NCBI GenBank assembly: GCA_019310975.1
Contig: JAFDDH010000013.1
Location: 1 to 64,000, forward strand
Direction of reading: 5' to 3'
Source of the DNA: Deltaproteobacteria bacterium
GTDB lineage: Bacteria > Myxococcota_A > UBA9160 > UBA4427
Length of the DNA: 64,000 nucleotides
Shown here: piece after piece, positions 1-64,000 of the stretch
Position numbering within the stretch: the first letter of the stretch is position 1
Layout: the number at the start of each line of letters is the position of its first letter
The notes under the pieces: model-generated
The model's database searches: none
Seen by the model: only the letters and a program-made list of their open reading frames with translations
Told to the model about the DNA's origin: nothing
Made by a program: the position numbers and the translations under genes

Positions 1-1376
<1,376 letters not shown>

Positions 1377-1506
1377 GATGACTTCCTCTGGAGAAGGGCG
1401 CTCTGAAGAAGGGCGGTCTTGTGGCGTTGGAAACCTTCTCTTAGGCTACTACAGCTCTGCCGACGGCGTTGAGCCGCCGGCTGATGGCGAGCAAGGAGGC
1501 AGACAG

Positions 1507-2004
1507 ATGGGCGAATACTCGAGGCAGGAGCTCGAAGAGGCGTTCACGAAGTACAACGAGGCGCGCATCAAGTCGCAGGAAACCAACGACTGGAGCATCT
1601 GGGCGCAGTGCTTCACGGAGGATGCGCACTACATCGAGCATGCCTATGGTGAGTTTCATGGGCGCGACGCCATCGAGAAGTGGATCTGCGAAGTCATGTC
1701 GCCCTTCCCGAGCATGACCTTTCCGCAGGATTGGGTGGCCTTCGACGAGGAGAAGGGTGCCATCGTCTTCCAATGCCAGAACCACATGCCCCATCCCACG
1801 GATCCGGACGGCGATGCCTTCTCGTTTCCGAGCTGGACCCGTCTCGTCTACGCCGGCGAGGGCATGTGGAAATCCGAAGAGGACATCTACAACCCGGCCA
1901 AGGACGCCAACCGCACCATCAAGGGCTGGGTCGAGGCGGGTGGTCGGTTCGCAACGCGCGAGAAGGTCAAGATGAAGCACCACGCGGGCCCTTCCCATCG
2001 GTGA
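1507..2004 (+). CDS. SnoaL-like / nuclear transport factor 2-like polyketide-cyclase-type protein
   Basis: MGEYSRQELEEAFTKYNEARIKSQETNDWSIWAQCFTEDAHYIEHAYGEFHGRDAIEKWI; SnoaL-like fold pattern, RBS GGAGG upstream. Confidence 0.75.
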   Translation: MGEYSRQELEEAFTKYNEARIKSQETNDWSIWAQCFTEDAHYIEHAYGEFHGRDAIEKWICEVMSPFPSMTFPQDWVAFDEEKGAIVFQCQNHMPHPTDPDGDAFSFPSWTRLVYAGEGMWKSEEDIYNPAKDANRTIKGWVEAGGRFATREKVKMKHHAGPSHR

Positions 2005-2035
2005 AGGAAGAGCGCGTGCCGACCAGGAGGGCCCA

Positions 2036-2956
2036 ATGACCGCCCTACCCGTAAAACTCGAGGGAAGAAGAATTCTCGTCACCGGTCCGACGAGCCAGGT
2101 GGCCCGGCCGGTGGCGGCGCACCTGGCCCGGAGCAACGAGGTCTTTGGCCTGGCGCGATTTCGCAAATCCGCCGATCGCGAGTCCATCGATGCACTGGGC
2201 GTGACGACTCTGGCCGTAGACCTGGCCGAGGGCGACTTCGGCGACGTTCCCACCGATCTCGACTACGTGCTGCATTTCGCAGTCGTGAAGAGCGGTGACT
2301 TCGACTACGACATGCGCGCAAACGCCGAGGGCGTGGGTCTCCTGATGGCCCATTGCAAGAATGCGAAGGCCTTCTTGCACTGCTCGACCGCCGGTGTCTA
2401 CGAAGACTCGGGGCAGAAGGCGCTCAGTGAGAGCGATCCCCTCGGTGACAATCACCGGGTCATGATGCCGACATATAGCCTCTGCAAGATTGCTGCGGAG
2501 GCGGTAGCGCGTACCTCCGCACGTCTGTGGAATCTGCCCACTACGATCGCACGCTTCAGCGTGCCCTACGGCGACAATGGCGGCTGGCCGTGGTTCCACC
2601 TGATGATGATGAACGCCGGCACACCCATCCCGGTCTATACGGACGGGCCCAGCCGCTACAACCCGATCCACGAGGACGACTACATCTCCATGATTCCAGG
2701 CATGCTCGCCAACGCGAGTGTGCCTGCCACCACCATCAACTGGGGCGGCAGTCAGCCGACCAGCATCGAGGAGTGGTGCACATATATGGGCCAGCTCACG
2801 GGTCTCGAGCCGCACTTCGCCCCGACCGACAACACGCTCCGCAGCGTCATGCTCGATCCGACGCGCATGCACGAGCTCGTCGGACCGACACGGGTGGATT
2901 GGAAGGACGGAATCCGGCGCATGGTGGAGGCGCGCAATCCGGAGCTGATGAAGTAG
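2036..2956 (+). CDS. NAD-dependent epimerase/dehydratase family protein
   Basis: GRRILVTGPTSQVARPVAAHL N-terminal Rossmann motif, YSLCKIAAE (YxxxK). Confidence 0.85.
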   Translation: MTALPVKLEGRRILVTGPTSQVARPVAAHLARSNEVFGLARFRKSADRESIDALGVTTLAVDLAEGDFGDVPTDLDYVLHFAVVKSGDFDYDMRANAEGVGLLMAHCKNAKAFLHCSTAGVYEDSGQKALSESDPLGDNHRVMMPTYSLCKIAAEAVARTSARLWNLPTTIARFSVPYGDNGGWPWFHLMMMNAGTPIPVYTDGPSRYNPIHEDDYISMIPGMLANASVPATTINWGGSQPTSIEEWCTYMGQLTGLEPHFAPTDNTLRSVMLDPTRMHELVGPTRVDWKDGIRRMVEARNPELMK

Positions 2957-2987
2957 CCGCCATGCGGCCGATCTGGGAGTAAGGGCA

Positions 2988-3746
2988 GTGGAGAAACGAT
3001 TCGAGGATCAGGTGGCCTTCGTGACGGGCGCCGGCTCGGGCATCGGACGAATGACGGCCTTGCTGCTGGCGCGCGAGGGTGCCCGGGTCGGGTGCTCGGA
3101 CATCAACGAGAAGGGTCTGGCCGAGACTGTCACCTCGATCGAGAAGGAAGGCGGCCACGCGCTCTCGATTCCTTGTGACGTCTCGGACTCCGCCTCGGCG
3201 ACCGCCGCGGTCCTGCGCTGCGCGGAAGAGCTTGGCGGCCTCCAGGTGCTGTGCAATGTCGCTGGCGTACTGCGCTTCCAGCACACGGAAGAAACAAGCG
3301 ACGCCGACTGGGACCAGGTCCTCGGCGTCAACCTCAACGGGACGTTCTACACCAGCCGTGCAGCCCTGCCTCACCTGCTGCTGAACCGCAGGAGCGCGAT
3401 CGTGAACGTCGCCTCGCTCGCCGGCCTGATCGGCCAGGCCTACACGGCGGCCTACTGCGTCTCGAAAGCGGGCGTTGTCAGCCTCACCAAGGTGATGGCC
3501 GTCGAGTACGTGAAGCGCGGGCTGCGCGTGAACTGCGTCTGCCCGGGCGGCGTGGCCACCCCCCTGATCGCCAACTTCGACCCGCCGAAGGGCGCTGACT
3601 TGGAGCTGATGAGCCGCCTCTCACTAGTCACGAAGATGACCCGCCCCGAAGAGGTGGCCGACGCGATCGCGTACCTGGCGTCGGCGGCGGCGCGGTCGGT
3701 GAATGGGGTGTCGTTGCCGCTTGATTTTGGGGTGCATGCGGCCTAG
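2988..3746 (+). CDS. SDR family oxidoreductase
   Basis: FVTGAGSGIGR, NVAG, YCVSKAGV motifs; GTG start. Confidence 0.93.
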   Translation: MEKRFEDQVAFVTGAGSGIGRMTALLLAREGARVGCSDINEKGLAETVTSIEKEGGHALSIPCDVSDSASATAAVLRCAEELGGLQVLCNVAGVLRFQHTEETSDADWDQVLGVNLNGTFYTSRAALPHLLLNRRSAIVNVASLAGLIGQAYTAAYCVSKAGVVSLTKVMAVEYVKRGLRVNCVCPGGVATPLIANFDPPKGADLELMSRLSLVTKMTRPEEVADAIAYLASAAARSVNGVSLPLDFGVHAA

Positions 3747-3941
3747 GGGTTGGGTGCCCCGGGGCGTGGCGGAACGGCACCTACGGGAGACGGGCCTTCC
3801 CAATCGGCGACCCGTCGATGGGAGGAGGGTACGCGTTCGTGGCTCGGCCGAAGAGTACCGACCAACCCCGCACCCACGAGCCAAGCCCCCCCGTTCTACC
3901 CGGCGACGAGCCGGCCAGGAGCCCCCACCGCCCACCGCACC

Positions 3942-4209
3942 GTTCGGGGATGAGGTCATCGCGCGGATGGGGTGACCCGCCCAACCTCGATGTCCGATCG
4001 GGCCGGGGGGATGGCGTCTTGCGGTGAAATAAAGCGCAGTAGAACCGTTCCACCTGAATCTCGAATACCCAAATACCACACAAGCCAGATCAGCGTGGCC
4101 CCCCACACGAGCCATTCACCGCAAGACGCCATCCCCCCGGCCCGGGCACCCAACCAACACCCACCCCAAAACCGGTCACCCCATCCGCGCGATGACCTCA
4201 TCCCCGAAC
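3942..4209. repeat. bipartite inverted repeat: 36-nt outer arms (3942-3977 / 4174-4209) and 30-nt inner arms (3999-4028 / 4115-4144), 86-nt loop
   Basis: Direct reading: both arm pairs are exact reverse complements; the outer right arm covers the 3' end of the LLM CDS at 4176. Confidence 0.93.
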
Positions 4210-5045
4210 CGGGCGATCCCGTCGACCTTCTCCTGCAGGACGTCCGGGTTCGCTCCGTAGAAGAGCCAGGGCATCGTGGTGAGGTGGGTTGCGCCGAGGT
4301 CTTCGAGCCGGCGGTAGCCGTCCAGATCGAATGCATCGCTGCAGGTAACCAACACATCGAAGGGATCGTCGCTTCGATCGCTCTCGCTTCGGAGCGCTTG
4401 CACCTCCCTGATCAGCTCCTCGAGCTCGGCCGTCGTGTGCAGGTCGGAGATCCAGCCGTCGCCTCTGGTTGCTGCGCGCCTGATCGCTGGCGGCGAGAAG
4501 CCACCGACGTAGATCGGAATCGGATCGACCGGTGCGGGACTCATTTCCAGAGGATCGAAGTCGTAGTGGTCTCCATGATGCTCGACCCAGCCGCCGGACC
4601 AGATCCGGCGCAGCACATCGATCATCTCGTCCATGCGCCGACCGCGGGCGTCGAAGGCTTGCTCCATCAGGTCGAACTCATCGCGCATCCAACCCGCCCC
4701 CACGCCGAGTGCGACACGGCCGCCGGAGAGCACCGCCGCACTGCTCACCGTCTTGGCGACAAGGAAGGGGCTTCGCATCGGCAATACATAAACGCTGGTG
4801 AAGAAGCGGATGCGCTCGGTCACGGCCGCCATCGCAGAGATGGCCACCCAGGGGTCGAGCCAATCGGTGAAGGGCGGCCAGCGCGTGCTGCCGTCGTCCG
4901 TATACGGATATGGGGTGCGGATCCGCTTCGGGTGCACGACGTGATCGCTCAGCGCGACACAATCGAAGCCGGCCCGGTCGGCGGCCGCCGCCATCGAGCC
5001 GATGTGGGAGGGATCACTGAACGCGACCGAGAGGCCGAACTTCAT
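4176..5045 (-). CDS. LLM class (F420-dependent type) oxidoreductase
   Basis: MKFGLSVAFSDPSHIGSMAAAADRAGFDCVALSDHVVHP...GGRVALGVGAGWMRDEFD...PIYVGG. Confidence 0.9.
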   Translation of the reverse strand: MKFGLSVAFSDPSHIGSMAAAADRAGFDCVALSDHVVHPKRIRTPYPYTDDGSTRWPPFTDWLDPWVAISAMAAVTERIRFFTSVYVLPMRSPFLVAKTVSSAAVLSGGRVALGVGAGWMRDEFDLMEQAFDARGRRMDEMIDVLRRIWSGGWVEHHGDHYDFDPLEMSPAPVDPIPIYVGGFSPPAIRRAATRGDGWISDLHTTAELEELIREVQALRSESDRSDDPFDVLVTCSDAFDLDGYRRLEDLGATHLTTMPWLFYGANPDVLQEKVDGIARFGDEVIARMG

Positions 5046-5222
5046 CGGGGCTCCGCGAGGGTCCGAGGGCCGTCCAGGCTAGCCCAATCGAATCTGGGCG
5101 GAGGATTCCGCTGGAATGGGAATGCCCTGCCAATTTCGCACTGCAGCTCGCGCCCAATGTGACCGATTGCTGGTGTGTTGCGCATCCATGATGGGTTCGA
5201 CGCGCGAGGGAGGAAGCCACGA

Positions 5223-5969
5223 GTGAGCCAGCAGACCGACGGCAACGAGGAGCTGATGCGATTGGCCAGAAGGGCCGGCATCTACCTTGGCATCTTCCTC
5301 GCAGGCGGACTGATCACGTTCGTCTACTCCTACTCGCCACTCCACAAGGCGAAGAATTGGAAGATCGAGTATCTCGAGGAGCGGCTGGAGGCCAAGCAGG
5401 TCGAGCTGCAGACCGCCGGGCAGGAGCTGGCCAGCGTGACGGCGGACAACGAGGACAAGCCGGACACCGAGACCTTCAAGCTGCTGCAGAACGAGCTCGT
5501 GACCGTAGACAAGACGGTGAAGGAGCTCGAGCGCAAGCTCGTCAAGGCCGAACGGCGCATGAAGGAGCTCGAGACGTCACGCAACAACTGGAAGGCGAAG
5601 ACGGCGAAGGCCGAGTCCATGCGCGACGCCCTGGCGGCGAGTCGTGTACCCACGCCCGCGGCGGCGGCCGCACCGCCCGCATCCCCGGCCCCGGGTGCAG
5701 CCGATTCGAGCCCGGGCGAGCGGGTGATGCTCGGCAAGCGCTGGCAGCGTGGCGACGGCCTCGCCAGCTTCGAGCTGACAGCCGTTGAGGGCAGCGTAGT
5801 CCGGGTGATCGCCGATCCCGATCGCCTCACACCAGGCAGCACACCCGATGTCATCAGCGTGGGTGTGGGGGAAAGCTTCGAGGTCGGAATGGCTACGGGC
5901 AACGCCACGCAGATCGCCGTCAAGCGCGTTGAGTCCGGCAGTGCGATCTGGATCGAGGTCGCACCCTAG
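5223..5969 (+). CDS. hypothetical membrane-anchored coiled-coil protein
   Basis: GTG start after GGGAGGAAG; single TM (AGIYLGIFLAGGLITFVYSY), long charged heptad-like region, Ala/Pro linker, C-terminal beta-rich domain. Confidence 0.7.
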   Translation: MSQQTDGNEELMRLARRAGIYLGIFLAGGLITFVYSYSPLHKAKNWKIEYLEERLEAKQVELQTAGQELASVTADNEDKPDTETFKLLQNELVTVDKTVKELERKLVKAERRMKELETSRNNWKAKTAKAESMRDALAASRVPTPAAAAAPPASPAPGAADSSPGERVMLGKRWQRGDGLASFELTAVEGSVVRVIADPDRLTPGSTPDVISVGVGESFEVGMATGNATQIAVKRVESGSAIWIEVAP

Positions 5970-6036
5970 GAGCCTGCGCGGCCATCGGCTGCACATCGGC
6001 TACGACTCGAGACCGGAGACCTGGCTCCCTCGGAGC

Positions 6037-6681
6037 TCAGCGATCGGCTAGCAGCAGTCGCAACGCAGCGTTGCTCGTGACCTCGACGTCGAGCGGAAGC
6101 TGAACTTCGGTCGCCACGAGGGCACCAATCGCAAGCGCAACCAGGATGCGGGCAATCTCGTCGGGATCGATATCGTTCCGGATGCGCCCGGCGCCCTGTC
6201 CGGTGCGCGCGGCTGCACTGACTCGGCGTATCGCCTCCGCGAGATTCTGGACGAATGCCTTGCGCACGTTTTCGGAGCGCGCACAGGCCTCGAGGGTCTG
6301 ATGGAAGCGCATCCCCACACCCGAGCCACCCCCTGCAGGCTGCAAGAGCGCGAGATCGACGAAGCGAATCACCGTCTTGTCGATGTCCTCGCCAGGGTCG
6401 TCCTGGGCAATGATCTCGTCGAGGAAGCGCTCCAGAACGTGCTCGACCGCGGCCGCGACGAGCTCGTCGCGGTTCTTGAAGTGGACGTAGAAGGCACCCC
6501 GCGTATAGCCGGCGCGAGCGCAGATGGCGTCGAGACTCGGCGCGTCGAAGCCCTTCTTCATGAACTCCTGCAGGGCGGCCTCGACCAGCGCGAGCCGGGT
6601 AGTCGTCTTGGCGTTCTGTCGAATCGTATTACTCTTTGCAGTCACCCTCGTTGACGTAACACCCCGACTGTGAATAATCAA
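6037..6681 (-). CDS. TetR/AcrR family transcriptional regulator
   Basis: TTRLALVEAALQEFMKKGFDAPSLDAICARAGYTRGAFYVHFKNRDELV HTH. Confidence 0.93.
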   Translation of the reverse strand: MIIHSRGVTSTRVTAKSNTIRQNAKTTTRLALVEAALQEFMKKGFDAPSLDAICARAGYTRGAFYVHFKNRDELVAAAVEHVLERFLDEIIAQDDPGEDIDKTVIRFVDLALLQPAGGGSGVGMRFHQTLEACARSENVRKAFVQNLAEAIRRVSAAARTGQGAGRIRNDIDPDEIARILVALAIGALVATEVQLPLDVEVTSNAALRLLLADR

Positions 6682-6747
6682 GCACCTGAGTCGGATGTGT
6701 CACGCCAGCCATATCCGCTCGGACGAGAGTGATGCGGGAGACGACTG

Positions 6748-7014
6748 ATGTCGATAATCGGTGAGCTGCAACGCTACCTCGACCGCAGCATCGACCTGCT
6801 CGCACCGGACACGGACCCAGCCCTCATCGACGCCCTCACGTCGGCCCACCCGACTTCGAGCGAAGACCTACCCTCGAGCGCCGAACGCATCCTCGAACTC
6901 CTCGACCGGCTGGGCGATCCGCCGCCCAGCAAGGGGGAAGAATCCCTCCCGGGGGACGCGCTGGAGAGCCTGGAACGCTTGCACGCCATCTGCCGCATCA
7001 TACTCGGCCAGTGA
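6748..7014 (+). CDS. hypothetical protein (88 aa)
   Basis: Intact ORF MSIIGELQRYLDRSIDLLAPDTDPALIDALTS... with ATG and gGGAG upstream; no recognised family. Confidence 0.5.
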   Translation: MSIIGELQRYLDRSIDLLAPDTDPALIDALTSAHPTSSEDLPSSAERILELLDRLGDPPPSKGEESLPGDALESLERLHAICRIILGQ

Positions 7015-7143
7015 ATGACCGATGCATGACGTATGGCGTCATCCCTGTCGAATTCCGGTGCTCGTCATGGTAGACAGGACGAACCAGTCCCGCCCGGCTG
7101 GAGCTGGAGCGCAGTCAGAGCCCGAGATGCAGGAGAGACGCGG

Positions 7144-8280
7144 GTGTTGCGAGGCAGGAGGTGCGCCTTCCTTCGGTCCAAGATGGGCGGGATCCTGCTC
7201 GCCGCGGTGCTCCTGGTCGCAGCTGCAACCAGCCAGGCGGTGGTCATTGCATCGGGCGACGGCAGCGGCAACACCAGCGCGCCCCCCGACGACCCTGGCT
7301 TCGCCAATCTGGGCGTCCTGAACGGGCTCACTGGCGTCTACCTGGGCAATGGCTGGGTGCTCAGTGCGTGGCATGTGGGCGAGGCGACATTCGTGATCGG
7401 CGGCGCCACATACCAGCCAGTGCCCGGCTCTCTCACGCGCCCCACCGGACCCGGTGCCGATCCGCCGGACTTGATGTTGATGAAGATCGATGGGGATCCG
7501 GGCTTGCCCACACTTCCCATCGCCTCGATGTCGCCGCAGAAGGGCGCGGACGTGATCCTGGTCGGCAATGGGCGCAGTCGCAATCAGCCGATGACCTACC
7601 TGGGCCACGCCGGCTGGACGACGAAGACTCCCTTCACGATGCGCTGGGGCACCAACGAAATCGGCCTGACATCCCAGCTGATGGCCGGCGCAATTCCGGC
7701 GGGACCCACCGAGACCATGAGTATCGGCACCGCATTCGACCCGCCCGGCACGACACCGCACGAAGGTCAAACGGTGCTCGGGGATTCCGGTGGCGCCCTA
7801 TTCCACCGGCAGGGACAGACCTGGCGGCTTGCCGGCACGCTCTACGGCTCGTCGACTCATCTCAACCAGCCGGATCCACAGAAGACGGCCGTCGAGGGGA
7901 ATCTGGCCATTGCAGCGGATCTTGCCTACTACCGCACCCAGATCCTCGCCATCACCGAGGTGCCGGGCTGCAACGACGGGCTCGATGACGACGGCGATGG
8001 ATTGATCGACTACCCCGACGATCCCGGTTGCAGCGATGCGAACGATATGTGGGAGAGAGCGCCGGAGCTGATCTGCGATGACGGCGTCGACAACGACGGC
8101 GACGGGCTCGTCGACCATCCGGACGACCCGCAGTGCATCTCGCCCCTCTACCACACGGAGGCGGCGCTCGTACCCGCCGGCGCCGCGTGGTCGGGCACCG
8201 TGCTCGCCGCGACGATCAGCGGTGCGGGCTTCGTCCGGCTCTGCCGCTGCGCGGCTCAGTCGAGCAGGCGCACTCTGTAG
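7144..8280 (+). CDS. secreted trypsin-like serine protease with C-terminal Asp-rich (calcium-binding-like) repeats
   Basis: Signal peptide GGILLAAVLLVAAATSQA; catalytic LSAWHVG and GDSGGALF; two copies of C-DG-D-DGDGL-D-PDDP-C. Start could be GTG 7144 or ATG 7183. Confidence 0.85.
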   Translation: MLRGRRCAFLRSKMGGILLAAVLLVAAATSQAVVIASGDGSGNTSAPPDDPGFANLGVLNGLTGVYLGNGWVLSAWHVGEATFVIGGATYQPVPGSLTRPTGPGADPPDLMLMKIDGDPGLPTLPIASMSPQKGADVILVGNGRSRNQPMTYLGHAGWTTKTPFTMRWGTNEIGLTSQLMAGAIPAGPTETMSIGTAFDPPGTTPHEGQTVLGDSGGALFHRQGQTWRLAGTLYGSSTHLNQPDPQKTAVEGNLAIAADLAYYRTQILAITEVPGCNDGLDDDGDGLIDYPDDPGCSDANDMWERAPELICDDGVDNDGDGLVDHPDDPQCISPLYHTEAALVPAGAAWSGTVLAATISGAGFVRLCRCAAQSSRRTL

Positions 8281-9128
8281 TTGCCGCGGCTCTCGTCGAA
8301 GTCGAGCTCGATGTAGCCCTCGTCCTGGGCGTGCTCGATCAGCTCCGCGAAATTGCGGTACCCGAGATAGCTCTCATTGAAGCCCGGGTAGACGCGGCGA
8401 ATCGTCTGCTTGATCATCGAACCCCAGATCTGATCGTAGTCCTGGGTCAGCGACTCGACGATCTCGAGCAACATGTCCATGGCCTCGGGCTTGCGCTCGG
8501 CGGAGCCATCGGGCTCCTGCCGCGCGGCCCGCTTCGGCGCTTCCTTCTTGCCAGATTTGTCGGGCTTGTCGGGCTTGTCGGGCTTGTCGGACTTCCGATC
8601 CCCTGCGCGATCGGCCCGGCGCTTCTGACCGCGCTCACGCTTCTGGCTTCCCTTCTCGAGGGCACGGACGAGATCGTCGTAGTAGATGAACTCATCGCAG
8701 TTCGAGATCAGCAGGTTCGAGGTGGATTGCTTGACCCCACAGCCGATTACCCGCTTGTTGTTCTCTTTCAGCTTGGAGACCAGCGGCGAGAAATCGCTAT
8801 CGCCCGTCAGCAGCGCGAAAATGTCGATGTGATCCTTCGAGTAACAGAGATCGAGGGCGTCCACGACCATGTGGATATCGGCGCTGTTCTTGCCGCTCAT
8901 GCGCGTGCGCGGGATGTCCACCAGCTCGATCCCGTTCTTGTGAAAGTCGCGCACGTCGGTCTGGTAGTGGCTCCAATCGCAGTAGGCGCGTTTGAAGACG
9001 ATCCTCCCCTTCTCCAGGAGTCGCTTCAGAATGATGTCGACTTTGAATCCGCCGCCCTTCATATCCCGCACACCCAGCGCGAGATTCTCGAAGTCGACGA
9101 ATACGGCAATCAGCGGTTCATCAGACAT
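8256..9128 (-). CDS. NYN domain (LabA/DUF88-like) protein with C-terminal OST-HTH/LOTUS-like region
   Basis: IAVFVDFENLALGV...SADIHMVVDALDLCYSKDHIDIFALLTGDSDFSPLVSKLKENNKRVIGCG; C-term IWGSMIKQTIRRVYPGFNESYLGYRNFAELIEHAQDEG. Confidence 0.9.
   Translation of the reverse strand: MSDEPLIAVFVDFENLALGVRDMKGGGFKVDIILKRLLEKGRIVFKRAYCDWSHYQTDVRDFHKNGIELVDIPRTRMSGKNSADIHMVVDALDLCYSKDHIDIFALLTGDSDFSPLVSKLKENNKRVIGCGVKQSTSNLLISNCDEFIYYDDLVRALEKGSQKRERGQKRRADRAGDRKSDKPDKPDKPDKSGKKEAPKRAARQEPDGSAERKPEAMDMLLEIVESLTQDYDQIWGSMIKQTIRRVYPGFNESYLGYRNFAELIEHAQDEGYIELDFDESRGNYRVRLLD
8557..8592. repeat. 9-bp tandem repeat (TTGTCGGGC)x3 + TTGTCGGAC inside the NYN gene
   Basis: Read directly; encodes KPD repeats in the inter-domain linker. 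Confidence 0.95.
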
Positions 9129-9138
9129 GCTCTCTCCA

Positions 9139-9909
9139 TCAGTTCGTGCTCGAGATGCCGCCGTCGACGGGGATCACGACACCGGTCACGTAGGCCCCGG
9201 CGCGTGATGCGAGGTATATCGCGATGCCCGCCATATCCTCCGGCTCGCCGATGCGGCGAAGTGGGCAGCTCTTGACGATCTGCTCCTCGAAGGCGTCCAG
9301 GGTCGCCTTCATCATCTTGCTCTGGAAGGGCCCGGGCGCCACGGCGTTCACCGTGATGTTCTTGGGCGCCAGCTTCTTGGCCAGCACACGGCTCAGATGA
9401 TGAACGGCGGCCTTGCTGGCCGAGTAAGAGAAGGTGTCCAGCGCGGGCGGGCGGATGCCGTCGATGGAGCCGATGTTGATCACGCGGGCGGGATCGCCCG
9501 CGGAGGCGCCCTTCTCCAAAGTGGGAACCAGCCGACGCGTCAGGTGGAAGATCGACTTCACATTGAGTGTCAACACTTTGTCCCAGGCGGCCTCCGGAAA
9601 CTCGTCCATCGGCGCACCCCAATTCGCACCCGCGTTGTTGACCAGAATCTGCAATCCGCCTTCACGGTCGGCGATCTCGTCGGCCAGACGGTTGCACTCG
9701 GCTTGGGTCGAGAGGTCGGCGGGGATCGCCACGCAGGTCCCCTTCTTCGAGAGCTCGGCGGCGACTTCGTCGCAGACGTCCTTCTTGCGCGATGAAATGT
9801 AGACCTTGGCGCCGGCCTCGGCGTAGCCCTGGGCGATCATGCGCCCGATCCCACTGCTGCCGCCAGTAACGAGGGCCGTCTTGCCCTCGATCGAAAAGAG
9901 ATCCTTCAC
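9139..9909 (-). CDS. SDR family oxidoreductase
   Basis: ALVTGGSSGIGRMIAQGYAEAGAKVYISSRK...LVNNAGANWGAPM...YSASKAAVHHL. Confidence 0.93.
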   Translation of the reverse strand: MKDLFSIEGKTALVTGGSSGIGRMIAQGYAEAGAKVYISSRKKDVCDEVAAELSKKGTCVAIPADLSTQAECNRLADEIADREGGLQILVNNAGANWGAPMDEFPEAAWDKVLTLNVKSIFHLTRRLVPTLEKGASAGDPARVINIGSIDGIRPPALDTFSYSASKAAVHHLSRVLAKKLAPKNITVNAVAPGPFQSKMMKATLDAFEEQIVKSCPLRRIGEPEDMAGIAIYLASRAGAYVTGVVIPVDGGISSTN

Positions 9910-10174
9910 GTATGCCTACTCCTGATGGGGTGTCGGTTCGCGGCCCGACGCAGCGGGGACAACTCGAGTCGTGGTGGTGATTCTCCGACACGTGCCGGCG
10001 TCGACCCTCGCCTCGGAGCCGCGGGCCGAATCCCCTCCCGGGCTCGCAAGTGAGACAGGACCCGCCAGTCGGCGTCGAACTCGCCTGCAGCCGACCGAAT
10101 CAATTCCGAGGACTCCCGAGGGTGGCCGGAGTCTAGCAGCCAGGTCTGGGGCAGCAGGGGTAGAATCCCACTCC

Positions 10175-10732
10175 ATGGGCGACGTGCCGGGCGAGATCAC
10201 CGAGCTGCTGAACCTTCCGGGTGGCGAGGCGATGACGGGCGATCGGCTCTGGGAGCTCGTGTACCCGGAGCTGCGCCGGCGAGCGCGCGCCATCTGCCAG
10301 GGAGAGCGCAGCGACCACACGCTCTCGGCAACGGCTGTCGTGAATGAGGCCTATGTGCGGCTCTCGTCGCGCGAGCCCCACGAATGGAACGATCGGAGCC
10401 ACTTCTATGCAGTCGCCGCGAGTATCATGCGGCACGTGCTGATCGACCACGCCAGGGCGCGCGCGGCCGGCAAGCGGGGCGGCGGCGCGCGCAAGCAACC
10501 GCTCGAAGAAGCGATGTTTCCCGATGTGAGCAATGACGAAGAAGGGCTCGTCGCCGCCTCCGAGGCCCTCGACCGCCTCGCCAAGGAGAACGAGCGCGCC
10601 GCCCTGGTGGTGACCCTGCGTGTCTTTGGCGGCCTCAGCATCCCCGACATCGCGCGCGAGGTCGGCGTGTCCGAGCGGACCGTCAAGAGCGACTGGCAGC
10701 AGGCGCGTGAACGGCTGACGGAGCTTCTCTGA
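10175..10732 (+). CDS. ECF-like RNA polymerase sigma factor (TIGR02999-type)
   Basis: ELLNLPGGEAMTGDRLWELVYPELRRRARAICQGERSDHTLSATAVVNEAYVRLSSREPHEWNDRSHFYAVAASIMRHVLIDHARARAAGKRGGGA. Confidence 0.9.
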   Translation: MGDVPGEITELLNLPGGEAMTGDRLWELVYPELRRRARAICQGERSDHTLSATAVVNEAYVRLSSREPHEWNDRSHFYAVAASIMRHVLIDHARARAAGKRGGGARKQPLEEAMFPDVSNDEEGLVAASEALDRLAKENERAALVVTLRVFGGLSIPDIAREVGVSERTVKSDWQQARERLTELL

Positions 10733-10756
10733 CGACCGCTCACGCGCGGCCCCACT

Positions 10757-11404
10757 TCACGCTGCGCTCTGCGAGAGCCCTCGCTCCTCCAGCCCTGCGG
10801 CCAGGGTGCGGCGTGTGCGGAAAAGGCTGATCTTCACCGCCTGGCGCGACTTGCCGAGCTGCTCCGCGATCTCGCGCGTCGAGTGATTCTCGCCATAATA
10901 GAGGCGGAAGACCTCACGCTGCGTACCCGTCACGCTCTCCTCGAGAACCTCGGTGCATCCGCTCAGCACGCGGGCCGCATCGATCTGCCGATCGGCCGGC
11001 ACATGCGGGGCCTCGACCTCGGCCGCTTCGGGTGCGTCCAGCGAGTAGCCCTCGAGCCGGCGCCGGCGCAGCCGGCGACAGACCTGGTGGTGCGCGATGC
11101 CAAAGATCCAGGTGAGCAGGCTGGATCGACCCTCGAAGGAGCCGATGCAGCGGTAGACCTGCAAGAAGACATCCTGGCAGACATCATCGGCCTCGGCCGC
11201 CACGCGCAGCCGCTTGACCGCAAACGCATAGACGCGGCCGCGGTAGAGGTCGTGGAGCCGTTCGAAGGCCGCGCACTCGCCGGCCACCACGGCGCTCACC
11301 AACTCGCGATCGGCACGCCGGGCATTCAGTGCACGGACGTTGGCGTTCTGGTCCTGGGGTTCGTCGACGGGCTCGCGCTCGACCGAGGGGTTCGGGCTGG
11401 ACAT
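10757..11404 (-). CDS. ECF RNA polymerase sigma factor (RpoE-like)
   Basis: AFERLHDLYRGRVYAFAVKRLRVAAEADDVCQDVFLQVYRCIGSFEGRSSLLTWIFGIAHHQVCRRLRRRR...STREIAEQLGKSRQAVKISLFRTRRTL; ATG 11404 after GGAGAGATCAA. Confidence 0.93.
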   Translation of the reverse strand: MSSPNPSVEREPVDEPQDQNANVRALNARRADRELVSAVVAGECAAFERLHDLYRGRVYAFAVKRLRVAAEADDVCQDVFLQVYRCIGSFEGRSSLLTWIFGIAHHQVCRRLRRRRLEGYSLDAPEAAEVEAPHVPADRQIDAARVLSGCTEVLEESVTGTQREVFRLYYGENHSTREIAEQLGKSRQAVKISLFRTRRTLAAGLEERGLSQSAA

Positions 11405-11490
11405 TTGATCTCTCCTTCCGGTATCGCGACACCGTGCGGGTGTCGGCTTCAATCACAGAGGCGAGAGACGGGCAGGAAGCGGGCAAAAGA

Positions 11491-11646
11491 ATGCGGATCT
11501 TTCTTCCTCTTTCCCGGGCTTGCCATCTGCCTGCTGGGTGTGGTGGTCTTCGTGAAGGCCAGCTGCAGAAGCTCGAAGGGCTGAAGCAGGACGGCATCCT
11601 GGATGAGCGTGAGTTTGCCTTCGCGAAGGCGAAGCGGCTCGACTGA
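11491..11646 (+). pseudogene. possible frameshifted small membrane SHOCT-domain protein
   Basis: One frame encodes a TM-like stretch FFLFPGLAICLLGVVVFVKA; the next frame continues with SHOCT-like QLQKLEGLKQDGILDEREFAFAKAKRLD*. Confidence 0.4.
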
Positions 11647-11661
11647 GCGGCCGGAGCCGAT

Positions 11662-12936
11662 CTACTCCGTCACGATATAACCCAGCCTGCGCATCCGTTC
11701 GCGATCCCGGTCGGAGAGTTTTCGACGCCCGGCGTCGGGGGCGCCCAGCTCCCGGGACAGCTCGTTCATGCGCGCGGCGTGCGCGGCACGGACATTGGGA
11801 TGACTGTTCGCCACGTCGCGGGTCTCTCCCGGGTCGTCGCGCAGGTTCACCAGAAAATGCCGACCCGACTCGCGGTGGCGGAAGCTCTTCCAATCTTTCA
11901 TCCGATAGGTCTGGAACTCGCGCTCGCTCAGAAAGAGCTCGCGCGGCCTGAGTTCGGGCTCCGGACCCGGCGCGAGCCCCGCCAGCATCCGGATCAAGCG
12001 GTGCAGATCATCACTGTGCACCGTCGCATCGGTGTTCTCGAAGAGCGAGGGCGCCACGATCAGGGGTACTTCCACCAGCGCCTCGAAGCTCGGGCTGCCG
12101 GTGTGGCCTCGACTCGCCGGTATGAAGTGCCCGTCGCGCTCGAGGTGCTCGCCGTGGTCCGAGGTGAAGATCACCACTGTGCCCTGCATCAGACCCAGCT
12201 GCTCCAGCATCGCCGTCACACGACCCACGGCCCGATCGACGATCCGTACCCCGCTCGGGTACGCCTGTCCGCGTGCTCGGTAGTCGTGGACGTCCATATA
12301 GTGGATGTACAGGAAGAACTTGTCGCCGGGGCGTGACCTCAGTAGCTCGAGGACAGAACGGTTCACCTGCCCGGCCGTCGGGAGGTCGCCCGGCAGCTCG
12401 ACCCAGCGATCGAATCCCCGCTCGTAGCCGCCGGGCCGGTAGAGAAGACGGTTGGAAACGACGGCGGCCGTAAAGAAGCCCGCATCCCGAAATGCCTCGG
12501 CCAGGGTGCCCACCTCCTGCGGGATGCACAGGCCCGATTCAGCGGAATTCGTGTAGCGCTCGAGTCCGCACCAGGTCATACCCGTCCAGTCGAGCCGCTC
12601 GCGATCGCGCCCGCGCTCGATACTCGGCGTGTGGCCGGTGAAGAGCGCGGCCATCGACATGGTTGTCTGGTGATAGGACGAGTACGCGTTGCGAAAGATC
12701 TGCCCGCGCGCAGCCAGTGCATCGATATTCGGGGTCGGGATCTGCCCGCCATGCACCGCCACGTGGTCGCGGCGGAGAGTGTCCGCCACGATCAAGACGA
12801 CGCGCCTGGGTGGCGCGAGGGACGATTCCCGGCCGGGTCCGCAACCGAGCGTCGCATGCACGGCCACGACGAGACAGAGAAGAACGACGGGCCCCGGAGG
12901 CCTGCGGTGGACCTGTCTGCGGTATGTCCGTCCCAT
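11662..12936 (-). CDS. sulfatase/alkaline-phosphatase superfamily hydrolase
   Basis: VVLIVADTLRRDHVAVHGG..TPNIDALAARGQIFRNAYSSYHQTTMSMAALFTGHTP; VVIFTSDHGEHLERDGHF. Confidence 0.9.
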   Translation of the reverse strand: MGRTYRRQVHRRPPGPVVLLCLVVAVHATLGCGPGRESSLAPPRRVVLIVADTLRRDHVAVHGGQIPTPNIDALAARGQIFRNAYSSYHQTTMSMAALFTGHTPSIERGRDRERLDWTGMTWCGLERYTNSAESGLCIPQEVGTLAEAFRDAGFFTAAVVSNRLLYRPGGYERGFDRWVELPGDLPTAGQVNRSVLELLRSRPGDKFFLYIHYMDVHDYRARGQAYPSGVRIVDRAVGRVTAMLEQLGLMQGTVVIFTSDHGEHLERDGHFIPASRGHTGSPSFEALVEVPLIVAPSLFENTDATVHSDDLHRLIRMLAGLAPGPEPELRPRELFLSEREFQTYRMKDWKSFRHRESGRHFLVNLRDDPGETRDVANSHPNVRAAHAARMNELSRELGAPDAGRRKLSDRDRERMRRLGYIVTE

Positions 12937-12953
12937 TTCGGCTCGGATCCAGA

Positions 12954-14699
12954 CTACGGGGAGCGCACCAGGCCGGCAAGCCATCCGGGCAGCGCCCCCA
13001 TGCTGTGGACCTGCCAGAGCGTAATGGCCAGGCCGAAGAGCGCGGACACGATCAAGAGCGAGACACCCAGCCGGCGCCGACGTCCCTGCAATGCATCGAG
13101 CCCGAGCCCGGTCAGCACGAAGACGCTGGGCAGTGCCGGAAGGAAGTGGCGCGGCCAGTAGGGTGCGCGGACGACGACGAGCAGCGCGATCACGTACACC
13201 CCCCAGACCGCCCAGAGCGCCACGCGTGGGTCACGCAGCCGCGCACGAGCCGGCCACCACAAGAGCGGCAGCCAATGCAGGCAGCCGACCAGGGAAGTCA
13301 GAAAGATCGGGAGCGTGGAGTTCACACGGAAGCGGCCCGCCTTCTCGAGCATCAGCTCGAAGTTGTGCAGCCAGCCGAACTGAAGCGTGAGCAACACGAG
13401 CACGAGTCCCGGCGGACCAAAGAGCCGCAATCCACGATGAAGCGTCGATACGAGAGTCGGCCGCTCACGCGTCCGGATGAAATCGGCCGCGACGACGGCC
13501 AGCGCAACGAAGGGCCAGTAGCCAAGGCCCTGGGGGCGCGCGAGCACATGCGCGAGGAGCAGCAGCCCGAGCCCGATGTCGGCGCGAACGTCGACTCGCG
13601 ACAGACGTCGAACCAACATGACGAGCGTCATCACCACGAGCAAGAGCCCAACGATGTCCGTGATGGGTCGCGAAAAGGAACGCAAGAGCATCGGATGGCA
13701 CGCGAAGGCGCCCACAACGAGCCACGCGAGACCCGCGTCGACGTGGAGATCGCGATGCAGCAGTCGATGCAGGATGAGCAACGTAAGGAAGCCGGCCAGC
13801 GCACAGAGGTGCATGTACGCGATCTGTACCGGAACGCCGAGTGCGACTGGAACCGCCAGGAGCGCGGGCACGCCGAGCGTCGTGGTGTGTGGATGCGCCC
13901 GCAGCCATGCGCGAATCGTCTCGCGAGCATCGGGCTCCGTCGCATAGCGGGCCAGCGCAGTGGCGCTCTCCGCGTATTGGTCGGTGTCGAGATGGACTGC
14001 GCTGCGCGTGTAGTCACGCTGCCAGAGCAGCGCGCTCGTCACACTCGCAGCCAGAGCCAGGGCCACGAGCCACCACAGTCCGGCGCGCGGTGTGCGCAAC
14101 ACGAGGGGCAACCCGAATATCGGCAGCAGCCAGAGCAGAGCGAGCCGACGCGTCGGCCACGCGTACTCGACGAGGATCAGCGGGCCCGTGTCGGGCAGCA
14201 CCCCGTGCTCTGCAATCGGTCTTCCGGCGTAGAACGTCCTGACGCCTGCGCGCGGCGGCGATTCGGCCCAGAGCACGCGCGGCGACGTCTCGCGCGAATC
14301 GCTCTCCGACGTGAAGCGCAGCGACACGACCTCGCCCGGAGCGATACTTTCGGGAATGTCGATGGACGCGAGCCCCGCCGCTGCGACGCGAACACGCGCG
14401 AGCGGCTCGTCTTCGCCCGGCCGCATCAAGCTGATCTCGAGCGGCCGGCGCGTCTCGTCGGTCCACACCGGCACGCGAATCCGCTCGGCGCCCTGCACCC
14501 GCCGCAGCCGCATCTCCACCGACATCAACCGGGTGACGAAGACCGCCGGCGAGTCGGCGTGACTCGCCTGCAGGGCGTAGACCGGCGCGGGTCGAATGTC
14601 CGCCCACATCGCCCACGAGAGCAGCAGAGCGACCCCCGCAAAGACGGCGAGTGCCACGGCCTCGCGTCCATCGATCCAGCCGGCGTGCCTCTCTCGCAC
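12954..14699 (-). CDS. multipass membrane protein, glycosyltransferase GT-C/ArnT-like topology (start uncertain)
   Basis: Many hydrophobic helices; ORF to 14843 would run through an intrinsic terminator hairpin at 14831-14862, so a downstream GTG (~14699) is preferred. Confidence 0.65.
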   Translation of the reverse strand: MRERHAGWIDGREAVALAVFAGVALLLSWAMWADIRPAPVYALQASHADSPAVFVTRLMSVEMRLRRVQGAERIRVPVWTDETRRPLEISLMRPGEDEPLARVRVAAAGLASIDIPESIAPGEVVSLRFTSESDSRETSPRVLWAESPPRAGVRTFYAGRPIAEHGVLPDTGPLILVEYAWPTRRLALLWLLPIFGLPLVLRTPRAGLWWLVALALAASVTSALLWQRDYTRSAVHLDTDQYAESATALARYATEPDARETIRAWLRAHPHTTTLGVPALLAVPVALGVPVQIAYMHLCALAGFLTLLILHRLLHRDLHVDAGLAWLVVGAFACHPMLLRSFSRPITDIVGLLLVVMTLVMLVRRLSRVDVRADIGLGLLLLAHVLARPQGLGYWPFVALAVVAADFIRTRERPTLVSTLHRGLRLFGPPGLVLVLLTLQFGWLHNFELMLEKAGRFRVNSTLPIFLTSLVGCLHWLPLLWWPARARLRDPRVALWAVWGVYVIALLVVVRAPYWPRHFLPALPSVFVLTGLGLDALQGRRRRLGVSLLIVSALFGLAITLWQVHSMGALPGWLAGLVRSP

Positions 14700-14830
14700 C
14701 CCCCGCACCCCCTCGCACCCGATTCCCACCCCGTGTGCGGGGAGGATCGGCCGACCCTCGCGTGAATCCAAGCCCGTCTCGGCGTCGCCCTCGCCCAGCG
14801 AAATGCGAAGCTTGGAGCGGCGAAAACGAC

Positions 14831-14862
14831 AAGCCCGGATCACCTCGCGGCGACCCGGGCTT
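14831..14862 (-). terminator. intrinsic terminator downstream of polA
   Basis: Minus strand AAGCCCGGGTCGCC-GCGA-GGTGATCCGGGCTT: 14-bp stem (2 G.U), GNRA loop, followed by GTCGTTTTCG. Confidence 0.8.
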
Positions 14863-15034
14863 TCCCTGGGAAGGGGTTGTACTGAACTGTCTGGATAGGG
14901 AGTGGCCGTCCGGGCCCGCGACGTGTCACGGATATCACTTCAAATGAACCAGGGACAGCGAGAGGGAGCTGAGAGCCTTCTGACGCGGCTCGGGATGAGA
15001 CCCACGGGGAGTCTGACCCGCGGAATTTCGAACC

Positions 15035-17827
15035 TCAGTGGGCCGACCGCCAGTTGGCCCCCTGGCCCACGTCCATCAGCAGGGGCACGGAGAGCTGGAG
15101 CGCGCCCCCCATCCACTCGCACAACAGATCGGTCAGGGCACGCACCTCGGCGCTGGGGGCCTCGAGGACCAGCTCGTCGTGGACCTGGAGTATCAGGGTC
15201 GCGGGCAGCTCCGTCTCGCTGATCGCACGGTCGACATCCACCATGGCGCGCTTGATGAGATCCGCAGCCGTGCCCTGAATGACGGTATTCACCGCCATGC
15301 GCTCGGCGGCCTGACGCAGCACGCGATTGCGGCTGCGCAGATCCGGCAGATAGCGGCGGCGGCCGAGCATCGTCACCACGAATCCCTCTTCCTTGGCATG
15401 CACGATGGTCTCGTCGATGAAGCGTCGGACGCCCTGGTAGCGCCCGAAGTAGGCGTCGATGGTTTCCTGTGCCTCGCCCGTCGCAATGCCCAGCTGGTTG
15501 GCCAGGCCGAAGGCCGACGAGCCATAGATGATCCCGAAGTTCACCGCCTTGGCGCGGGCCCGCTGGTCGTCGCTGACCTCATCCATCGGCACGTCCCAGA
15601 CCTCCGCAGCCGTGCGACGATGGATGTCCTCCGAACGTCGAAAGGCCTGGATCAGGCTCTCGTCTCCCGAGTAGTGGGCGAGGATCCGGAGCTCCACCTG
15701 CGAGTAGTCGGCCGAGAGCATGACGAGCCCCTCCGCGGGTACGAAGGCCTCGCGGATTCGCGCGCCCTCGGCGCCGCGGATCGGGATGTTCTGCACATTG
15801 GGATGCTGGGCCGACAGGCGGCCGGTGGCCGCGCCGAGTTGGTTGAACTGTGGGTGGATGCGACCGGTCCGCTCGCAAACCAGAGGCGGCAGCGCCTCGA
15901 TATAGGTGCTCATCAGCTTGGAGAGCTTGCGGTAATCGAGGATCTTGCCCGGCAGCTCATGGTCGGCGCGCAGCTGCTCGAGCACGCTCTCCGCCGTCGA
16001 ATAGCCCGTCTTCGTCTTCTTGAGCGCGGTCAGCCCGAGCTTTTCGAAGAGGATGACCTGGAGCTGCTTCGGCGAGCTGATCAGGAACTCCTCGCCCGCC
16101 AATGCGTAGATCTCCTGCTCGATCTTCACGAGCTTCGTCTGGTACTCCGACCCGAGCTCGGCAAGCTTTTCCTCGTCGATGCGGACACCGGCCCTCTCCA
16201 TGCGCGAGAGAACCGCGGTGAGCGGGAGCTCGACCTCACCGTAGAGCTGCGTGAGGCCATCCGTGTCCAGGCGCTTGCGGAGCAGCGGCGCCAGCGCGTG
16301 CAGGGCACAGACGTTGCCACCCATCCATGCGCCGACGACGTCGACGGGCAGGATCTCGGCAGCCAGCGCCTTGGCGCCGCGGCCGGCGACGTCCTCCCAG
16401 GTATCGAGGCGACGCCCCAGCTCACTCGAGGCCTGTCCGGCGATATGGTGAATGCCGGCCGGGTCGAGCAGGAACGCGGCAATTTCGAGATCGTCGGTCG
16501 GTGGTGGCAGTGCGAGCCCCAGCTCGGCAAAGACGCTCTGCACCTGCTTGGTGCCGCTGCCCGACCACTCGCGGCCGGGCGCTTCGCCCCCGGGCCAGAG
16601 CGCACGCAACACGTCCACGAGCTCCTGCGGATCCAGTCCTGCCTCCGCAGCCCTTGCATCGCCCACGAGCGGGACGTAGGCGGCGTGCGAATCGTCGCGC
16701 GCGATGGCGAGACCCACCGCAATCGCCTCGACGGCGCTGCCCCGGCTGCAGAGCAGGTCGAGCACCACGGGCGCGTCCGCGGGCAGGTTCTCCAGCCAGG
16801 CCCGGACGTCCGCTGCGCGCGTCAGGGTCTCGACCTCGGCTTTCGTTTGGGCCGTCGCGGCCATTTCGCCGCTCGCGTCCGCGTCGGTGCGCACAGGCCC
16901 CTGGCCGCGACCGGCCCCGGCCTCATCGAGTGCGGCCACCAGGCGCGAGAAGCCGAGCCGCTCGTAGAGGGCGCGCAGGCGCACCTCGTCGGGCGGCTTG
17001 CGCTCGAGCGCGGCGTAATCCACCGGCAGAGGCACGTCGCGCCGCAGCGTAGAGAGCTGCTTCGAAAGCAACGCCTCGTCGCGCTGGGTCTGCAACGCCT
17101 CGCGTGCGCGCTTGGCCTTGACGTCGGCCACGTGATCGAGGAGCACCTCGAGGCTGCCGTACTCGCCGATCAGCTTGGCAGCCCCCTTCTCGCCGATGCC
17201 CTTGACGCCGGGAATGTTGTCGCTCGGATCCCCCACGAGTGCCCGTAGATCGAGCATCTGCTCGGGCGGAACACCGAAGCGCTCCTCCACTTCGGCCGGC
17301 CCGATTCGCCTGCTCTTGGCCGAATCGACGAGCTCCACTCGCTGGCCCACGAGCTGCATCAGGTCCTTGTCGGTGGAGAGAATGCTGATGGCCACGTCGT
17401 CCGGGGCAGTCTCGACCAGCGTGGCGATGACATCGTCCGCCTCGAAGTCCTCGACCTCGATGAGCGGAATATGGAAGGCGTCGATGAGTTCGCGCACCAC
17501 CGGGAACTGCACCGAGAGGTCCTCGGGCTGCGCGTCACGGTTGGCCTTGTAGGCCGCGTAGACGCGCCGCCGGAAGCTGCCACCATGCGGATCGAAGGCC
17601 ACGGCCACCAGATCCGGTGCCTCCTCGCGAAGCACCTTGGCGAGCATCGTCGCGAAGCCGTAGACGGCGTTGGTCGGCGATCCGTCCGGTGCGCGCAGAG
17701 GAGGGATCGCAAAGAAGGCGCGGTAGATGGAGTTGGCACCGTCGATGACCAACAAGCGCCGGGCGGGCGCTGGGTCGGGGGTGTCGGGCGTGTCGAGGGT
17801 GTCGGGCGTGTCGAGGGTGTCGCTCAC
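15035..17827 (-). CDS. polA: DNA polymerase I
   Basis: 5' nuclease domain (LLVIDGANSIYRAFFAI...GDPSDNIPGVKGIGEKGAAKLI) and polymerase motifs (SADYSQVELRILAHYSGDESLIQAF, RAKAVNFGIIYG, LQVHDELVLE). Confidence 0.98.
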   Translation of the reverse strand: MSDTLDTPDTLDTPDTPDPAPARRLLVIDGANSIYRAFFAIPPLRAPDGSPTNAVYGFATMLAKVLREEAPDLVAVAFDPHGGSFRRRVYAAYKANRDAQPEDLSVQFPVVRELIDAFHIPLIEVEDFEADDVIATLVETAPDDVAISILSTDKDLMQLVGQRVELVDSAKSRRIGPAEVEERFGVPPEQMLDLRALVGDPSDNIPGVKGIGEKGAAKLIGEYGSLEVLLDHVADVKAKRAREALQTQRDEALLSKQLSTLRRDVPLPVDYAALERKPPDEVRLRALYERLGFSRLVAALDEAGAGRGQGPVRTDADASGEMAATAQTKAEVETLTRAADVRAWLENLPADAPVVLDLLCSRGSAVEAIAVGLAIARDDSHAAYVPLVGDARAAEAGLDPQELVDVLRALWPGGEAPGREWSGSGTKQVQSVFAELGLALPPPTDDLEIAAFLLDPAGIHHIAGQASSELGRRLDTWEDVAGRGAKALAAEILPVDVVGAWMGGNVCALHALAPLLRKRLDTDGLTQLYGEVELPLTAVLSRMERAGVRIDEEKLAELGSEYQTKLVKIEQEIYALAGEEFLISSPKQLQVILFEKLGLTALKKTKTGYSTAESVLEQLRADHELPGKILDYRKLSKLMSTYIEALPPLVCERTGRIHPQFNQLGAATGRLSAQHPNVQNIPIRGAEGARIREAFVPAEGLVMLSADYSQVELRILAHYSGDESLIQAFRRSEDIHRRTAAEVWDVPMDEVSDDQRARAKAVNFGIIYGSSAFGLANQLGIATGEAQETIDAYFGRYQGVRRFIDETIVHAKEEGFVVTMLGRRRYLPDLRSRNRVLRQAAERMAVNTVIQGTAADLIKRAMVDVDRAISETELPATLILQVHDELVLEAPSAEVRALTDLLCEWMGGALQLSVPLLMDVGQGANWRSAH
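17780..17824. repeat. 9-bp-based tandem repeat (5 units, alternating GGTGTCGGG / CGTGTCGAG) at the 5' end of polA
   Basis: Read directly; encodes SDTLDTPDTLDTPDTPD at the N-terminus. Confidence 0.93.
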
Positions 17828-17902
17828 GCCGGCATGGTAACTCGTCGCGACCCGCTTCGGCGCCGCGGGACGGGGCGCCGCGGCTGCTACGTTCGGTCTG
17901 CG

Positions 17903-18205
17903 ATGTCCGACCGAAAGCCCGGATCCAGTGACCTGCCCGCGCGCCGCCGACCGCCGTCCTTCAAGCCGAGAGGCACCATCGGCCTCCTCTACATCGTGGT
18001 CTTCTTCTTCCTCTTCTCGTTCCTGCAGGTGCTGCCCGACCTCATCGATCTGCTGAGCGAGATGCCACCGGGGCCGGCCCAGGAGGAGGCGGCGAAGCGG
18101 GCCGCAGAGCAGCAGGTGAACGTGCTCGTCTCAGTCGCGCTGGCGATCGGCGCCACGGCGCTGGGAGCGTGGCTGCGGATCCTGCCGGGGCTGCGCGAGG
18201 GCTGA
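17903..18205 (+). CDS. small two-TM hypothetical membrane protein
   Basis: MSDRKPGSSDLPARRRPPSFKPRGTIGLLYIVVFFFLFSFLQVL...VNVLVSVALAIGATALGAWL; stop TGA abuts the acpP stop (TGATCA). Confidence 0.65.
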   Translation: MSDRKPGSSDLPARRRPPSFKPRGTIGLLYIVVFFFLFSFLQVLPDLIDLLSEMPPGPAQEEAAKRAAEQQVNVLVSVALAIGATALGAWLRILPGLREG

Positions 18206-18448
18206 TCAGGCTGCGACGTGATTCTTGACGTACTTCTCGACGTCGCCCAGCGTGCGCATCGCCTCGGCATCTTCGTCGGGGATCTCGATGTCGAACGCCT
18301 CCTCGATCGCCATCACCAGCTCGACGACATCGAGAGAGTCGGCGCCCAGGTCCTCCAGGATGTTGGCATCGGCGTTCAGCTCGGCGGAATCCACCCCCAG
18401 CTGCTCGGAGACCAGCCCACGGATCTGCTCCACCAGAGAATCACTCAC
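18206..18448 (-). CDS. acpP: acyl carrier protein
   Basis: [78 protein letters not shown] phosphopantetheine site. Confidence 0.95.
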
Positions 18449-18584
18449 AGCCTCGTTCCCCCCTCTCAAGGACCCTCTTTCGGGCCGACATCTCGACGCG
18501 CACCGATGATCGGCCGCGCTCGGGCACTATACCTGACCGGCGGTCATGCCAACATAGCGCGGCGCCCAGAAGCCCCCGATTGGA

Positions 18585-19316
18585 CTACTCGGGAGTATGC
18601 GAAACCGCCGATGGCCGCGCCCGATCCGGCGCCAGGAGCCGCGAGCCCGGCGCCGCCAGGCCCCTCAAGATGTAGTGGATCGCGTCATTGAAGACGCGGT
18701 CCAGCGGTAGACGCCGCAACGCGCGGCGCGTGCCGGTGGCCTCCGACTGGATCAGAGCATTGGCGGTGACCCAGAGAATGTTCGCCACTTCCCACGAGTC
18801 GCAAGCGGCCAGATCCCCCTGCTCGACGGCGCGCTGGAGTACCCCATCGAGGACACCCAGGCTCTTCTCCCAGAGCTGTGAAACCGCCTCCACGACGGGC
18901 GCCGGCAGCTCGCCGATCACGGCCTGGTTGTCGATGGCCCAGAAGATCTGGAAGTACTCGGGGTGGCGGATCCAATGCTCGTAGTAGAAGCGCGTGACGC
19001 CCTCGATCTGATCGATCGCCACACCCGGCCGATTGGCGGCTTCCTGCATGCGCCTGACGAAGACCTCGCCATTGTCGGCCAACACCGCCACATAGAGGTC
19101 GGCCTTGCTGTCGAAGTATCGGTAGAGCGTACCCTTGGCGACGCCGGCCTTCTCGGCGACCTCGTCGAGATTGGCCGACATGAAACCGTCGCGGAAGAAC
19201 ACGTCGCGGGCCGCATCCAGAATCTGCCTTCGAGACTGGGCCTTCCTCTCGGCGCGGCTGCCCTTGTCATCCATGTTGGCGGGTCGCTCCTCGGACTTCG
19301 TCGACTCGCGATCCAT
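18585..19316 (-). CDS. TetR/AcrR family transcriptional regulator
   Basis: AQSRRQILDAARDVFFRDGFMSANLDEVAEKAGVAKGTLYRYFDSKADLYVAVL. Confidence 0.93.
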   Translation of the reverse strand: MDRESTKSEERPANMDDKGSRAERKAQSRRQILDAARDVFFRDGFMSANLDEVAEKAGVAKGTLYRYFDSKADLYVAVLADNGEVFVRRMQEAANRPGVAIDQIEGVTRFYYEHWIRHPEYFQIFWAIDNQAVIGELPAPVVEAVSQLWEKSLGVLDGVLQRAVEQGDLAACDSWEVANILWVTANALIQSEATGTRRALRRLPLDRVFNDAIHYILRGLAAPGSRLLAPDRARPSAVSHTPE

Positions 19317-19379
19317 GACTTCACTCCCGATCCATCGAATTTCCCGCTGGTTCCGGTGGCGCCAAGATCGTCGCCCCGA

Positions 19380-19949
19380 TCAGCCCACATCCGCAGCTGC
19401 ATGCCGGCGCGCCGTCTCGACGTATTTGAGCGTACGCTCGAGCTGCGTGCGGCGCTCGTCCTGATCCAATTCTCGCACCTCGCGGGCAGGAATGCCCACG
19501 GCGAGCATATGATCCCCGATCGCGGTCCCCGGTGTGACCACGGCACCCGCACCGATCAGGGCCCCCTCCCCCACCTCGGCGCCATCGAGCACGATGGCTC
19601 CGATCCCGATCAGCGCACCGTCGCCCACCCGGCAGCCGTGGACGACGGCTCGATGCCCCACCGACACCTCGTCGCCGATCCAGGTCGCAAAGCGGCCCCG
19701 CGTGACGTGGACCGTACACTGGTCCTGCAGGTTGGTGCGGGCGCCGATCCGGATCTGGTGGATGTCGCCGCGGATCACGCTGCCATACCAGATGCTCGAG
19801 TCGGCACCAATCTCGACGTCACCGATCACACACGCTCCGGGCGCCACCCAGGCGGTCGCGTGAACAATCGGCGAGCGCCCTTCGAAGGGTCGGATGATCG
19901 GCACCCCACTCAGATTCCCGCCCTCCGGCCGAGCCGCCCGCTCATTCAC
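19380..19949 (-). CDS. gamma-carbonic-anhydrase family hexapeptide-repeat protein
   Basis: [42 protein letters not shown]...[30 protein letters not shown]; three His ligands present. Confidence 0.92.
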
Positions 19950-20901
19950 CGATCTTGTCGCTGCCGTCGTACCTCAAGCCGTCCATCAGGATGGTCTGCA
20001 CGTAGCGCTCGCCGAAATCGCAGATCACCGTGACGATGAGCTTGCTCTCGTTGCCTTCGAGAGCCGCGTACTTGAGGGCGGCCGCGACGTTCGCCCCGGA
20101 CGAGATGCCGCACAGGATTCCCTCCTCACGCGCCAGCCGCAATGACGTCTCGACCGCCTCCTCGTTGGAGATCGTGATGATCCGATCGACCAGTTCCGTG
20201 TCCATCACGTCGGGCACGAAGCCCGCACCGATTCCCTGGATCTTATGCGGTCCGGGCGAGCCGCCCGAGAGCACCGGACTGTCGGCCGGCTCCACCGCCA
20301 CGGCCTCGAAGCTCGGCTTCTTCGATTTCATATAGCGGGTGACGCCCGTGATCGTACCGCCCGTCCCGACGCCTGCGACGATCGCATCCACCTCGCCATC
20401 CGTCGCCTCCCAGATCTCCTTTGCCGTGGTGTCGTAGTGGATCTGGGGATTCGAGGGGTTCTGGAACTGCTGCGGGATGTAGCAGTCGGGGATCTGCGCG
20501 GCCAGCTCGTTCACCTTGTCGATGGCGCCCGCCATGCCCTTCGCGCCCTCGGTCAACACGAGCTTTGCCCCGAAGGCGCGCATCGTGACACGACGCTCGG
20601 GACTCATGGTATCCGGCATGACGATCACGCAGTCGTAGCCCTTTACAGCCGCGATGAACGCCAGCGCAATGCCGGTGTTACCGCTCGTGGGCTCGAGGAT
20701 CGTGGTCTTCCCCGGCGTGATCAGACCTTCGCGCTCCGCGGTCTCGATCATGGCCAGGCCGATGCGGTCCTTGACACTACTGCACGGATTCTGGCTCTCG
20801 AGCTTGACGACGACACGGGCCGAGAGCCCCTTGGTCATTCGCGTGAGCTCGACGTGCGGCGTGTTGCCGACCAGGTCCGCCATGCTCTGATAGATGTTCA
20901 T
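19942..20901 (-). CDS. cysK: cysteine synthase A
   Basis: [13 protein letters not shown]...[19 protein letters not shown]...[14 protein letters not shown]...[16 protein letters not shown]. Confidence 0.95.
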
Positions 20902-21030
20902 GGAAGCTCCCCCTCCCCTTTTCCTCTTACTTCTTGGATCGAACCTCGATCGATCTCCGTCCCCCGGACACCACGGTGAGTACATAGGGGCGACCGCCGG
21001 CCTCCAGCATACCCCTGGCTCCGAGCGGTT

Positions 21031-22062
21031 TCACGGGATCGGCTCGGGTTCGGAGTCCGCTCTGGCGCGCGCCTCGTCCAACTCGCCAAAGAGCTCCTCC
21101 AGCAGAACGGTCGCATAGCTGCCCGAACGCAGTACGAATGCCAGCACCAGATCGTCGGCGTCACGTGCCAGCGATACCTCTTCGACGGCTACGCGCAACG
21201 GCCTGCGCGCACCCTTCAGCTTGAGCCCACGCGGCAGACGCCACTCCTCGCTCGGCGGGATGCCGGCCTCCAGCATCACGCTCTCTTCGCGCGCCGCCGG
21301 TGCGGCGGCCGGGGCGCTCATCTTGGTGCCAAAAATCGGCCCGGTCGGGCTGATTTCGAAGCGAGCGGCCCGCTCGCCCTCCACGGCCGCGTCCTCGACC
21401 AGGAAGAGCCCACCCGAAGCCACCACCTGCGCGACGTCGCCCACCTCGACCGCGTCGATGCCGAGCGGACGCGCGGCGAGTACCCGATTGAAGACGTCGG
21501 CCTGTAGAGCCGAGAGCAGAAAGCGAGCGGCGCGGCGGTCACGGGGTCCGCGTCCGCCGAGCAGGATGTCGCGCGCATCGTCGGGGTTTCGCCCACCGCG
21601 GCCAAAGCGCTGCACACCATAGCGGTTGGGCATCCCGATTCGCGCGATTCCATCGAGACAAGAGCGTGCCGCCGCCTCGGCCTCGCGGTCGACACCGCGC
21701 ACGCGGATCTCGAAGCGGTTGCCGCGCAGGTGTCCGGTGCGGAGCTTGTGGCGGTGCGGGATCGCACGCAGGATGCGCACACCCTGGAGCTCCACCGTGC
21801 TCAGCGCCTCGGCTTCGACACCAGGCAACGAGTACCATTGCCGCGTGACGGCCACGCGATCCTTGCGACCCGCGTAGCCAATGTCGCGTGCGCGTACGCC
21901 GAGCGCACGCGCCAGCAACCGCGCCACCTCGTCACTCGTACGCAGTCGCTTCTCGACCTCGACGAATAGATGATCGCCCTCGCCCGCTGGCTCGTAGAGC
22001 GGGATCTCCTCGACCCGGAAGTCCTCGGGTGCCTGGCGGATGCGCGGTCGCGCTTCGTCCAC
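21031..22062 (-). CDS. truD: tRNA pseudouridine(13) synthase TruD
   Basis: APEDFRVEEIPLYEPAGEGDHLFVEVEK...DIGYAGRKDRVAVTRQWYSLPG...RTGHLRGNRFEIRVRG. Confidence 0.93.
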   Translation of the reverse strand: MDEARPRIRQAPEDFRVEEIPLYEPAGEGDHLFVEVEKRLRTSDEVARLLARALGVRARDIGYAGRKDRVAVTRQWYSLPGVEAEALSTVELQGVRILRAIPHRHKLRTGHLRGNRFEIRVRGVDREAEAAARSCLDGIARIGMPNRYGVQRFGRGGRNPDDARDILLGGRGPRDRRAARFLLSALQADVFNRVLAARPLGIDAVEVGDVAQVVASGGLFLVEDAAVEGERAARFEISPTGPIFGTKMSAPAAAPAAREESVMLEAGIPPSEEWRLPRGLKLKGARRPLRVAVEEVSLARDADDLVLAFVLRSGSYATVLLEELFGELDEARARADSEPEPIP

Positions 22063-22068
22063 GCCGAC

Positions 22069-22893
22069 TCATCCTCTCGCCACTGCCGCCACCGGAGCAA
22101 ACGAACGCCGATGCACGGGGGTGGCGCCGAGGCGCCGCAGCGCGTCCATATGCTCCGCGGTTCCGTAACCAACATGACGCGCGAAGCCGTAGCCCGGGTG
22201 CAGCGCGTCGAGGCTTCGCATCAGCGCATCGCGGTGCTCCTTGGCGACGATCGAAGCCGCCGCGATCGAGCCATCGATGGCATCGCCGTGAATCAGCGCA
22301 GTCTGTGGTACCGAGACGCCTGGAACGGTACGGGCGTCCACCAGGAGATGATCGAGGGAAAGACACCTGGAGACCTGGGTGACGGCACGTCGCATGGCCT
22401 CCAGACTGGCGCGCAGAATATTCAGTCGATCGATCTCGGCGGCCGGAACCTCGCCAATCCCGATCGCCAGCGCCTGCTCGCGGATCGCGGTGCAGAGCCG
22501 CTCTCGGGCCGGGCGCGAGAGCTTCTTCGAATCGTCAAGCCCCGGCAGATCGACGCGCTCGGGCAGGACGACGGCGGCAGCCACGACCGGACCCGCCAAC
22601 GGACCGACCCCGACCTCGTCGATCCCCGCCACGTGATGCGCGCCGCTGGCAAAGAGAGCAGCGCGCCGCTCGAAGAGCGCCGCCAAGCGCGCGCACTCGT
22701 GGCGGCGCGCGGCCAGCCGGCGCGCCATGCGCTCGCCGAGCAGGCGCGCGCCCGAGCGTGGATCCGCAGCCAGGCGCGCGCAATAGGCCTCGATGGTCGC
22801 CTCATCGTCGACGGCCTCGATTCTGCGCCGCAACTCCGCGATCGAGAGCCGAGCGGGGTCAGCGAGGCGGTCCGCAACCGGGCCGGGACTCAT
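22069..22893 (-). CDS. rnhB: ribonuclease HII
   Basis: VAGIDEVGVGPLAGPVVAAAVVLP...LDDSKKLSRPARERL...GDAIDGSIAAASIVAKEHRDALM. Confidence 0.93.
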   Translation of the reverse strand: MSPGPVADRLADPARLSIAELRRRIEAVDDEATIEAYCARLAADPRSGARLLGERMARRLAARRHECARLAALFERRAALFASGAHHVAGIDEVGVGPLAGPVVAAAVVLPERVDLPGLDDSKKLSRPARERLCTAIREQALAIGIGEVPAAEIDRLNILRASLEAMRRAVTQVSRCLSLDHLLVDARTVPGVSVPQTALIHGDAIDGSIAAASIVAKEHRDALMRSLDALHPGYGFARHVGYGTAEHMDALRRLGATPVHRRSFAPVAAVARG

Positions 22894-23966
22894 TCGCCCG
22901 CCGGGCCTCCGTCATCACCCTGGTCACGCGAGCCGCCACGCAGCCCGAGCTCGCGCTCCACCGCACGCAGGCGACGAAGCGCATCGGGCAGTCGCGAGAG
23001 CGCCGCCATTGCCTTGTGCCAGCGCCGCTCGGGCCACGCCGGCGAGCCGAAAACGCGAGCACCGGGCGCGACGTCACGGTGCAACCCCGAGCGTGCGCCG
23101 ACGAAGGCGCCGTCGCCGATCGCCAGGTGCCCGGCGGATCCAGTCCGCGCCATCAACACGGCGCCCCGCCCCACCTTCGTGCTGCCCGAGAGCCCGGATT
23201 GGGCCACCACGATGGCATTCTCGCCCAGCTCGCAGTTGTGGGCGATCTGGACGAGATTGTCGATCTTCGCGCCGCGACGGATTCGCGTCTCGTCGAGGGT
23301 GGCACGGTCGACGGTCGCATTGGCGCCGATCTCCACGTCATCCTCGACGATGACCCGCCCGACGTGCGGCACCCGCCTCAGCTCGCCCACCTCGTCGGCG
23401 ATATAGCCGAAGCCGTCGCCGCCGAGCACACAGCCAGGCTGTAGTACCACGCGATCCCCGATGCGCGTTCCCTCGCGGAGCACGACGCCGGCGTGGATCA
23501 CGCAGTCCTGACCTATGTGCACGTCCGGATAGACGACGACGTGCGGATGCAGGATGCTGCGCGCACCGACCCGCGAGCCGCTCTGCACGACGACACCCGC
23601 ACCCAATGAAGCGCTCGCATCGACGCGCGCATCCGCGGCGACATGCGCGGAGGGATCGGGACCGGGCAGTGGCCGCGAAGGCGGCGCCAGACGCTCGACG
23701 ACGCGTGCGAAGTCCAGCGCGGGATGCGGTGAGCGGATCGCCGAGCAGGCACCGGGGTCGACGTCATCGGGCAGGATCAGGGCGCTGGCGCGGGTGCGCT
23801 GGACCAGGCTGGAGTAGCTCGGCGAACGCACGAAGGCGATGTCACCAGGACGTGCGCTCTCGAGCGCGGCGACGCCGGATACGAGCAAGTGCGGGTCACC
23901 CTCGACCTTGCGCCCGAGCGCGGCGGCGATGTCTGCCAGCTCGACCGGAAGAGCGGTGGCGGTCAC
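22890..23966 (-). CDS. lpxD: UDP-3-O-(3-hydroxymyristoyl)glucosamine N-acyltransferase
   Basis: N-terminal uridine domain then left-handed beta-helix; LQPGCVLGGDGFGYIADE..., NLVQIAHNCELGENAIVVAQSGLSGSTKVG. Confidence 0.95.
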   Translation of the reverse strand: MTATALPVELADIAAALGRKVEGDPHLLVSGVAALESARPGDIAFVRSPSYSSLVQRTRASALILPDDVDPGACSAIRSPHPALDFARVVERLAPPSRPLPGPDPSAHVAADARVDASASLGAGVVVQSGSRVGARSILHPHVVVYPDVHIGQDCVIHAGVVLREGTRIGDRVVLQPGCVLGGDGFGYIADEVGELRRVPHVGRVIVEDDVEIGANATVDRATLDETRIRRGAKIDNLVQIAHNCELGENAIVVAQSGLSGSTKVGRGAVLMARTGSAGHLAIGDGAFVGARSGLHRDVAPGARVFGSPAWPERRWHKAMAALSRLPDALRRLRAVERELGLRGGSRDQGDDGGPAGE

Positions 23967-23968
23967 TT

Positions 23969-24790
23969 TCAGCGCGCGAGCAGGACGGACACCGGCGAGG
24001 TGCGCGCGACCTGGGCCGCATTGCTGCCGAGGAAGTAGTCCGTGATCCGATTGCGACCGAATGCGCCCATGACGATCAAGCCAGCGCGCACCTCGCGAGC
24101 CGTATCGACGATCTTCACATCGGGGCGGCCGAGTGTGGACGAGGTCTCTCGCAGCGGCTGGCTCATCCCGCCCAGCAACTGACGCACCTCCTCGAAGCGG
24201 GCCACTGCGCGGCCCTTGTCCTTGGAGTCGACGAAGACGTGCACCGGCTCGTTCACTCCGTTGGCGAGATCCACCGCCAGCTGTGCCGCGATGCGCGAAC
24301 CCGGCGATCCGTCGAAGCCCAACACGATGGGGCCGGCCAAGGGCGCGCCGGACGGAACGACGAGGGTCGATTTGCCGGTCTTGCGGATCACACTGTCGGT
24401 GGTCGATCCGATCAGCGTGCCCTTGCGATCGGCGGGACGACCGTCGCGACCGATCACCAGCAGGTCGACGTCCTGAGCCCGCTCGACGATGCGATCGTCG
24501 GCGCCACCCTGCGCGACCTCGCAGATCGCCTCGAGCCCCTCGCTGCGCGCCTGCGCGGCGAAGCGCTGCGACAAGCCATCGGCCCGCGCGCGCCAGTAGG
24601 CGGCCACCTCGGCCTCGGGGAAGGCGGGCAGCGACAAGCCGGCGTCGCCCGGCGCCCGGACGTTGCGGTCCTCCACGACGGTGATGCCGGACAAGCGCAC
24701 GCGCAGTCGCGCCGCCAAGGAGATACCGGTGCGCTCCGCGGCGCCGCCATCATCCGAACCATCTGTTGCAACCAGGATCGTCTCGATCAT
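23969..24790 (-). CDS. tandem universal stress protein
   Basis: MIETILVATDGSDDGGAAERTGISLA... and second domain IVLGFDGSPGSRIAAQ...GLIVMGAFGRNRITDYFLGSNAAQVARTSPVSVLLAR. Confidence 0.9.
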   Translation of the reverse strand: MIETILVATDGSDDGGAAERTGISLAARLRVRLSGITVVEDRNVRAPGDAGLSLPAFPEAEVAAYWRARADGLSQRFAAQARSEGLEAICEVAQGGADDRIVERAQDVDLLVIGRDGRPADRKGTLIGSTTDSVIRKTGKSTLVVPSGAPLAGPIVLGFDGSPGSRIAAQLAVDLANGVNEPVHVFVDSKDKGRAVARFEEVRQLLGGMSQPLRETSSTLGRPDVKIVDTAREVRAGLIVMGAFGRNRITDYFLGSNAAQVARTSPVSVLLAR

Positions 24791-25023
24791 CTCGCTCCTC
24801 ACGATCGCGCGGGGCGCTCGCCCCGTCGGGCCTCCCCGCAAGAACGGAGCACCTGCGGGACGATATTCGCGGTCGGCCGGGCTCCCCCGGGCGGCAACGC
24901 CCAGCGTGACTCAGCCATGCGCTAGGTTACGATACCCCGGAGGGAGCTGCAATTCACCCGGTGGCCCCAGTCCGGGGCCCCGGGCGGGCGCGTGATATCC
25001 TGTGCGACCGGCACGGAGGCTCG

Positions 25024-25458
25024 ATGGCAGAGCGGCGGGATCCGAAGCAGAGCGACGCGAGCGGGCAGCGCCCCGCCGACGACGCTTCCGACACCCTTGG
25101 GCCCCTGCCCGAGATGATCCGCCGCGCCGCCGCCCTCGGGCTCTCGGGCTTCTTCATGACCGAGACCGCCCTACGCAAGGCGCTGGGCGATACGGTGCCG
25201 CAGGAATGGATCGACTTCGCAGCCGACCAGGGCGATCGCTACCGGAAGGATCTGCTCGACCGACTCGGCGACGAGATGGCGCGCATGATTCAGAACATGG
25301 ACATCATCGAGCTGGTCGACCAGGTGATGGCGGGCCGAACCCTCGAGATCAACGCCAAGATCCGGCTCGGCGAGCGCTCGACCGACGACGCCAAAGACGC
25401 CAAAGACGCCAAAGACGCCACCCATCACCCGATGGAAATCCGCATCAAGTCGGGCTGA
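25024..25458 (+). CDS. hypothetical protein
   Basis: Intact ORF MAERRDPKQSDASGQRPADDASDTLGPLPEMIRRAAALGLSGFFMTETALRKALGDTVPQEWIDF. Confidence 0.7.
   Translation: MAERRDPKQSDASGQRPADDASDTLGPLPEMIRRAAALGLSGFFMTETALRKALGDTVPQEWIDFAADQGDRYRKDLLDRLGDEMARMIQNMDIIELVDQVMAGRTLEINAKIRLGERSTDDAKDAKDAKDATHHPMEIRIKSG
25387..25422. repeat. 9-bp tandem repeat (GACGCCAAA)x3 + GACGCCACC near the 3' end of the 25024 ORF
   Basis: Read directly; encodes DAKDAKDAKDA. Confidence 0.95.
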
Positions 25459-25548
25459 CGTTGCGCCCGGCAGAGTACCCGGGTGCGAGGTCGTGGGCCT
25501 GCCCGGCCGACCGACGGGGCGTCTGTTAGCCTCGGACGAGGGGCGGGA

Positions 25549-26922
25549 ATGGCTCAGAGAGGCAGGTTGTCTGCGAGTGAGCGGCTCTTTCGGGCGCGCC
25601 GGATCAGCGTGACCTTCGGGCGCATCTATCTGGGCATCAAGACCAACCAGTGGATCGCCCGCCGACTGGCGCCACGGGATATGAAGCGCCGCTGGTCGCG
25701 CTTCAACCGGCAGTCCGCCTGGTCGATCTACGACACCGCAATCGATCTGCGCGGCATGATCCTGAAGGGCTGCCAATTCGTCGGATCGCGCGCCGACGTG
25801 ATGCCCCCCGAGTACGTCGACGTGCTCTCTCAGCTCCAGGACCGCGTACCGGCGCATCCCATCGAGGTGGTGCGCGAGCTGGTGGAGGACGAGCTGGACG
25901 CGCCGCTCGAGCGTCTCTTCGAGAGCTTCTCCGAGGAGCCGATCGCGGCGGCCTCCCTGGCCCAGGTCCACGATGCGACGCTGCCGGGTGGCCGCCGCGT
26001 GGCCGTGAAGGTGCAGTACCCCGAGATTGCTGGCCTGGTGCGCTCGGATCTCGCCAACCTCAAGGCGCTCTTTCGTGCTGTGGGCTTCGTGGAGCGCGAC
26101 TTCGACCTGATGCCGCTGATCACGGAACTCGGCGAGCACGTACCGCGCGAGCTCGACTTCATCCATGAGGGTCGCAACTCCGAAGCCGTCGCGAAGTTCT
26201 TCGAGGGTCGTGACGACATCCACGTGCCCAGCGTCCACTGGGACTACACGACGGCGCGCGTGCTGGTCACCGACTACGTGGACGGCATCAAGATCAGCGA
26301 TCGTGATGCCCTCAGCGCCGCAGGCGTCGATCGCGCGGCCGTGATGCAGACACTGGTGGAGGCCTACTGCGAGCAGATCCTCGTACACGGTCTCTTCCAC
26401 GCTGACCCACACCCGGGCAATCTGATGGTGCTACCCCCCGAGCAGGAGGATGGGGCGCCGCGCCTGGTCTTCATCGACTTCGGACTGACCAAGCAGCTAC
26501 CGCCCGCCTTCCGTGAGACGGTGCTGCACTTCGCGGCGGCGCTCCTGCAGGGCGATCCGGCGCGCATGGCGCAGGCCCTCGTCGATTTGGGCTTCGAGAC
26601 CCGGGAAGATCCCGAGGAGGCGCTGCTCAGCATCTCCACACTGCTGCTCGAGGTCGCCAAGCGCCTGCGCCACCAGACCTGGGTCGACCCGGCGGTCGTG
26701 CGCGAGGCCGGCGAAGAGCTGCCGAAGCTGATCCGCGAGAACCCGATCGTGCGCATGCCGGGACACGTGGTGTTGCTCGGTCGCGTCATCGCACTGCTCT
26801 CGGGGCTCGGTCACACCCTCGGTGTACGCATCGACATGCTGCGAACCATCCTCCCCTACGCGATGGGACAGCGGCCGGCGCCCCCCATCTCGAAGCCGGC
26901 CCGCACCGCGGAGCGAGATTGA
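25549..26922 (+). CDS. ABC1/AarF (UbiB-like) atypical kinase family protein
   Basis: EPIAAASLAQVHDATLPGGRRVAVKVQYPEI...ELDFIHEGRNSEA...HGLFHADPHPGNLMVLP...LVFIDFGLTKQL. Confidence 0.95.
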   Translation: MAQRGRLSASERLFRARRISVTFGRIYLGIKTNQWIARRLAPRDMKRRWSRFNRQSAWSIYDTAIDLRGMILKGCQFVGSRADVMPPEYVDVLSQLQDRVPAHPIEVVRELVEDELDAPLERLFESFSEEPIAAASLAQVHDATLPGGRRVAVKVQYPEIAGLVRSDLANLKALFRAVGFVERDFDLMPLITELGEHVPRELDFIHEGRNSEAVAKFFEGRDDIHVPSVHWDYTTARVLVTDYVDGIKISDRDALSAAGVDRAAVMQTLVEAYCEQILVHGLFHADPHPGNLMVLPPEQEDGAPRLVFIDFGLTKQLPPAFRETVLHFAAALLQGDPARMAQALVDLGFETREDPEEALLSISTLLLEVAKRLRHQTWVDPAVVREAGEELPKLIRENPIVRMPGHVVLLGRVIALLSGLGHTLGVRIDMLRTILPYAMGQRPAPPISKPARTAERD

Positions 26923-27002
26923 AGGCGGAGCGAGATTGAAGGCGGAGCGAGATTGAGGGCGGAGCGAGATTGAAAGGGGAGCGAGATTGAAAGGGGAGCG
27001 GG
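26907..27002. repeat. 17-bp tandem repeat, five full units plus a partial sixth (consensus [GA]G[CG]GGAGCGAGATTGAA)
   Basis: Units at 26907, 26924, 26941, 26958, 26975 and partial 26992; spans the stop of the ABC1 gene and the putative TTG start of the LLM gene. Confidence 0.95.
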
Positions 27003-28036
27003 CCAGCAAAGGGTCGGCCGGCGCCGACGAGCGCTCGCGCTGGGGCATCGAAGGCCTGGCGCTCGGCATCTCGCTGGGGGGCGCCACGGGCGCGGCCGCG
27101 TGGCAGCAAGCGCTTCACTGGGTGGACTGGGCGGAGCGCCACGGGCTGCACTCGGTCTGGCTGCCCGAGATGCACTTCGCGCCGGGCGGCAGTACCTCAC
27201 CGCTGCTCTGTCTCTCGGCCTTCGCGGCGCGCACGAAGCGGCTGCGACTGGCGACGACCTCGCTCCTGCTCCCGATCCACCCGCCGCTTCGCGTCGCCTC
27301 CGAGGTCGCGGCACTCGACCATCTCTCGCAGGGACGCGTGCTGCTGGGACTGGGACGCGGCTTTCGGGCGCCCCTCTTCGCGGCCTTCGGCATCGATCCC
27401 GCCACCAAGCGCGATCGCTTCGATGCGGCGCTCGACCTGATCCTCGCGGCCTGGCGGGGCGAGGGCAGCGACCGTTCGGAAACAGACTTCGAGGCCAGCA
27501 AGAGTGAGCACGCCGACGCGGATCGGCGCCCGTATCAGACGCCGCATCCCCCGCTCGCCGTCGCCGCCTTCGGGCGCAAAGGCCTGGCCCAGGCGGCGCG
27601 GCGCGGGCTCCCCTATCTCGCCTCACCGATGGAGCCCTTCGAGCTCATCCGGGAGAACCTCGAGTACCACCACGAGCGCATTCCCGAACCGCTCGCCCCG
27701 GGCCGGCAGGTGGTGCCCGTGATGCGCACCATCTTCGTGGCGCAGAACGAGATGACGGCCGCGCGCGTGATGGCCGGACTCGAGAGCGAGACGCGGCTGC
27801 CGAGGGCGAGTGCCAAGCTGCCCCGGGCCATCGCTCGAGCGGTGAACGCGCCCTTGGCGGAGAGGGTCGTGGTGGGCAGCGTCGCGCAGGTCACGGATCG
27901 CCTGGCGCTCTACCGCGAGGCGCTGGGCATGAACCTACTGGTGGCGCGCCCGCAGCTCGCCGGAGCGACCGCGGCCGAGCGTGAGGCATCGATGGATCTG
28001 CTCTGCGGCGAGGTGCTGCCGGGGCTCGCCAACTGA
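26987..28036 (+). CDS. LLM class flavin-dependent oxidoreductase
   Basis: GIEGLALGISLGGATGAAAWQQALHWVDWAERHGLHSVWLPEMHF...GRVLLGLGRGFRAPLFAAFG; TTG start preceded by AGGGGAG. Confidence 0.87.
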   Translation: MKGERASKGSAGADERSRWGIEGLALGISLGGATGAAAWQQALHWVDWAERHGLHSVWLPEMHFAPGGSTSPLLCLSAFAARTKRLRLATTSLLLPIHPPLRVASEVAALDHLSQGRVLLGLGRGFRAPLFAAFGIDPATKRDRFDAALDLILAAWRGEGSDRSETDFEASKSEHADADRRPYQTPHPPLAVAAFGRKGLAQAARRGLPYLASPMEPFELIRENLEYHHERIPEPLAPGRQVVPVMRTIFVAQNEMTAARVMAGLESETRLPRASAKLPRAIARAVNAPLAERVVVGSVAQVTDRLALYREALGMNLLVARPQLAGATAAEREASMDLLCGEVLPGLAN

Positions 28037-29622
28037 TGGGCTTCGACTGGGCCCTCCCCTACGCGTCCAGGCGGAGCCCCGTCTTCGCCCGCAATCTGGT
28101 GGCCACCTCGCAGCCGCTCGCCGCCCAGGCGGGGCTGCGCATGCTCGCGGCCGGTGGCAATGCGGTGGACGCTGCGCTCGCCACTGCCATCGCGCTGACG
28201 GTCGTGGAGCCCACCCACAACGGCCTCGGAAGCGACGCGTTCGCACTCGTCTGGGATGGCGGCACGCTCCATGGGCTGAATGGCTCGGGTCGATCGCCGG
28301 CCGCCTGGACACCGGATCGCTTCGCCGGGCGAGAGCGGATGCCGGACTTTGGCTGGGAGACGGTGACCGTGCCCGGTGCCGTCAGCACCTGGGTGGCGAT
28401 GTCCGAACGCTTCGGCGCCCTGCCCTTCGAGCGGCTCTTCGACCCCGCGATCACCTATGCGCGGGACGGCTTCCCGGTGGGCCCGATCTCGGCCCGCTAC
28501 TGGCGGCTCGGCGGACGGATGCATGCGGACAAGCCCGACTTCCAGGCACACTTCCTGCCGGGCGGCCGGGCTCCGCGCCCGGGCGAGATCTTCCGCTCTC
28601 CGGACACCGCCACGAGCCTCGAGTCCATCGCCGCGACCCGCGGCGAGTCGTTCTATCGCGGCGAGCTGGCCGAGCGCATGGCGACGTGTGCGCGCGCGGC
28701 CGGCGGGGCACTCGATGAGAACGATCTCGGCAATCACCATTGCGACTGGACCACTCCCCTGGGCCAGCGCTACCGGGAGGTGACACTGCACGAGATCCCG
28801 CCCAACGGGCAGGGCCTGGCCGCGCTGATTGCGCTGGGGCTGCTCGAATATCACGACGTCGCCGGCCTGCCGCCGGATGGAGCGGATTCCATCCATCTGC
28901 AGGTCGAGGCCTTCAAGCTCGCCTGGGTGCAGGCGGCGCGGCATATCGCCGACCTCGACGCCATGAAGCGCACACCGGCGAGCTTCCTCGACCCGGATGG
29001 CTTCCGCGAGCAGGCAGCCGGTATCGACCTGCAGCGCGCCCGCGGCTTGACGACCAGCCTGCCCAGCTCGCCCGACACCGTCTACCTGACCGCCGCCGAC
29101 GCCGACGGCCGCATGGTCTCGTTCATCCAGTCGAACTTCCTCGGCTTCGGCTCGGGGATCGTGGTGCCGGGCACCGGGATCCACCTGCAGAACCGCGGGC
29201 GGGGATTCTCCCTGGAGGCGGGTCACCCGAATCGTGTAGGCCCGCGCAAACGGCCTTTCCATACCATCATCCCGGGCTTCGTCACCTGCCGAGGAGAGCC
29301 GCTGATGAGCTTCGGCGTCATGGGCGGGCACATGCAGGCCCAGGGGCACGTCCAGATGCTCGTGCGCCTCTTCGACCATCGACAGAACCCGCAGGCCGCC
29401 CTGGACGCACCGCGCTGGCACCTGCGCGAGGATGGCGCGCTGCTCCTGGAGCCGGGTCACGCCCCGGCCGTCATCGAGGCGCTGCGGGCTCGGGGACACG
29501 CGGTGGTGCTCGATGCTCCGGCGCACCTCTTCGGTGGTGGCCAGATCATCCTCCGAACGGGGGACGAGGCGTACTGTGGCGCGTCCGATTCGCGCAAGGA
29601 AGGCCATGCGGCGGGCTTCTGA
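28036..29622 (+). CDS. ggt: gamma-glutamyltransferase family protein
   Basis: ATSQPLAAQAGLRMLAAGGNAVDAALATAIALTVVEPTHNGLGSDAFALVW...TVYLTAADADGRMVSFIQSNF; TGATG overlap with upstream gene. Confidence 0.93.
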   Translation: MGFDWALPYASRRSPVFARNLVATSQPLAAQAGLRMLAAGGNAVDAALATAIALTVVEPTHNGLGSDAFALVWDGGTLHGLNGSGRSPAAWTPDRFAGRERMPDFGWETVTVPGAVSTWVAMSERFGALPFERLFDPAITYARDGFPVGPISARYWRLGGRMHADKPDFQAHFLPGGRAPRPGEIFRSPDTATSLESIAATRGESFYRGELAERMATCARAAGGALDENDLGNHHCDWTTPLGQRYREVTLHEIPPNGQGLAALIALGLLEYHDVAGLPPDGADSIHLQVEAFKLAWVQAARHIADLDAMKRTPASFLDPDGFREQAAGIDLQRARGLTTSLPSSPDTVYLTAADADGRMVSFIQSNFLGFGSGIVVPGTGIHLQNRGRGFSLEAGHPNRVGPRKRPFHTIIPGFVTCRGEPLMSFGVMGGHMQAQGHVQMLVRLFDHRQNPQAALDAPRWHLREDGALLLEPGHAPAVIEALRARGHAVVLDAPAHLFGGGQIILRTGDEAYCGASDSRKEGHAAGF

Positions 29623-29739
29623 GCTGGGAATGGCCGAGGAGACGACCCGAATCGGCACGATCGGGACACGATGATGTTGCAGTGCAGTGACGCTACACAT
29701 GGCTGACTCGCCGGTGGTGCCAGCCGTCCCTTTCAGGTG

Positions 29740-29767
29740 TTGACCTGCAGTCACGCTCGGGTACATT
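29740..29767 (+). promoter_or_regulatory. candidate sigma70-type promoter TTGACC-N16-TACATT upstream of the WS/DGAT gene
   Basis: Direct motif reading. Confidence 0.45.
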
Positions 29768-29873
29768 CCCGCCGCCTCCAGACTGGCCCGGGCAAGGAGC
29801 ACGCGTCGGTCGACATCCCTCGTCGACTGCGACTACCGAAAGCGCCCGGCGGCCGTCACCGGCTCTACACATC

Positions 29874-29895
29874 CGAAGATCCTCGAGGATCTTCG
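29874..29895. promoter_or_regulatory. perfect 22-bp palindrome CGAAGATCCTCGAGGATCTTCG, ~28 nt upstream of the WS/DGAT start
   Basis: Exact self-reverse-complement. Confidence 0.8.
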
Positions 29896-29923
29896 TGGCA
29901 CACCACCGACCGGAGAATTCCAC

Positions 29924-31474
29924 ATGGCCCAATACAACTACGACCGGCTGTCCGCTCAGGACAACTCGTTTCTGCTCGCCGAGACCGCCAAGGCGCACAT
30001 GCACGTCTCGTCGACCCTGATCTACGAGGCCGGCCCGCTGCGCAACGAGGACGGCGGCATCGACTTCGAACGCATCAAGAGGGCCACCGAGGGGTACCTG
30101 CATCTGATCCCTCGCTACCGACAGAAGCTCCACTTCATCCCACTCGAGAACCACGCGGTCTGGGTGGACGACAAGCACTTCAGCCTCGACTACCACGTGC
30201 GCCACACCGCGCTCCCCATGCCCGGCAGCGACGAGCAGCTGAAGCAGCTCTCGGCTCGCATCATGGCACAGCCGCTGGACCGCGCGCGGCCGCTGTGGGA
30301 GACGTGGATCGTGGAGGGACTCGAGGGCGACCGCTTCGCCGTCATCACGAAGATCCACCACTGCATGATCGACGGCTCGTCGGGGGTCGACGTCGCGCAG
30401 ATCATGATGTCGACTACGCCCGACCGGAACATTCCGGACCCGCCCAACTACATTCCGCGGCCGGCGCCCACGCGCTCGGACCTGCTTCGCGACGAGCTGT
30501 GGCGACGTGCCATGATGCCCTTCCGGATCATTCGTGGCGCGCGCACCTTCGCTCGCGAGACCGAGGACCTCTTCTCCGAGGTGAGCGCCCGGGCCAAGAT
30601 CCTCTGGGACATGGCCGGTATGGGGCTCGGAACCAGCGAGACACCGCTGAACGGCCCCCTCACCCACCACCGCAAATTCGATTGGCATGTGATGGCCCTG
30701 GACGACGTCAAGGCCGTGCGGCGCGGCCTCGACTGCTCGGTGAACGACGTCGTGCTCACCGTCGTCACCAGCGCGGTGCGCGAGTTCTTGCTGCTGCGCG
30801 GCGCCGATCCGTCCAATCTGGAATTCAAGATTGCGGCGCCCGTCAGCATTCGCAGGGAGGCGGAGAAGGGTCAGCTGGGCAATCGCGTCTCCTCCTGGGT
30901 CATCTCGCTGCCGATCGGCGAGGCGGACCCGGGCGAGCAGCTGAGGATCATCAACGCCAACACCCAGGAGCTGAAGGACAGCAACCAGGCGCTCGCCATC
31001 GAGATGATCATGAAGGTCGCCGAGTTCACCCCATCCAGCCTGCTCTCGCTGGGCGCGCAAGCGGTGAGCGGACCGATCAACTCGATCGTGACCAATGTGC
31101 CCGGACCGCAGTTTCCGCTCTATATGCAGGGCGCGAAGCTCGAGGGGATCTTTCCCCAGGTTCCGCTCATGGAGGGCATTGGCCTCGGAATCGCCCTGAT
31201 GAGCTATGACGGCAAGATCTGCTGGGGCTTCAACGCCAATCCGGACGTGCTGCCCGACCTCGACAGGTTCGTGGGTCTGATCGTGCGCTCCTTCGAGCGC
31301 GTGGCGACCGCCGCGGGCGTCACGCTCTCCGATGCGCGCCAACCGACCGCGCCGGACGCCAACTCGCCGACCGAGACGGACGCGGCCGAGAGCCCGAACG
31401 AAGACGACGCCGCGAGCATGAATTACCTGCCCGTCGACGACTCCACCGGCCCCCGCACCCCACAGGCCTCGTAG
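29924..31474 (+). CDS. wax ester synthase / diacylglycerol acyltransferase family protein
   Basis: MAQYNYDRLSAQDNSFLLAETAKAHMHVSST...PLWETWIVEGLEGDRFAVITKIHHCMIDGSSGVD (HHxxxDG); SIVTNVPGPQFPLYMQGAKL. Confidence 0.95.
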   Translation: MAQYNYDRLSAQDNSFLLAETAKAHMHVSSTLIYEAGPLRNEDGGIDFERIKRATEGYLHLIPRYRQKLHFIPLENHAVWVDDKHFSLDYHVRHTALPMPGSDEQLKQLSARIMAQPLDRARPLWETWIVEGLEGDRFAVITKIHHCMIDGSSGVDVAQIMMSTTPDRNIPDPPNYIPRPAPTRSDLLRDELWRRAMMPFRIIRGARTFARETEDLFSEVSARAKILWDMAGMGLGTSETPLNGPLTHHRKFDWHVMALDDVKAVRRGLDCSVNDVVLTVVTSAVREFLLLRGADPSNLEFKIAAPVSIRREAEKGQLGNRVSSWVISLPIGEADPGEQLRIINANTQELKDSNQALAIEMIMKVAEFTPSSLLSLGAQAVSGPINSIVTNVPGPQFPLYMQGAKLEGIFPQVPLMEGIGLGIALMSYDGKICWGFNANPDVLPDLDRFVGLIVRSFERVATAAGVTLSDARQPTAPDANSPTETDAAESPNEDDAASMNYLPVDDSTGPRTPQAS

Positions 31475-31509
31475 AGGATATGCGGGCAGCGGCGGGGGAG
31501 GAGCCGGAA

Positions 31510-31701
31510 TCAGTCCTCTTCGCCCGCCGATTCGCTGCGTGTGAAGGCCAGGAACGCCATGGCGGGGCGCTTCGACGACTCGCGCATGGCGAACTGCATA
31601 TTGTCGAACGTCCAGCCCTGCCCGGTCCACTCGTTCAACGCGGACTCGATCTCCGCGTCGGTGACCGAGCTCAACTCGACGATCTTGTAGACGATCCCCA
31701 C
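31510..31701 (-). CDS. small DUF4177-like protein
   Basis: GTG start; VGIVYKIVELSSVTDAEIESALNEWTGQGWTFDNMQFAMRESSKRPAMAFLAF. Confidence 0.65.
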   Translation of the reverse strand: MGIVYKIVELSSVTDAEIESALNEWTGQGWTFDNMQFAMRESSKRPAMAFLAFTRSESAGEED

Positions 31702-31726
31702 CGCGGCTCTCCTTGAATCCGCGCCC

Positions 31727-32701
31727 TCAGGCGTCCAGGCGCTGCGCGAGATCGGCGGCCGCGTAGGTGAGGACGAGGTCGGCACCGGCGCGCTTGATAC
31801 AGATCAAGGCTTCCTGCATGGCGCGCTCGCCGTCGATCCAGCCACGCTCCGCGGCCGCCCGGATCATCGAGTACTCGCCCGAAACATGATAGGCCGCGAT
31901 CGGAACCTCGAAGGCGGCTCGCGCATCGGAGACGATATCGAGATAGGCGAGTGCCGGCTTCACCATCAGGATGTCGGCCCCCTCCTCGAGATCGGCGCGC
32001 ATCTCGCGCAGCGCCTCGCGGCGATTCGGCGGATCCATCTGATAGGCGCGCCGGTCGCCGAACTGCGGCGTGCTCGCGGCAGCGTCGCGGAAGGGCCCGT
32101 AGAAAGCGCTCGCGTACTTCGCCGCGTAGGACATGATGGGCAGCTCACCGAAGCCATGCTCGTCCAGGGTCGTGCGAATCGCACCGACGCGGCCGTCCAT
32201 CATGTCGGAGGGCGCAACCAGGTCTGCGCCCGCCCGGGCATGCGAGAGCGCAGTCAGCGCCAGTCGCTCGACCGATGGATCGTTCAGCACCGACTCGTCC
32301 TCGACGATGCCGCAGTGACCATGGTCCGTGTATTCGCAGAGACAGACGTCCGTCATCACGCAGAGATCCGGCGAACCCTCCTTGATGGTGCGAACTGCGC
32401 GCTGCACGATGCCGTTCTCGGCGTCGGCGCCGCTGCCGCGCGCGTCCTTGTCCGAGGGAATGCCGAAGAGGATCACCGCGGGAACACCGAGATCCGCTAC
32501 GCGCTTGCACTCGTCCACGACCTGATCCACCGACCAGCGGTGCACACCCGGCATCGAGGCGACCGGCTCGCGCACACCCCTGCCCTCGACGATGAAGAGC
32601 GGCAGGATCAGATCGTCGCGCGAGAGCTTCGTTTCGCACACCATCCGGCGCAGCGTGCCGCTGCCACGCAGACGTCGCAGGCGATCTCGCGGATAGCTCA
32701 T
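31727..32701 (-). CDS. hemB: porphobilinogen synthase (delta-aminolevulinic acid dehydratase)
   Basis: [13 protein letters not shown]...[27 protein letters not shown]...[14 protein letters not shown]...[19 protein letters not shown]; Zn Cys triad present. Confidence 0.97.
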
Positions 32702-34350
32702 TTCTCCTCCGTCTCTCCACCCGGCCCACCCGGCCCACCCGGCCCAGCCGGCATGGGCGACAGCGCCGGCGGCTCCGCCGACCGTCGCGTCGCGTCCACA
32801 CGCTCGGCCAGCAGCCGAACCATCTCGCGCACATCCGGGCGCTCCGGCACCACATCGGCCGAGAGGCCCACCTTCTGGAGCGCCCGCGCCGTGGTGATTC
32901 CGATCGCCGCGATGATACTGCGCTCAGCGGCAGCGCGAGCGGGCGCGTCCAGCAGCTCGGCGAAGTGAGCCACTGCCGACGGGCTCGTGAAGGTCAGGAT
33001 GGGCAGCGCAGCCGAGGCCAGATCGGCGCGTAGCGCATCTGTGTCGATGCCCGGTCGCACGTTGCAGTAGAAGGTGACGGCGTCGACGTGTGATCCGGCG
33101 GCACGCAGACCCTGAGGCAGCACGTCGCGACCGATGTCGGAGCGCGGCACCAACACGCGCCGTCCCTCGGGCGAGAGCGAGCGCACGATCTCCGCCAGCA
33201 TCCACTCTGCATCACCACGCCCGCCCGTGAGTACGAAGTGCGCCTCGAGGCCGGCGTCGAGTGCGGTCTGCGCGGTCTTGGCGCCGATGCAGAGCACGCG
33301 GGCGCGCAGCCCTGCGAGGTCCACACCCGCTCGGCGAGCGTGCTCGACGAAGAAGCGGACCGCGTTGGAGCTCGCGAATAGCACGTCATCGCAGTCATCG
33401 AGCCGAAAGAGCGCGCGGTCGACCTCGGCGACGAGCGCCGGATCGTCACAAGCCACCAGGTCGATGAGTGGCCGCAACACGGGTACGGCGCCGGCCGCAC
33501 GCAGCGCGGACGCCAGCTCGGCGCTCTGATGAGACGCGCGTGTGACCAGCGCGCGCATGCCGAAGAGCGGTGCATCCTCCCACCAGCTGAGCGTCTCGCG
33601 CAGCCGCACGACATCACCCACCACAACGACGGAGGGCGATCCAAATCCCTGCTCGAGGGCCGCCTGCGGCAGCTCCGCCAACGTGCTGACGACGACGCGC
33701 TGCTCCGGCAGGGTGCCGTGCATGATGGCCGCAGCCGGAGTATTGGGTGGTTTGCCTCCCTCCATCAGACGGGCGAGCAGCTTTTCCAGGTTGCGCATTC
33801 CCATCAGGATGACGAGCGTATCGACCGCGGAGCCGAGCTCGCGCCAGCGCGTGGCCTCGGCCACCTTGCTCGGATCCTTGTGGCCCGTCACCACGGCGAA
33901 CGACGCGGAAAAGCGACGGTCGGTGATGGGGATGCCCGCGTAGGCGAGCGCCGCGGTGGCGGACGAAACGCCCGGCACCACCTCATAGGCGATGCCGGCC
34001 TCCACACAGGCGCTCGCCTCCTCGCCGCCGCGGCCGAAGACGAATGGATCGCCGCCCTTGAGACGCACGACGGTACGCCCCGCACCGGCGTGTTCGACGG
34101 CCAGCCGATTGATGTCGTCCTGCGATCGCGTCGGCAGATCGTGCCCGCGCTTGCCCACGTTGATGCACACGGCCTGATCGGGCACGAGGGCGAGCAGCTC
34201 CTCGGTGGCCAGCTCGTCATAGAGCACGATGTCGGCGCGCCCCAGCGCCTGGGCGCCGCGCACCGTAATCAGGTCCGGATCACCGGGGCCGGCACCCACC
34301 AGGATCACGCGCCCGCGCTCGTTTCTGCCCTTCAGCACACCGCCCTTCAC
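32698..34350 (-). CDS. fused uroporphyrinogen-III C-methyltransferase / uroporphyrinogen-III synthase
   Basis: [34 protein letters not shown]...[18 protein letters not shown] (SUMT) followed by HemD domain ([34 protein letters not shown]). Confidence 0.95.
32718..32753. repeat. 9-bp tandem repeat (CACCCGGCC)x3 + partial, at the 3' end of the cobA-hemD fusion
   Basis: Read directly; encodes [10 protein letters not shown] tail. Confidence 0.93.
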
Positions 34351-35291
34351 GACGCGGCCTGCGCGTCGCCGGCTGCGCGCAGCTCGTCGAGGATCTTCCG
34401 CCCGCCGGCAGCGAGCACCGACTCGGCCAGATCGCGGCCGAGCGCCTCGGCGTTCCTTGCGGCACCGTGCAACCGGGCGCGCGCAATCCGCTCGCCGTCC
34501 AGGCTCGCCACGAGACCGCGCAGCTGGATGCCACCGTCCTCGCTGACCTCACAATGGGCGGCCAGCGGGATAGTGCAATCGCCACCCAGACGCTTCAGGA
34601 AGCTGCGCTCCGCGACGGCTGCCGTGGCATTCACGTCCGAGGTCAGCACTGCAAGATCGTCGCAGAGCGCCTCGCCCGCTCGGCCCTCCAGCGCCAACAT
34701 CCCCTGGCATACGGCTGGCAGCATGACATCGGTCGCGATGCGCTCGCTGATCGCGTCCGCCCGACCAAGCCGGTCGAGCCCTGCGCACGCCAGCACCACA
34801 GCGGCAAGATCGTCGCTCTCGATCTTCGCGATGCGTGTGGGCACATTGCCGCGCAGTGGCACGATCTCGAGGTCGGGCCGCGCCGCGCGCAGCAGCGCGG
34901 TGCGGCGCGTGCTGCCGGTGCCGACACGCGCGCCCTTCGGCAACCCGCGAAGCGTCGCCGTGGGCTCGCGGCAAACCAACGCATCCCGCGGATCCGCGCG
35001 TTCGGGAAATGCCGCCAACACGCATCCTTCTGCAATCTCTGCCGGAAGATCCTTGGCACTGTGGATCGCGACGTCGGCCTCGCCCGCCAGCAGCGTCTCC
35101 TCGATTTCCTTGATGAAGAGCCCCTTGCCGCCGATCTTCGCCAGCGACACATCCTGGATGCGATCGCCCATGGTGCTCACCACCACGAGCTCGGTATCGA
35201 CCCCGAGCGCGCTCGCGATGCGCTCTGCGGCCCAGCTCGCCTGGGCGAGCGCCAGATCACTGCCGCGCGTGGCGATGCGGACGACGCTCAT
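34347..35291 (-). CDS. hemC: hydroxymethylbilane synthase
   Basis: MSVVRIATRGSDLALAQASWAAERI...GKGLFIKEIEETLLAGEADVAIHSAKDLP. Confidence 0.97.
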   Translation of the reverse strand: MSVVRIATRGSDLALAQASWAAERIASALGVDTELVVVSTMGDRIQDVSLAKIGGKGLFIKEIEETLLAGEADVAIHSAKDLPAEIAEGCVLAAFPERADPRDALVCREPTATLRGLPKGARVGTGSTRRTALLRAARPDLEIVPLRGNVPTRIAKIESDDLAAVVLACAGLDRLGRADAISERIATDVMLPAVCQGMLALEGRAGEALCDDLAVLTSDVNATAAVAERSFLKRLGGDCTIPLAAHCEVSEDGGIQLRGLVASLDGERIARARLHGAARNAEALGRDLAESVLAAGGRKILDELRAAGDAQAAS

Positions 35292-36637
35292 TCCTCGTCA
35301 TCACCCGCGCCGCCATCGCTCCACTCGGCGAAGAGCGCCTCGTCGATCTCGGCGCCCGGGGCCTCCGGATCGTCCAGCCCGAAGAGAGCACGCGCCTCCT
35401 CGAGGATGGCGAGACCTTCCTCGCGGTCCGTCTGCGCGCCCAGGCGCGCCAGTGGCGGGTGCAGGATCTTGTTCACGAGCGCGCGGGTCAACGCCTCGAC
35501 GGCCTGGCGCTGCTCCTCGTCCAGGTCCAGGCGCGAGATCATCCGCTCGAGCTCACCCTGTCGCACGGACTCGGCGCGCGCGCGCAGGTGGCGAATCGTC
35601 GGCACGGCCTGCAGGGCCACCATCCAGCCCGCAAAGCGCTCCTGCTCCTCGAGAACTATCCGCTCACCGTGCAGCGACTCGCGACGCCGCTCCTCCTCAT
35701 TCGCAGAGACGACAGCCTGTAGGTCATCGATGTCGTAGAGATAGGCGTTGTCGAGGGCCTCTGCGGCGGGATCGATGTTGCGCGGCACGCCGATGTCGAT
35801 CAGGAAGATCGGGCGGTTGCGGCGCTTGCGCAGCGCAGCGCGCAGCTGGTTGGCACTGAGGATCGGGCCGTCGCCACCGATGCATGCGAGCACGATGTCG
35901 CTCTCTTGCAGCAGGTCGTCGAGCTCGTCGAGACCGTGCGGGGTGGCCCCAAAGCGCGCCGCCAGCGCCTCCGCGTGGGCGCGTGTGCGGTTGGCGATGC
36001 GGCCGGTACCCAGACCTTCGCGCTGCAGGGCGAAGAGTGCGAGCTCGATCATCTCACCCGCCCCGATCATGAGCGCGCTCTTGTCGGCCAGGTCCTCGAA
36101 GATCTGTCGCGCGAGATCCACCGCCACACGCGCCACCGAGACGGGCCGGTGAGCGATCCGCGTCTCGTTCTTCACTCGCTTGGCGGTCGCAAAGGCGCGC
36201 TGAAAGAGGCGTGAGAGGATCGGGCCACAGCTGCCGATCTCCATCGCAATCCCGTAGGCATCCTTCATCTGCCCCAGGATCTGCGGCTCGCCCACCACCA
36301 TCGAGTCCATCGACGACGCGACCCGGAACACATGCGAGGTGGCTTCCTGATCGCGGTAGACGAAGAACACGTCGTCGAGATGCGCTTTGACGGGCAGCGG
36401 CGCCTCACCGGCCAGTTCGTGGCGGAAGAATCGCTCCAGGGTATGGCGCGCGGCATCGGGCTGGCGCGTGGTCACGACCACCTCGACGCGATTGCAGGTG
36501 GAGATCAGCACCGCCTCCTCGATCTCGTCGTGATCGATCAACTTGCGCAACGCGGCCTGCTCGTCGGCCACCGCGAAGCGCTCGCGCACCTCGACCGGGG
36601 CACTGTGGTGGCTGGTGCCCATCAGGAGGATCTTCAT
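35288..36637 (-). CDS. hemA: glutamyl-tRNA reductase
   Basis: MKILLMGTSHHSAPVEVRERFAV...VLISTCNRVEVVVTT...ATSHVFRVASSMDSMVVGEPQILGQMKDAY. Confidence 0.97.
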   Translation of the reverse strand: MKILLMGTSHHSAPVEVRERFAVADEQAALRKLIDHDEIEEAVLISTCNRVEVVVTTRQPDAARHTLERFFRHELAGEAPLPVKAHLDDVFFVYRDQEATSHVFRVASSMDSMVVGEPQILGQMKDAYGIAMEIGSCGPILSRLFQRAFATAKRVKNETRIAHRPVSVARVAVDLARQIFEDLADKSALMIGAGEMIELALFALQREGLGTGRIANRTRAHAEALAARFGATPHGLDELDDLLQESDIVLACIGGDGPILSANQLRAALRKRRNRPIFLIDIGVPRNIDPAAEALDNAYLYDIDDLQAVVSANEEERRRESLHGERIVLEEQERFAGWMVALQAVPTIRHLRARAESVRQGELERMISRLDLDEEQRQAVEALTRALVNKILHPPLARLGAQTDREEGLAILEEARALFGLDDPEAPGAEIDEALFAEWSDGGAGDDEE

Positions 36638-37425
36638 GACAAGACCTCCACACCGACCACCGCGAAGAGCAGAAACGCGAAGCCCGCGACTGCGCTGGCG
36701 GCGGCCTGGTGCGAGCCCTGCCGACCGACGAAACGCGCCGAGGCGAGCCCCGCGTAGATCCCCCACGCCACCAGCATCCACGAGGCGTGACCCGACCCGG
36801 ACCAGAAGCTTTCCTCCACGGCGTGCAGCCAGGCCGACCCCGTGAGCAACCCCAGAGTGAGCAGCGGGAAGCCCACGGCAAGGGCAGCGACGTTGACGCG
36901 GTCGAGCGCCTCGAGAGAGGGCAGCCCGAAGCCGCGTGCCACGCCGCGCTTCTGCTTCAACCGGCGGTGCTCGAAGAGATAGAAGATCCCCGCCAGCCCG
37001 GAGACACCGAGCAGCCCGAGCCCCGCGCTGGAGAGCAACACGTGGGCGTGGGGCACGGAGCCCTCGGCGACCAGCGTGTCCGCGGGCGCACTCTGGGACC
37101 CCAGGCTTGCAAGGAAGACCGCGAGGAACGCGACCGGGCCGACGACTGCGGCGAGCCCGCCGAGCCGCGCGCGCCACATGAACAAGAGCAGCGAAATCAC
37201 TGCGAACCAGGCCGTGAACGAAATCGCCATCGGGAGGCTCGTGAGGGGTGGAACCGGATCCATTCGATGTAGGGTCGAGAACGCCAGGCCGTGAATGACG
37301 GCACCCGCGGCCAGCCCCCAGACTGCACCCCGCACGATGCGCGGTGCCGGCAGTGCAACCCCCAGCAGCGCCCCGACGCCCGCGGCGAGGTAGATGGCCG
37401 CTGCCGTCTGTAGGAAGGGAATCAA
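36634..37425 (-). CDS. CcsA/HemX-like cytochrome c assembly membrane protein
   Basis: TTG start after GAGGATGATCAC; PHAHVLLSSAGLGLLGVSGLAGIFYLFEHRRLK...WLHAVEESFWSGSGHASWMLVAWGIYAGLASARF. Confidence 0.8.
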   Translation of the reverse strand: MIPFLQTAAAIYLAAGVGALLGVALPAPRIVRGAVWGLAAGAVIHGLAFSTLHRMDPVPPLTSLPMAISFTAWFAVISLLLFMWRARLGGLAAVVGPVAFLAVFLASLGSQSAPADTLVAEGSVPHAHVLLSSAGLGLLGVSGLAGIFYLFEHRRLKQKRGVARGFGLPSLEALDRVNVAALAVGFPLLTLGLLTGSAWLHAVEESFWSGSGHASWMLVAWGIYAGLASARFVGRQGSHQAAASAVAGFAFLLFAVVGVEVLS

Positions 37426-37628
37426 GTGATGATCATCCTCGGATACCGGGCTCGTGGCGCGAGGTCCGTTCGCACGTACGCACGTACCGCCCCCGAAGGG
37501 TGGCACGAAGCGGTCCTTCGCACCCATCGGCGCCCTGGGAGCGGGGAGTATAGGCTCGAGCCGGAGGCCCCGCAGACGCCACCCCCGGGTGGGCGTTCCG
37601 CTGGAATCGACCCACCGGTCGCAGGCGC

Positions 37629-38168
37629 TCAGCGCCTCTGCAGCCGCTCCATCTGCGCCGCCACCTTGGCCGCGTCGTTCACCATCTCGAAGACCCGGTA
37701 ATCGGGCTCGCCAAGGAGCACGAAGCGGATCTCCTCGAGCGAGGTCTCCCCCGCCAGGTGGCGCCGCGCCTCCTCGAACGAGACTTCCGCACAGCGCTGC
37801 AGCGAGAAGCCACCAATGCCGGCGCCGATGGCCGGGAAGGCGATGCTGCGAATGCCGTGCTCGGCCGCCAACGCCAGGCTCGCGGCCACCGACGCGCGCA
37901 CACTCGCCTCGTCGGCGCATCCGCCCGGAGGCATGCTGGCGGCGTGAATGACGTGACGCGCCGGCAGGTCGCCGGCGCTGGTCAGTGCCACCTCGCCGAC
38001 CTCGATCGGACCGTGTGCGTCGCACTCCGCCTGAATGCTGGGCCCGCCCTTCTCGCGAATCGCACCGGCCACGCCGGCCCCCAGCACGAGATCGCTATTG
38101 GCCGCGTTCACGATCGCTTCCACGTCCTGCTCGGTGATGTCGCCCTCGACCAGTGCGATGCGTCCCAT
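37629..38168 (-). CDS. macro domain protein (O-acetyl-ADP-ribose deacetylase-like)
   Basis: [39 protein letters not shown]...[21 protein letters not shown]. Confidence 0.95.
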
Positions 38169-38387
38169 CACGACCTCCCTCGCCGATCTCGCTTGCTGGC
38201 GGACGGGCGACAGCGAGAGCATAACGCCTCCAGCCGGGCGAACCGCTCGACATCTGCGCTCGCGAGACGATCCGATAGCAGCTGCACGGCCGACTGCTAT
38301 TCTGCGATCCCGCCCATCCCGGTGCCAGGGTCGAGGTACGAAACCCGATCCGGGCTCCGGCATCGAACTCGGACCACGGCCCGAAAA

Positions 38388-38414
38388 CGCAATGCGCGCA
38401 ATGCGCGCAATGCG
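38388..38414. repeat. 9-bp tandem repeat (CGCAATGCG)x3 immediately upstream of the trxA ribosome-binding site
   Basis: Read directly; followed by AAGGAGAAAGATCCG-ATG. Confidence 0.95.
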
Positions 38415-38429
38415 AAGGAGAAAGATCCG

Positions 38430-38753
38430 ATGGCAGAGATCCACGACGTAACCGACGGCAGCTTCGACGCGGAGGTTCTCCAGTCCGATCAGCCCGTCAT
38501 CGTCGATTTTTGGGCGGAGTGGTGCGGACCCTGCCGACAGATCGCGCCGGTCATCAAGGAGGTCGCGGACGAATTCGAGGGGCGAGTCAAGGTGGTCAAG
38601 CTGAATGTCGACGAGTCGCCGCAGACGGCAGGCAAGTACGGCATCCGCTCGATCCCCACATTGCTCTCCTTCAAGGACGGGCAGGTCGTCGAGCAGGTGA
38701 TGGGTGCGCGACCCAAGGCCGGCTATACGGAGATGGCTCAGAAGCTGGTCTGA
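38430..38753 (+). CDS. trxA: thioredoxin
   Basis: [42 protein letters not shown]. Confidence 0.97.
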
Positions 38754-38774
38754 GTCGACCAGATGGCGCTCCGC

Positions 38775-39614
38775 TCAGGCGTCTGGGGCGTGTCGGGCGT
38801 GTAGAGAGGGCAGGCGGTGTCCGCTGCGGCCATATCCGCTGACCTCCAGGCCGACGGGGGTCACGCCGTCGGCGTCGCCGTCGATGGCGTCGATGGCGAA
38901 GAAGCACACGGGCCAGCGGCGGCGTACCGCCAGGCGGTAGAGTAGCGGGTCCGGATTCACCACCACGGGGTGACCCACCAGATCGAGCAGCGGGCGATCG
39001 GTCACGGAGTCGGTATAGAACCAGCTCTTGGCCAGATCGATCTCCTCCTCCGCGATGAACTGCTGCAGCCAGTAGATCTTCCCCTCCTCGAAGCAGATCG
39101 GCTCCACGACGCGGCCCGTGAAGAGCCCGTTCTCCACTTCGAGACGGGTGTAGACCATATGCTCGACACCCAGATGCCGAGCCAGCGGCTCCACGACGAA
39201 CTTCGTGGCGCCGCTCACGATGCAGACTACGTGGCCACTGTCCTGATGGTGGCGAATACAGGCCACGGCCTCCGGATAGATCGCCGGTAGGATGGCCGCG
39301 TCGAAGAGAACGTTGGCTTCGGCAATCACATCTGCCTCACTCCGCCCTCTGAAGTCCGCCATCATGCTCTTGGTCCAGGACAGGATGTCGAGCACGCCAA
39401 TCTTGTACTGGAGATAGGCGCCAAGACCCCTTACGAGCTCGAGGGCATCGAGCTCACCCTGCTCGTATTTGTGCTTCATGTACACCGAGCCCGAGTTCTC
39501 GGCGATGATCGTCTTGTCCATGTCGAAGAAGGCACCGATGCGCGGCGATCGGCGGCGCTTCTCCGGACCGATCTCGGAGAGCCTCTCTGGTGTGCGCTCG
39601 TCAGTGGCGACCAT
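38775..39614 (-). CDS. HAD-IB family hydrolase (SerB-like)
   Basis: GAFFDMDKTIIAENSGSVYMKHKY...CIVSGATKFVVEPLARHLGVEHMVYTRLEVENGLFTGRV. Confidence 0.92.
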   Translation of the reverse strand: MVATDERTPERLSEIGPEKRRRSPRIGAFFDMDKTIIAENSGSVYMKHKYEQGELDALELVRGLGAYLQYKIGVLDILSWTKSMMADFRGRSEADVIAEANVLFDAAILPAIYPEAVACIRHHQDSGHVVCIVSGATKFVVEPLARHLGVEHMVYTRLEVENGLFTGRVVEPICFEEGKIYWLQQFIAEEEIDLAKSWFYTDSVTDRPLLDLVGHPVVVNPDPLLYRLAVRRRWPVCFFAIDAIDGDADGVTPVGLEVSGYGRSGHRLPSLHARHAPDA

Positions 39615-39984
39615 CGCCGGGACGGTATCACGCAAGGGGTGTTCCTTGAAGACCAGACCCTCCTGCCAGCCCGGTCGGGCTCCCACCGCCATCCCCGCCC
39701 CACGGACGGACATTCGACAGATTCGCGTGTGAACTCCCGAGAAGCCGGCCCGGCCCGAGGCGATGTGCGCCGAAGTTGCCCCTTCGTGAGGTGCGCAACC
39801 CACTGCGTCGCCCGCAAGCCACTTCACAGACCCGAGCACGCAAGTGGCGCTCGGCCTCAAGAAATCCCCTTATTTCACCGTTAGTTGCAATGAACGGAAC
39901 CGCTGGCATGGAAGCTGCTTTGTAGTTCCCCAACGCATCTCTCGCGATGCATCGGTGGAGAGGCGCCGGAAGGTGTACTTGCAC

Positions 39985-40686
39985 GTGACGAAGAAGACGA
40001 CGCAGAGGACGAAGAGAAAATCCGGGAAGCCCCCGACCCACGAATCGGGTTTCACCCTGATCGAGATGATTGTCGTGATCGCGATCGTCATGGCGCTCGT
40101 CGCCATTGCGGTGCCGATGATGTATGGCCAGGCGTCCAACCAACGCCTGAAGGACACTGCGCGCGGGATCGCCAACGTGCTCAACCGTGCTCGTGGCGAG
40201 GCCGTCCGCACCGGCAACGTGCACATCGTCTATGTGGCCACGGACGCATCGGGCAACCTGCTGCAGGACCCGTCCGGAAACAACGTCGCGGCCCTGATTC
40301 TGAACGATGGCGCTCCGGGCGCAACCGATCAGAACTGCCAGATCGACTCCGGTGAGCCGATCTGGACCGTCCAGAACGTCGCCGGCGTCGGGCTCGGAGT
40401 GGTGGGCAGCCCCGCGACGGCACCCAACGACCAGGGCAGTGGCAACAAGACGAGTGGCTCGACGTTCACGGAAGACGACGGCAGTACCGCGGCGACCTGG
40501 GTGATGTTCCGCCCGGACGGAATGCCACTCGCCTTCGACGCCGGCTGTGCGACAGGCGACGCGGGCAGCGGTGCTGGCGCGTTCTACCTGCAGAACGGCG
40601 AGCGCAACCTCGCCGTGGTCCTCAAGCCCATGGGCAACGTGAAGGTGCACGCCTTCAGCGTGACTACCAACACATGGACGGAATAG
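39985..40686 (+). CDS. type IV pilus minor pilin GspH/FimT-like prepilin
   Basis: ESGFTLIEMIVVIAIVMALVAIAVPMMYGQASNQRLKDTARGIANVLNRARGEAVRTG; GTG start inferred. Confidence 0.85.
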   Translation: MTKKTTQRTKRKSGKPPTHESGFTLIEMIVVIAIVMALVAIAVPMMYGQASNQRLKDTARGIANVLNRARGEAVRTGNVHIVYVATDASGNLLQDPSGNNVAALILNDGAPGATDQNCQIDSGEPIWTVQNVAGVGLGVVGSPATAPNDQGSGNKTSGSTFTEDDGSTAATWVMFRPDGMPLAFDAGCATGDAGSGAGAFYLQNGERNLAVVLKPMGNVKVHAFSVTTNTWTE

Positions 40687-40688
40687 CG

Positions 40689-41141
40689 ATGCGCATCGAA
40701 ATCCGCAGCACCGGAGGGTGCGAACACGAACGAAGCGAGTCCGGCATCAGTCTGATCGAGGTGACCATCGCGCTGGCCATCCTCGGATTCGGGATGCTGG
40801 CGATGGCGACGGCCCAGCTCTCAGCGTTGCAGTTCACGGGCGAGTCACGCAACCGCAGCGAGGCCCACTATCTCGCGCAGCAGCAGATGGAGGCATTCCA
40901 GGGAATGTCGCGCACCGGTATCGAGGCCGCTCGGGTCGACGGCAGCTACCCGAACGATCCCAACAACCCGATCGATCCGGACCCGCAGGACTCCCGCGCT
41001 TCGAGCTTCAATCGCAGCTGGCTCATCACTCCGAATACACCGGAGGACGGCGTCTACACCATCAACGTCCAGGTGAACTGGATGGACGGCCTCGGTCGAC
41101 TGCGCACTGTCGAGCTCGAGGGGCTGAAGGCGGAATTCTGA
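40689..41141 (+). CDS. type IV pilus modification protein PilV-like
   Basis: ESGISLIEVTIALAILGFGMLAMATAQLSALQ. Confidence 0.87.
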   Translation: MRIEIRSTGGCEHERSESGISLIEVTIALAILGFGMLAMATAQLSALQFTGESRNRSEAHYLAQQQMEAFQGMSRTGIEAARVDGSYPNDPNNPIDPDPQDSRASSFNRSWLITPNTPEDGVYTINVQVNWMDGLGRLRTVELEGLKAEF

Positions 41142-42040
41142 TGGACACGCGAAGAAATTCAAGCGGATTCACGATCACCGAGCTGATGGTCGCGCTGGCG
41201 GTGATGATCCTGGTGATGTCGCAGGTCATGTACGCGTACACGAACCAGCACACCAAGAGCAAGGAGCACGAACGGCTGGTGGAGAACCAGTCGGAGGTCC
41301 GGCTCGTGACTGACGTCATCCTGAACGATCTACGGATGGCCGGCTTCATGGTGCACGAGACGGCCTCGATCGGCAGCATCGATGGCGGAACCACGGGCTC
41401 GGACACTCTCTGCGTGAGCGATCCGAACGCGATCGACGACGCCGTGGTCGACAATGCCTCCGTGCGCCTGACCGGCGCCAAGCTGACGACGGCCGTGACG
41501 GCCGGAGACACCAGCCTCACGCTACTCGCCTCCTCGATGGACATCGACGAGGACGGCGACGTCGACTTCGTAGACGGAGCCGGCGTGCTGATCTCCGGCG
41601 GCGACGAGGTCCACTGCGGCCGCATCACGGGCGTCGGCAGCAGCTCCATCACGTTCACACCGGCCCTGCCAGGGGGATTCTCGATCACTCCGAGCGAGGG
41701 AATCATCGTGCCCGCACTCACCTACGTGGTGAACGGCACCGAGCTCTCGCGCAACGGCATGGTGCTCTCGGACCAGGTCGAGGACTTGCAGGTCGAGTTC
41801 GGCGTCGATGTCGACTCCAATGGATTGGTCGAGGGTGCAGAGTTTCCGATCGACGACCTGACCGGCCAGGATCTCAACCTCGTCCGCACCGCGCGTATCC
41901 ACGTGACCGGTCGAACATCGCGCGGTGTCGAGGGCTTCGCCGGACAATTTGCTGCCGTGGCGAATAGAAACGCCGGCACTGCGGATGACTTCAAGCGACG
42001 CCGCGTCACCGCCGACGCCACGCTCCGGAATATGAGGTAG
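41141..42040 (+). CDS. PilW-like prepilin
   Basis: SSGFTITELMVALAVMILVMSQVMYAYTNQHTKSKEHERLVENQSEVRLVTDVILNDLRMAGFM. Confidence 0.85.
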   Translation: MDTRRNSSGFTITELMVALAVMILVMSQVMYAYTNQHTKSKEHERLVENQSEVRLVTDVILNDLRMAGFMVHETASIGSIDGGTTGSDTLCVSDPNAIDDAVVDNASVRLTGAKLTTAVTAGDTSLTLLASSMDIDEDGDVDFVDGAGVLISGGDEVHCGRITGVGSSSITFTPALPGGFSITPSEGIIVPALTYVVNGTELSRNGMVLSDQVEDLQVEFGVDVDSNGLVEGAEFPIDDLTGQDLNLVRTARIHVTGRTSRGVEGFAGQFAAVANRNAGTADDFKRRRVTADATLRNMR

Positions 42041-42044
42041 CGAC

Positions 42045-42524
42045 ATGCAGTGCACGAGAATCGATCGCCCCGGGGCCGAGCGCCAGAGCGTCCGCGAACG
42101 CGGCATGGCGCTGATCACCGCCGTGCTCCTGCTGCTCCTGATCAGCGCCACGATCGTGAGCACCATCGAGTTCTCGGGTCAGGAATACCAGGCCGGCGGC
42201 CGGGCGCGCGCCAGCGCGCGCAACCTCTATGCCGCGGATTCCGGCATCCAGTTCGGTCTGAACAGGATCCAGGCGCCGCGCGACCTGAACGCCTTCAGCT
42301 TCACACTCACCGACGGCACGCTCGTCGAGAGCCGGTCTCGAAGCGACTCAACGCCGCAGGACATCTCGGCAGACGGCATCGGCCAGCCCCCCGACGGAAT
42401 GCAGATCAATGTCGGCTCGGGCTACGTGAACGAGCTCTTCGAGCTGACGGTCATCGCCGAGGCCACCAATGGAGCGACGACGGAGCTGGAGACCAAGCTC
42501 GCGCTACTGCAGCCCAACTCGTGA
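42045..42524 (+). CDS. PilX-like pilus assembly protein
   Basis: ERGMALITAVLLLLLISATIVSTIEFSGQEYQAGGRARASARNLYAADSGIQFGLNRI. Confidence 0.8.
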   Translation: MQCTRIDRPGAERQSVRERGMALITAVLLLLLISATIVSTIEFSGQEYQAGGRARASARNLYAADSGIQFGLNRIQAPRDLNAFSFTLTDGTLVESRSRSDSTPQDISADGIGQPPDGMQINVGSGYVNELFELTVIAEATNGATTELETKLALLQPNS

Positions 42525-42528
42525 GGTA

Positions 42529-45500
42529 ATGAACATGATTGAGCTCTCGAAACGACTGATCGCCATCGTACTGCTCTGGGCACTGGTCTTCGCACCCAGC
42601 ATGGTCTGGGCGGGCCAGGCCGATGTCGACCTCTTCACGACCAGCACCAAGGCACCGCCGAATATCCTCATCATGCTGGACAGCTCCGGCTCCATGGGAG
42701 ATCTCCCGTCGACCGGCGGAACCGACTCAAAAATGGTGATTGCCAAGGACGCCGTCACCACGCTGGTCACCACGGTGAATCCCTCGGACGGCAGCGGCGG
42801 CTTCGTCGAGAACGCGCGGTTCGGCCTCTTCCGGTTTCGTGATCACGGCGGCCTCCTGGTCTCGCCCATCAGCAACAACAACACGGCGGCCGTGATCTCA
42901 GGGATCGCGTCGGTCGATTCCACCGACCAGTTCACACCGATCAACGGCGCCGCACTCGACGTCGCCCGATACTTCAACGGCACTCAGACTTGGGGCACCC
43001 TGCAGTCCTGGGGCAAGGACGCCTTGGAGCCCGCCGTCACCTCCCCCTTCGACCTCTCGTGCCGGGATACCTTCATGATCTTCATCTCGGACGGTGAGCG
43101 CTACAACGACGAGATGCTTCACACCGGATTCTTCGCCACGATCGGCGATGCGGACGGCGACGGAGGTGAGGTCGGCGACGAAACGAATGCGGCGCTCGTG
43201 GCGGATGCGAATATGGAGTGGGGCGATGACATCACCCATGTGCTCTTCGACAAGGACTTTGCGCCCACAGTCAACAACAAGCAGAACGTCGTCACCCACA
43301 CCATTGGCTTCGACATCAACCTGCCGACGCTGGCTCGAATGGCCGCGAACGGCAACGGCACCTACTACCAGACGAATAGCGCGGCGACCCTAGGCAACGC
43401 CTTGGCTGTCGCCACCCAGAACTACTTCGACGACACCTCCTCGTACTCGACGGCGGTGGTGCCCACCAGCCGCTCGCAGTTCGGCTCGGCGTTCTACAAC
43501 GCCTACTTCGAGCCCGAAGAGGGCGAGGCCTTCTGGGAGGGTCACCTGGAGGCCTTCACGATCTCACCGACGGGGGAGATCCTGGACAAGGACGGCAACC
43601 CGGCGGTGGATCCGATCACGGACCTGCCCATCGATCCACCCAACCCGCACTGGGATGCTGGAGTCGTAATGCGCACGCAGTCGGGCCGTTCGATCTACAC
43701 CACGAAGAACGACCAGAGGATCAACTTCAATGTCGGCAATATCGGCATTGGCGCGACTCAGTTCGATGGGACCGACCTGGGCCTCCTGGCCAGCGAGATC
43801 GGCTTCTATCCGAACTCAGCCAGCTCCAGCGTCACGACGGTCGCGCTCCTGACCGAAGCGCTGACCCGCTATCTGCACGGCATGGACGGCTTCGACGAGG
43901 ACAACGACACCGATTACACCGAGATGCGCTCCAAGGTATTGGGAGACATCTTCCACTCGTCTCCGAGAATCGTGGGCGCGCCGAGTACGAACCTCTTTAG
44001 CGAGCCGGGCTACTTCGACTACTTCCTCGACTATCTCGATCGGGATCGCGTGATCTACGTGGGGGCCAACGATGGCATGCTCCATGCCATTGATGCGGGC
44101 ACCTACACGGTCGGCGACGATCCAGGCACCACCGAGACCGAGGCTGTCTACTACACGCCGGGCTCGGGCCAGGAGCGATTTGGCTACATCCCCGGGCTCC
44201 TGCTCGACGATGTCAAGCTCGTGCCGCGCAACAGCCCGCGCACCTACTATTTCGTGGACGGCAGCCCTGTGGCGGCCGACGTGTGGATCCCCTCGAGCAC
44301 GACCGACATCACGAAGGAGAAGGACGAGTGGCTGACCCTGCTCGTGACGAGCTTCCGTGAGGGCGGTGAAGGGTATATCGCCCTCGACGTGACGGAGCCC
44401 GGCGCGACGACGGGCGCGCACGGCCCCTATCCCAAATATCTATGGGAGTTCACCGACGCCAAGCTCGGCCAGGCCTGGTCGAATCCGATCATCACCCGTG
44501 TCAAGGTGAACGACGGCAATAGCAACGACAACTGCGGCTTCGACGACGGCGACGGCGACTGCCGCGAACACTGGGTGGCCATCATCGGTGGCGGCTACAA
44601 TGTGTCCGCAGATCCGAACACCACCAGCTTCGAGTCGAACCCCGCGAATCCGGGCTGGAGCGATCGAGGCAAGGCGCTCTTCATGATCGACATTGCCACC
44701 GGTGATGTGCTGGCTCGAGTCGAGTTCGACGCGACGACGAATGCGGACATGATCTACGCGATTCCCAGTGAGCCGGCGGTCCTCGACCTGAACTTCGACA
44801 GCTTCGCGGACGTCGTCTACATCGGAGACACCGGCGGCCAGGTCTGGAAGTGGGACATCTCTGCCGTGGGCGTGGACTCGAACTCGGACAACGAGGTGGA
44901 CAACTGGCCGGCCGGCGTCTGGTTCCGTACACCAGCCGAGACAGTGTCCTCGGGCACACACTTCCGCAGCTTCTTCTACCCGCCGGCGGCCGCCTTCGAT
45001 CGTGGCAACCTGGTGCTGAGCTTCGCCTCGGGCGAGCGCGATCAGCTGCGATACGAGGGTGAGGCACTCTACGACGAGAACAACAGAATGTACGTGATCC
45101 GGGACGACGACCCGACCGGCACGGACGCGCTGACGACGGTCTACACGGACTCGAACCTGACGGATGTCACCAGCAAGCACATGGACGACGATCCGCTCGA
45201 CGAGGGCTTCTACTTCCAGGCAGACGACGGTGAGAAGTTCGTGAGCGATCTGATCGTCTTCGGCGGCAAGGTGATCGGCGTAACCTACCGGCCCGACGCC
45301 GGCTCCGGCGATGTGTGTCTGGATATCACCGGTGAGTCGAACCTCTACGTCTTCGATCTCGGAACCGCAAACGGATTCTTCAGCAACAACGTGCTCTTGA
45401 CCCCGATGGAGGCGCGGAAGTCGAGCGTCGGCGGAGGTCTGGCGAGCACGCCGCGCGTGTCCATCGCACCGGATCCGTCGAATGACAAGATGTACATCAA

Positions 45501-45588
45501 GACGTCCAAGGGGAAGGTGTTGACCATCGATCCGCCTGGCCGGGATGGCTCCGGGGCCGGGATGATCTACTGGAAACAGAACTTCTAG
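42529..45588 (+). CDS. PilY1-like pilus tip-associated adhesin with vWA domain
   Basis: Signal peptide; PPNILIMLDSSGSM (MIDAS); C-terminal beta-propeller RVIYVGANDGMLHAIDAG...AWSNPIITRVKVNDG. Confidence 0.92.
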   Translation: MNMIELSKRLIAIVLLWALVFAPSMVWAGQADVDLFTTSTKAPPNILIMLDSSGSMGDLPSTGGTDSKMVIAKDAVTTLVTTVNPSDGSGGFVENARFGLFRFRDHGGLLVSPISNNNTAAVISGIASVDSTDQFTPINGAALDVARYFNGTQTWGTLQSWGKDALEPAVTSPFDLSCRDTFMIFISDGERYNDEMLHTGFFATIGDADGDGGEVGDETNAALVADANMEWGDDITHVLFDKDFAPTVNNKQNVVTHTIGFDINLPTLARMAANGNGTYYQTNSAATLGNALAVATQNYFDDTSSYSTAVVPTSRSQFGSAFYNAYFEPEEGEAFWEGHLEAFTISPTGEILDKDGNPAVDPITDLPIDPPNPHWDAGVVMRTQSGRSIYTTKNDQRINFNVGNIGIGATQFDGTDLGLLASEIGFYPNSASSSVTTVALLTEALTRYLHGMDGFDEDNDTDYTEMRSKVLGDIFHSSPRIVGAPSTNLFSEPGYFDYFLDYLDRDRVIYVGANDGMLHAIDAGTYTVGDDPGTTETEAVYYTPGSGQERFGYIPGLLLDDVKLVPRNSPRTYYFVDGSPVAADVWIPSSTTDITKEKDEWLTLLVTSFREGGEGYIALDVTEPGATTGAHGPYPKYLWEFTDAKLGQAWSNPIITRVKVNDGNSNDNCGFDDGDGDCREHWVAIIGGGYNVSADPNTTSFESNPANPGWSDRGKALFMIDIATGDVLARVEFDATTNADMIYAIPSEPAVLDLNFDSFADVVYIGDTGGQVWKWDISAVGVDSNSDNEVDNWPAGVWFRTPAETVSSGTHFRSFFYPPAAAFDRGNLVLSFASGERDQLRYEGEALYDENNRMYVIRDDDPTGTDALTTVYTDSNLTDVTSKHMDDDPLDEGFYFQADDGEKFVSDLIVFGGKVIGVTYRPDAGSGDVCLDITGESNLYVFDLGTANGFFSNNVLLTPMEARKSSVGGGLASTPRVSIAPDPSNDKMYIKTSKGKVLTIDPPGRDGSGAGMIYWKQNF

Positions 45589-45613
45589 ATCCGTGAACGG
45601 AGGGGGCGGACGC

Positions 45614-46609
45614 ATGACAGTTCTGAAGACGAGGCGAGCACGGCTTCTCGCAGCCGCATGCACGGCGCTCCTGGGCGTCGCCTGCAGCGGCGGCGACGAG
45701 CCGGAGCTGAGCATTGTGCCGCAGGGCGGCGCCAGGGCGGTGAGCGATGCCGAGGTGCCGGGTCCGGCTCCCGAGATCCTCTCGCTGCATCTCGACCCGG
45801 CCACGCCCGTGCCCGGTGAGCGGATCCGGGCCCAGGCGCGCGCAACCAACGCCGACGGCACGCGACCTTCGCTCAGCTACGAGTGGACGCTGCGCGGCCG
45901 GGTTCTCGGCCAGGACAAGCCCAGCATCCTGCTGCCGGTGATGCGCAAGGGTGAGCGCGTCGAGGTCAAGGTGGTCGCACGAAACGGCGACCACGAGAGC
46001 GCACCGGCTCACGCCGTGGGCGCCGTTCCGAACCGCCCGCCCCGCATCCGGGATCTGCGCTTGCGCAGCCGGAGCGTCGGCGACGAGGGCGAGGAGTGGA
46101 TCGCCGAGCTGCTGGCGGACGATCCCGATGGCGACACCGTGGAGCTCGAGTACACCTGGCTGATCAACGACGAGCCCCACGAGGTGCACGACGCCGTATT
46201 TCCCACCGACGTCCTCAAGCGCGGCGATCGCCTCGTGCTCCGCGTGATCGCCAGCGACGGCGAGGACGAGAGTCCGCCGGCCAAGAGCGGCGTTGTCACG
46301 GTCGCCAACGCGTCGCCGGATATCCTATCCGAGCCGCCCTCGCTGGATGGCTCGGACCTCTATAGCTACCAGCTGAAGGCGAGCGATCCCGACGGCGATC
46401 GGGTTCTGCGCTGGCAGTTGGTGGAGGGGCCGCGCGGCATGAAGCTCGACACACAAAGCGGCCTGATTACGTGGCGCCCCACGGCCAGCCAGGATGGTAC
46501 GCATCGTATCGAGGTGGCGGTGGAAGACGGCCAGGGGGGCCACGCCACCCAGATCTTCGACATCGCGATCGTGGTGGAGTACGGGGTGGGTCCCGCCGCG
46601 ATGCGCTAG
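45614..46609 (+). CDS. lipoprotein with Ig/cadherin-like repeats
   Basis: LLAAACTALLGVACSGGDEPE lipobox; repeated DPDGDTVELEYTW / SDPDGDRVLRWQL beta-sandwich motifs. Confidence 0.75.
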   Translation: MTVLKTRRARLLAAACTALLGVACSGGDEPELSIVPQGGARAVSDAEVPGPAPEILSLHLDPATPVPGERIRAQARATNADGTRPSLSYEWTLRGRVLGQDKPSILLPVMRKGERVEVKVVARNGDHESAPAHAVGAVPNRPPRIRDLRLRSRSVGDEGEEWIAELLADDPDGDTVELEYTWLINDEPHEVHDAVFPTDVLKRGDRLVLRVIASDGEDESPPAKSGVVTVANASPDILSEPPSLDGSDLYSYQLKASDPDGDRVLRWQLVEGPRGMKLDTQSGLITWRPTASQDGTHRIEVAVEDGQGGHATQIFDIAIVVEYGVGPAAMR

Positions 46610-46651
46610 TCGAGCTGATTCTGGCCACACCGCTCCGGATCAGGCCCCGGA

Positions 46652-47620
46652 TCAGAGATCGGCCACCAGCTTGTCGTAGAGCTCCACGTATGCATGCCTG
46701 TCGTCACTGCTCACCGTCGCGATGGCGCTGCGCGGATGCTGGTTCAGCTGTCCGGTGATGTTGTAGGGCACCATCGGACCCCAGTCACACTTGTTGCGCA
46801 GGTCCACGAAGTAGTCCTGCAGCACCTGATAGACGGGGCGAACTCGATAGGCGGGATTGCGAAGGAAGCCGATCAGCAGCTCCATCGGACAGTTGCCGGC
46901 GCCACGCCCCATGCCCGCCATCGTCGCGTCCACCCGATTGGCGCCATGAATGATCGACTCGATGGTATTCGCGAAGGCGAGCTGCTGGTTGTTGTGGGCG
47001 TGGATGCCGACCTCCTTGCCCGTACCCTCGAGCGCCTCGCGATACTTCTTGACCAGCCGCTGGACCTGCTCCTGGTAGAGCGAGCCGAAGCTATCCACCA
47101 CCACAATGGTGCTCACGGGTGTCTCGCGCAGGATCTCCAGGGCCTGATCGATCTCCGCATCCTGCACGATGGAGATCGCCATCAGGTTGCAGGTCACCTC
47201 GTAGCCCTTGTCGGCGGCGTCATTGATCATATCGACGGCGACCGGCAGCTGGTGGACGTAGGTGGCTACGCGGATCACGTCGAGGACGCTCTGGCTCTTG
47301 GGAAGGATGTCCTCGTGGTAGTCGGTCTTCTCGGCATCGGCCATCGCGGCCAGCTTCAGTGAGCCGTCGTTATCGCCCACCAGGCGGCGCATGTCGTCCT
47401 CGTCGCAGAACTTCCAGTCACCGAATTTGCCGGGGGCGAAGAGCTTCTTGCTTCCCTTGTAGCCGAGCTCCATGTAGTCGATGCCGGCCTCGACGCAGGT
47501 CTCGTAGACGGCCTTCACCAGGGCGTCGTCGAAGAGGTGGTCGTTGACCAGTCCACCGTCCCGAATCGTGCAATCCATCACCTTCAGCTCGGGTCGATAC
47601 GTGATCCACGGTGCACTCAT
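46652..47620 (-). CDS. DRE-TIM/HMGL-like aldolase-domain protein
   Basis: KVMDCTIRDGGLVNDHLFDDALVKAVYETCVEAGIDYMELGYKGSKK...VGIHAHNNQQLAFANTIESIIHGANRVDATMAGMGRGAGNCPMELL. Confidence 0.85.
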   Translation of the reverse strand: MSAPWITYRPELKVMDCTIRDGGLVNDHLFDDALVKAVYETCVEAGIDYMELGYKGSKKLFAPGKFGDWKFCDEDDMRRLVGDNDGSLKLAAMADAEKTDYHEDILPKSQSVLDVIRVATYVHQLPVAVDMINDAADKGYEVTCNLMAISIVQDAEIDQALEILRETPVSTIVVVDSFGSLYQEQVQRLVKKYREALEGTGKEVGIHAHNNQQLAFANTIESIIHGANRVDATMAGMGRGAGNCPMELLIGFLRNPAYRVRPVYQVLQDYFVDLRNKCDWGPMVPYNITGQLNQHPRSAIATVSSDDRHAYVELYDKLVADL

Positions 47621-47742
47621 GGTCTGGCTCCTGGCGAAATGCCCTTCGAGATTCAGGGCGCAAGACTCCCAAGCGGGAGGGGGGAGTAGGGCATTCTAAG
47701 CCCATCCCGGATCGAGGTCCAGCGCGGGCACCGCGACCGGGC

Positions 47743-48775
47743 TCAGAACACGTAGCGCCGCATCGAAACGTTGAGCAGCAACCCGAGTGCAATTGAGGCC
47801 GAGAGGAGAGCTGAGCCGCCGTAGGAAAAGAGCGGGAGGGGCACGCCGATGACGGGGGCCAGGCCCAGTACCATCGCGATGTTGATCGCGGCCGGCCAGA
47901 AGAGCGTCCCCACCAGCCCGACGGCCAGCATCGCGCCGAAGCCGTCCTTCGAGTTGCGCGCGATCCAGAGTCCCCAGAGCAGCGTTGCAAAGTAGAAGAT
48001 CAGCACGAGGGTGGTGCCAATCAAGCCCCACTCCTCGGCCAAAACGCTGAACACGAAGTCCGTGTGCTGGGTCGGCAAGAAGCGCAGCTGCGTCTGCGCC
48101 GGACGAGAGCGGGTCCCGCGACGGATCCATGAAGTCGAGAATGCGCTGCTGCTGGTAGACCTTCAAACCGAACTTCCAGAGCAGGGTCAGCGCACCGGCA
48201 GCAAGAAACGCCATCCCCCACCATGCGCGCATCGGGATGTGGCAGAGCGGCAGGTAGGTGAGCGCAACCAGCAGGGTGAGCAGCGCCACGCCCATATCGC
48301 GCTGCAGGAGAATCAGACCGACCGGCAGAGCGGTGATGACGAGAGGTACGAAGAGCTGGCGCAGCTGCGTCACCGTGCTCGGTGGATTGCGGTGGAGCCA
48401 GCGGGCGAGCATGATGACCAGTCCGATCTTGGCCAGCTCCGACGGCTGGAACGAGCCCTGGTAGAGCCAGGCCTGGGCGCCGCGCGTCACGCTGCCCACG
48501 ATGAGAGTCAGCGCCAAGAGCGCGAGCGTACCGGCGAAGAGAACGGGCGCGAAGCGCTCGACGTGTCGGTAGTCGACAAAGGCCGCCACCACCACGAAGC
48601 CCGCGCCGAGCGCCATGGCGGCCATCTGGCGCCGCACGATGTCCGACATTCCACCTTCGACACCGGCCGCCGTGGCCGACACGAGATTGACCAGCCCGAA
48701 AGTCGCGAGCACGGCAACCAGGCCCACGAGCGTCCAGTCGAAGTTCTGCACCGAACGCCGATCCACCGTCAGCAT
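47743..48775 (-). pseudogene. rodA: rod-shape-determining protein RodA, internal out-of-frame deletion
   Basis: N-terminal frame (start 48775) reads ...YQQQRILDFMDPSRDPLSSG then shifts; C-terminal half in a different frame reads QTQLRFLPTQHTDFVFSVLAEEWGLIGTTL...FSYGGSALLSASIALGLLLNVSMRRYVF*. Confidence 0.85.
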
Positions 48776-48777
48776 GG

Positions 48778-50700
48778 CTACTCCCGGCCCTCCACGATCG
48801 TCTCCACGTCGTTGGCCGTCAGCGCCTCGGCCAGCGGCGGATGTTTCTCGAAGTATTTCGCGAGCACCTTCTGTGCGATCGGTGCCGCGATCGTCCCTCC
48901 GCCCTTCTTCGCGTGCTCGACCACTACGGCGACGGCGATCTCGGGCGACTCCACGGGCGCGAAAGCGGCGAAGAGTGCGTGGTCGCGGAAGCGGATGGGG
49001 ATCTCGTCCTCCTCGAGGTCCTTGGTGAACTCGAGTGCCACCACCTGGCTGGTGCCGGTCTTACCGGCCACCACCACACCGGGCACCCGCGCGCGCCCAC
49101 CCGTGCCGTGTAGATCATTCACCACCGCGGCCAGCCCCTGGCGAACACGCGCCAGGACCGCCGGATCGATCTCCGCGATCTTCGGCTCGACGATCTCGGG
49201 CACGATGACGACGTCGCCGTCCCAGGTCTCGAAACGCTTCACCAGCCTTGGCCGGTACACCCGGCCGTCGTTGCCCAGGGCCGCAAACGCGTTGGCGAGC
49301 TGGATTGGTGTCACCAGGTTGAATCCCTGCCCGATCGCGGCCGACACCGTCTCGCCCTTGATCCAGGCCTCGCGCCGCGTGCGCTCCTTCCACTCGCGCG
49401 TGGGGATCAGGCCCGGGCGCTCGGCTGCGAGCCCAACGCCGGTCTTCTTGCCGAGCCCGAAGTGCGCGGCGTACTTCGCCATGGTGTCGATACCGAGCTC
49501 GACCCCAAGGGTATAGAAGTAGACGTCGCAGCTGCCGGAGAGCGCCTGATCGAGGTCCACCTCGCCGTGGCCGCCGCGCTTCCAACAGCGATAGACGCGT
49601 CGGCCCATGCGATACCAGCCGGGGCAGAAGACAGTTTCTTCCGGATCGATCTTGCCCTCCGCAAGGCCAGCCACGGCGACGATCGCCTTGTAGGTGGAGC
49701 CGGGCGGGTACTGGCTGGCGATGGCGCGGTTGCGCAGAGGCTTCCACTGGTCGCCCACCAGCGCCGACCAGGTCTCCAAATCGATTCCGCCAGCGAATGC
49801 GTTGGGGTCGTAGGCGGGCCGCGAAACCATGGCCAGGATCTCGCCATTGCGCGGATCGATGGCCACGAGTGCACCCATCTTGTCGGGCTCCTCGGGATCG
49901 TCACTGCGAAACGCCTCCTCGGCGACCCGCTGAAGATCGAGATCCAGAGTCAGGACGACACGGCCACCCGGCGCGGGTTCGACTTCTCCGATCAGATCCA
50001 GCTCCCGGCCGGCCACATCCACGACGACGCTGCGGCCGCCCGCCCGGCCGCGCAGGTGCGACTCGAGTCGCGCTTCCAGGCCGAACTTGCCGATGATCTC
50101 ACCCGGTCGGTAGTCGGCGAAGGCCTCCTCCTCCAGCTCGTGGGCGTCGATCTCGCCGATCATGCCGAGCAGATGCGCGGCAAGAGAGGCGCCCAGGTAG
50201 TCGCGGCGCGGCGTCATGTCGGTCACCACACCGGCCAGCGCATAGCGGTGGGTTTCAACGCGCGCCCGCTGCTCGTAGCTGAGGTCGCCGTCGATCACCA
50301 CGGGATGGAAGCGGCTGCGCCCGGTCGGCCGGCCGACCTTCTGCTCCAACTCAGCACCGTCCACGGCCAACAGATCTCCGAGCATCGTGTAGGTGAAGCC
50401 GGCTTCGTCGACGTCGTTCGGGATCACGCGCACGCGGAAGGCCGGTCGCGTCGTCGCCAGCACTCTGCCCTCGCGATCCACGATTTCACCGCGTGGCGCT
50501 TCGAGCTTGAGATTGCGCACGGAGTTTCGCTGCGAGCGCACGCGCAGGTCCTCGCCCTCCAGGATCTGCAGCCAGAAGAGGCGCAGGAAGAAGACGAAGA
50601 AGACCACCACGATGCCCAGCGCGATCAGCCAGATCCGCAACTCGCCCGGTGCCTCGTTGGCCGAGCCCAGGCGCTCGTCGCCAAGCCCACGCCCGATCAT
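48778..50700 (-). CDS. mrdA: penicillin-binding protein 2
   Basis: YPPGSTYKAIVAVAGL (SxxK), SGSCDVYFYTLG, AGKTGTSQV; N-terminal TM and PBP dimer domain. Confidence 0.96.
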   Translation of the reverse strand: MIGRGLGDERLGSANEAPGELRIWLIALGIVVVFFVFFLRLFWLQILEGEDLRVRSQRNSVRNLKLEAPRGEIVDREGRVLATTRPAFRVRVIPNDVDEAGFTYTMLGDLLAVDGAELEQKVGRPTGRSRFHPVVIDGDLSYEQRARVETHRYALAGVVTDMTPRRDYLGASLAAHLLGMIGEIDAHELEEEAFADYRPGEIIGKFGLEARLESHLRGRAGGRSVVVDVAGRELDLIGEVEPAPGGRVVLTLDLDLQRVAEEAFRSDDPEEPDKMGALVAIDPRNGEILAMVSRPAYDPNAFAGGIDLETWSALVGDQWKPLRNRAIASQYPPGSTYKAIVAVAGLAEGKIDPEETVFCPGWYRMGRRVYRCWKRGGHGEVDLDQALSGSCDVYFYTLGVELGIDTMAKYAAHFGLGKKTGVGLAAERPGLIPTREWKERTRREAWIKGETVSAAIGQGFNLVTPIQLANAFAALGNDGRVYRPRLVKRFETWDGDVVIVPEIVEPKIAEIDPAVLARVRQGLAAVVNDLHGTGGRARVPGVVVAGKTGTSQVVALEFTKDLEEDEIPIRFRDHALFAAFAPVESPEIAVAVVVEHAKKGGGTIAAPIAQKVLAKYFEKHPPLAEALTANDVETIVEGRE

Positions 50701-51236
50701 GCGATCCTTCCTTGTGGGTCGAAGTGGAGCGTGCGTGAATTCGCATCGTCCTCCCCGGCCCAGATCGACACGCGCGTTATCACGCTGTACACGAAGGGCG
50801 CCACGAGGCCGTTGATCCCACCGTGCAGGAGCAGGTCGGCAACCCCGCCGAGAGTCAATGGGGTCCGGCCCACGAAGAAGGTCGAGACGGCCACCAGGGC
50901 AATCCCGTAGCCCACCGTAACGGCCGCGCTGAAGATTACGAGCGGCAGGGAGCCCTTCAGGTTCAGCTGGCGCCCGGCAAAGAAGGCACTCGCGAAGGCC
51001 ACCACGCGCAGCAGCGCGTGCTGGCCCATCAGTGAGCCCGAGAGCAGGTCCGCCGCAAAGCCGAGCAGGGCGGCCAGGCAGAGCCCGGCAGCGAGCCCCC
51101 GCCAGCGCAGCCCGATGCAGATCACCACCAGCACGCCCAGATCCGGACACCACGGCGGAGAAACGAAGGTGGCCAGGGCACCCTGCAGCACCAGCGCGAG
51201 TATTCCGGTCACCAGAAGGGCGATGCCCGATTTCAT
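50697..51236 (-). CDS. mreD: rod shape-determining protein MreD
   Basis: Five to six TM helices, PDLGVLVVICIGLRWRGLAAGLCLAALLGFAADLLSGSLMGQHAL; position between mreC and mrdA. Confidence 0.88.
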   Translation of the reverse strand: MKSGIALLVTGILALVLQGALATFVSPPWCPDLGVLVVICIGLRWRGLAAGLCLAALLGFAADLLSGSLMGQHALLRVVAFASAFFAGRQLNLKGSLPLVIFSAAVTVGYGIALVAVSTFFVGRTPLTLGGVADLLLHGGINGLVAPFVYSVITRVSIWAGEDDANSRTLHFDPQGRIA

Positions 51237-51246
51237 CGCACCGACC

Positions 51247-52227
51247 TCACGAGGGCGGTGTACCCGCATCCACCGCCGGCGTCGACGCCTCGGCAGTCTT
51301 GGCGCCATCCGCCTCGCCGGACGGCTGAACGGGAGCGGAATCGACTCGCTCGTGCGCCTCGGGCGCATTGCCGCCATAGAGCAGATCCATCGTGGGGCCG
51401 CGGCGCAGCATGACGAAGACCTGCTCGAGCCGACCAAAATCAACCGCTGGCTTGACGAGCGCGATCTGCATCAGGCTGCCACCCGGGTCGCGTAGCTCGA
51501 TGATTTCGCCCAATCGGAGTCCCTTGGGATAGACGCCGCCCAGCCCCGACGTGATCACCACGTCCCCAATGATTACGTCACTGTCGCGCGCCACGGACTC
51601 GAACTCCAGCTCATCCGATCCGCGTCCACGGACCATGCCGCGCGCTCGGCTGCGCTGCACCACCGCATCCACCGTGCTCTGGCGGTCGAGCACCAGCATC
51701 GTCTTGGCCGCGTGGGGCGAGGTCCGCGTCACCAGTCCGACCACGCCCTCGTCGGTGATCACCGGGTTTCCGGCGTGCACACCGTGCTCGACGCCGCGGT
51801 CCACCAGGACTGAGCGGAAGAGCGGCGAGACATCGAGGCCGACGACCTCGGAGGGCAGCATCGGTGTTTCGAAGTGGTCGCGCATGGCTGCGATGCGGTC
51901 GAGGTGTCCACTGGCCACGAGCGCTTCGCGGTATTGAAGGTTCTCCTCCTCCAGCCTCGACACCAACGCGCGCAGCTCTTCATTCTCTTCGCGCACCCCG
52001 ACCAGGTCGACATAGCCGTGCCATGTTCCGGCCAGTGCATCCACCGGCGCGGCCAATGCCTTCTGGATCGGGATGGCGAGCTCGAGCAGTAGCCCCTGCC
52101 ACCAGGGCAAGTCGCGACCGGCGTGCTCCATCAGGGCACGGCGATCGGTCACCATGCTGATGGTGGCGAGCAGCACCAATGCGCCAAAGGCGATCGGTGC
52201 GGCCATTCGCTTCAGAAATCCGGGCAT
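51247..52227 (-). CDS. mreC: rod shape-determining protein MreC
   Basis: N-terminal TM, coiled coil REENEELRALVSRLEEENLQYREAL, VVGLDVSPLFRSVLVDRGVEHGVHAGNPVITDEGVVGLV. Confidence 0.95.
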   Translation of the reverse strand: MPGFLKRMAAPIAFGALVLLATISMVTDRRALMEHAGRDLPWWQGLLLELAIPIQKALAAPVDALAGTWHGYVDLVGVREENEELRALVSRLEEENLQYREALVASGHLDRIAAMRDHFETPMLPSEVVGLDVSPLFRSVLVDRGVEHGVHAGNPVITDEGVVGLVTRTSPHAAKTMLVLDRQSTVDAVVQRSRARGMVRGRGSDELEFESVARDSDVIIGDVVITSGLGGVYPKGLRLGEIIELRDPGGSLMQIALVKPAVDFGRLEQVFVMLRRGPTMDLLYGGNAPEAHERVDSAPVQPSGEADGAKTAEASTPAVDAGTPPS

Positions 52228-52300
52228 GACTCCCCACGCCCGCCCCACGCGCTGACGGATCCGGCCGCCCGCGGGGGGCGCCCTCTGGCCCCGTCAGAGC

Positions 52301-53467
<1,167 letters not shown>

Positions 53468-53740
53468 CTAAGTATCTGGATTGGAAGCCCTTTTGGAGCG
53501 GCCAATCCAGCTGCGAAATTACCAGTCGTCACCCGGGGCCACAAGCACCGAGACCGGGTTTGAACCCCGGGCAGCGAGGCCAGTCCCCATCACCCACGCG
53601 CGCCCAGCTCCTGGCTTGCCCCAGCAGGGGCCGCTTCGTAAGATCGAGCGTTCCTGGGAGACGCTGTGTGCCCCCCGGCCCGTCTCCATCTCTCTCAACG
53701 CACCCGCCGCCGCCGCGGCGCGCACAGTGGGGTTCAAGCA

Positions 53741-55276
53741 ATGCTCGAGTCGATGCGCAGGGGACAGCGCTGGCTGACCCTCCTCCTGGTCACCTTCGTG
53801 GGGGCCGTCTTCGTATTCTTCATGGGCGTGGGCGGCGGCTTCGGGCCCCAGCAGGGCCCCGCTGGGAACGCCGTCGTCGAGCTCGGCGAGACCCGCCTGA
53901 TGCTCAGCGACTTCCAGCGGCTCCGAGCCCAGCAGGAGCAGACCTACAGCGACCAGCTGGGGGACCAATTCGATGCCCGCGCGATGCGCTCCTTCCTGGA
54001 CTCCCAGGCCCTGCGTTCGCTGGTCGAATCGGCCGTCATGGCCGAGTCCGCGCACGCGATCGGTCTGCGCGTCAGCCGCGCCGAGGTGCAACGCCTGGTT
54101 CGCCAGAGCCCGGCCTTCCAAGACGAATCCGGTGGATTCGACCACACCCGATTCGTCGACTACGCGAATTACGAGTTCGGCAGCCAGCGCAACTTCCTGA
54201 ACACCATGCGACAGGACCTACTGCGCCAGAAGATGATTGCCCTGATCTACGATCAGGCGCAGGTCAGCGAGGGCGAGGCCCGCGACGCGGCCCTCTACGG
54301 ACTGGAAGAGGTGCGCATCGCCTACGTGCCGATCGAGACGGCCTTCCTGCCCGAGGACGAGAAGCTCTCCGAAGAGGCCGTCGAGGCCTGGCTCGACCGA
54401 CACAGGGACGAGCTGCGGGCGCTCTACGACAGCAGGGTCGAAGCCGAGTACACGGTGCCTGAGGAGGTCTGGGCCCGTCACCTGCTGATCGCCGTTGGGC
54501 CGGAGGCCGATGCGGACAGCCTCGAGACCGCGCGCGCCCGAGCCGAGACCGCACGCGAGCGCATCGTTCTGGGCGAGGCTTTTGTGCAGATCGCCCAGGA
54601 GATCTCGGAGGATCCCGGCACCCGAGACCTGGGCGGCGATCTAGGTCACTTCTCGCGCGGCACCCACTCGATCGAGATCGAGGAGGCGGCCTTTGCGCTC
54701 GAGCCCGGCGATCTCTCGGAGGTGGTGCGCAGCCGAGCCGGCTTCCATTTGATCTTCGTCGAGGAGCGGACGCCCGCGAGCGTGCGTGCCTTCGACGACG
54801 TCGGCCCGGTGCTCGCCCGCGCGGCCGCCGAGGCGGCCGCCGCCGAGGAGTACGCACGCGGTCTGGCCGAGCGGCTCGCGGGCGCCGTGCGCACGGGCGA
54901 GAGCCTCGAGGACGCCGCCCGTGCCGAGGGTCTCAGCCTCGAGCGCACGGCGATGATCCGGCGCCGGCCCGACGGCTTCATTCCCGGCCTCGGAGGCGCC
55001 CCCGAGGCAATGGCCGCGGCCTTCACGCTGCGCGACGAACACCCGTCCTCCGACCGCATCTTCGAGGTCGGCACGCGTCTGGTATTGATCCAGCAGCTGG
55101 AGCGCAGCGAACCCGACCCCGTCGCCCTCGAGGAGGCCGTGCGCGGCCAGTCCCAAACGCTGCTCGAGGCCAAGCGGACGCGCATGATCCAGGATTTCGT
55201 GGATCGACGCCGCGACGAGCTGGAACGGAGCGGGCGTCTGCTGGTCAACATGGAGCTCGTGCTTTCGAATTCGTGA
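53741..55276 (+). CDS. SurA/PpiD-type peptidylprolyl isomerase
   Basis: N-terminal TM; SurA_N region; PPIC core VWARHLLIAVGPEAD...AQEISEDPGTRDLGGDLGHFSRG...RSRAGFHLIFVEERTP. Confidence 0.9.
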   Translation: MLESMRRGQRWLTLLLVTFVGAVFVFFMGVGGGFGPQQGPAGNAVVELGETRLMLSDFQRLRAQQEQTYSDQLGDQFDARAMRSFLDSQALRSLVESAVMAESAHAIGLRVSRAEVQRLVRQSPAFQDESGGFDHTRFVDYANYEFGSQRNFLNTMRQDLLRQKMIALIYDQAQVSEGEARDAALYGLEEVRIAYVPIETAFLPEDEKLSEEAVEAWLDRHRDELRALYDSRVEAEYTVPEEVWARHLLIAVGPEADADSLETARARAETARERIVLGEAFVQIAQEISEDPGTRDLGGDLGHFSRGTHSIEIEEAAFALEPGDLSEVVRSRAGFHLIFVEERTPASVRAFDDVGPVLARAAAEAAAAEEYARGLAERLAGAVRTGESLEDAARAEGLSLERTAMIRRRPDGFIPGLGGAPEAMAAAFTLRDEHPSSDRIFEVGTRLVLIQQLERSEPDPVALEEAVRGQSQTLLEAKRTRMIQDFVDRRRDELERSGRLLVNMELVLSNS

Positions 55277-55311
55277 GCGCAGAAGAGTCGACGACCGGGA
55301 GAGGAGAACAC

Positions 55312-56277
55312 GTGAGCAGGACCTTCGGAGCGCAGAGCACGACTGACGACGTCCTCTCCGGCATCGATCTCAGCGGCCGCACCGCGCTGGTGACCGGCGC
55401 CTCGGGCGGACTCGGAGCGGAGACAGCGCGCGCGCTCGCCTCTGCGGGTGCCAGCGTGCTTCTGGCCGCGCGCAACACCGACAAGGCCGGCGAGGTCGCC
55501 GAGGGGATCCGCGAGAGCACGGGAAACACGGAGCTGGAGGTCGTCGCCCTCGACCTCACCTCTCTCGATCGCGTGCGCGCCTGCGCGAAGCAGGTGCTCG
55601 CCAAACACCCGCATCTCCACCTGCTGATCAACAACGCGGGTGTGATGGCCTGCCCACTCGAGCGCACCGCGCGTGGCTGGGAGCTGCAGCTGGCCACCAA
55701 CCACATCGGCCACTTCCTGCTCAGCGGTCTGCTCGCGCCGGCTCTGCGCGCGGGTGCACCGGCCCGAGTCGTCAATCTCAGCTCGGCCGGTCATCGCTTG
55801 GCTGGCCTGGACTTCGACGACCCGCACTTCGAGCGGCGCCCGTATGACAAGTGGGAGGCCTACGGACAGTCGAAGACGGCCAACGTGCTCTTCACCGTCG
55901 AGCTCGACCGCCGCCTCTCGGGCACGGGCGTGCGCGCCTACGCGGTTCATCCCGGCATGATCATGACCGAGCTCGGCCGTCACCTCAGCCCCGACGACAT
56001 TCAGGAGCTGATGAGCCGGACACCCGGCGGCGGTGACGCCCTCTCGTGGAAGACCATCGAGCAGGGCGCCGCCACATCCACCTGGGCCGCCACGGCGCCC
56101 GAGCTCGCTGAACGCGGCGGCCTCTACTGCGAGGACGTCCACGTTGCCGACGAGCGCAGCGAAGAAGCCGAGATTCATGGCTACTCGCCCCACGCCATCG
56201 ACACCGAAGCCGCGGAGCGGCTCTGGAGCCTGTCCGAAGAGTGGGTGGGCGAGCGCTTCGATCCCGGTCAGCCCTGA
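55312..56277 (+). CDS. SDR family oxidoreductase (retinol-dehydrogenase-like)
   Basis: TALVTGASGGLGAETARALASAGASVLLAARN...LLINNAGVM...YGQSKTANVLF. Confidence 0.93.
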   Translation: MSRTFGAQSTTDDVLSGIDLSGRTALVTGASGGLGAETARALASAGASVLLAARNTDKAGEVAEGIRESTGNTELEVVALDLTSLDRVRACAKQVLAKHPHLHLLINNAGVMACPLERTARGWELQLATNHIGHFLLSGLLAPALRAGAPARVVNLSSAGHRLAGLDFDDPHFERRPYDKWEAYGQSKTANVLFTVELDRRLSGTGVRAYAVHPGMIMTELGRHLSPDDIQELMSRTPGGGDALSWKTIEQGAATSTWAATAPELAERGGLYCEDVHVADERSEEAEIHGYSPHAIDTEAAERLWSLSEEWVGERFDPGQP

Positions 56278-56376
56278 CCCGGCCCGGGCACCCGCCGCAT
56301 AAGCCGCCGAACGAAACGACGGACTTCAGTGACCTGAGCACGATATTGCCGAATCGAGCCGGTCACTCCCTATCGT

Positions 56377-56955
56377 CTAGGCGAAGGCGTCGCGGTTCTG
56401 GCGCAGCAGCCCCATGAACTCGGCACGGGTCTTGGAGTCCGTCTCGAACTCCCCGCGCAGCGAGCTGGTGATCGCGTAACTGTTCTGCTTCTGCACCCCG
56501 CGCATCATCATGCAGAGATGCTTGGCCTCGATGACGACACCCACGCCCTTGGGCGCGAGGACTTCCTCGAGCGTCTCGGCGATCTGTGTCGTCAAACGCT
56601 CCTGCACCTGCAGCCTGCGCGCGAACATCTCGACGAGGCGCGGAATCTTCGAGAGCCCGACCACCCTGCCGTTGGGGATGTAGCCGACGTGGACGCGCCC
56701 GAAGAAGGGCACCATGTGGTGCTCGCAAAGGCTGTAGAAGTCGATGTCGCGAACCAGCACCAGCTCGTTGTAGGCCACCTCGAAGAGGGCGTCGTTGAGG
56801 ATCTCGAACGGATCCATGTCATAGCCGGACGTGAACGTCCTCATTGCGCTGGCCACCCGCGAGGGCGTTCGGTCGAGACCGTTGCGGCCGGGATCCTCTC
56901 CGAGCTCCTTCAGCATGGAGCGTACGAGGTCCTCGATCGGGTCGGGCAGACTCAT
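56377..56955 (-). CDS. folE: GTP cyclohydrolase I
   Basis: [55 protein letters not shown]...[15 protein letters not shown]. Confidence 0.97.
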
Positions 56956-57368
56956 CCAATCTCTCCGTATTCGGCGTGGTTGCGCGGGGTCTCGGTGATT
57001 CGCACCCGGGCGACGCGGGCACGGCTGCGCTGCCCGACGGCCTCGGCGAGCACGTCGTGGCACACGCGCGCGATGTTCTCCGCGGTCGGAACCAGCTCGC
57101 CGAAGGGCGCCACATGATTGAGCATACGGTGGGCGTAGCGGGCGCCCACCGTCTCCTCGAAGATCTCGTCGAGCAGGCCGGGCGCGATGATCTGCCCGGT
57201 CTCCGCGTCGAGGGGGCCGGTCAGCGTGACCTCGATCTCGTAATCGTGCCCGTGCCCTGCGGGATTCGCGCACTTGCCGAAGATCCGCTGATTGTCGGCC
57301 GAGGAGAGCGCCGGCTGCGCGAGCACGTGGGCGGCGGCGAAACGGTAGCGACGGGTCAGGAGGATCAA
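56952..57368 (-). CDS. 6-pyruvoyl/6-carboxy-tetrahydropterin synthase family protein (Cys-containing)
   Basis: TTG start; [11 protein letters not shown]...[41 protein letters not shown]. Confidence 0.9.
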
Positions 57369-57772
57369 GTCTCGCGTCCGATCACATCCACGTAGAGATC
57401 TGGCGTCTGATGCAGCCGAATGCGGTCGAGCAAGCCCTCGGGCAGCGCCTCGTCGAGCAGCTGAAAAATCAGACTGGCGAAGTTCTCTGGCGTCGGCGGG
57501 ATGCGCTGAAAGTAGTCCGTATCCTCGTTGAGGTCCTTGTGGTCGAAGCGCGCCATGATCTCGCTCTCGGCCACGGATTTGAGATCCGTCAAGTTGATGA
57601 CCATCCCGGTTTCCGGATCGGGCTCGCCCGAGACACTGATCTCCAGCCGATAGTTGTGGCCATGGCGATCGACCTCGCGACCGAAGCGTTTGCGGTTCTC
57701 CTCGGCGGAGAGGTCTTCCAACCAATAGCGGAGCGAGGTCGAGAAGTGGATCGATCGGGTGACGCGGACCAC
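57365..57772 (-). CDS. second 6-pyruvoyl/6-carboxy-tetrahydropterin synthase paralogue (Glu in place of Cys)
   Basis: [11 protein letters not shown]...[41 protein letters not shown]. Confidence 0.88.
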
Positions 57773-57831
57773 GGGCTAATCCATTGATTTCTCAGAGAGA
57801 ATTGCCGGAGATTAGCAGAGCCGGCCCGCGC

Positions 57832-58437
57832 CTAATAGGTCCGCACCAGGCCGCGGACGATGCCGCGGATCAGCACATCGGTTGCGAGGACCTCGATGGG
57901 CGCCATGCTCGAGTTGGCGGGCACCAGCTTCACGTGGCCACCCTTGCGGTAGAAGCGCTTGAGGGTGGCCTGGTCGCCGCCCACCAACGCCACCACGGTG
58001 TCGCCGTTGCGCGCCTCGGATCGGCTCTCGACGATGACGATGTCGCCATCGCAGATCTGGTCCTCGATCATCGAGTCACCGCGAACCCGCAGCGCATAGG
58101 TCTCGCCGGGGCGCCCGATCATCTGCGCCGGCACCTTGATGCTCTCGCTGCCATCCTCGATGGCCTCGATCGGCACGCCGGCGGCCACGGTGCCCAGAAT
58201 CGGGATGTCGGGCAGATCCGAGCCTTGCTCGGGGACCGGCTCGAGCGATCGCGAGCGATTCCAGGCTTTGCGCAGGAACCCCTTGGAGACCAGGTGTTGG
58301 ATGTGCTTGTGGACGGTGGCCACGGAGGCCAGCTCGAAGTGAGCGCCAATTTCCTCGAGGCTCGGCGAGTAGCCGTTGTCCGCCACGAACTGGCAAATGA
58401 AGTCGTAGATCTCGCGCTGCCGGCGGGTAAGCGCCAT
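57832..58437 (-). CDS. lexA: LexA repressor
   Basis: [36 protein letters not shown]...[13 protein letters not shown] (Ala-Gly cleavage site)...[21 protein letters not shown]. Confidence 0.97.
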
Positions 58438-58603
58438 GGCGTCCCTTGTTCGATCGGGCACGATTTTCTAGGCGACCATGTTCTGGGCGAGCGTGGGACT
58501 CGACCTTCGTCGCAATTTCGCCCCGGCTCTACTGTCGCGAAATCAAGGCGAAAGTCAACCCGTTCCCAATTCCGCCGTCGACAAAAAAAATGCGTCGCTG
58601 CGC

Positions 58604-58631
58604 TTGACCTCCGAGCTCCGAGACCTAGATT
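58604..58631 (+). promoter_or_regulatory. candidate promoter TTGACC-N16-TAGATT upstream of groES
   Basis: Direct motif reading; ~155 nt leader to groES ATG. Confidence 0.5.
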
Positions 58632-58788
58632 GCGGCCCGCTTGGCAGCCGACCCATTCGACTGCCAAAAGCGCGCCCGGCCGGCTTGGACCTCCCCAGGC
58701 GGCCCTCCCCGAGCCCGGACGCAGCCAACCATCCATCGCAGGGCCAGCGCCTTCGGGTGCTGCCATCGCAAAAGAGGGAAATGGATTC

Positions 58789-59076
58789 ATGAAGATCCGT
58801 CCGCTCCAGGATCGCATCCTGGTCAAGCGCGTCGATGAAGAAGACAAGACGGCAGGGGGGATCATCATCCCCGACACCGCCAAGGAGAAGCCCCAGGAGG
58901 GCCGCGTCGTTGCCGTAGGCAACGGCAAGGTCGGTGATGATGGCAACGTCACGCCGCTCGAGGTCAAGAAGGGCGACAAGGTGCTCTTCAGCAAGTATTC
59001 GGGCACCGAGGTGAACATCGAGAATGAAGAGCACCTCATCATCCGCGAGGACGACGTCCTCGGGATCCTCGAGTAG
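58789..59076 (+). CDS. groES: co-chaperonin GroES
   Basis: [44 protein letters not shown]. Confidence 0.98.
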
Positions 59077-59094
59077 CAGGAGGACAGGAAAGCA

Positions 59095-60735
59095 ATGGCC
59101 AAGGAAATTCTCTTCGACCAGGAAGCTCGCGCCAAGATCATCGCTGGCGTGGACGGACTGGCAAACGCTGTACGTGTGACGCTCGGCCCCAAGGGCCGCA
59201 ACGTCGTGATCGAGAAGAGCTTCGGCTCCCCCACCGTGACCAAGGACGGCGTGACCGTCGCCAAGGAGGTGGAGTTCGAGGACCGGTTCGAAAACATGGG
59301 TGCCCAGATGGTGAAGGAGGTCGCAAGCAAGACCTCCGACGTCGCCGGAGATGGCACCACCACCGCCACCGTGCTCGCCCAGGCGATCTTCCGCGAGGGC
59401 AGCAAGCTCGTGGTGGCGGGCATGAACCCGATGGACCTGAAGCGCGGCATCGAGGCCGCAGTCAAGTCCATCAGCAAGGAGCTCGAGAAGCTCAGCAAGC
59501 CCACCCGCACCGCCGAGGAGATCGCCCAGGTCGGCACCATCTCCGCGAACAGTGACGTCACCATCGGCAGCACGATCGCCGAGGCGATGGACAAGGTGGG
59601 TCGCGAGGGCGTGATCACGGTCGAAGAGGGCAAGAGCCTCGAGACCGAGCTCGAAGTCGTCGAGGGCATGCAGTTCGACCGGGGCTACCTCTCGCCCTAC
59701 TTCGTGACCGATCCGGAGGCCATGGAGACCGCTCTCGAGGAGCCGCTCATCCTGCTCAACGAGAAGAAGATCAGCAACATGAAGGACCTGCTGCCGCTGC
59801 TCGAGCAGGTGGCGCGCCAGGGCCGACCGCTGCTGATCATCGCCGAGGACATCGAGGGCGAGGCACTGGCCACGCTCGTGGTGAACAAGATCCGTGGCAC
59901 CATCAACGTGGCCGCGGTGAAGGCGCCCGGCTTCGGTGACCGCCGCAAGGCAATGCTGCAGGACATGGCGATCCTCACCGGTGGCCAGGTCATCGCCGAG
60001 GAGCTCGGCCTCAAGCTCGAGAACGTGACCGTCAAGGATCTCGGCAAGGCCAAGCGCGTCGTGATCGACAAGGACAACACGACGATCATCGACGGCGCCG
60101 GGACCAAGAAGGACATCGAGGGCCGGGTCAGCGAAATCCGCAGCCAGGTCGAGGGCACCACGTCCGACTACGATCGCGAGAAGCTCCAGGAGCGCCTCGC
60201 CAAGCTCGTGGGCGGTGTCGCGGTGGTCAAGGTCGGTGCGGCCACCGAGACCGAGATGAAGGAGAAGAAGGCACGCGTTGAGGACGCACTCCACGCGACC
60301 CGCGCGGCCGTCGAGGAGGGCATCGTGCCCGGCGGCGGTGTGGCCCTTCTCCGGGCCCAGGGGGCTCTCGACGATCTCGACCTCGACGAGGAGCAGCAGG
60401 CGGGCGTCAACATCATCCGCCGCGCCATCGAGACTCCGCTTCGCTTCATCAGCGAGAACGCGGGCATCGAGGGCTCCATCGTGGTCGACAAGGTCAAGCA
60501 CCTGAAGGGCGCCCACGGCTTCAACGCCGCGACCGAGGAGTACGAGGACCTCATCAAGGCCGGTGTCATCGACCCGACCAAGGTGGTTCGCACGGCTCTG
60601 CAGAACGCGGCCAGCGTGGCGAGCCTACTGCTCACCACCGAGGCCCTGGTTGCCGAGAAGCCGGACGAGAGTGGCGGCGGCGGCGGCGGCGGCATGCCCG
60701 GCGGAATGCCGGGCGGCATGCCGGGGATGATGTAG
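59095..60735 (+). CDS. groEL: chaperonin GroEL
   Basis: [60 protein letters not shown]...[15 protein letters not shown]. Confidence 0.99.
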
Positions 60736-60776
60736 GCCGCGCCTACCCATCCAGGCCTCCCAGGTCCAAGAGGTAC

Positions 60777-60810
60777 GAGGCCCCCCGTCGCGCAAGCGGC
60801 GGGGGGCCTC
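60777..60810 (+). terminator. strong hairpin downstream of groEL
   Basis: GAGGCCCCCCGTCGC-GCAA-GCGGCGGGGGGCCTC: 15-bp stem (1 G.U), GNRA loop; no long U-tract. Confidence 0.8.
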
Positions 60811-60881
60811 TGTGATTGGGGAGATCGACGAGGATCTGCCAACAGCGAGCGAGTGTCGCCGGGAGCGTCACGAGGACCTCG

Positions 60882-61769
60882 TCACATCATCGGCAGGCTC
60901 GCGAGATCGAAGGGCAGCTCGGCTCGACCAATCCGTGCCGCGCGGTCCTCGAGGGTGCTCTGCGTCTCTGTGTGGCCGTACATGATGACGAACTGCCGGT
61001 CGCGGATCCCCTGCAGACAGTGGCGGGCGAGCTCATCCAGATCCTGGAACTTCAGCTCCATGCCAGCTGACTTGGCGGCCTCTTTGAACTGATCGATGGT
61101 CGGCGCCGGCACCGAGGGCTCACGCTCGCGGACCAGCTCGGTCGGGCGGTTGCGCGCGGTGGTCCAGATGCCGGTCTCGAGCAGGCCGCCCGACGGGTAG
61201 AAGATCGAGGCGCCGAGCTTCGTCTCGGCCATCTGCAGCTGGGCGGCCAGACACTCGGTCAGGATCGACACAGCGGCCTTGCTCGATGCATAGACGGATT
61301 GGTAGGGGAGCGGCGAGATGCCACCGTCTCCCGAAGATGTGTTGAGCACCCAGCCCTCCTCGCCGCCGGCAATCATGCGCGGCACGAAGGCCTGGATGCC
61401 GTAGACGACGCCGAGCACGTTGACACCGTGTACCCACTTCCAGTCGTTGGGCGTCGTATCCCAGATGTTCTCGGACGGCGCAGCCACGCCCGCATTGTTG
61501 AAGAGCAGATGGCAGGCGGCGTGCCGGTCGTAGACCTCGTCGGCCAACGCAGACACGGAGTCCGGGCTCGACACGTCGGTCACGACGCCGCTCACACGGC
61601 CGCCTCCGGCGCCGAGCTCTTCGACGGCCGACTCGAGGGCCGCCTTCTCGACGTCGCCGACGACGACCTTCGCCCCGACCGCCAGCAGCTCGCGCACCAG
61701 CGACTTGCCGACACCACTGGCTCCACCCGTCACCACGGCCACCTTGCCGTCGAAATCCTTCATCGCCAC
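60882..61769 (-). CDS. SDR family oxidoreductase
   Basis: VAVVTGGASGVGKSLVRELLAVGAKVVVGDVE...LLFNNAGVAAP...YASSKAAVSIL. Confidence 0.93.
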   Translation of the reverse strand: MAMKDFDGKVAVVTGGASGVGKSLVRELLAVGAKVVVGDVEKAALESAVEELGAGGGRVSGVVTDVSSPDSVSALADEVYDRHAACHLLFNNAGVAAPSENIWDTTPNDWKWVHGVNVLGVVYGIQAFVPRMIAGGEEGWVLNTSSGDGGISPLPYQSVYASSKAAVSILTECLAAQLQMAETKLGASIFYPSGGLLETGIWTTARNRPTELVREREPSVPAPTIDQFKEAAKSAGMELKFQDLDELARHCLQGIRDRQFVIMYGHTETQSTLEDRAARIGRAELPFDLASLPMM

Positions 61770-61916
61770 ACCCTCCCTCGTTTCGGCTTCACCCGTTCAC
61801 TCATTCACCGTTCGCACACTCGCGGATCCGTCGCGAGCACCGGACTCGAGAGCCTAGTGCGCCCGCCCTGGCCGGTCATCACCGGCCTCGCGTTCGTCCG
61901 CACAGGTCGGAGAGCC

Positions 61917-62378
61917 CTATGAGGAGCTGGGCCACACCCGGCCCAGAAAGCCCAGAATGTGCGCCTCGGCCCGGGTCGCGTCGTCGCGGCCGATCACGAA
62001 GGCCGCGATCCCGTGATCGGCGAGCAAGCGACCCATGGGCAATTCACGTCCCGGGTTGATGCCCCCGCTGCCATGTAGCAAGACCATCGCGGGCACGGGC
62101 GAGTCGGGGCTGGCCCGGTCGGGCAGGAAGAGCGTGCCCTGCCCCGTCGTGGGGATCGCGTGCCGCATGCCGTCGAGGATCACGTCGAGGTCATAGGGAG
62201 TGCTCGAGGCGAAGTGGATCACACCGGCGGCGTCCGCGCCGAGACGCTCTGCCGGCGCGGGCAGGTCCGGGAACTCGGGCAGCGCGCGAGCCATCAGCCC
62301 GGTCGTTCCGCCCAGTCCGAAGAATGCCACGACGCCCACCGCCACCAGCCCGATGAGAATGATGAGAAGCTTCTTCAT
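61917..62378 (-). pseudogene. alpha/beta hydrolase (dienelactone-hydrolase-like), apparently truncated or internally deleted
   Basis: MKKLLIILIGLVAVGVVAFFG...VPAMVLLHGSGGINPGRELPMGRLLADHGIAAFVI then only GRDDATRAEAHILGFLGRVWPSSS*; nucleophile elbow and His region absent. Confidence 0.55.
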
Positions 62379-62451
62379 GCCGGAAGTGTGCAAGAGCGAC
62401 GGCGATGAATCCCGCCGTAGCTGGCATCCGTGGCCAGCTGGCCGGAGTCCC

Positions 62452-63060
62452 TCACGGAGTAGCTCCCGACACCCGGAGTCCCGACAACACCACCTCCAAA
62501 CCATCTTCGAAGAAGTCGCCTCGGACCAGCGGAGTCAGCTCCTCGCTGAGCTCGGGTTGTGCGGACGCCTGGTCGTGCACTTGGACGCGCAGGCTCGCTG
62601 CGCCGAGCGTATAGCTCATCAGCGCATGGAAGCCGCGAATCGAGCCGGGCGCGTCGAGCCCGATTTGCTGCAGGACACCCAGCACCTGCCCGAGCACGGC
62701 ACGTGCATTCGGGCTCACGCCGATGGACTGTGCCAGGAGTGAGATCAATCCCGGCTGCACGAGCAGCGTGTCGTACATCGAGCGAAAGGTGGCGAGCAGC
62801 CACTCGTGCTCGCAGGAGCGCGGTACGCCGTGGGCCGTCACAGCGGCCTCCCCCACCACCCGATCGATTACACCGAGCAGGATGGAATCCTTGTTGACGA
62901 AGTGGTAGTAGACCGCCATCGGTGTGACGTCGAGCTCGGCGGCCAGCTTGCGAATCGACAGGCCCGCGACGCCTTCCCGGTGCACCACGACGAGGGCGCC
63001 GTCCAGGATCGACCCCGGCGTGAGGACAGTGCGGGCGCGGCTGGTCCGGTGCGCGGGCAT
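62452..63060 (-). CDS. TetR family transcriptional regulator
   Basis: TPGSILDGALVVVHREGVAGLSIRKLAAELDVTPMAVYYHFVNKDSILLGVID. Confidence 0.93.
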   Translation of the reverse strand: MPAHRTSRARTVLTPGSILDGALVVVHREGVAGLSIRKLAAELDVTPMAVYYHFVNKDSILLGVIDRVVGEAAVTAHGVPRSCEHEWLLATFRSMYDTLLVQPGLISLLAQSIGVSPNARAVLGQVLGVLQQIGLDAPGSIRGFHALMSYTLGAASLRVQVHDQASAQPELSEELTPLVRGDFFEDGLEVVLSGLRVSGATP

Positions 63061-63082
63061 TGATCGATCCCCCAGATCGAAC

Positions 63083-63115
63083 TATACAGTGTATAACCAA
63101 TTTGTACAGCGTAGA
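63083..63115. promoter_or_regulatory. duplicated operator candidate TATACAGTGTATA / TGTACAGCGTAGA, 20-bp phasing
   Basis: First copy is a perfect 13-bp palindrome; second copy matches it at 10/13 positions, starts exactly 20 bp later, between divergent TetR and P450 genes. Confidence 0.65.
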
Positions 63116-63144
63116 GCTGGCCACTCTCTGGCCGCGGAGGTCCC

Positions 63145-64000
63145 ATGTCCGATCGATCCGACGCCGTCTTCGTACCGCGGGGCGCCGACTCCTGGCGCGA
63201 TCCCTTCACGATGTACCGCGCGCTGCGCGATCACGACCCCGTCCACCACGTGGTGGACGGGGACTACTGGGCGCTGTCGCGCTTCCAGAACATCTACGCG
63301 GCCGCCACGGACGCCGCGACCTTCTCATCTGCAAAGGGCCTCACCTTCGCGTACGGCGAGATGGAGGAGATGGGCCTCGAGGCGCCCATCGTGATGATGG
63401 ACCCGCCCGCTCACACCGCCTTGCGCAAGCTCGTCTCCAAGCGCTTCACGCCGCAGCAGGTCGCCGCCATCGAACCGATGCTGCGCGAGTTCGTGGTCGA
63501 GCGCGTCGAGAAGCTGCGGGAGATGGGCGAGGGCGACGTCATCGCCGAGCTGCTGAAGCCACTGCCCAGCATGGTCGTGGCACACTTCCTCGGCGTTCCG
63601 ACCGAGGACCGCTCACGCTTCGACAAGTGGACGGAGGGCATCGTGGCCGCCAACGCGTCGGGCGATTTCACGAGTGGTGCCCAGGCGGTCGGCGACCTGC
63701 TCGGCTATTTCGGTGCACTGATCGAGAAGCGCCGCAGCGCACCGGGCGAGGACATGATCTCGACCCTGGTGCACGCCGACCTCGAGGGCGAGCCCGTCTC
63801 GATGGCCAAGATGCTCGGATTCGCGTTCACGATGGTGACCGGCGGCAACGACACCACCACCGGACTGCTCGGTGGTGCCTGCGAGTTCCTGACACGCCAC
63901 CCCGACCAGCGGAAGCTTCTGCTCGACGATCCCTCGCGCATCCGCGGCGCCCTCGAGGAGTTCCTACGTCTGACCTCCCCCGTACAGGGCCTGGCGCGCA
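63145..64000 (+). CDS. cytochrome P450 (3' end outside window)
   Basis: IVMMDPPAHTALRKLVSKRFTPQQVAAIE...MLGFAFTMVTGGNDTTTGLLGGACEFLTRHPDQRKLLLDDPSRIRGALEEFLRLTSPVQG. Confidence 0.95.
   Translation, partial: MSDRSDAVFVPRGADSWRDPFTMYRALRDHDPVHHVVDGDYWALSRFQNIYAAATDAATFSSAKGLTFAYGEMEEMGLEAPIVMMDPPAHTALRKLVSKRFTPQQVAAIEPMLREFVVERVEKLREMGEGDVIAELLKPLPSMVVAHFLGVPTEDRSRFDKWTEGIVAANASGDFTSGAQAVGDLLGYFGALIEKRRSAPGEDMISTLVHADLEGEPVSMAKMLGFAFTMVTGGNDTTTGLLGGACEFLTRHPDQRKLLLDDPSRIRGALEEFLRLTSPVQGLAR

Follow-up and report, generated by a model that had tools for sequence, protein, structure and literature searches.

The rodA gene in the 64,000-nucleotide stretch analyzed here (the window) raises a question: has the organism lost part of RodA, or has the assembly lost part of rodA? 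The original prediction, made from the sequence alone, described an internal out-of-frame deletion of about 70 bp around 48097/48098 in an otherwise intact mreBCD-mrdA-rodA operon, and proposed a recent pseudogene, a second gene copy, a programmed rescue event, or an assembly or sequencing deletion as explanations. We compared the locus with related genomes and searched the remainder of the same genome.

Reading frames of rodA and its operon

The gene occupies the minus strand from 48775 to 47743, and its frame is indeed split at 48098/48097 (Table 1), with one RodA part on each side in different frames. The minus-strand context is ...GCTCTCGTCCGGC/GCAGACGCAG..., where 48098 is the final upstream base and 48097 the next; the position is ambiguous by 1 bp, as a single C can be assigned to either side. 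The 5' part corresponds to positions 1-218 and the 3' part to positions 249-356 of the 357 positions of the RodA/MrdB model TIGR02210 (Pfam PF01098, SEDS glycosyltransferases), so that together they cover nearly the whole model. Scored separately they reach 148.7 and 149.1 bits, respectively, both below the cut-off of 336.7 bits. A full-length SEDS domain in one frame is thus not encoded here, since it is spread over two frames and 71 bp are missing. The 5' part shows 77% identity with the nearest relative, genome G011, and the 3' part encodes the HTDF motif together with the transmembrane helices of the C-terminus. Past the junction, frame 0 is not soon stopped but stays open for 133 more codons, giving a 359-aa hybrid as the predicted product of the gene as assembled. 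No transmembrane-like 19-residue window was found in the frame-0 tail, and no N characters were found in the window.

Table 1. Coordinates of rodA, its junction and the neighboring genes in the window.
Feature	Position	Strand	Description
Gene just after rodA	46652-47620	-	322 aa; whole single-frame match
Frame-0 read-through tail	47696..48097	-	133 non-RodA codons, stop at 47696 (ORF 47696..48775)
rodA 3' part	47743..48096	-	+1 frame, 117 codons + stop, QTQLRFLPTQHTDF...SMRRYVF
Deletion junction CTCGTCCGGC/GCAGACGCAG	48097..48098	-	71 bp absent vs relatives, +/-1 bp
rodA 5' part	48098..48775	-	226 codons, MLTVDRRSVQNF...DPSRDPLSSG; N-terminal part of RodA glycosyltransferase
mrdA (PBP2)	48778..50720	-	Intact; full-length single-frame match, 65-67% identity, three relatives
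mreD	50703..51236	-	Intact; single-frame match, 48-58% identity
mreC	51247..52248	-	Intact, 333 aa; single-frame match, 66-75% identity
mreB	52301..53350	-	Intact; single-frame match, 94-95% identity

The remainder of the operon is intact, as originally claimed: for each of mreB, mreC, mreD and mrdA, the alignment to relatives is a single segment that keeps one frame. The listed ORF of mrdA is longer (48778..51153), while the alignment of relatives begins at about 50721. The mreBCD-mrdA-rodA order is common to the window and genomes G011, G012 and G008. The gene that follows rodA adjoins it in three relatives too (78-83% identity), and its product, judged by eye, resembles an aldolase of the pyruvate-carboxylase/HMG-CoA-lyase type. 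Within mrdA (48778-50720, minus strand) a shifted frame runs for 646 codons without a stop, in a genome of 66% GC. Because such stop-free shifted frames occur, an open frame downstream of the rodA junction is by itself poor evidence of a gene, and it is the conservation of the 3' part that provides the evidence.

The missing segment and constraint on the 3' part

The size of the deletion could be measured exactly. It is 71 bp (23 codons plus 2 nt), with identical spacing in 19/19 aligned relatives, which makes the earlier estimate of about 70 bp precise. With a 58-residue query from G011 that spans the break, the missing segment was matched by RodA in 59 of 60 relatives, whereas in the remaining one (G059) the query matched only FtsW and no rodA was shown. 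The comparison with close relatives proposed in the original prediction therefore finds the segment matched through in nearly all of them, and among the genomes compared the deletion is seen in this assembly alone.

Alignment with solved structures of related proteins (E. coli MrdB, 8tj3; RodA, 6bar and 6pl5) places the absent codons at E. coli RodA 226-248, in extracellular loop 4, and the absent segment covers the positions of A234 and K243. The loop 4 segment G-Y-x-x-(M/I)-Q-S-(R/K)-I-A-(V/I)-G is present in all 19 aligned relatives and missing in the window. Loop 4 of RodA touches the pedestal of PBP2 (PMC8078798), and mutation at loop-4 sites such as A234 and K243 alters activation (PMC8078798; PMC13327600). 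Compared with RodA/MrdB, the gene in the window differs in lacking these 23 loop-4 codons and in having its two parts in different frames. The FLPTQHTDF sequence of the 3' part, which aligns with E. coli D262 and T. thermophilus D255, is consequently out of frame with the rodA start. We take the aspartate of the HTDF motif (D262 and D255 in these two proteins) to be the catalytic residue.

The 3' part shows no sign of decay. Its protein identity with G011 is 91.5%, and a comparison between intact relatives, for example G011 and G010, likewise gives 91.5%. Values of pN (nonsynonymous difference) were 0.06 against G011 and 0.06-0.09 against relatives, as compared to 0.07-0.09 between intact relatives. 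The relaxed constraint expected of a decayed pseudogene is thus not observed, and the break is therefore either artefactual or very recent. A hairpin-driven deletion was also considered and discarded, as predicted single-strand folds of the corresponding G011 segment (z = 0.27) and of the junction (z = 0.51) are no stronger than those of shuffled sequences.

Other SEDS genes and other broken genes in the draft

The genome to which the window belongs comprises 5.35 Mb in 477 contigs, with a completeness of 90.6% and a contamination estimate of 3.46%. A family search of this genome found the two rodA parts, a single additional SEDS gene located on contig C321, and nothing else. The C321 gene is flanked by murD and murG, with murC following (names assigned by reading the translations), and this placement identifies it as ftsW. 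Neither a second rodA nor the missing piece was found in the assembly with the 58-residue G011 peptide or by DNA search. The suggested second rodA elsewhere in the genome was thus not recovered, the search returning only ftsW. Likewise, the strong SEDS matches in the relatives searched are rodA and ftsW only. In the assembly rodA is a single-copy gene, and the completeness of 90.6% leaves an unassembled copy formally possible. Contigs C100 and C120 (loci L032 and L033) read wholly as N, so that the sequence examined falls slightly short of the whole genome. A scan of contigs found no same-species record; the only match was a distant one from Planctomycetota with 28% identity.

Codon composition was scanned for frameshifts over 257 kb. 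The scan was too weak to detect even rodA, whose 3' part scored only 12.7, and most of the other strong candidates inspected in the window were ordinary gene overlaps; for these reasons the relatives were used for comparison instead. On C321, two candidate breaks (at about 64 and 88 kb) were rejected, each being the shadow of a better match in another frame.

Comparing contig C236, which carries rodA, with the matching region of G011 revealed a second lesion, outside the window and 23 kb from rodA. It lies in a LarB-like gene on the minus strand at C236:70905-71626 (about 6905-7626 of locus L026), which we take to be larB; near C236:71243, 25 bp are cleanly missing from within the gene, which leaves its two sides out of frame. 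The larB gene belongs to a nickel-cofactor pathway. Its 3' part shows 93% identity with G011. Of 29 other genomes with a match, 28 have larB in a single frame or truncated only where a contig ends, the exception being G005, in which it is found as two pieces on two contigs. In a two-way survey of 755 kb of this genome against 744 kb of G011, 2 genes (rodA and larB) of about 121 homologous genes were broken here, as against none of about 114 in G011. Two events are too few to fix a lesion rate, but they do show that rodA is not the only gene of the draft with such a lesion.

Origin of the rodA break

The 71-bp gap most likely is an error in a draft assembly of the metagenome type. Sequencing, assembly or scaffold joining may have introduced a small internal deletion, in which case the living organism would have nothing unusual at this locus, with rodA intact and its mreBCD-mrdA-rodA operon normal, and reads containing the segment would be expected. 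The metagenome origin of the draft is itself suggested by its 477 contigs and its completeness and contamination estimates. We favor an assembly or sequencing deletion because the 3' part is not decayed, the operon is intact, there is no backup for a gene of the essential type, and a clean out-of-frame deletion in the unrelated gene larB occurs on the same contig. In bacterial assemblies many frameshift pseudogenes are reported to be technical (PMC11017572), and rodA resembles such spurious cases in being a single disruption of a conserved gene, without decay and as one of two in the draft. That study concerned RefSeq assemblies generally, with frameshifts and internal stops as its subject, whereas the lesions described here are deletions of 71 bp and 25 bp in a probable metagenome bin. 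Some observations count against an artefact: the two sides of the junction share only about 1 bp, which does not indicate simple repeat collapse, neither N nor another scaffold scar is present there, the unremarkable folding of the missing segment lends no support to a polymerase skipping over a hairpin, no other contig of the assembly carries a copy of the missing segment, and two breaks in 121 genes are also compatible with ordinary recent pseudogenes.

The same clean, N-free sequence and minimal shared sequence at the junction, resembling a spontaneous deletion, would fit a real and very recent loss-of-function deletion, with a rodA null allele present in the sampled population. We regard this as the main rival, possible but clearly the less probable explanation. 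The hybrid protein would then be without the loop that contacts PBP2, the motif with the catalytic Asp and the membrane helices of the C-terminus, and growth would proceed without RodA-driven elongation, with cells that are round or irregular or that rely on other synthases. Also in favor of a null allele, the other broken gene, larB, belongs to a nickel-cofactor pathway that the cell could perhaps do without. The single-copy status of rodA, the intact partner genes, the 3' part without decay and the retention of the segment in 59/60 related genomes all argue against a null allele. Moreover, E. coli becomes round and shows growth defects on losing any elongasome component (PMC13327600), so a null allele at population consensus would need a special circumstance. 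That a free-living bacterium with intact mreBCD-mrdA truly lives without RodA, its only elongation SEDS enzyme, leaving PBP2 partnerless or with a loop-less remnant, we consider very unlikely.

A real allele whose function is rescued, either by programmed frameshifting or by a rodA or other SEDS copy outside the assembly, has only a slight chance of being correct. The incompleteness of the genome leaves formal room for such a copy, and the RodA frame beyond the junction is both conserved and open; but the sole other SEDS gene is ftsW and the relatives searched yielded no prominent second rodA-like match. Programmed frameshifting relies on all codons being present and on the shift site having a stop or a slippery sequence. 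Here, unlike at typical programmed sites, there is no frame-0 stop near the junction, and a frameshift would still omit the 23 codons that all 19 aligned relatives possess. Recoding cannot supply codons that are absent from the DNA, and programmed rescue is therefore effectively excluded. Least probable, and very unlikely, is a minority or chimeric variant picked by the assembler from mixed strains, with intact and deleted alleles both in the sample. Metagenome assemblies do merge strains and there is some estimated contamination, but no fragment in the bin offers the intact segment as an alternative. Of the four options initially proposed, the second copy (in the assembly) and programmed rescue thus fall away, and a recent pseudogene and an assembly deletion remain, with the latter favored.

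The rodA break is best read as an assembly error, with a very recent ordinary mutation as the fallback, and not as a new biological feature. It serves mainly as a warning: where a draft genome shows a core gene broken by a clean out-of-frame deletion, the reads are needed before this is taken as biology, and contig C236 carries two such deletions. Were the deletion real, the organism would offer a naturally occurring rodA null whose partner genes are intact, and with it a way to study the roles of PBP2 and MreB in the absence of RodA.
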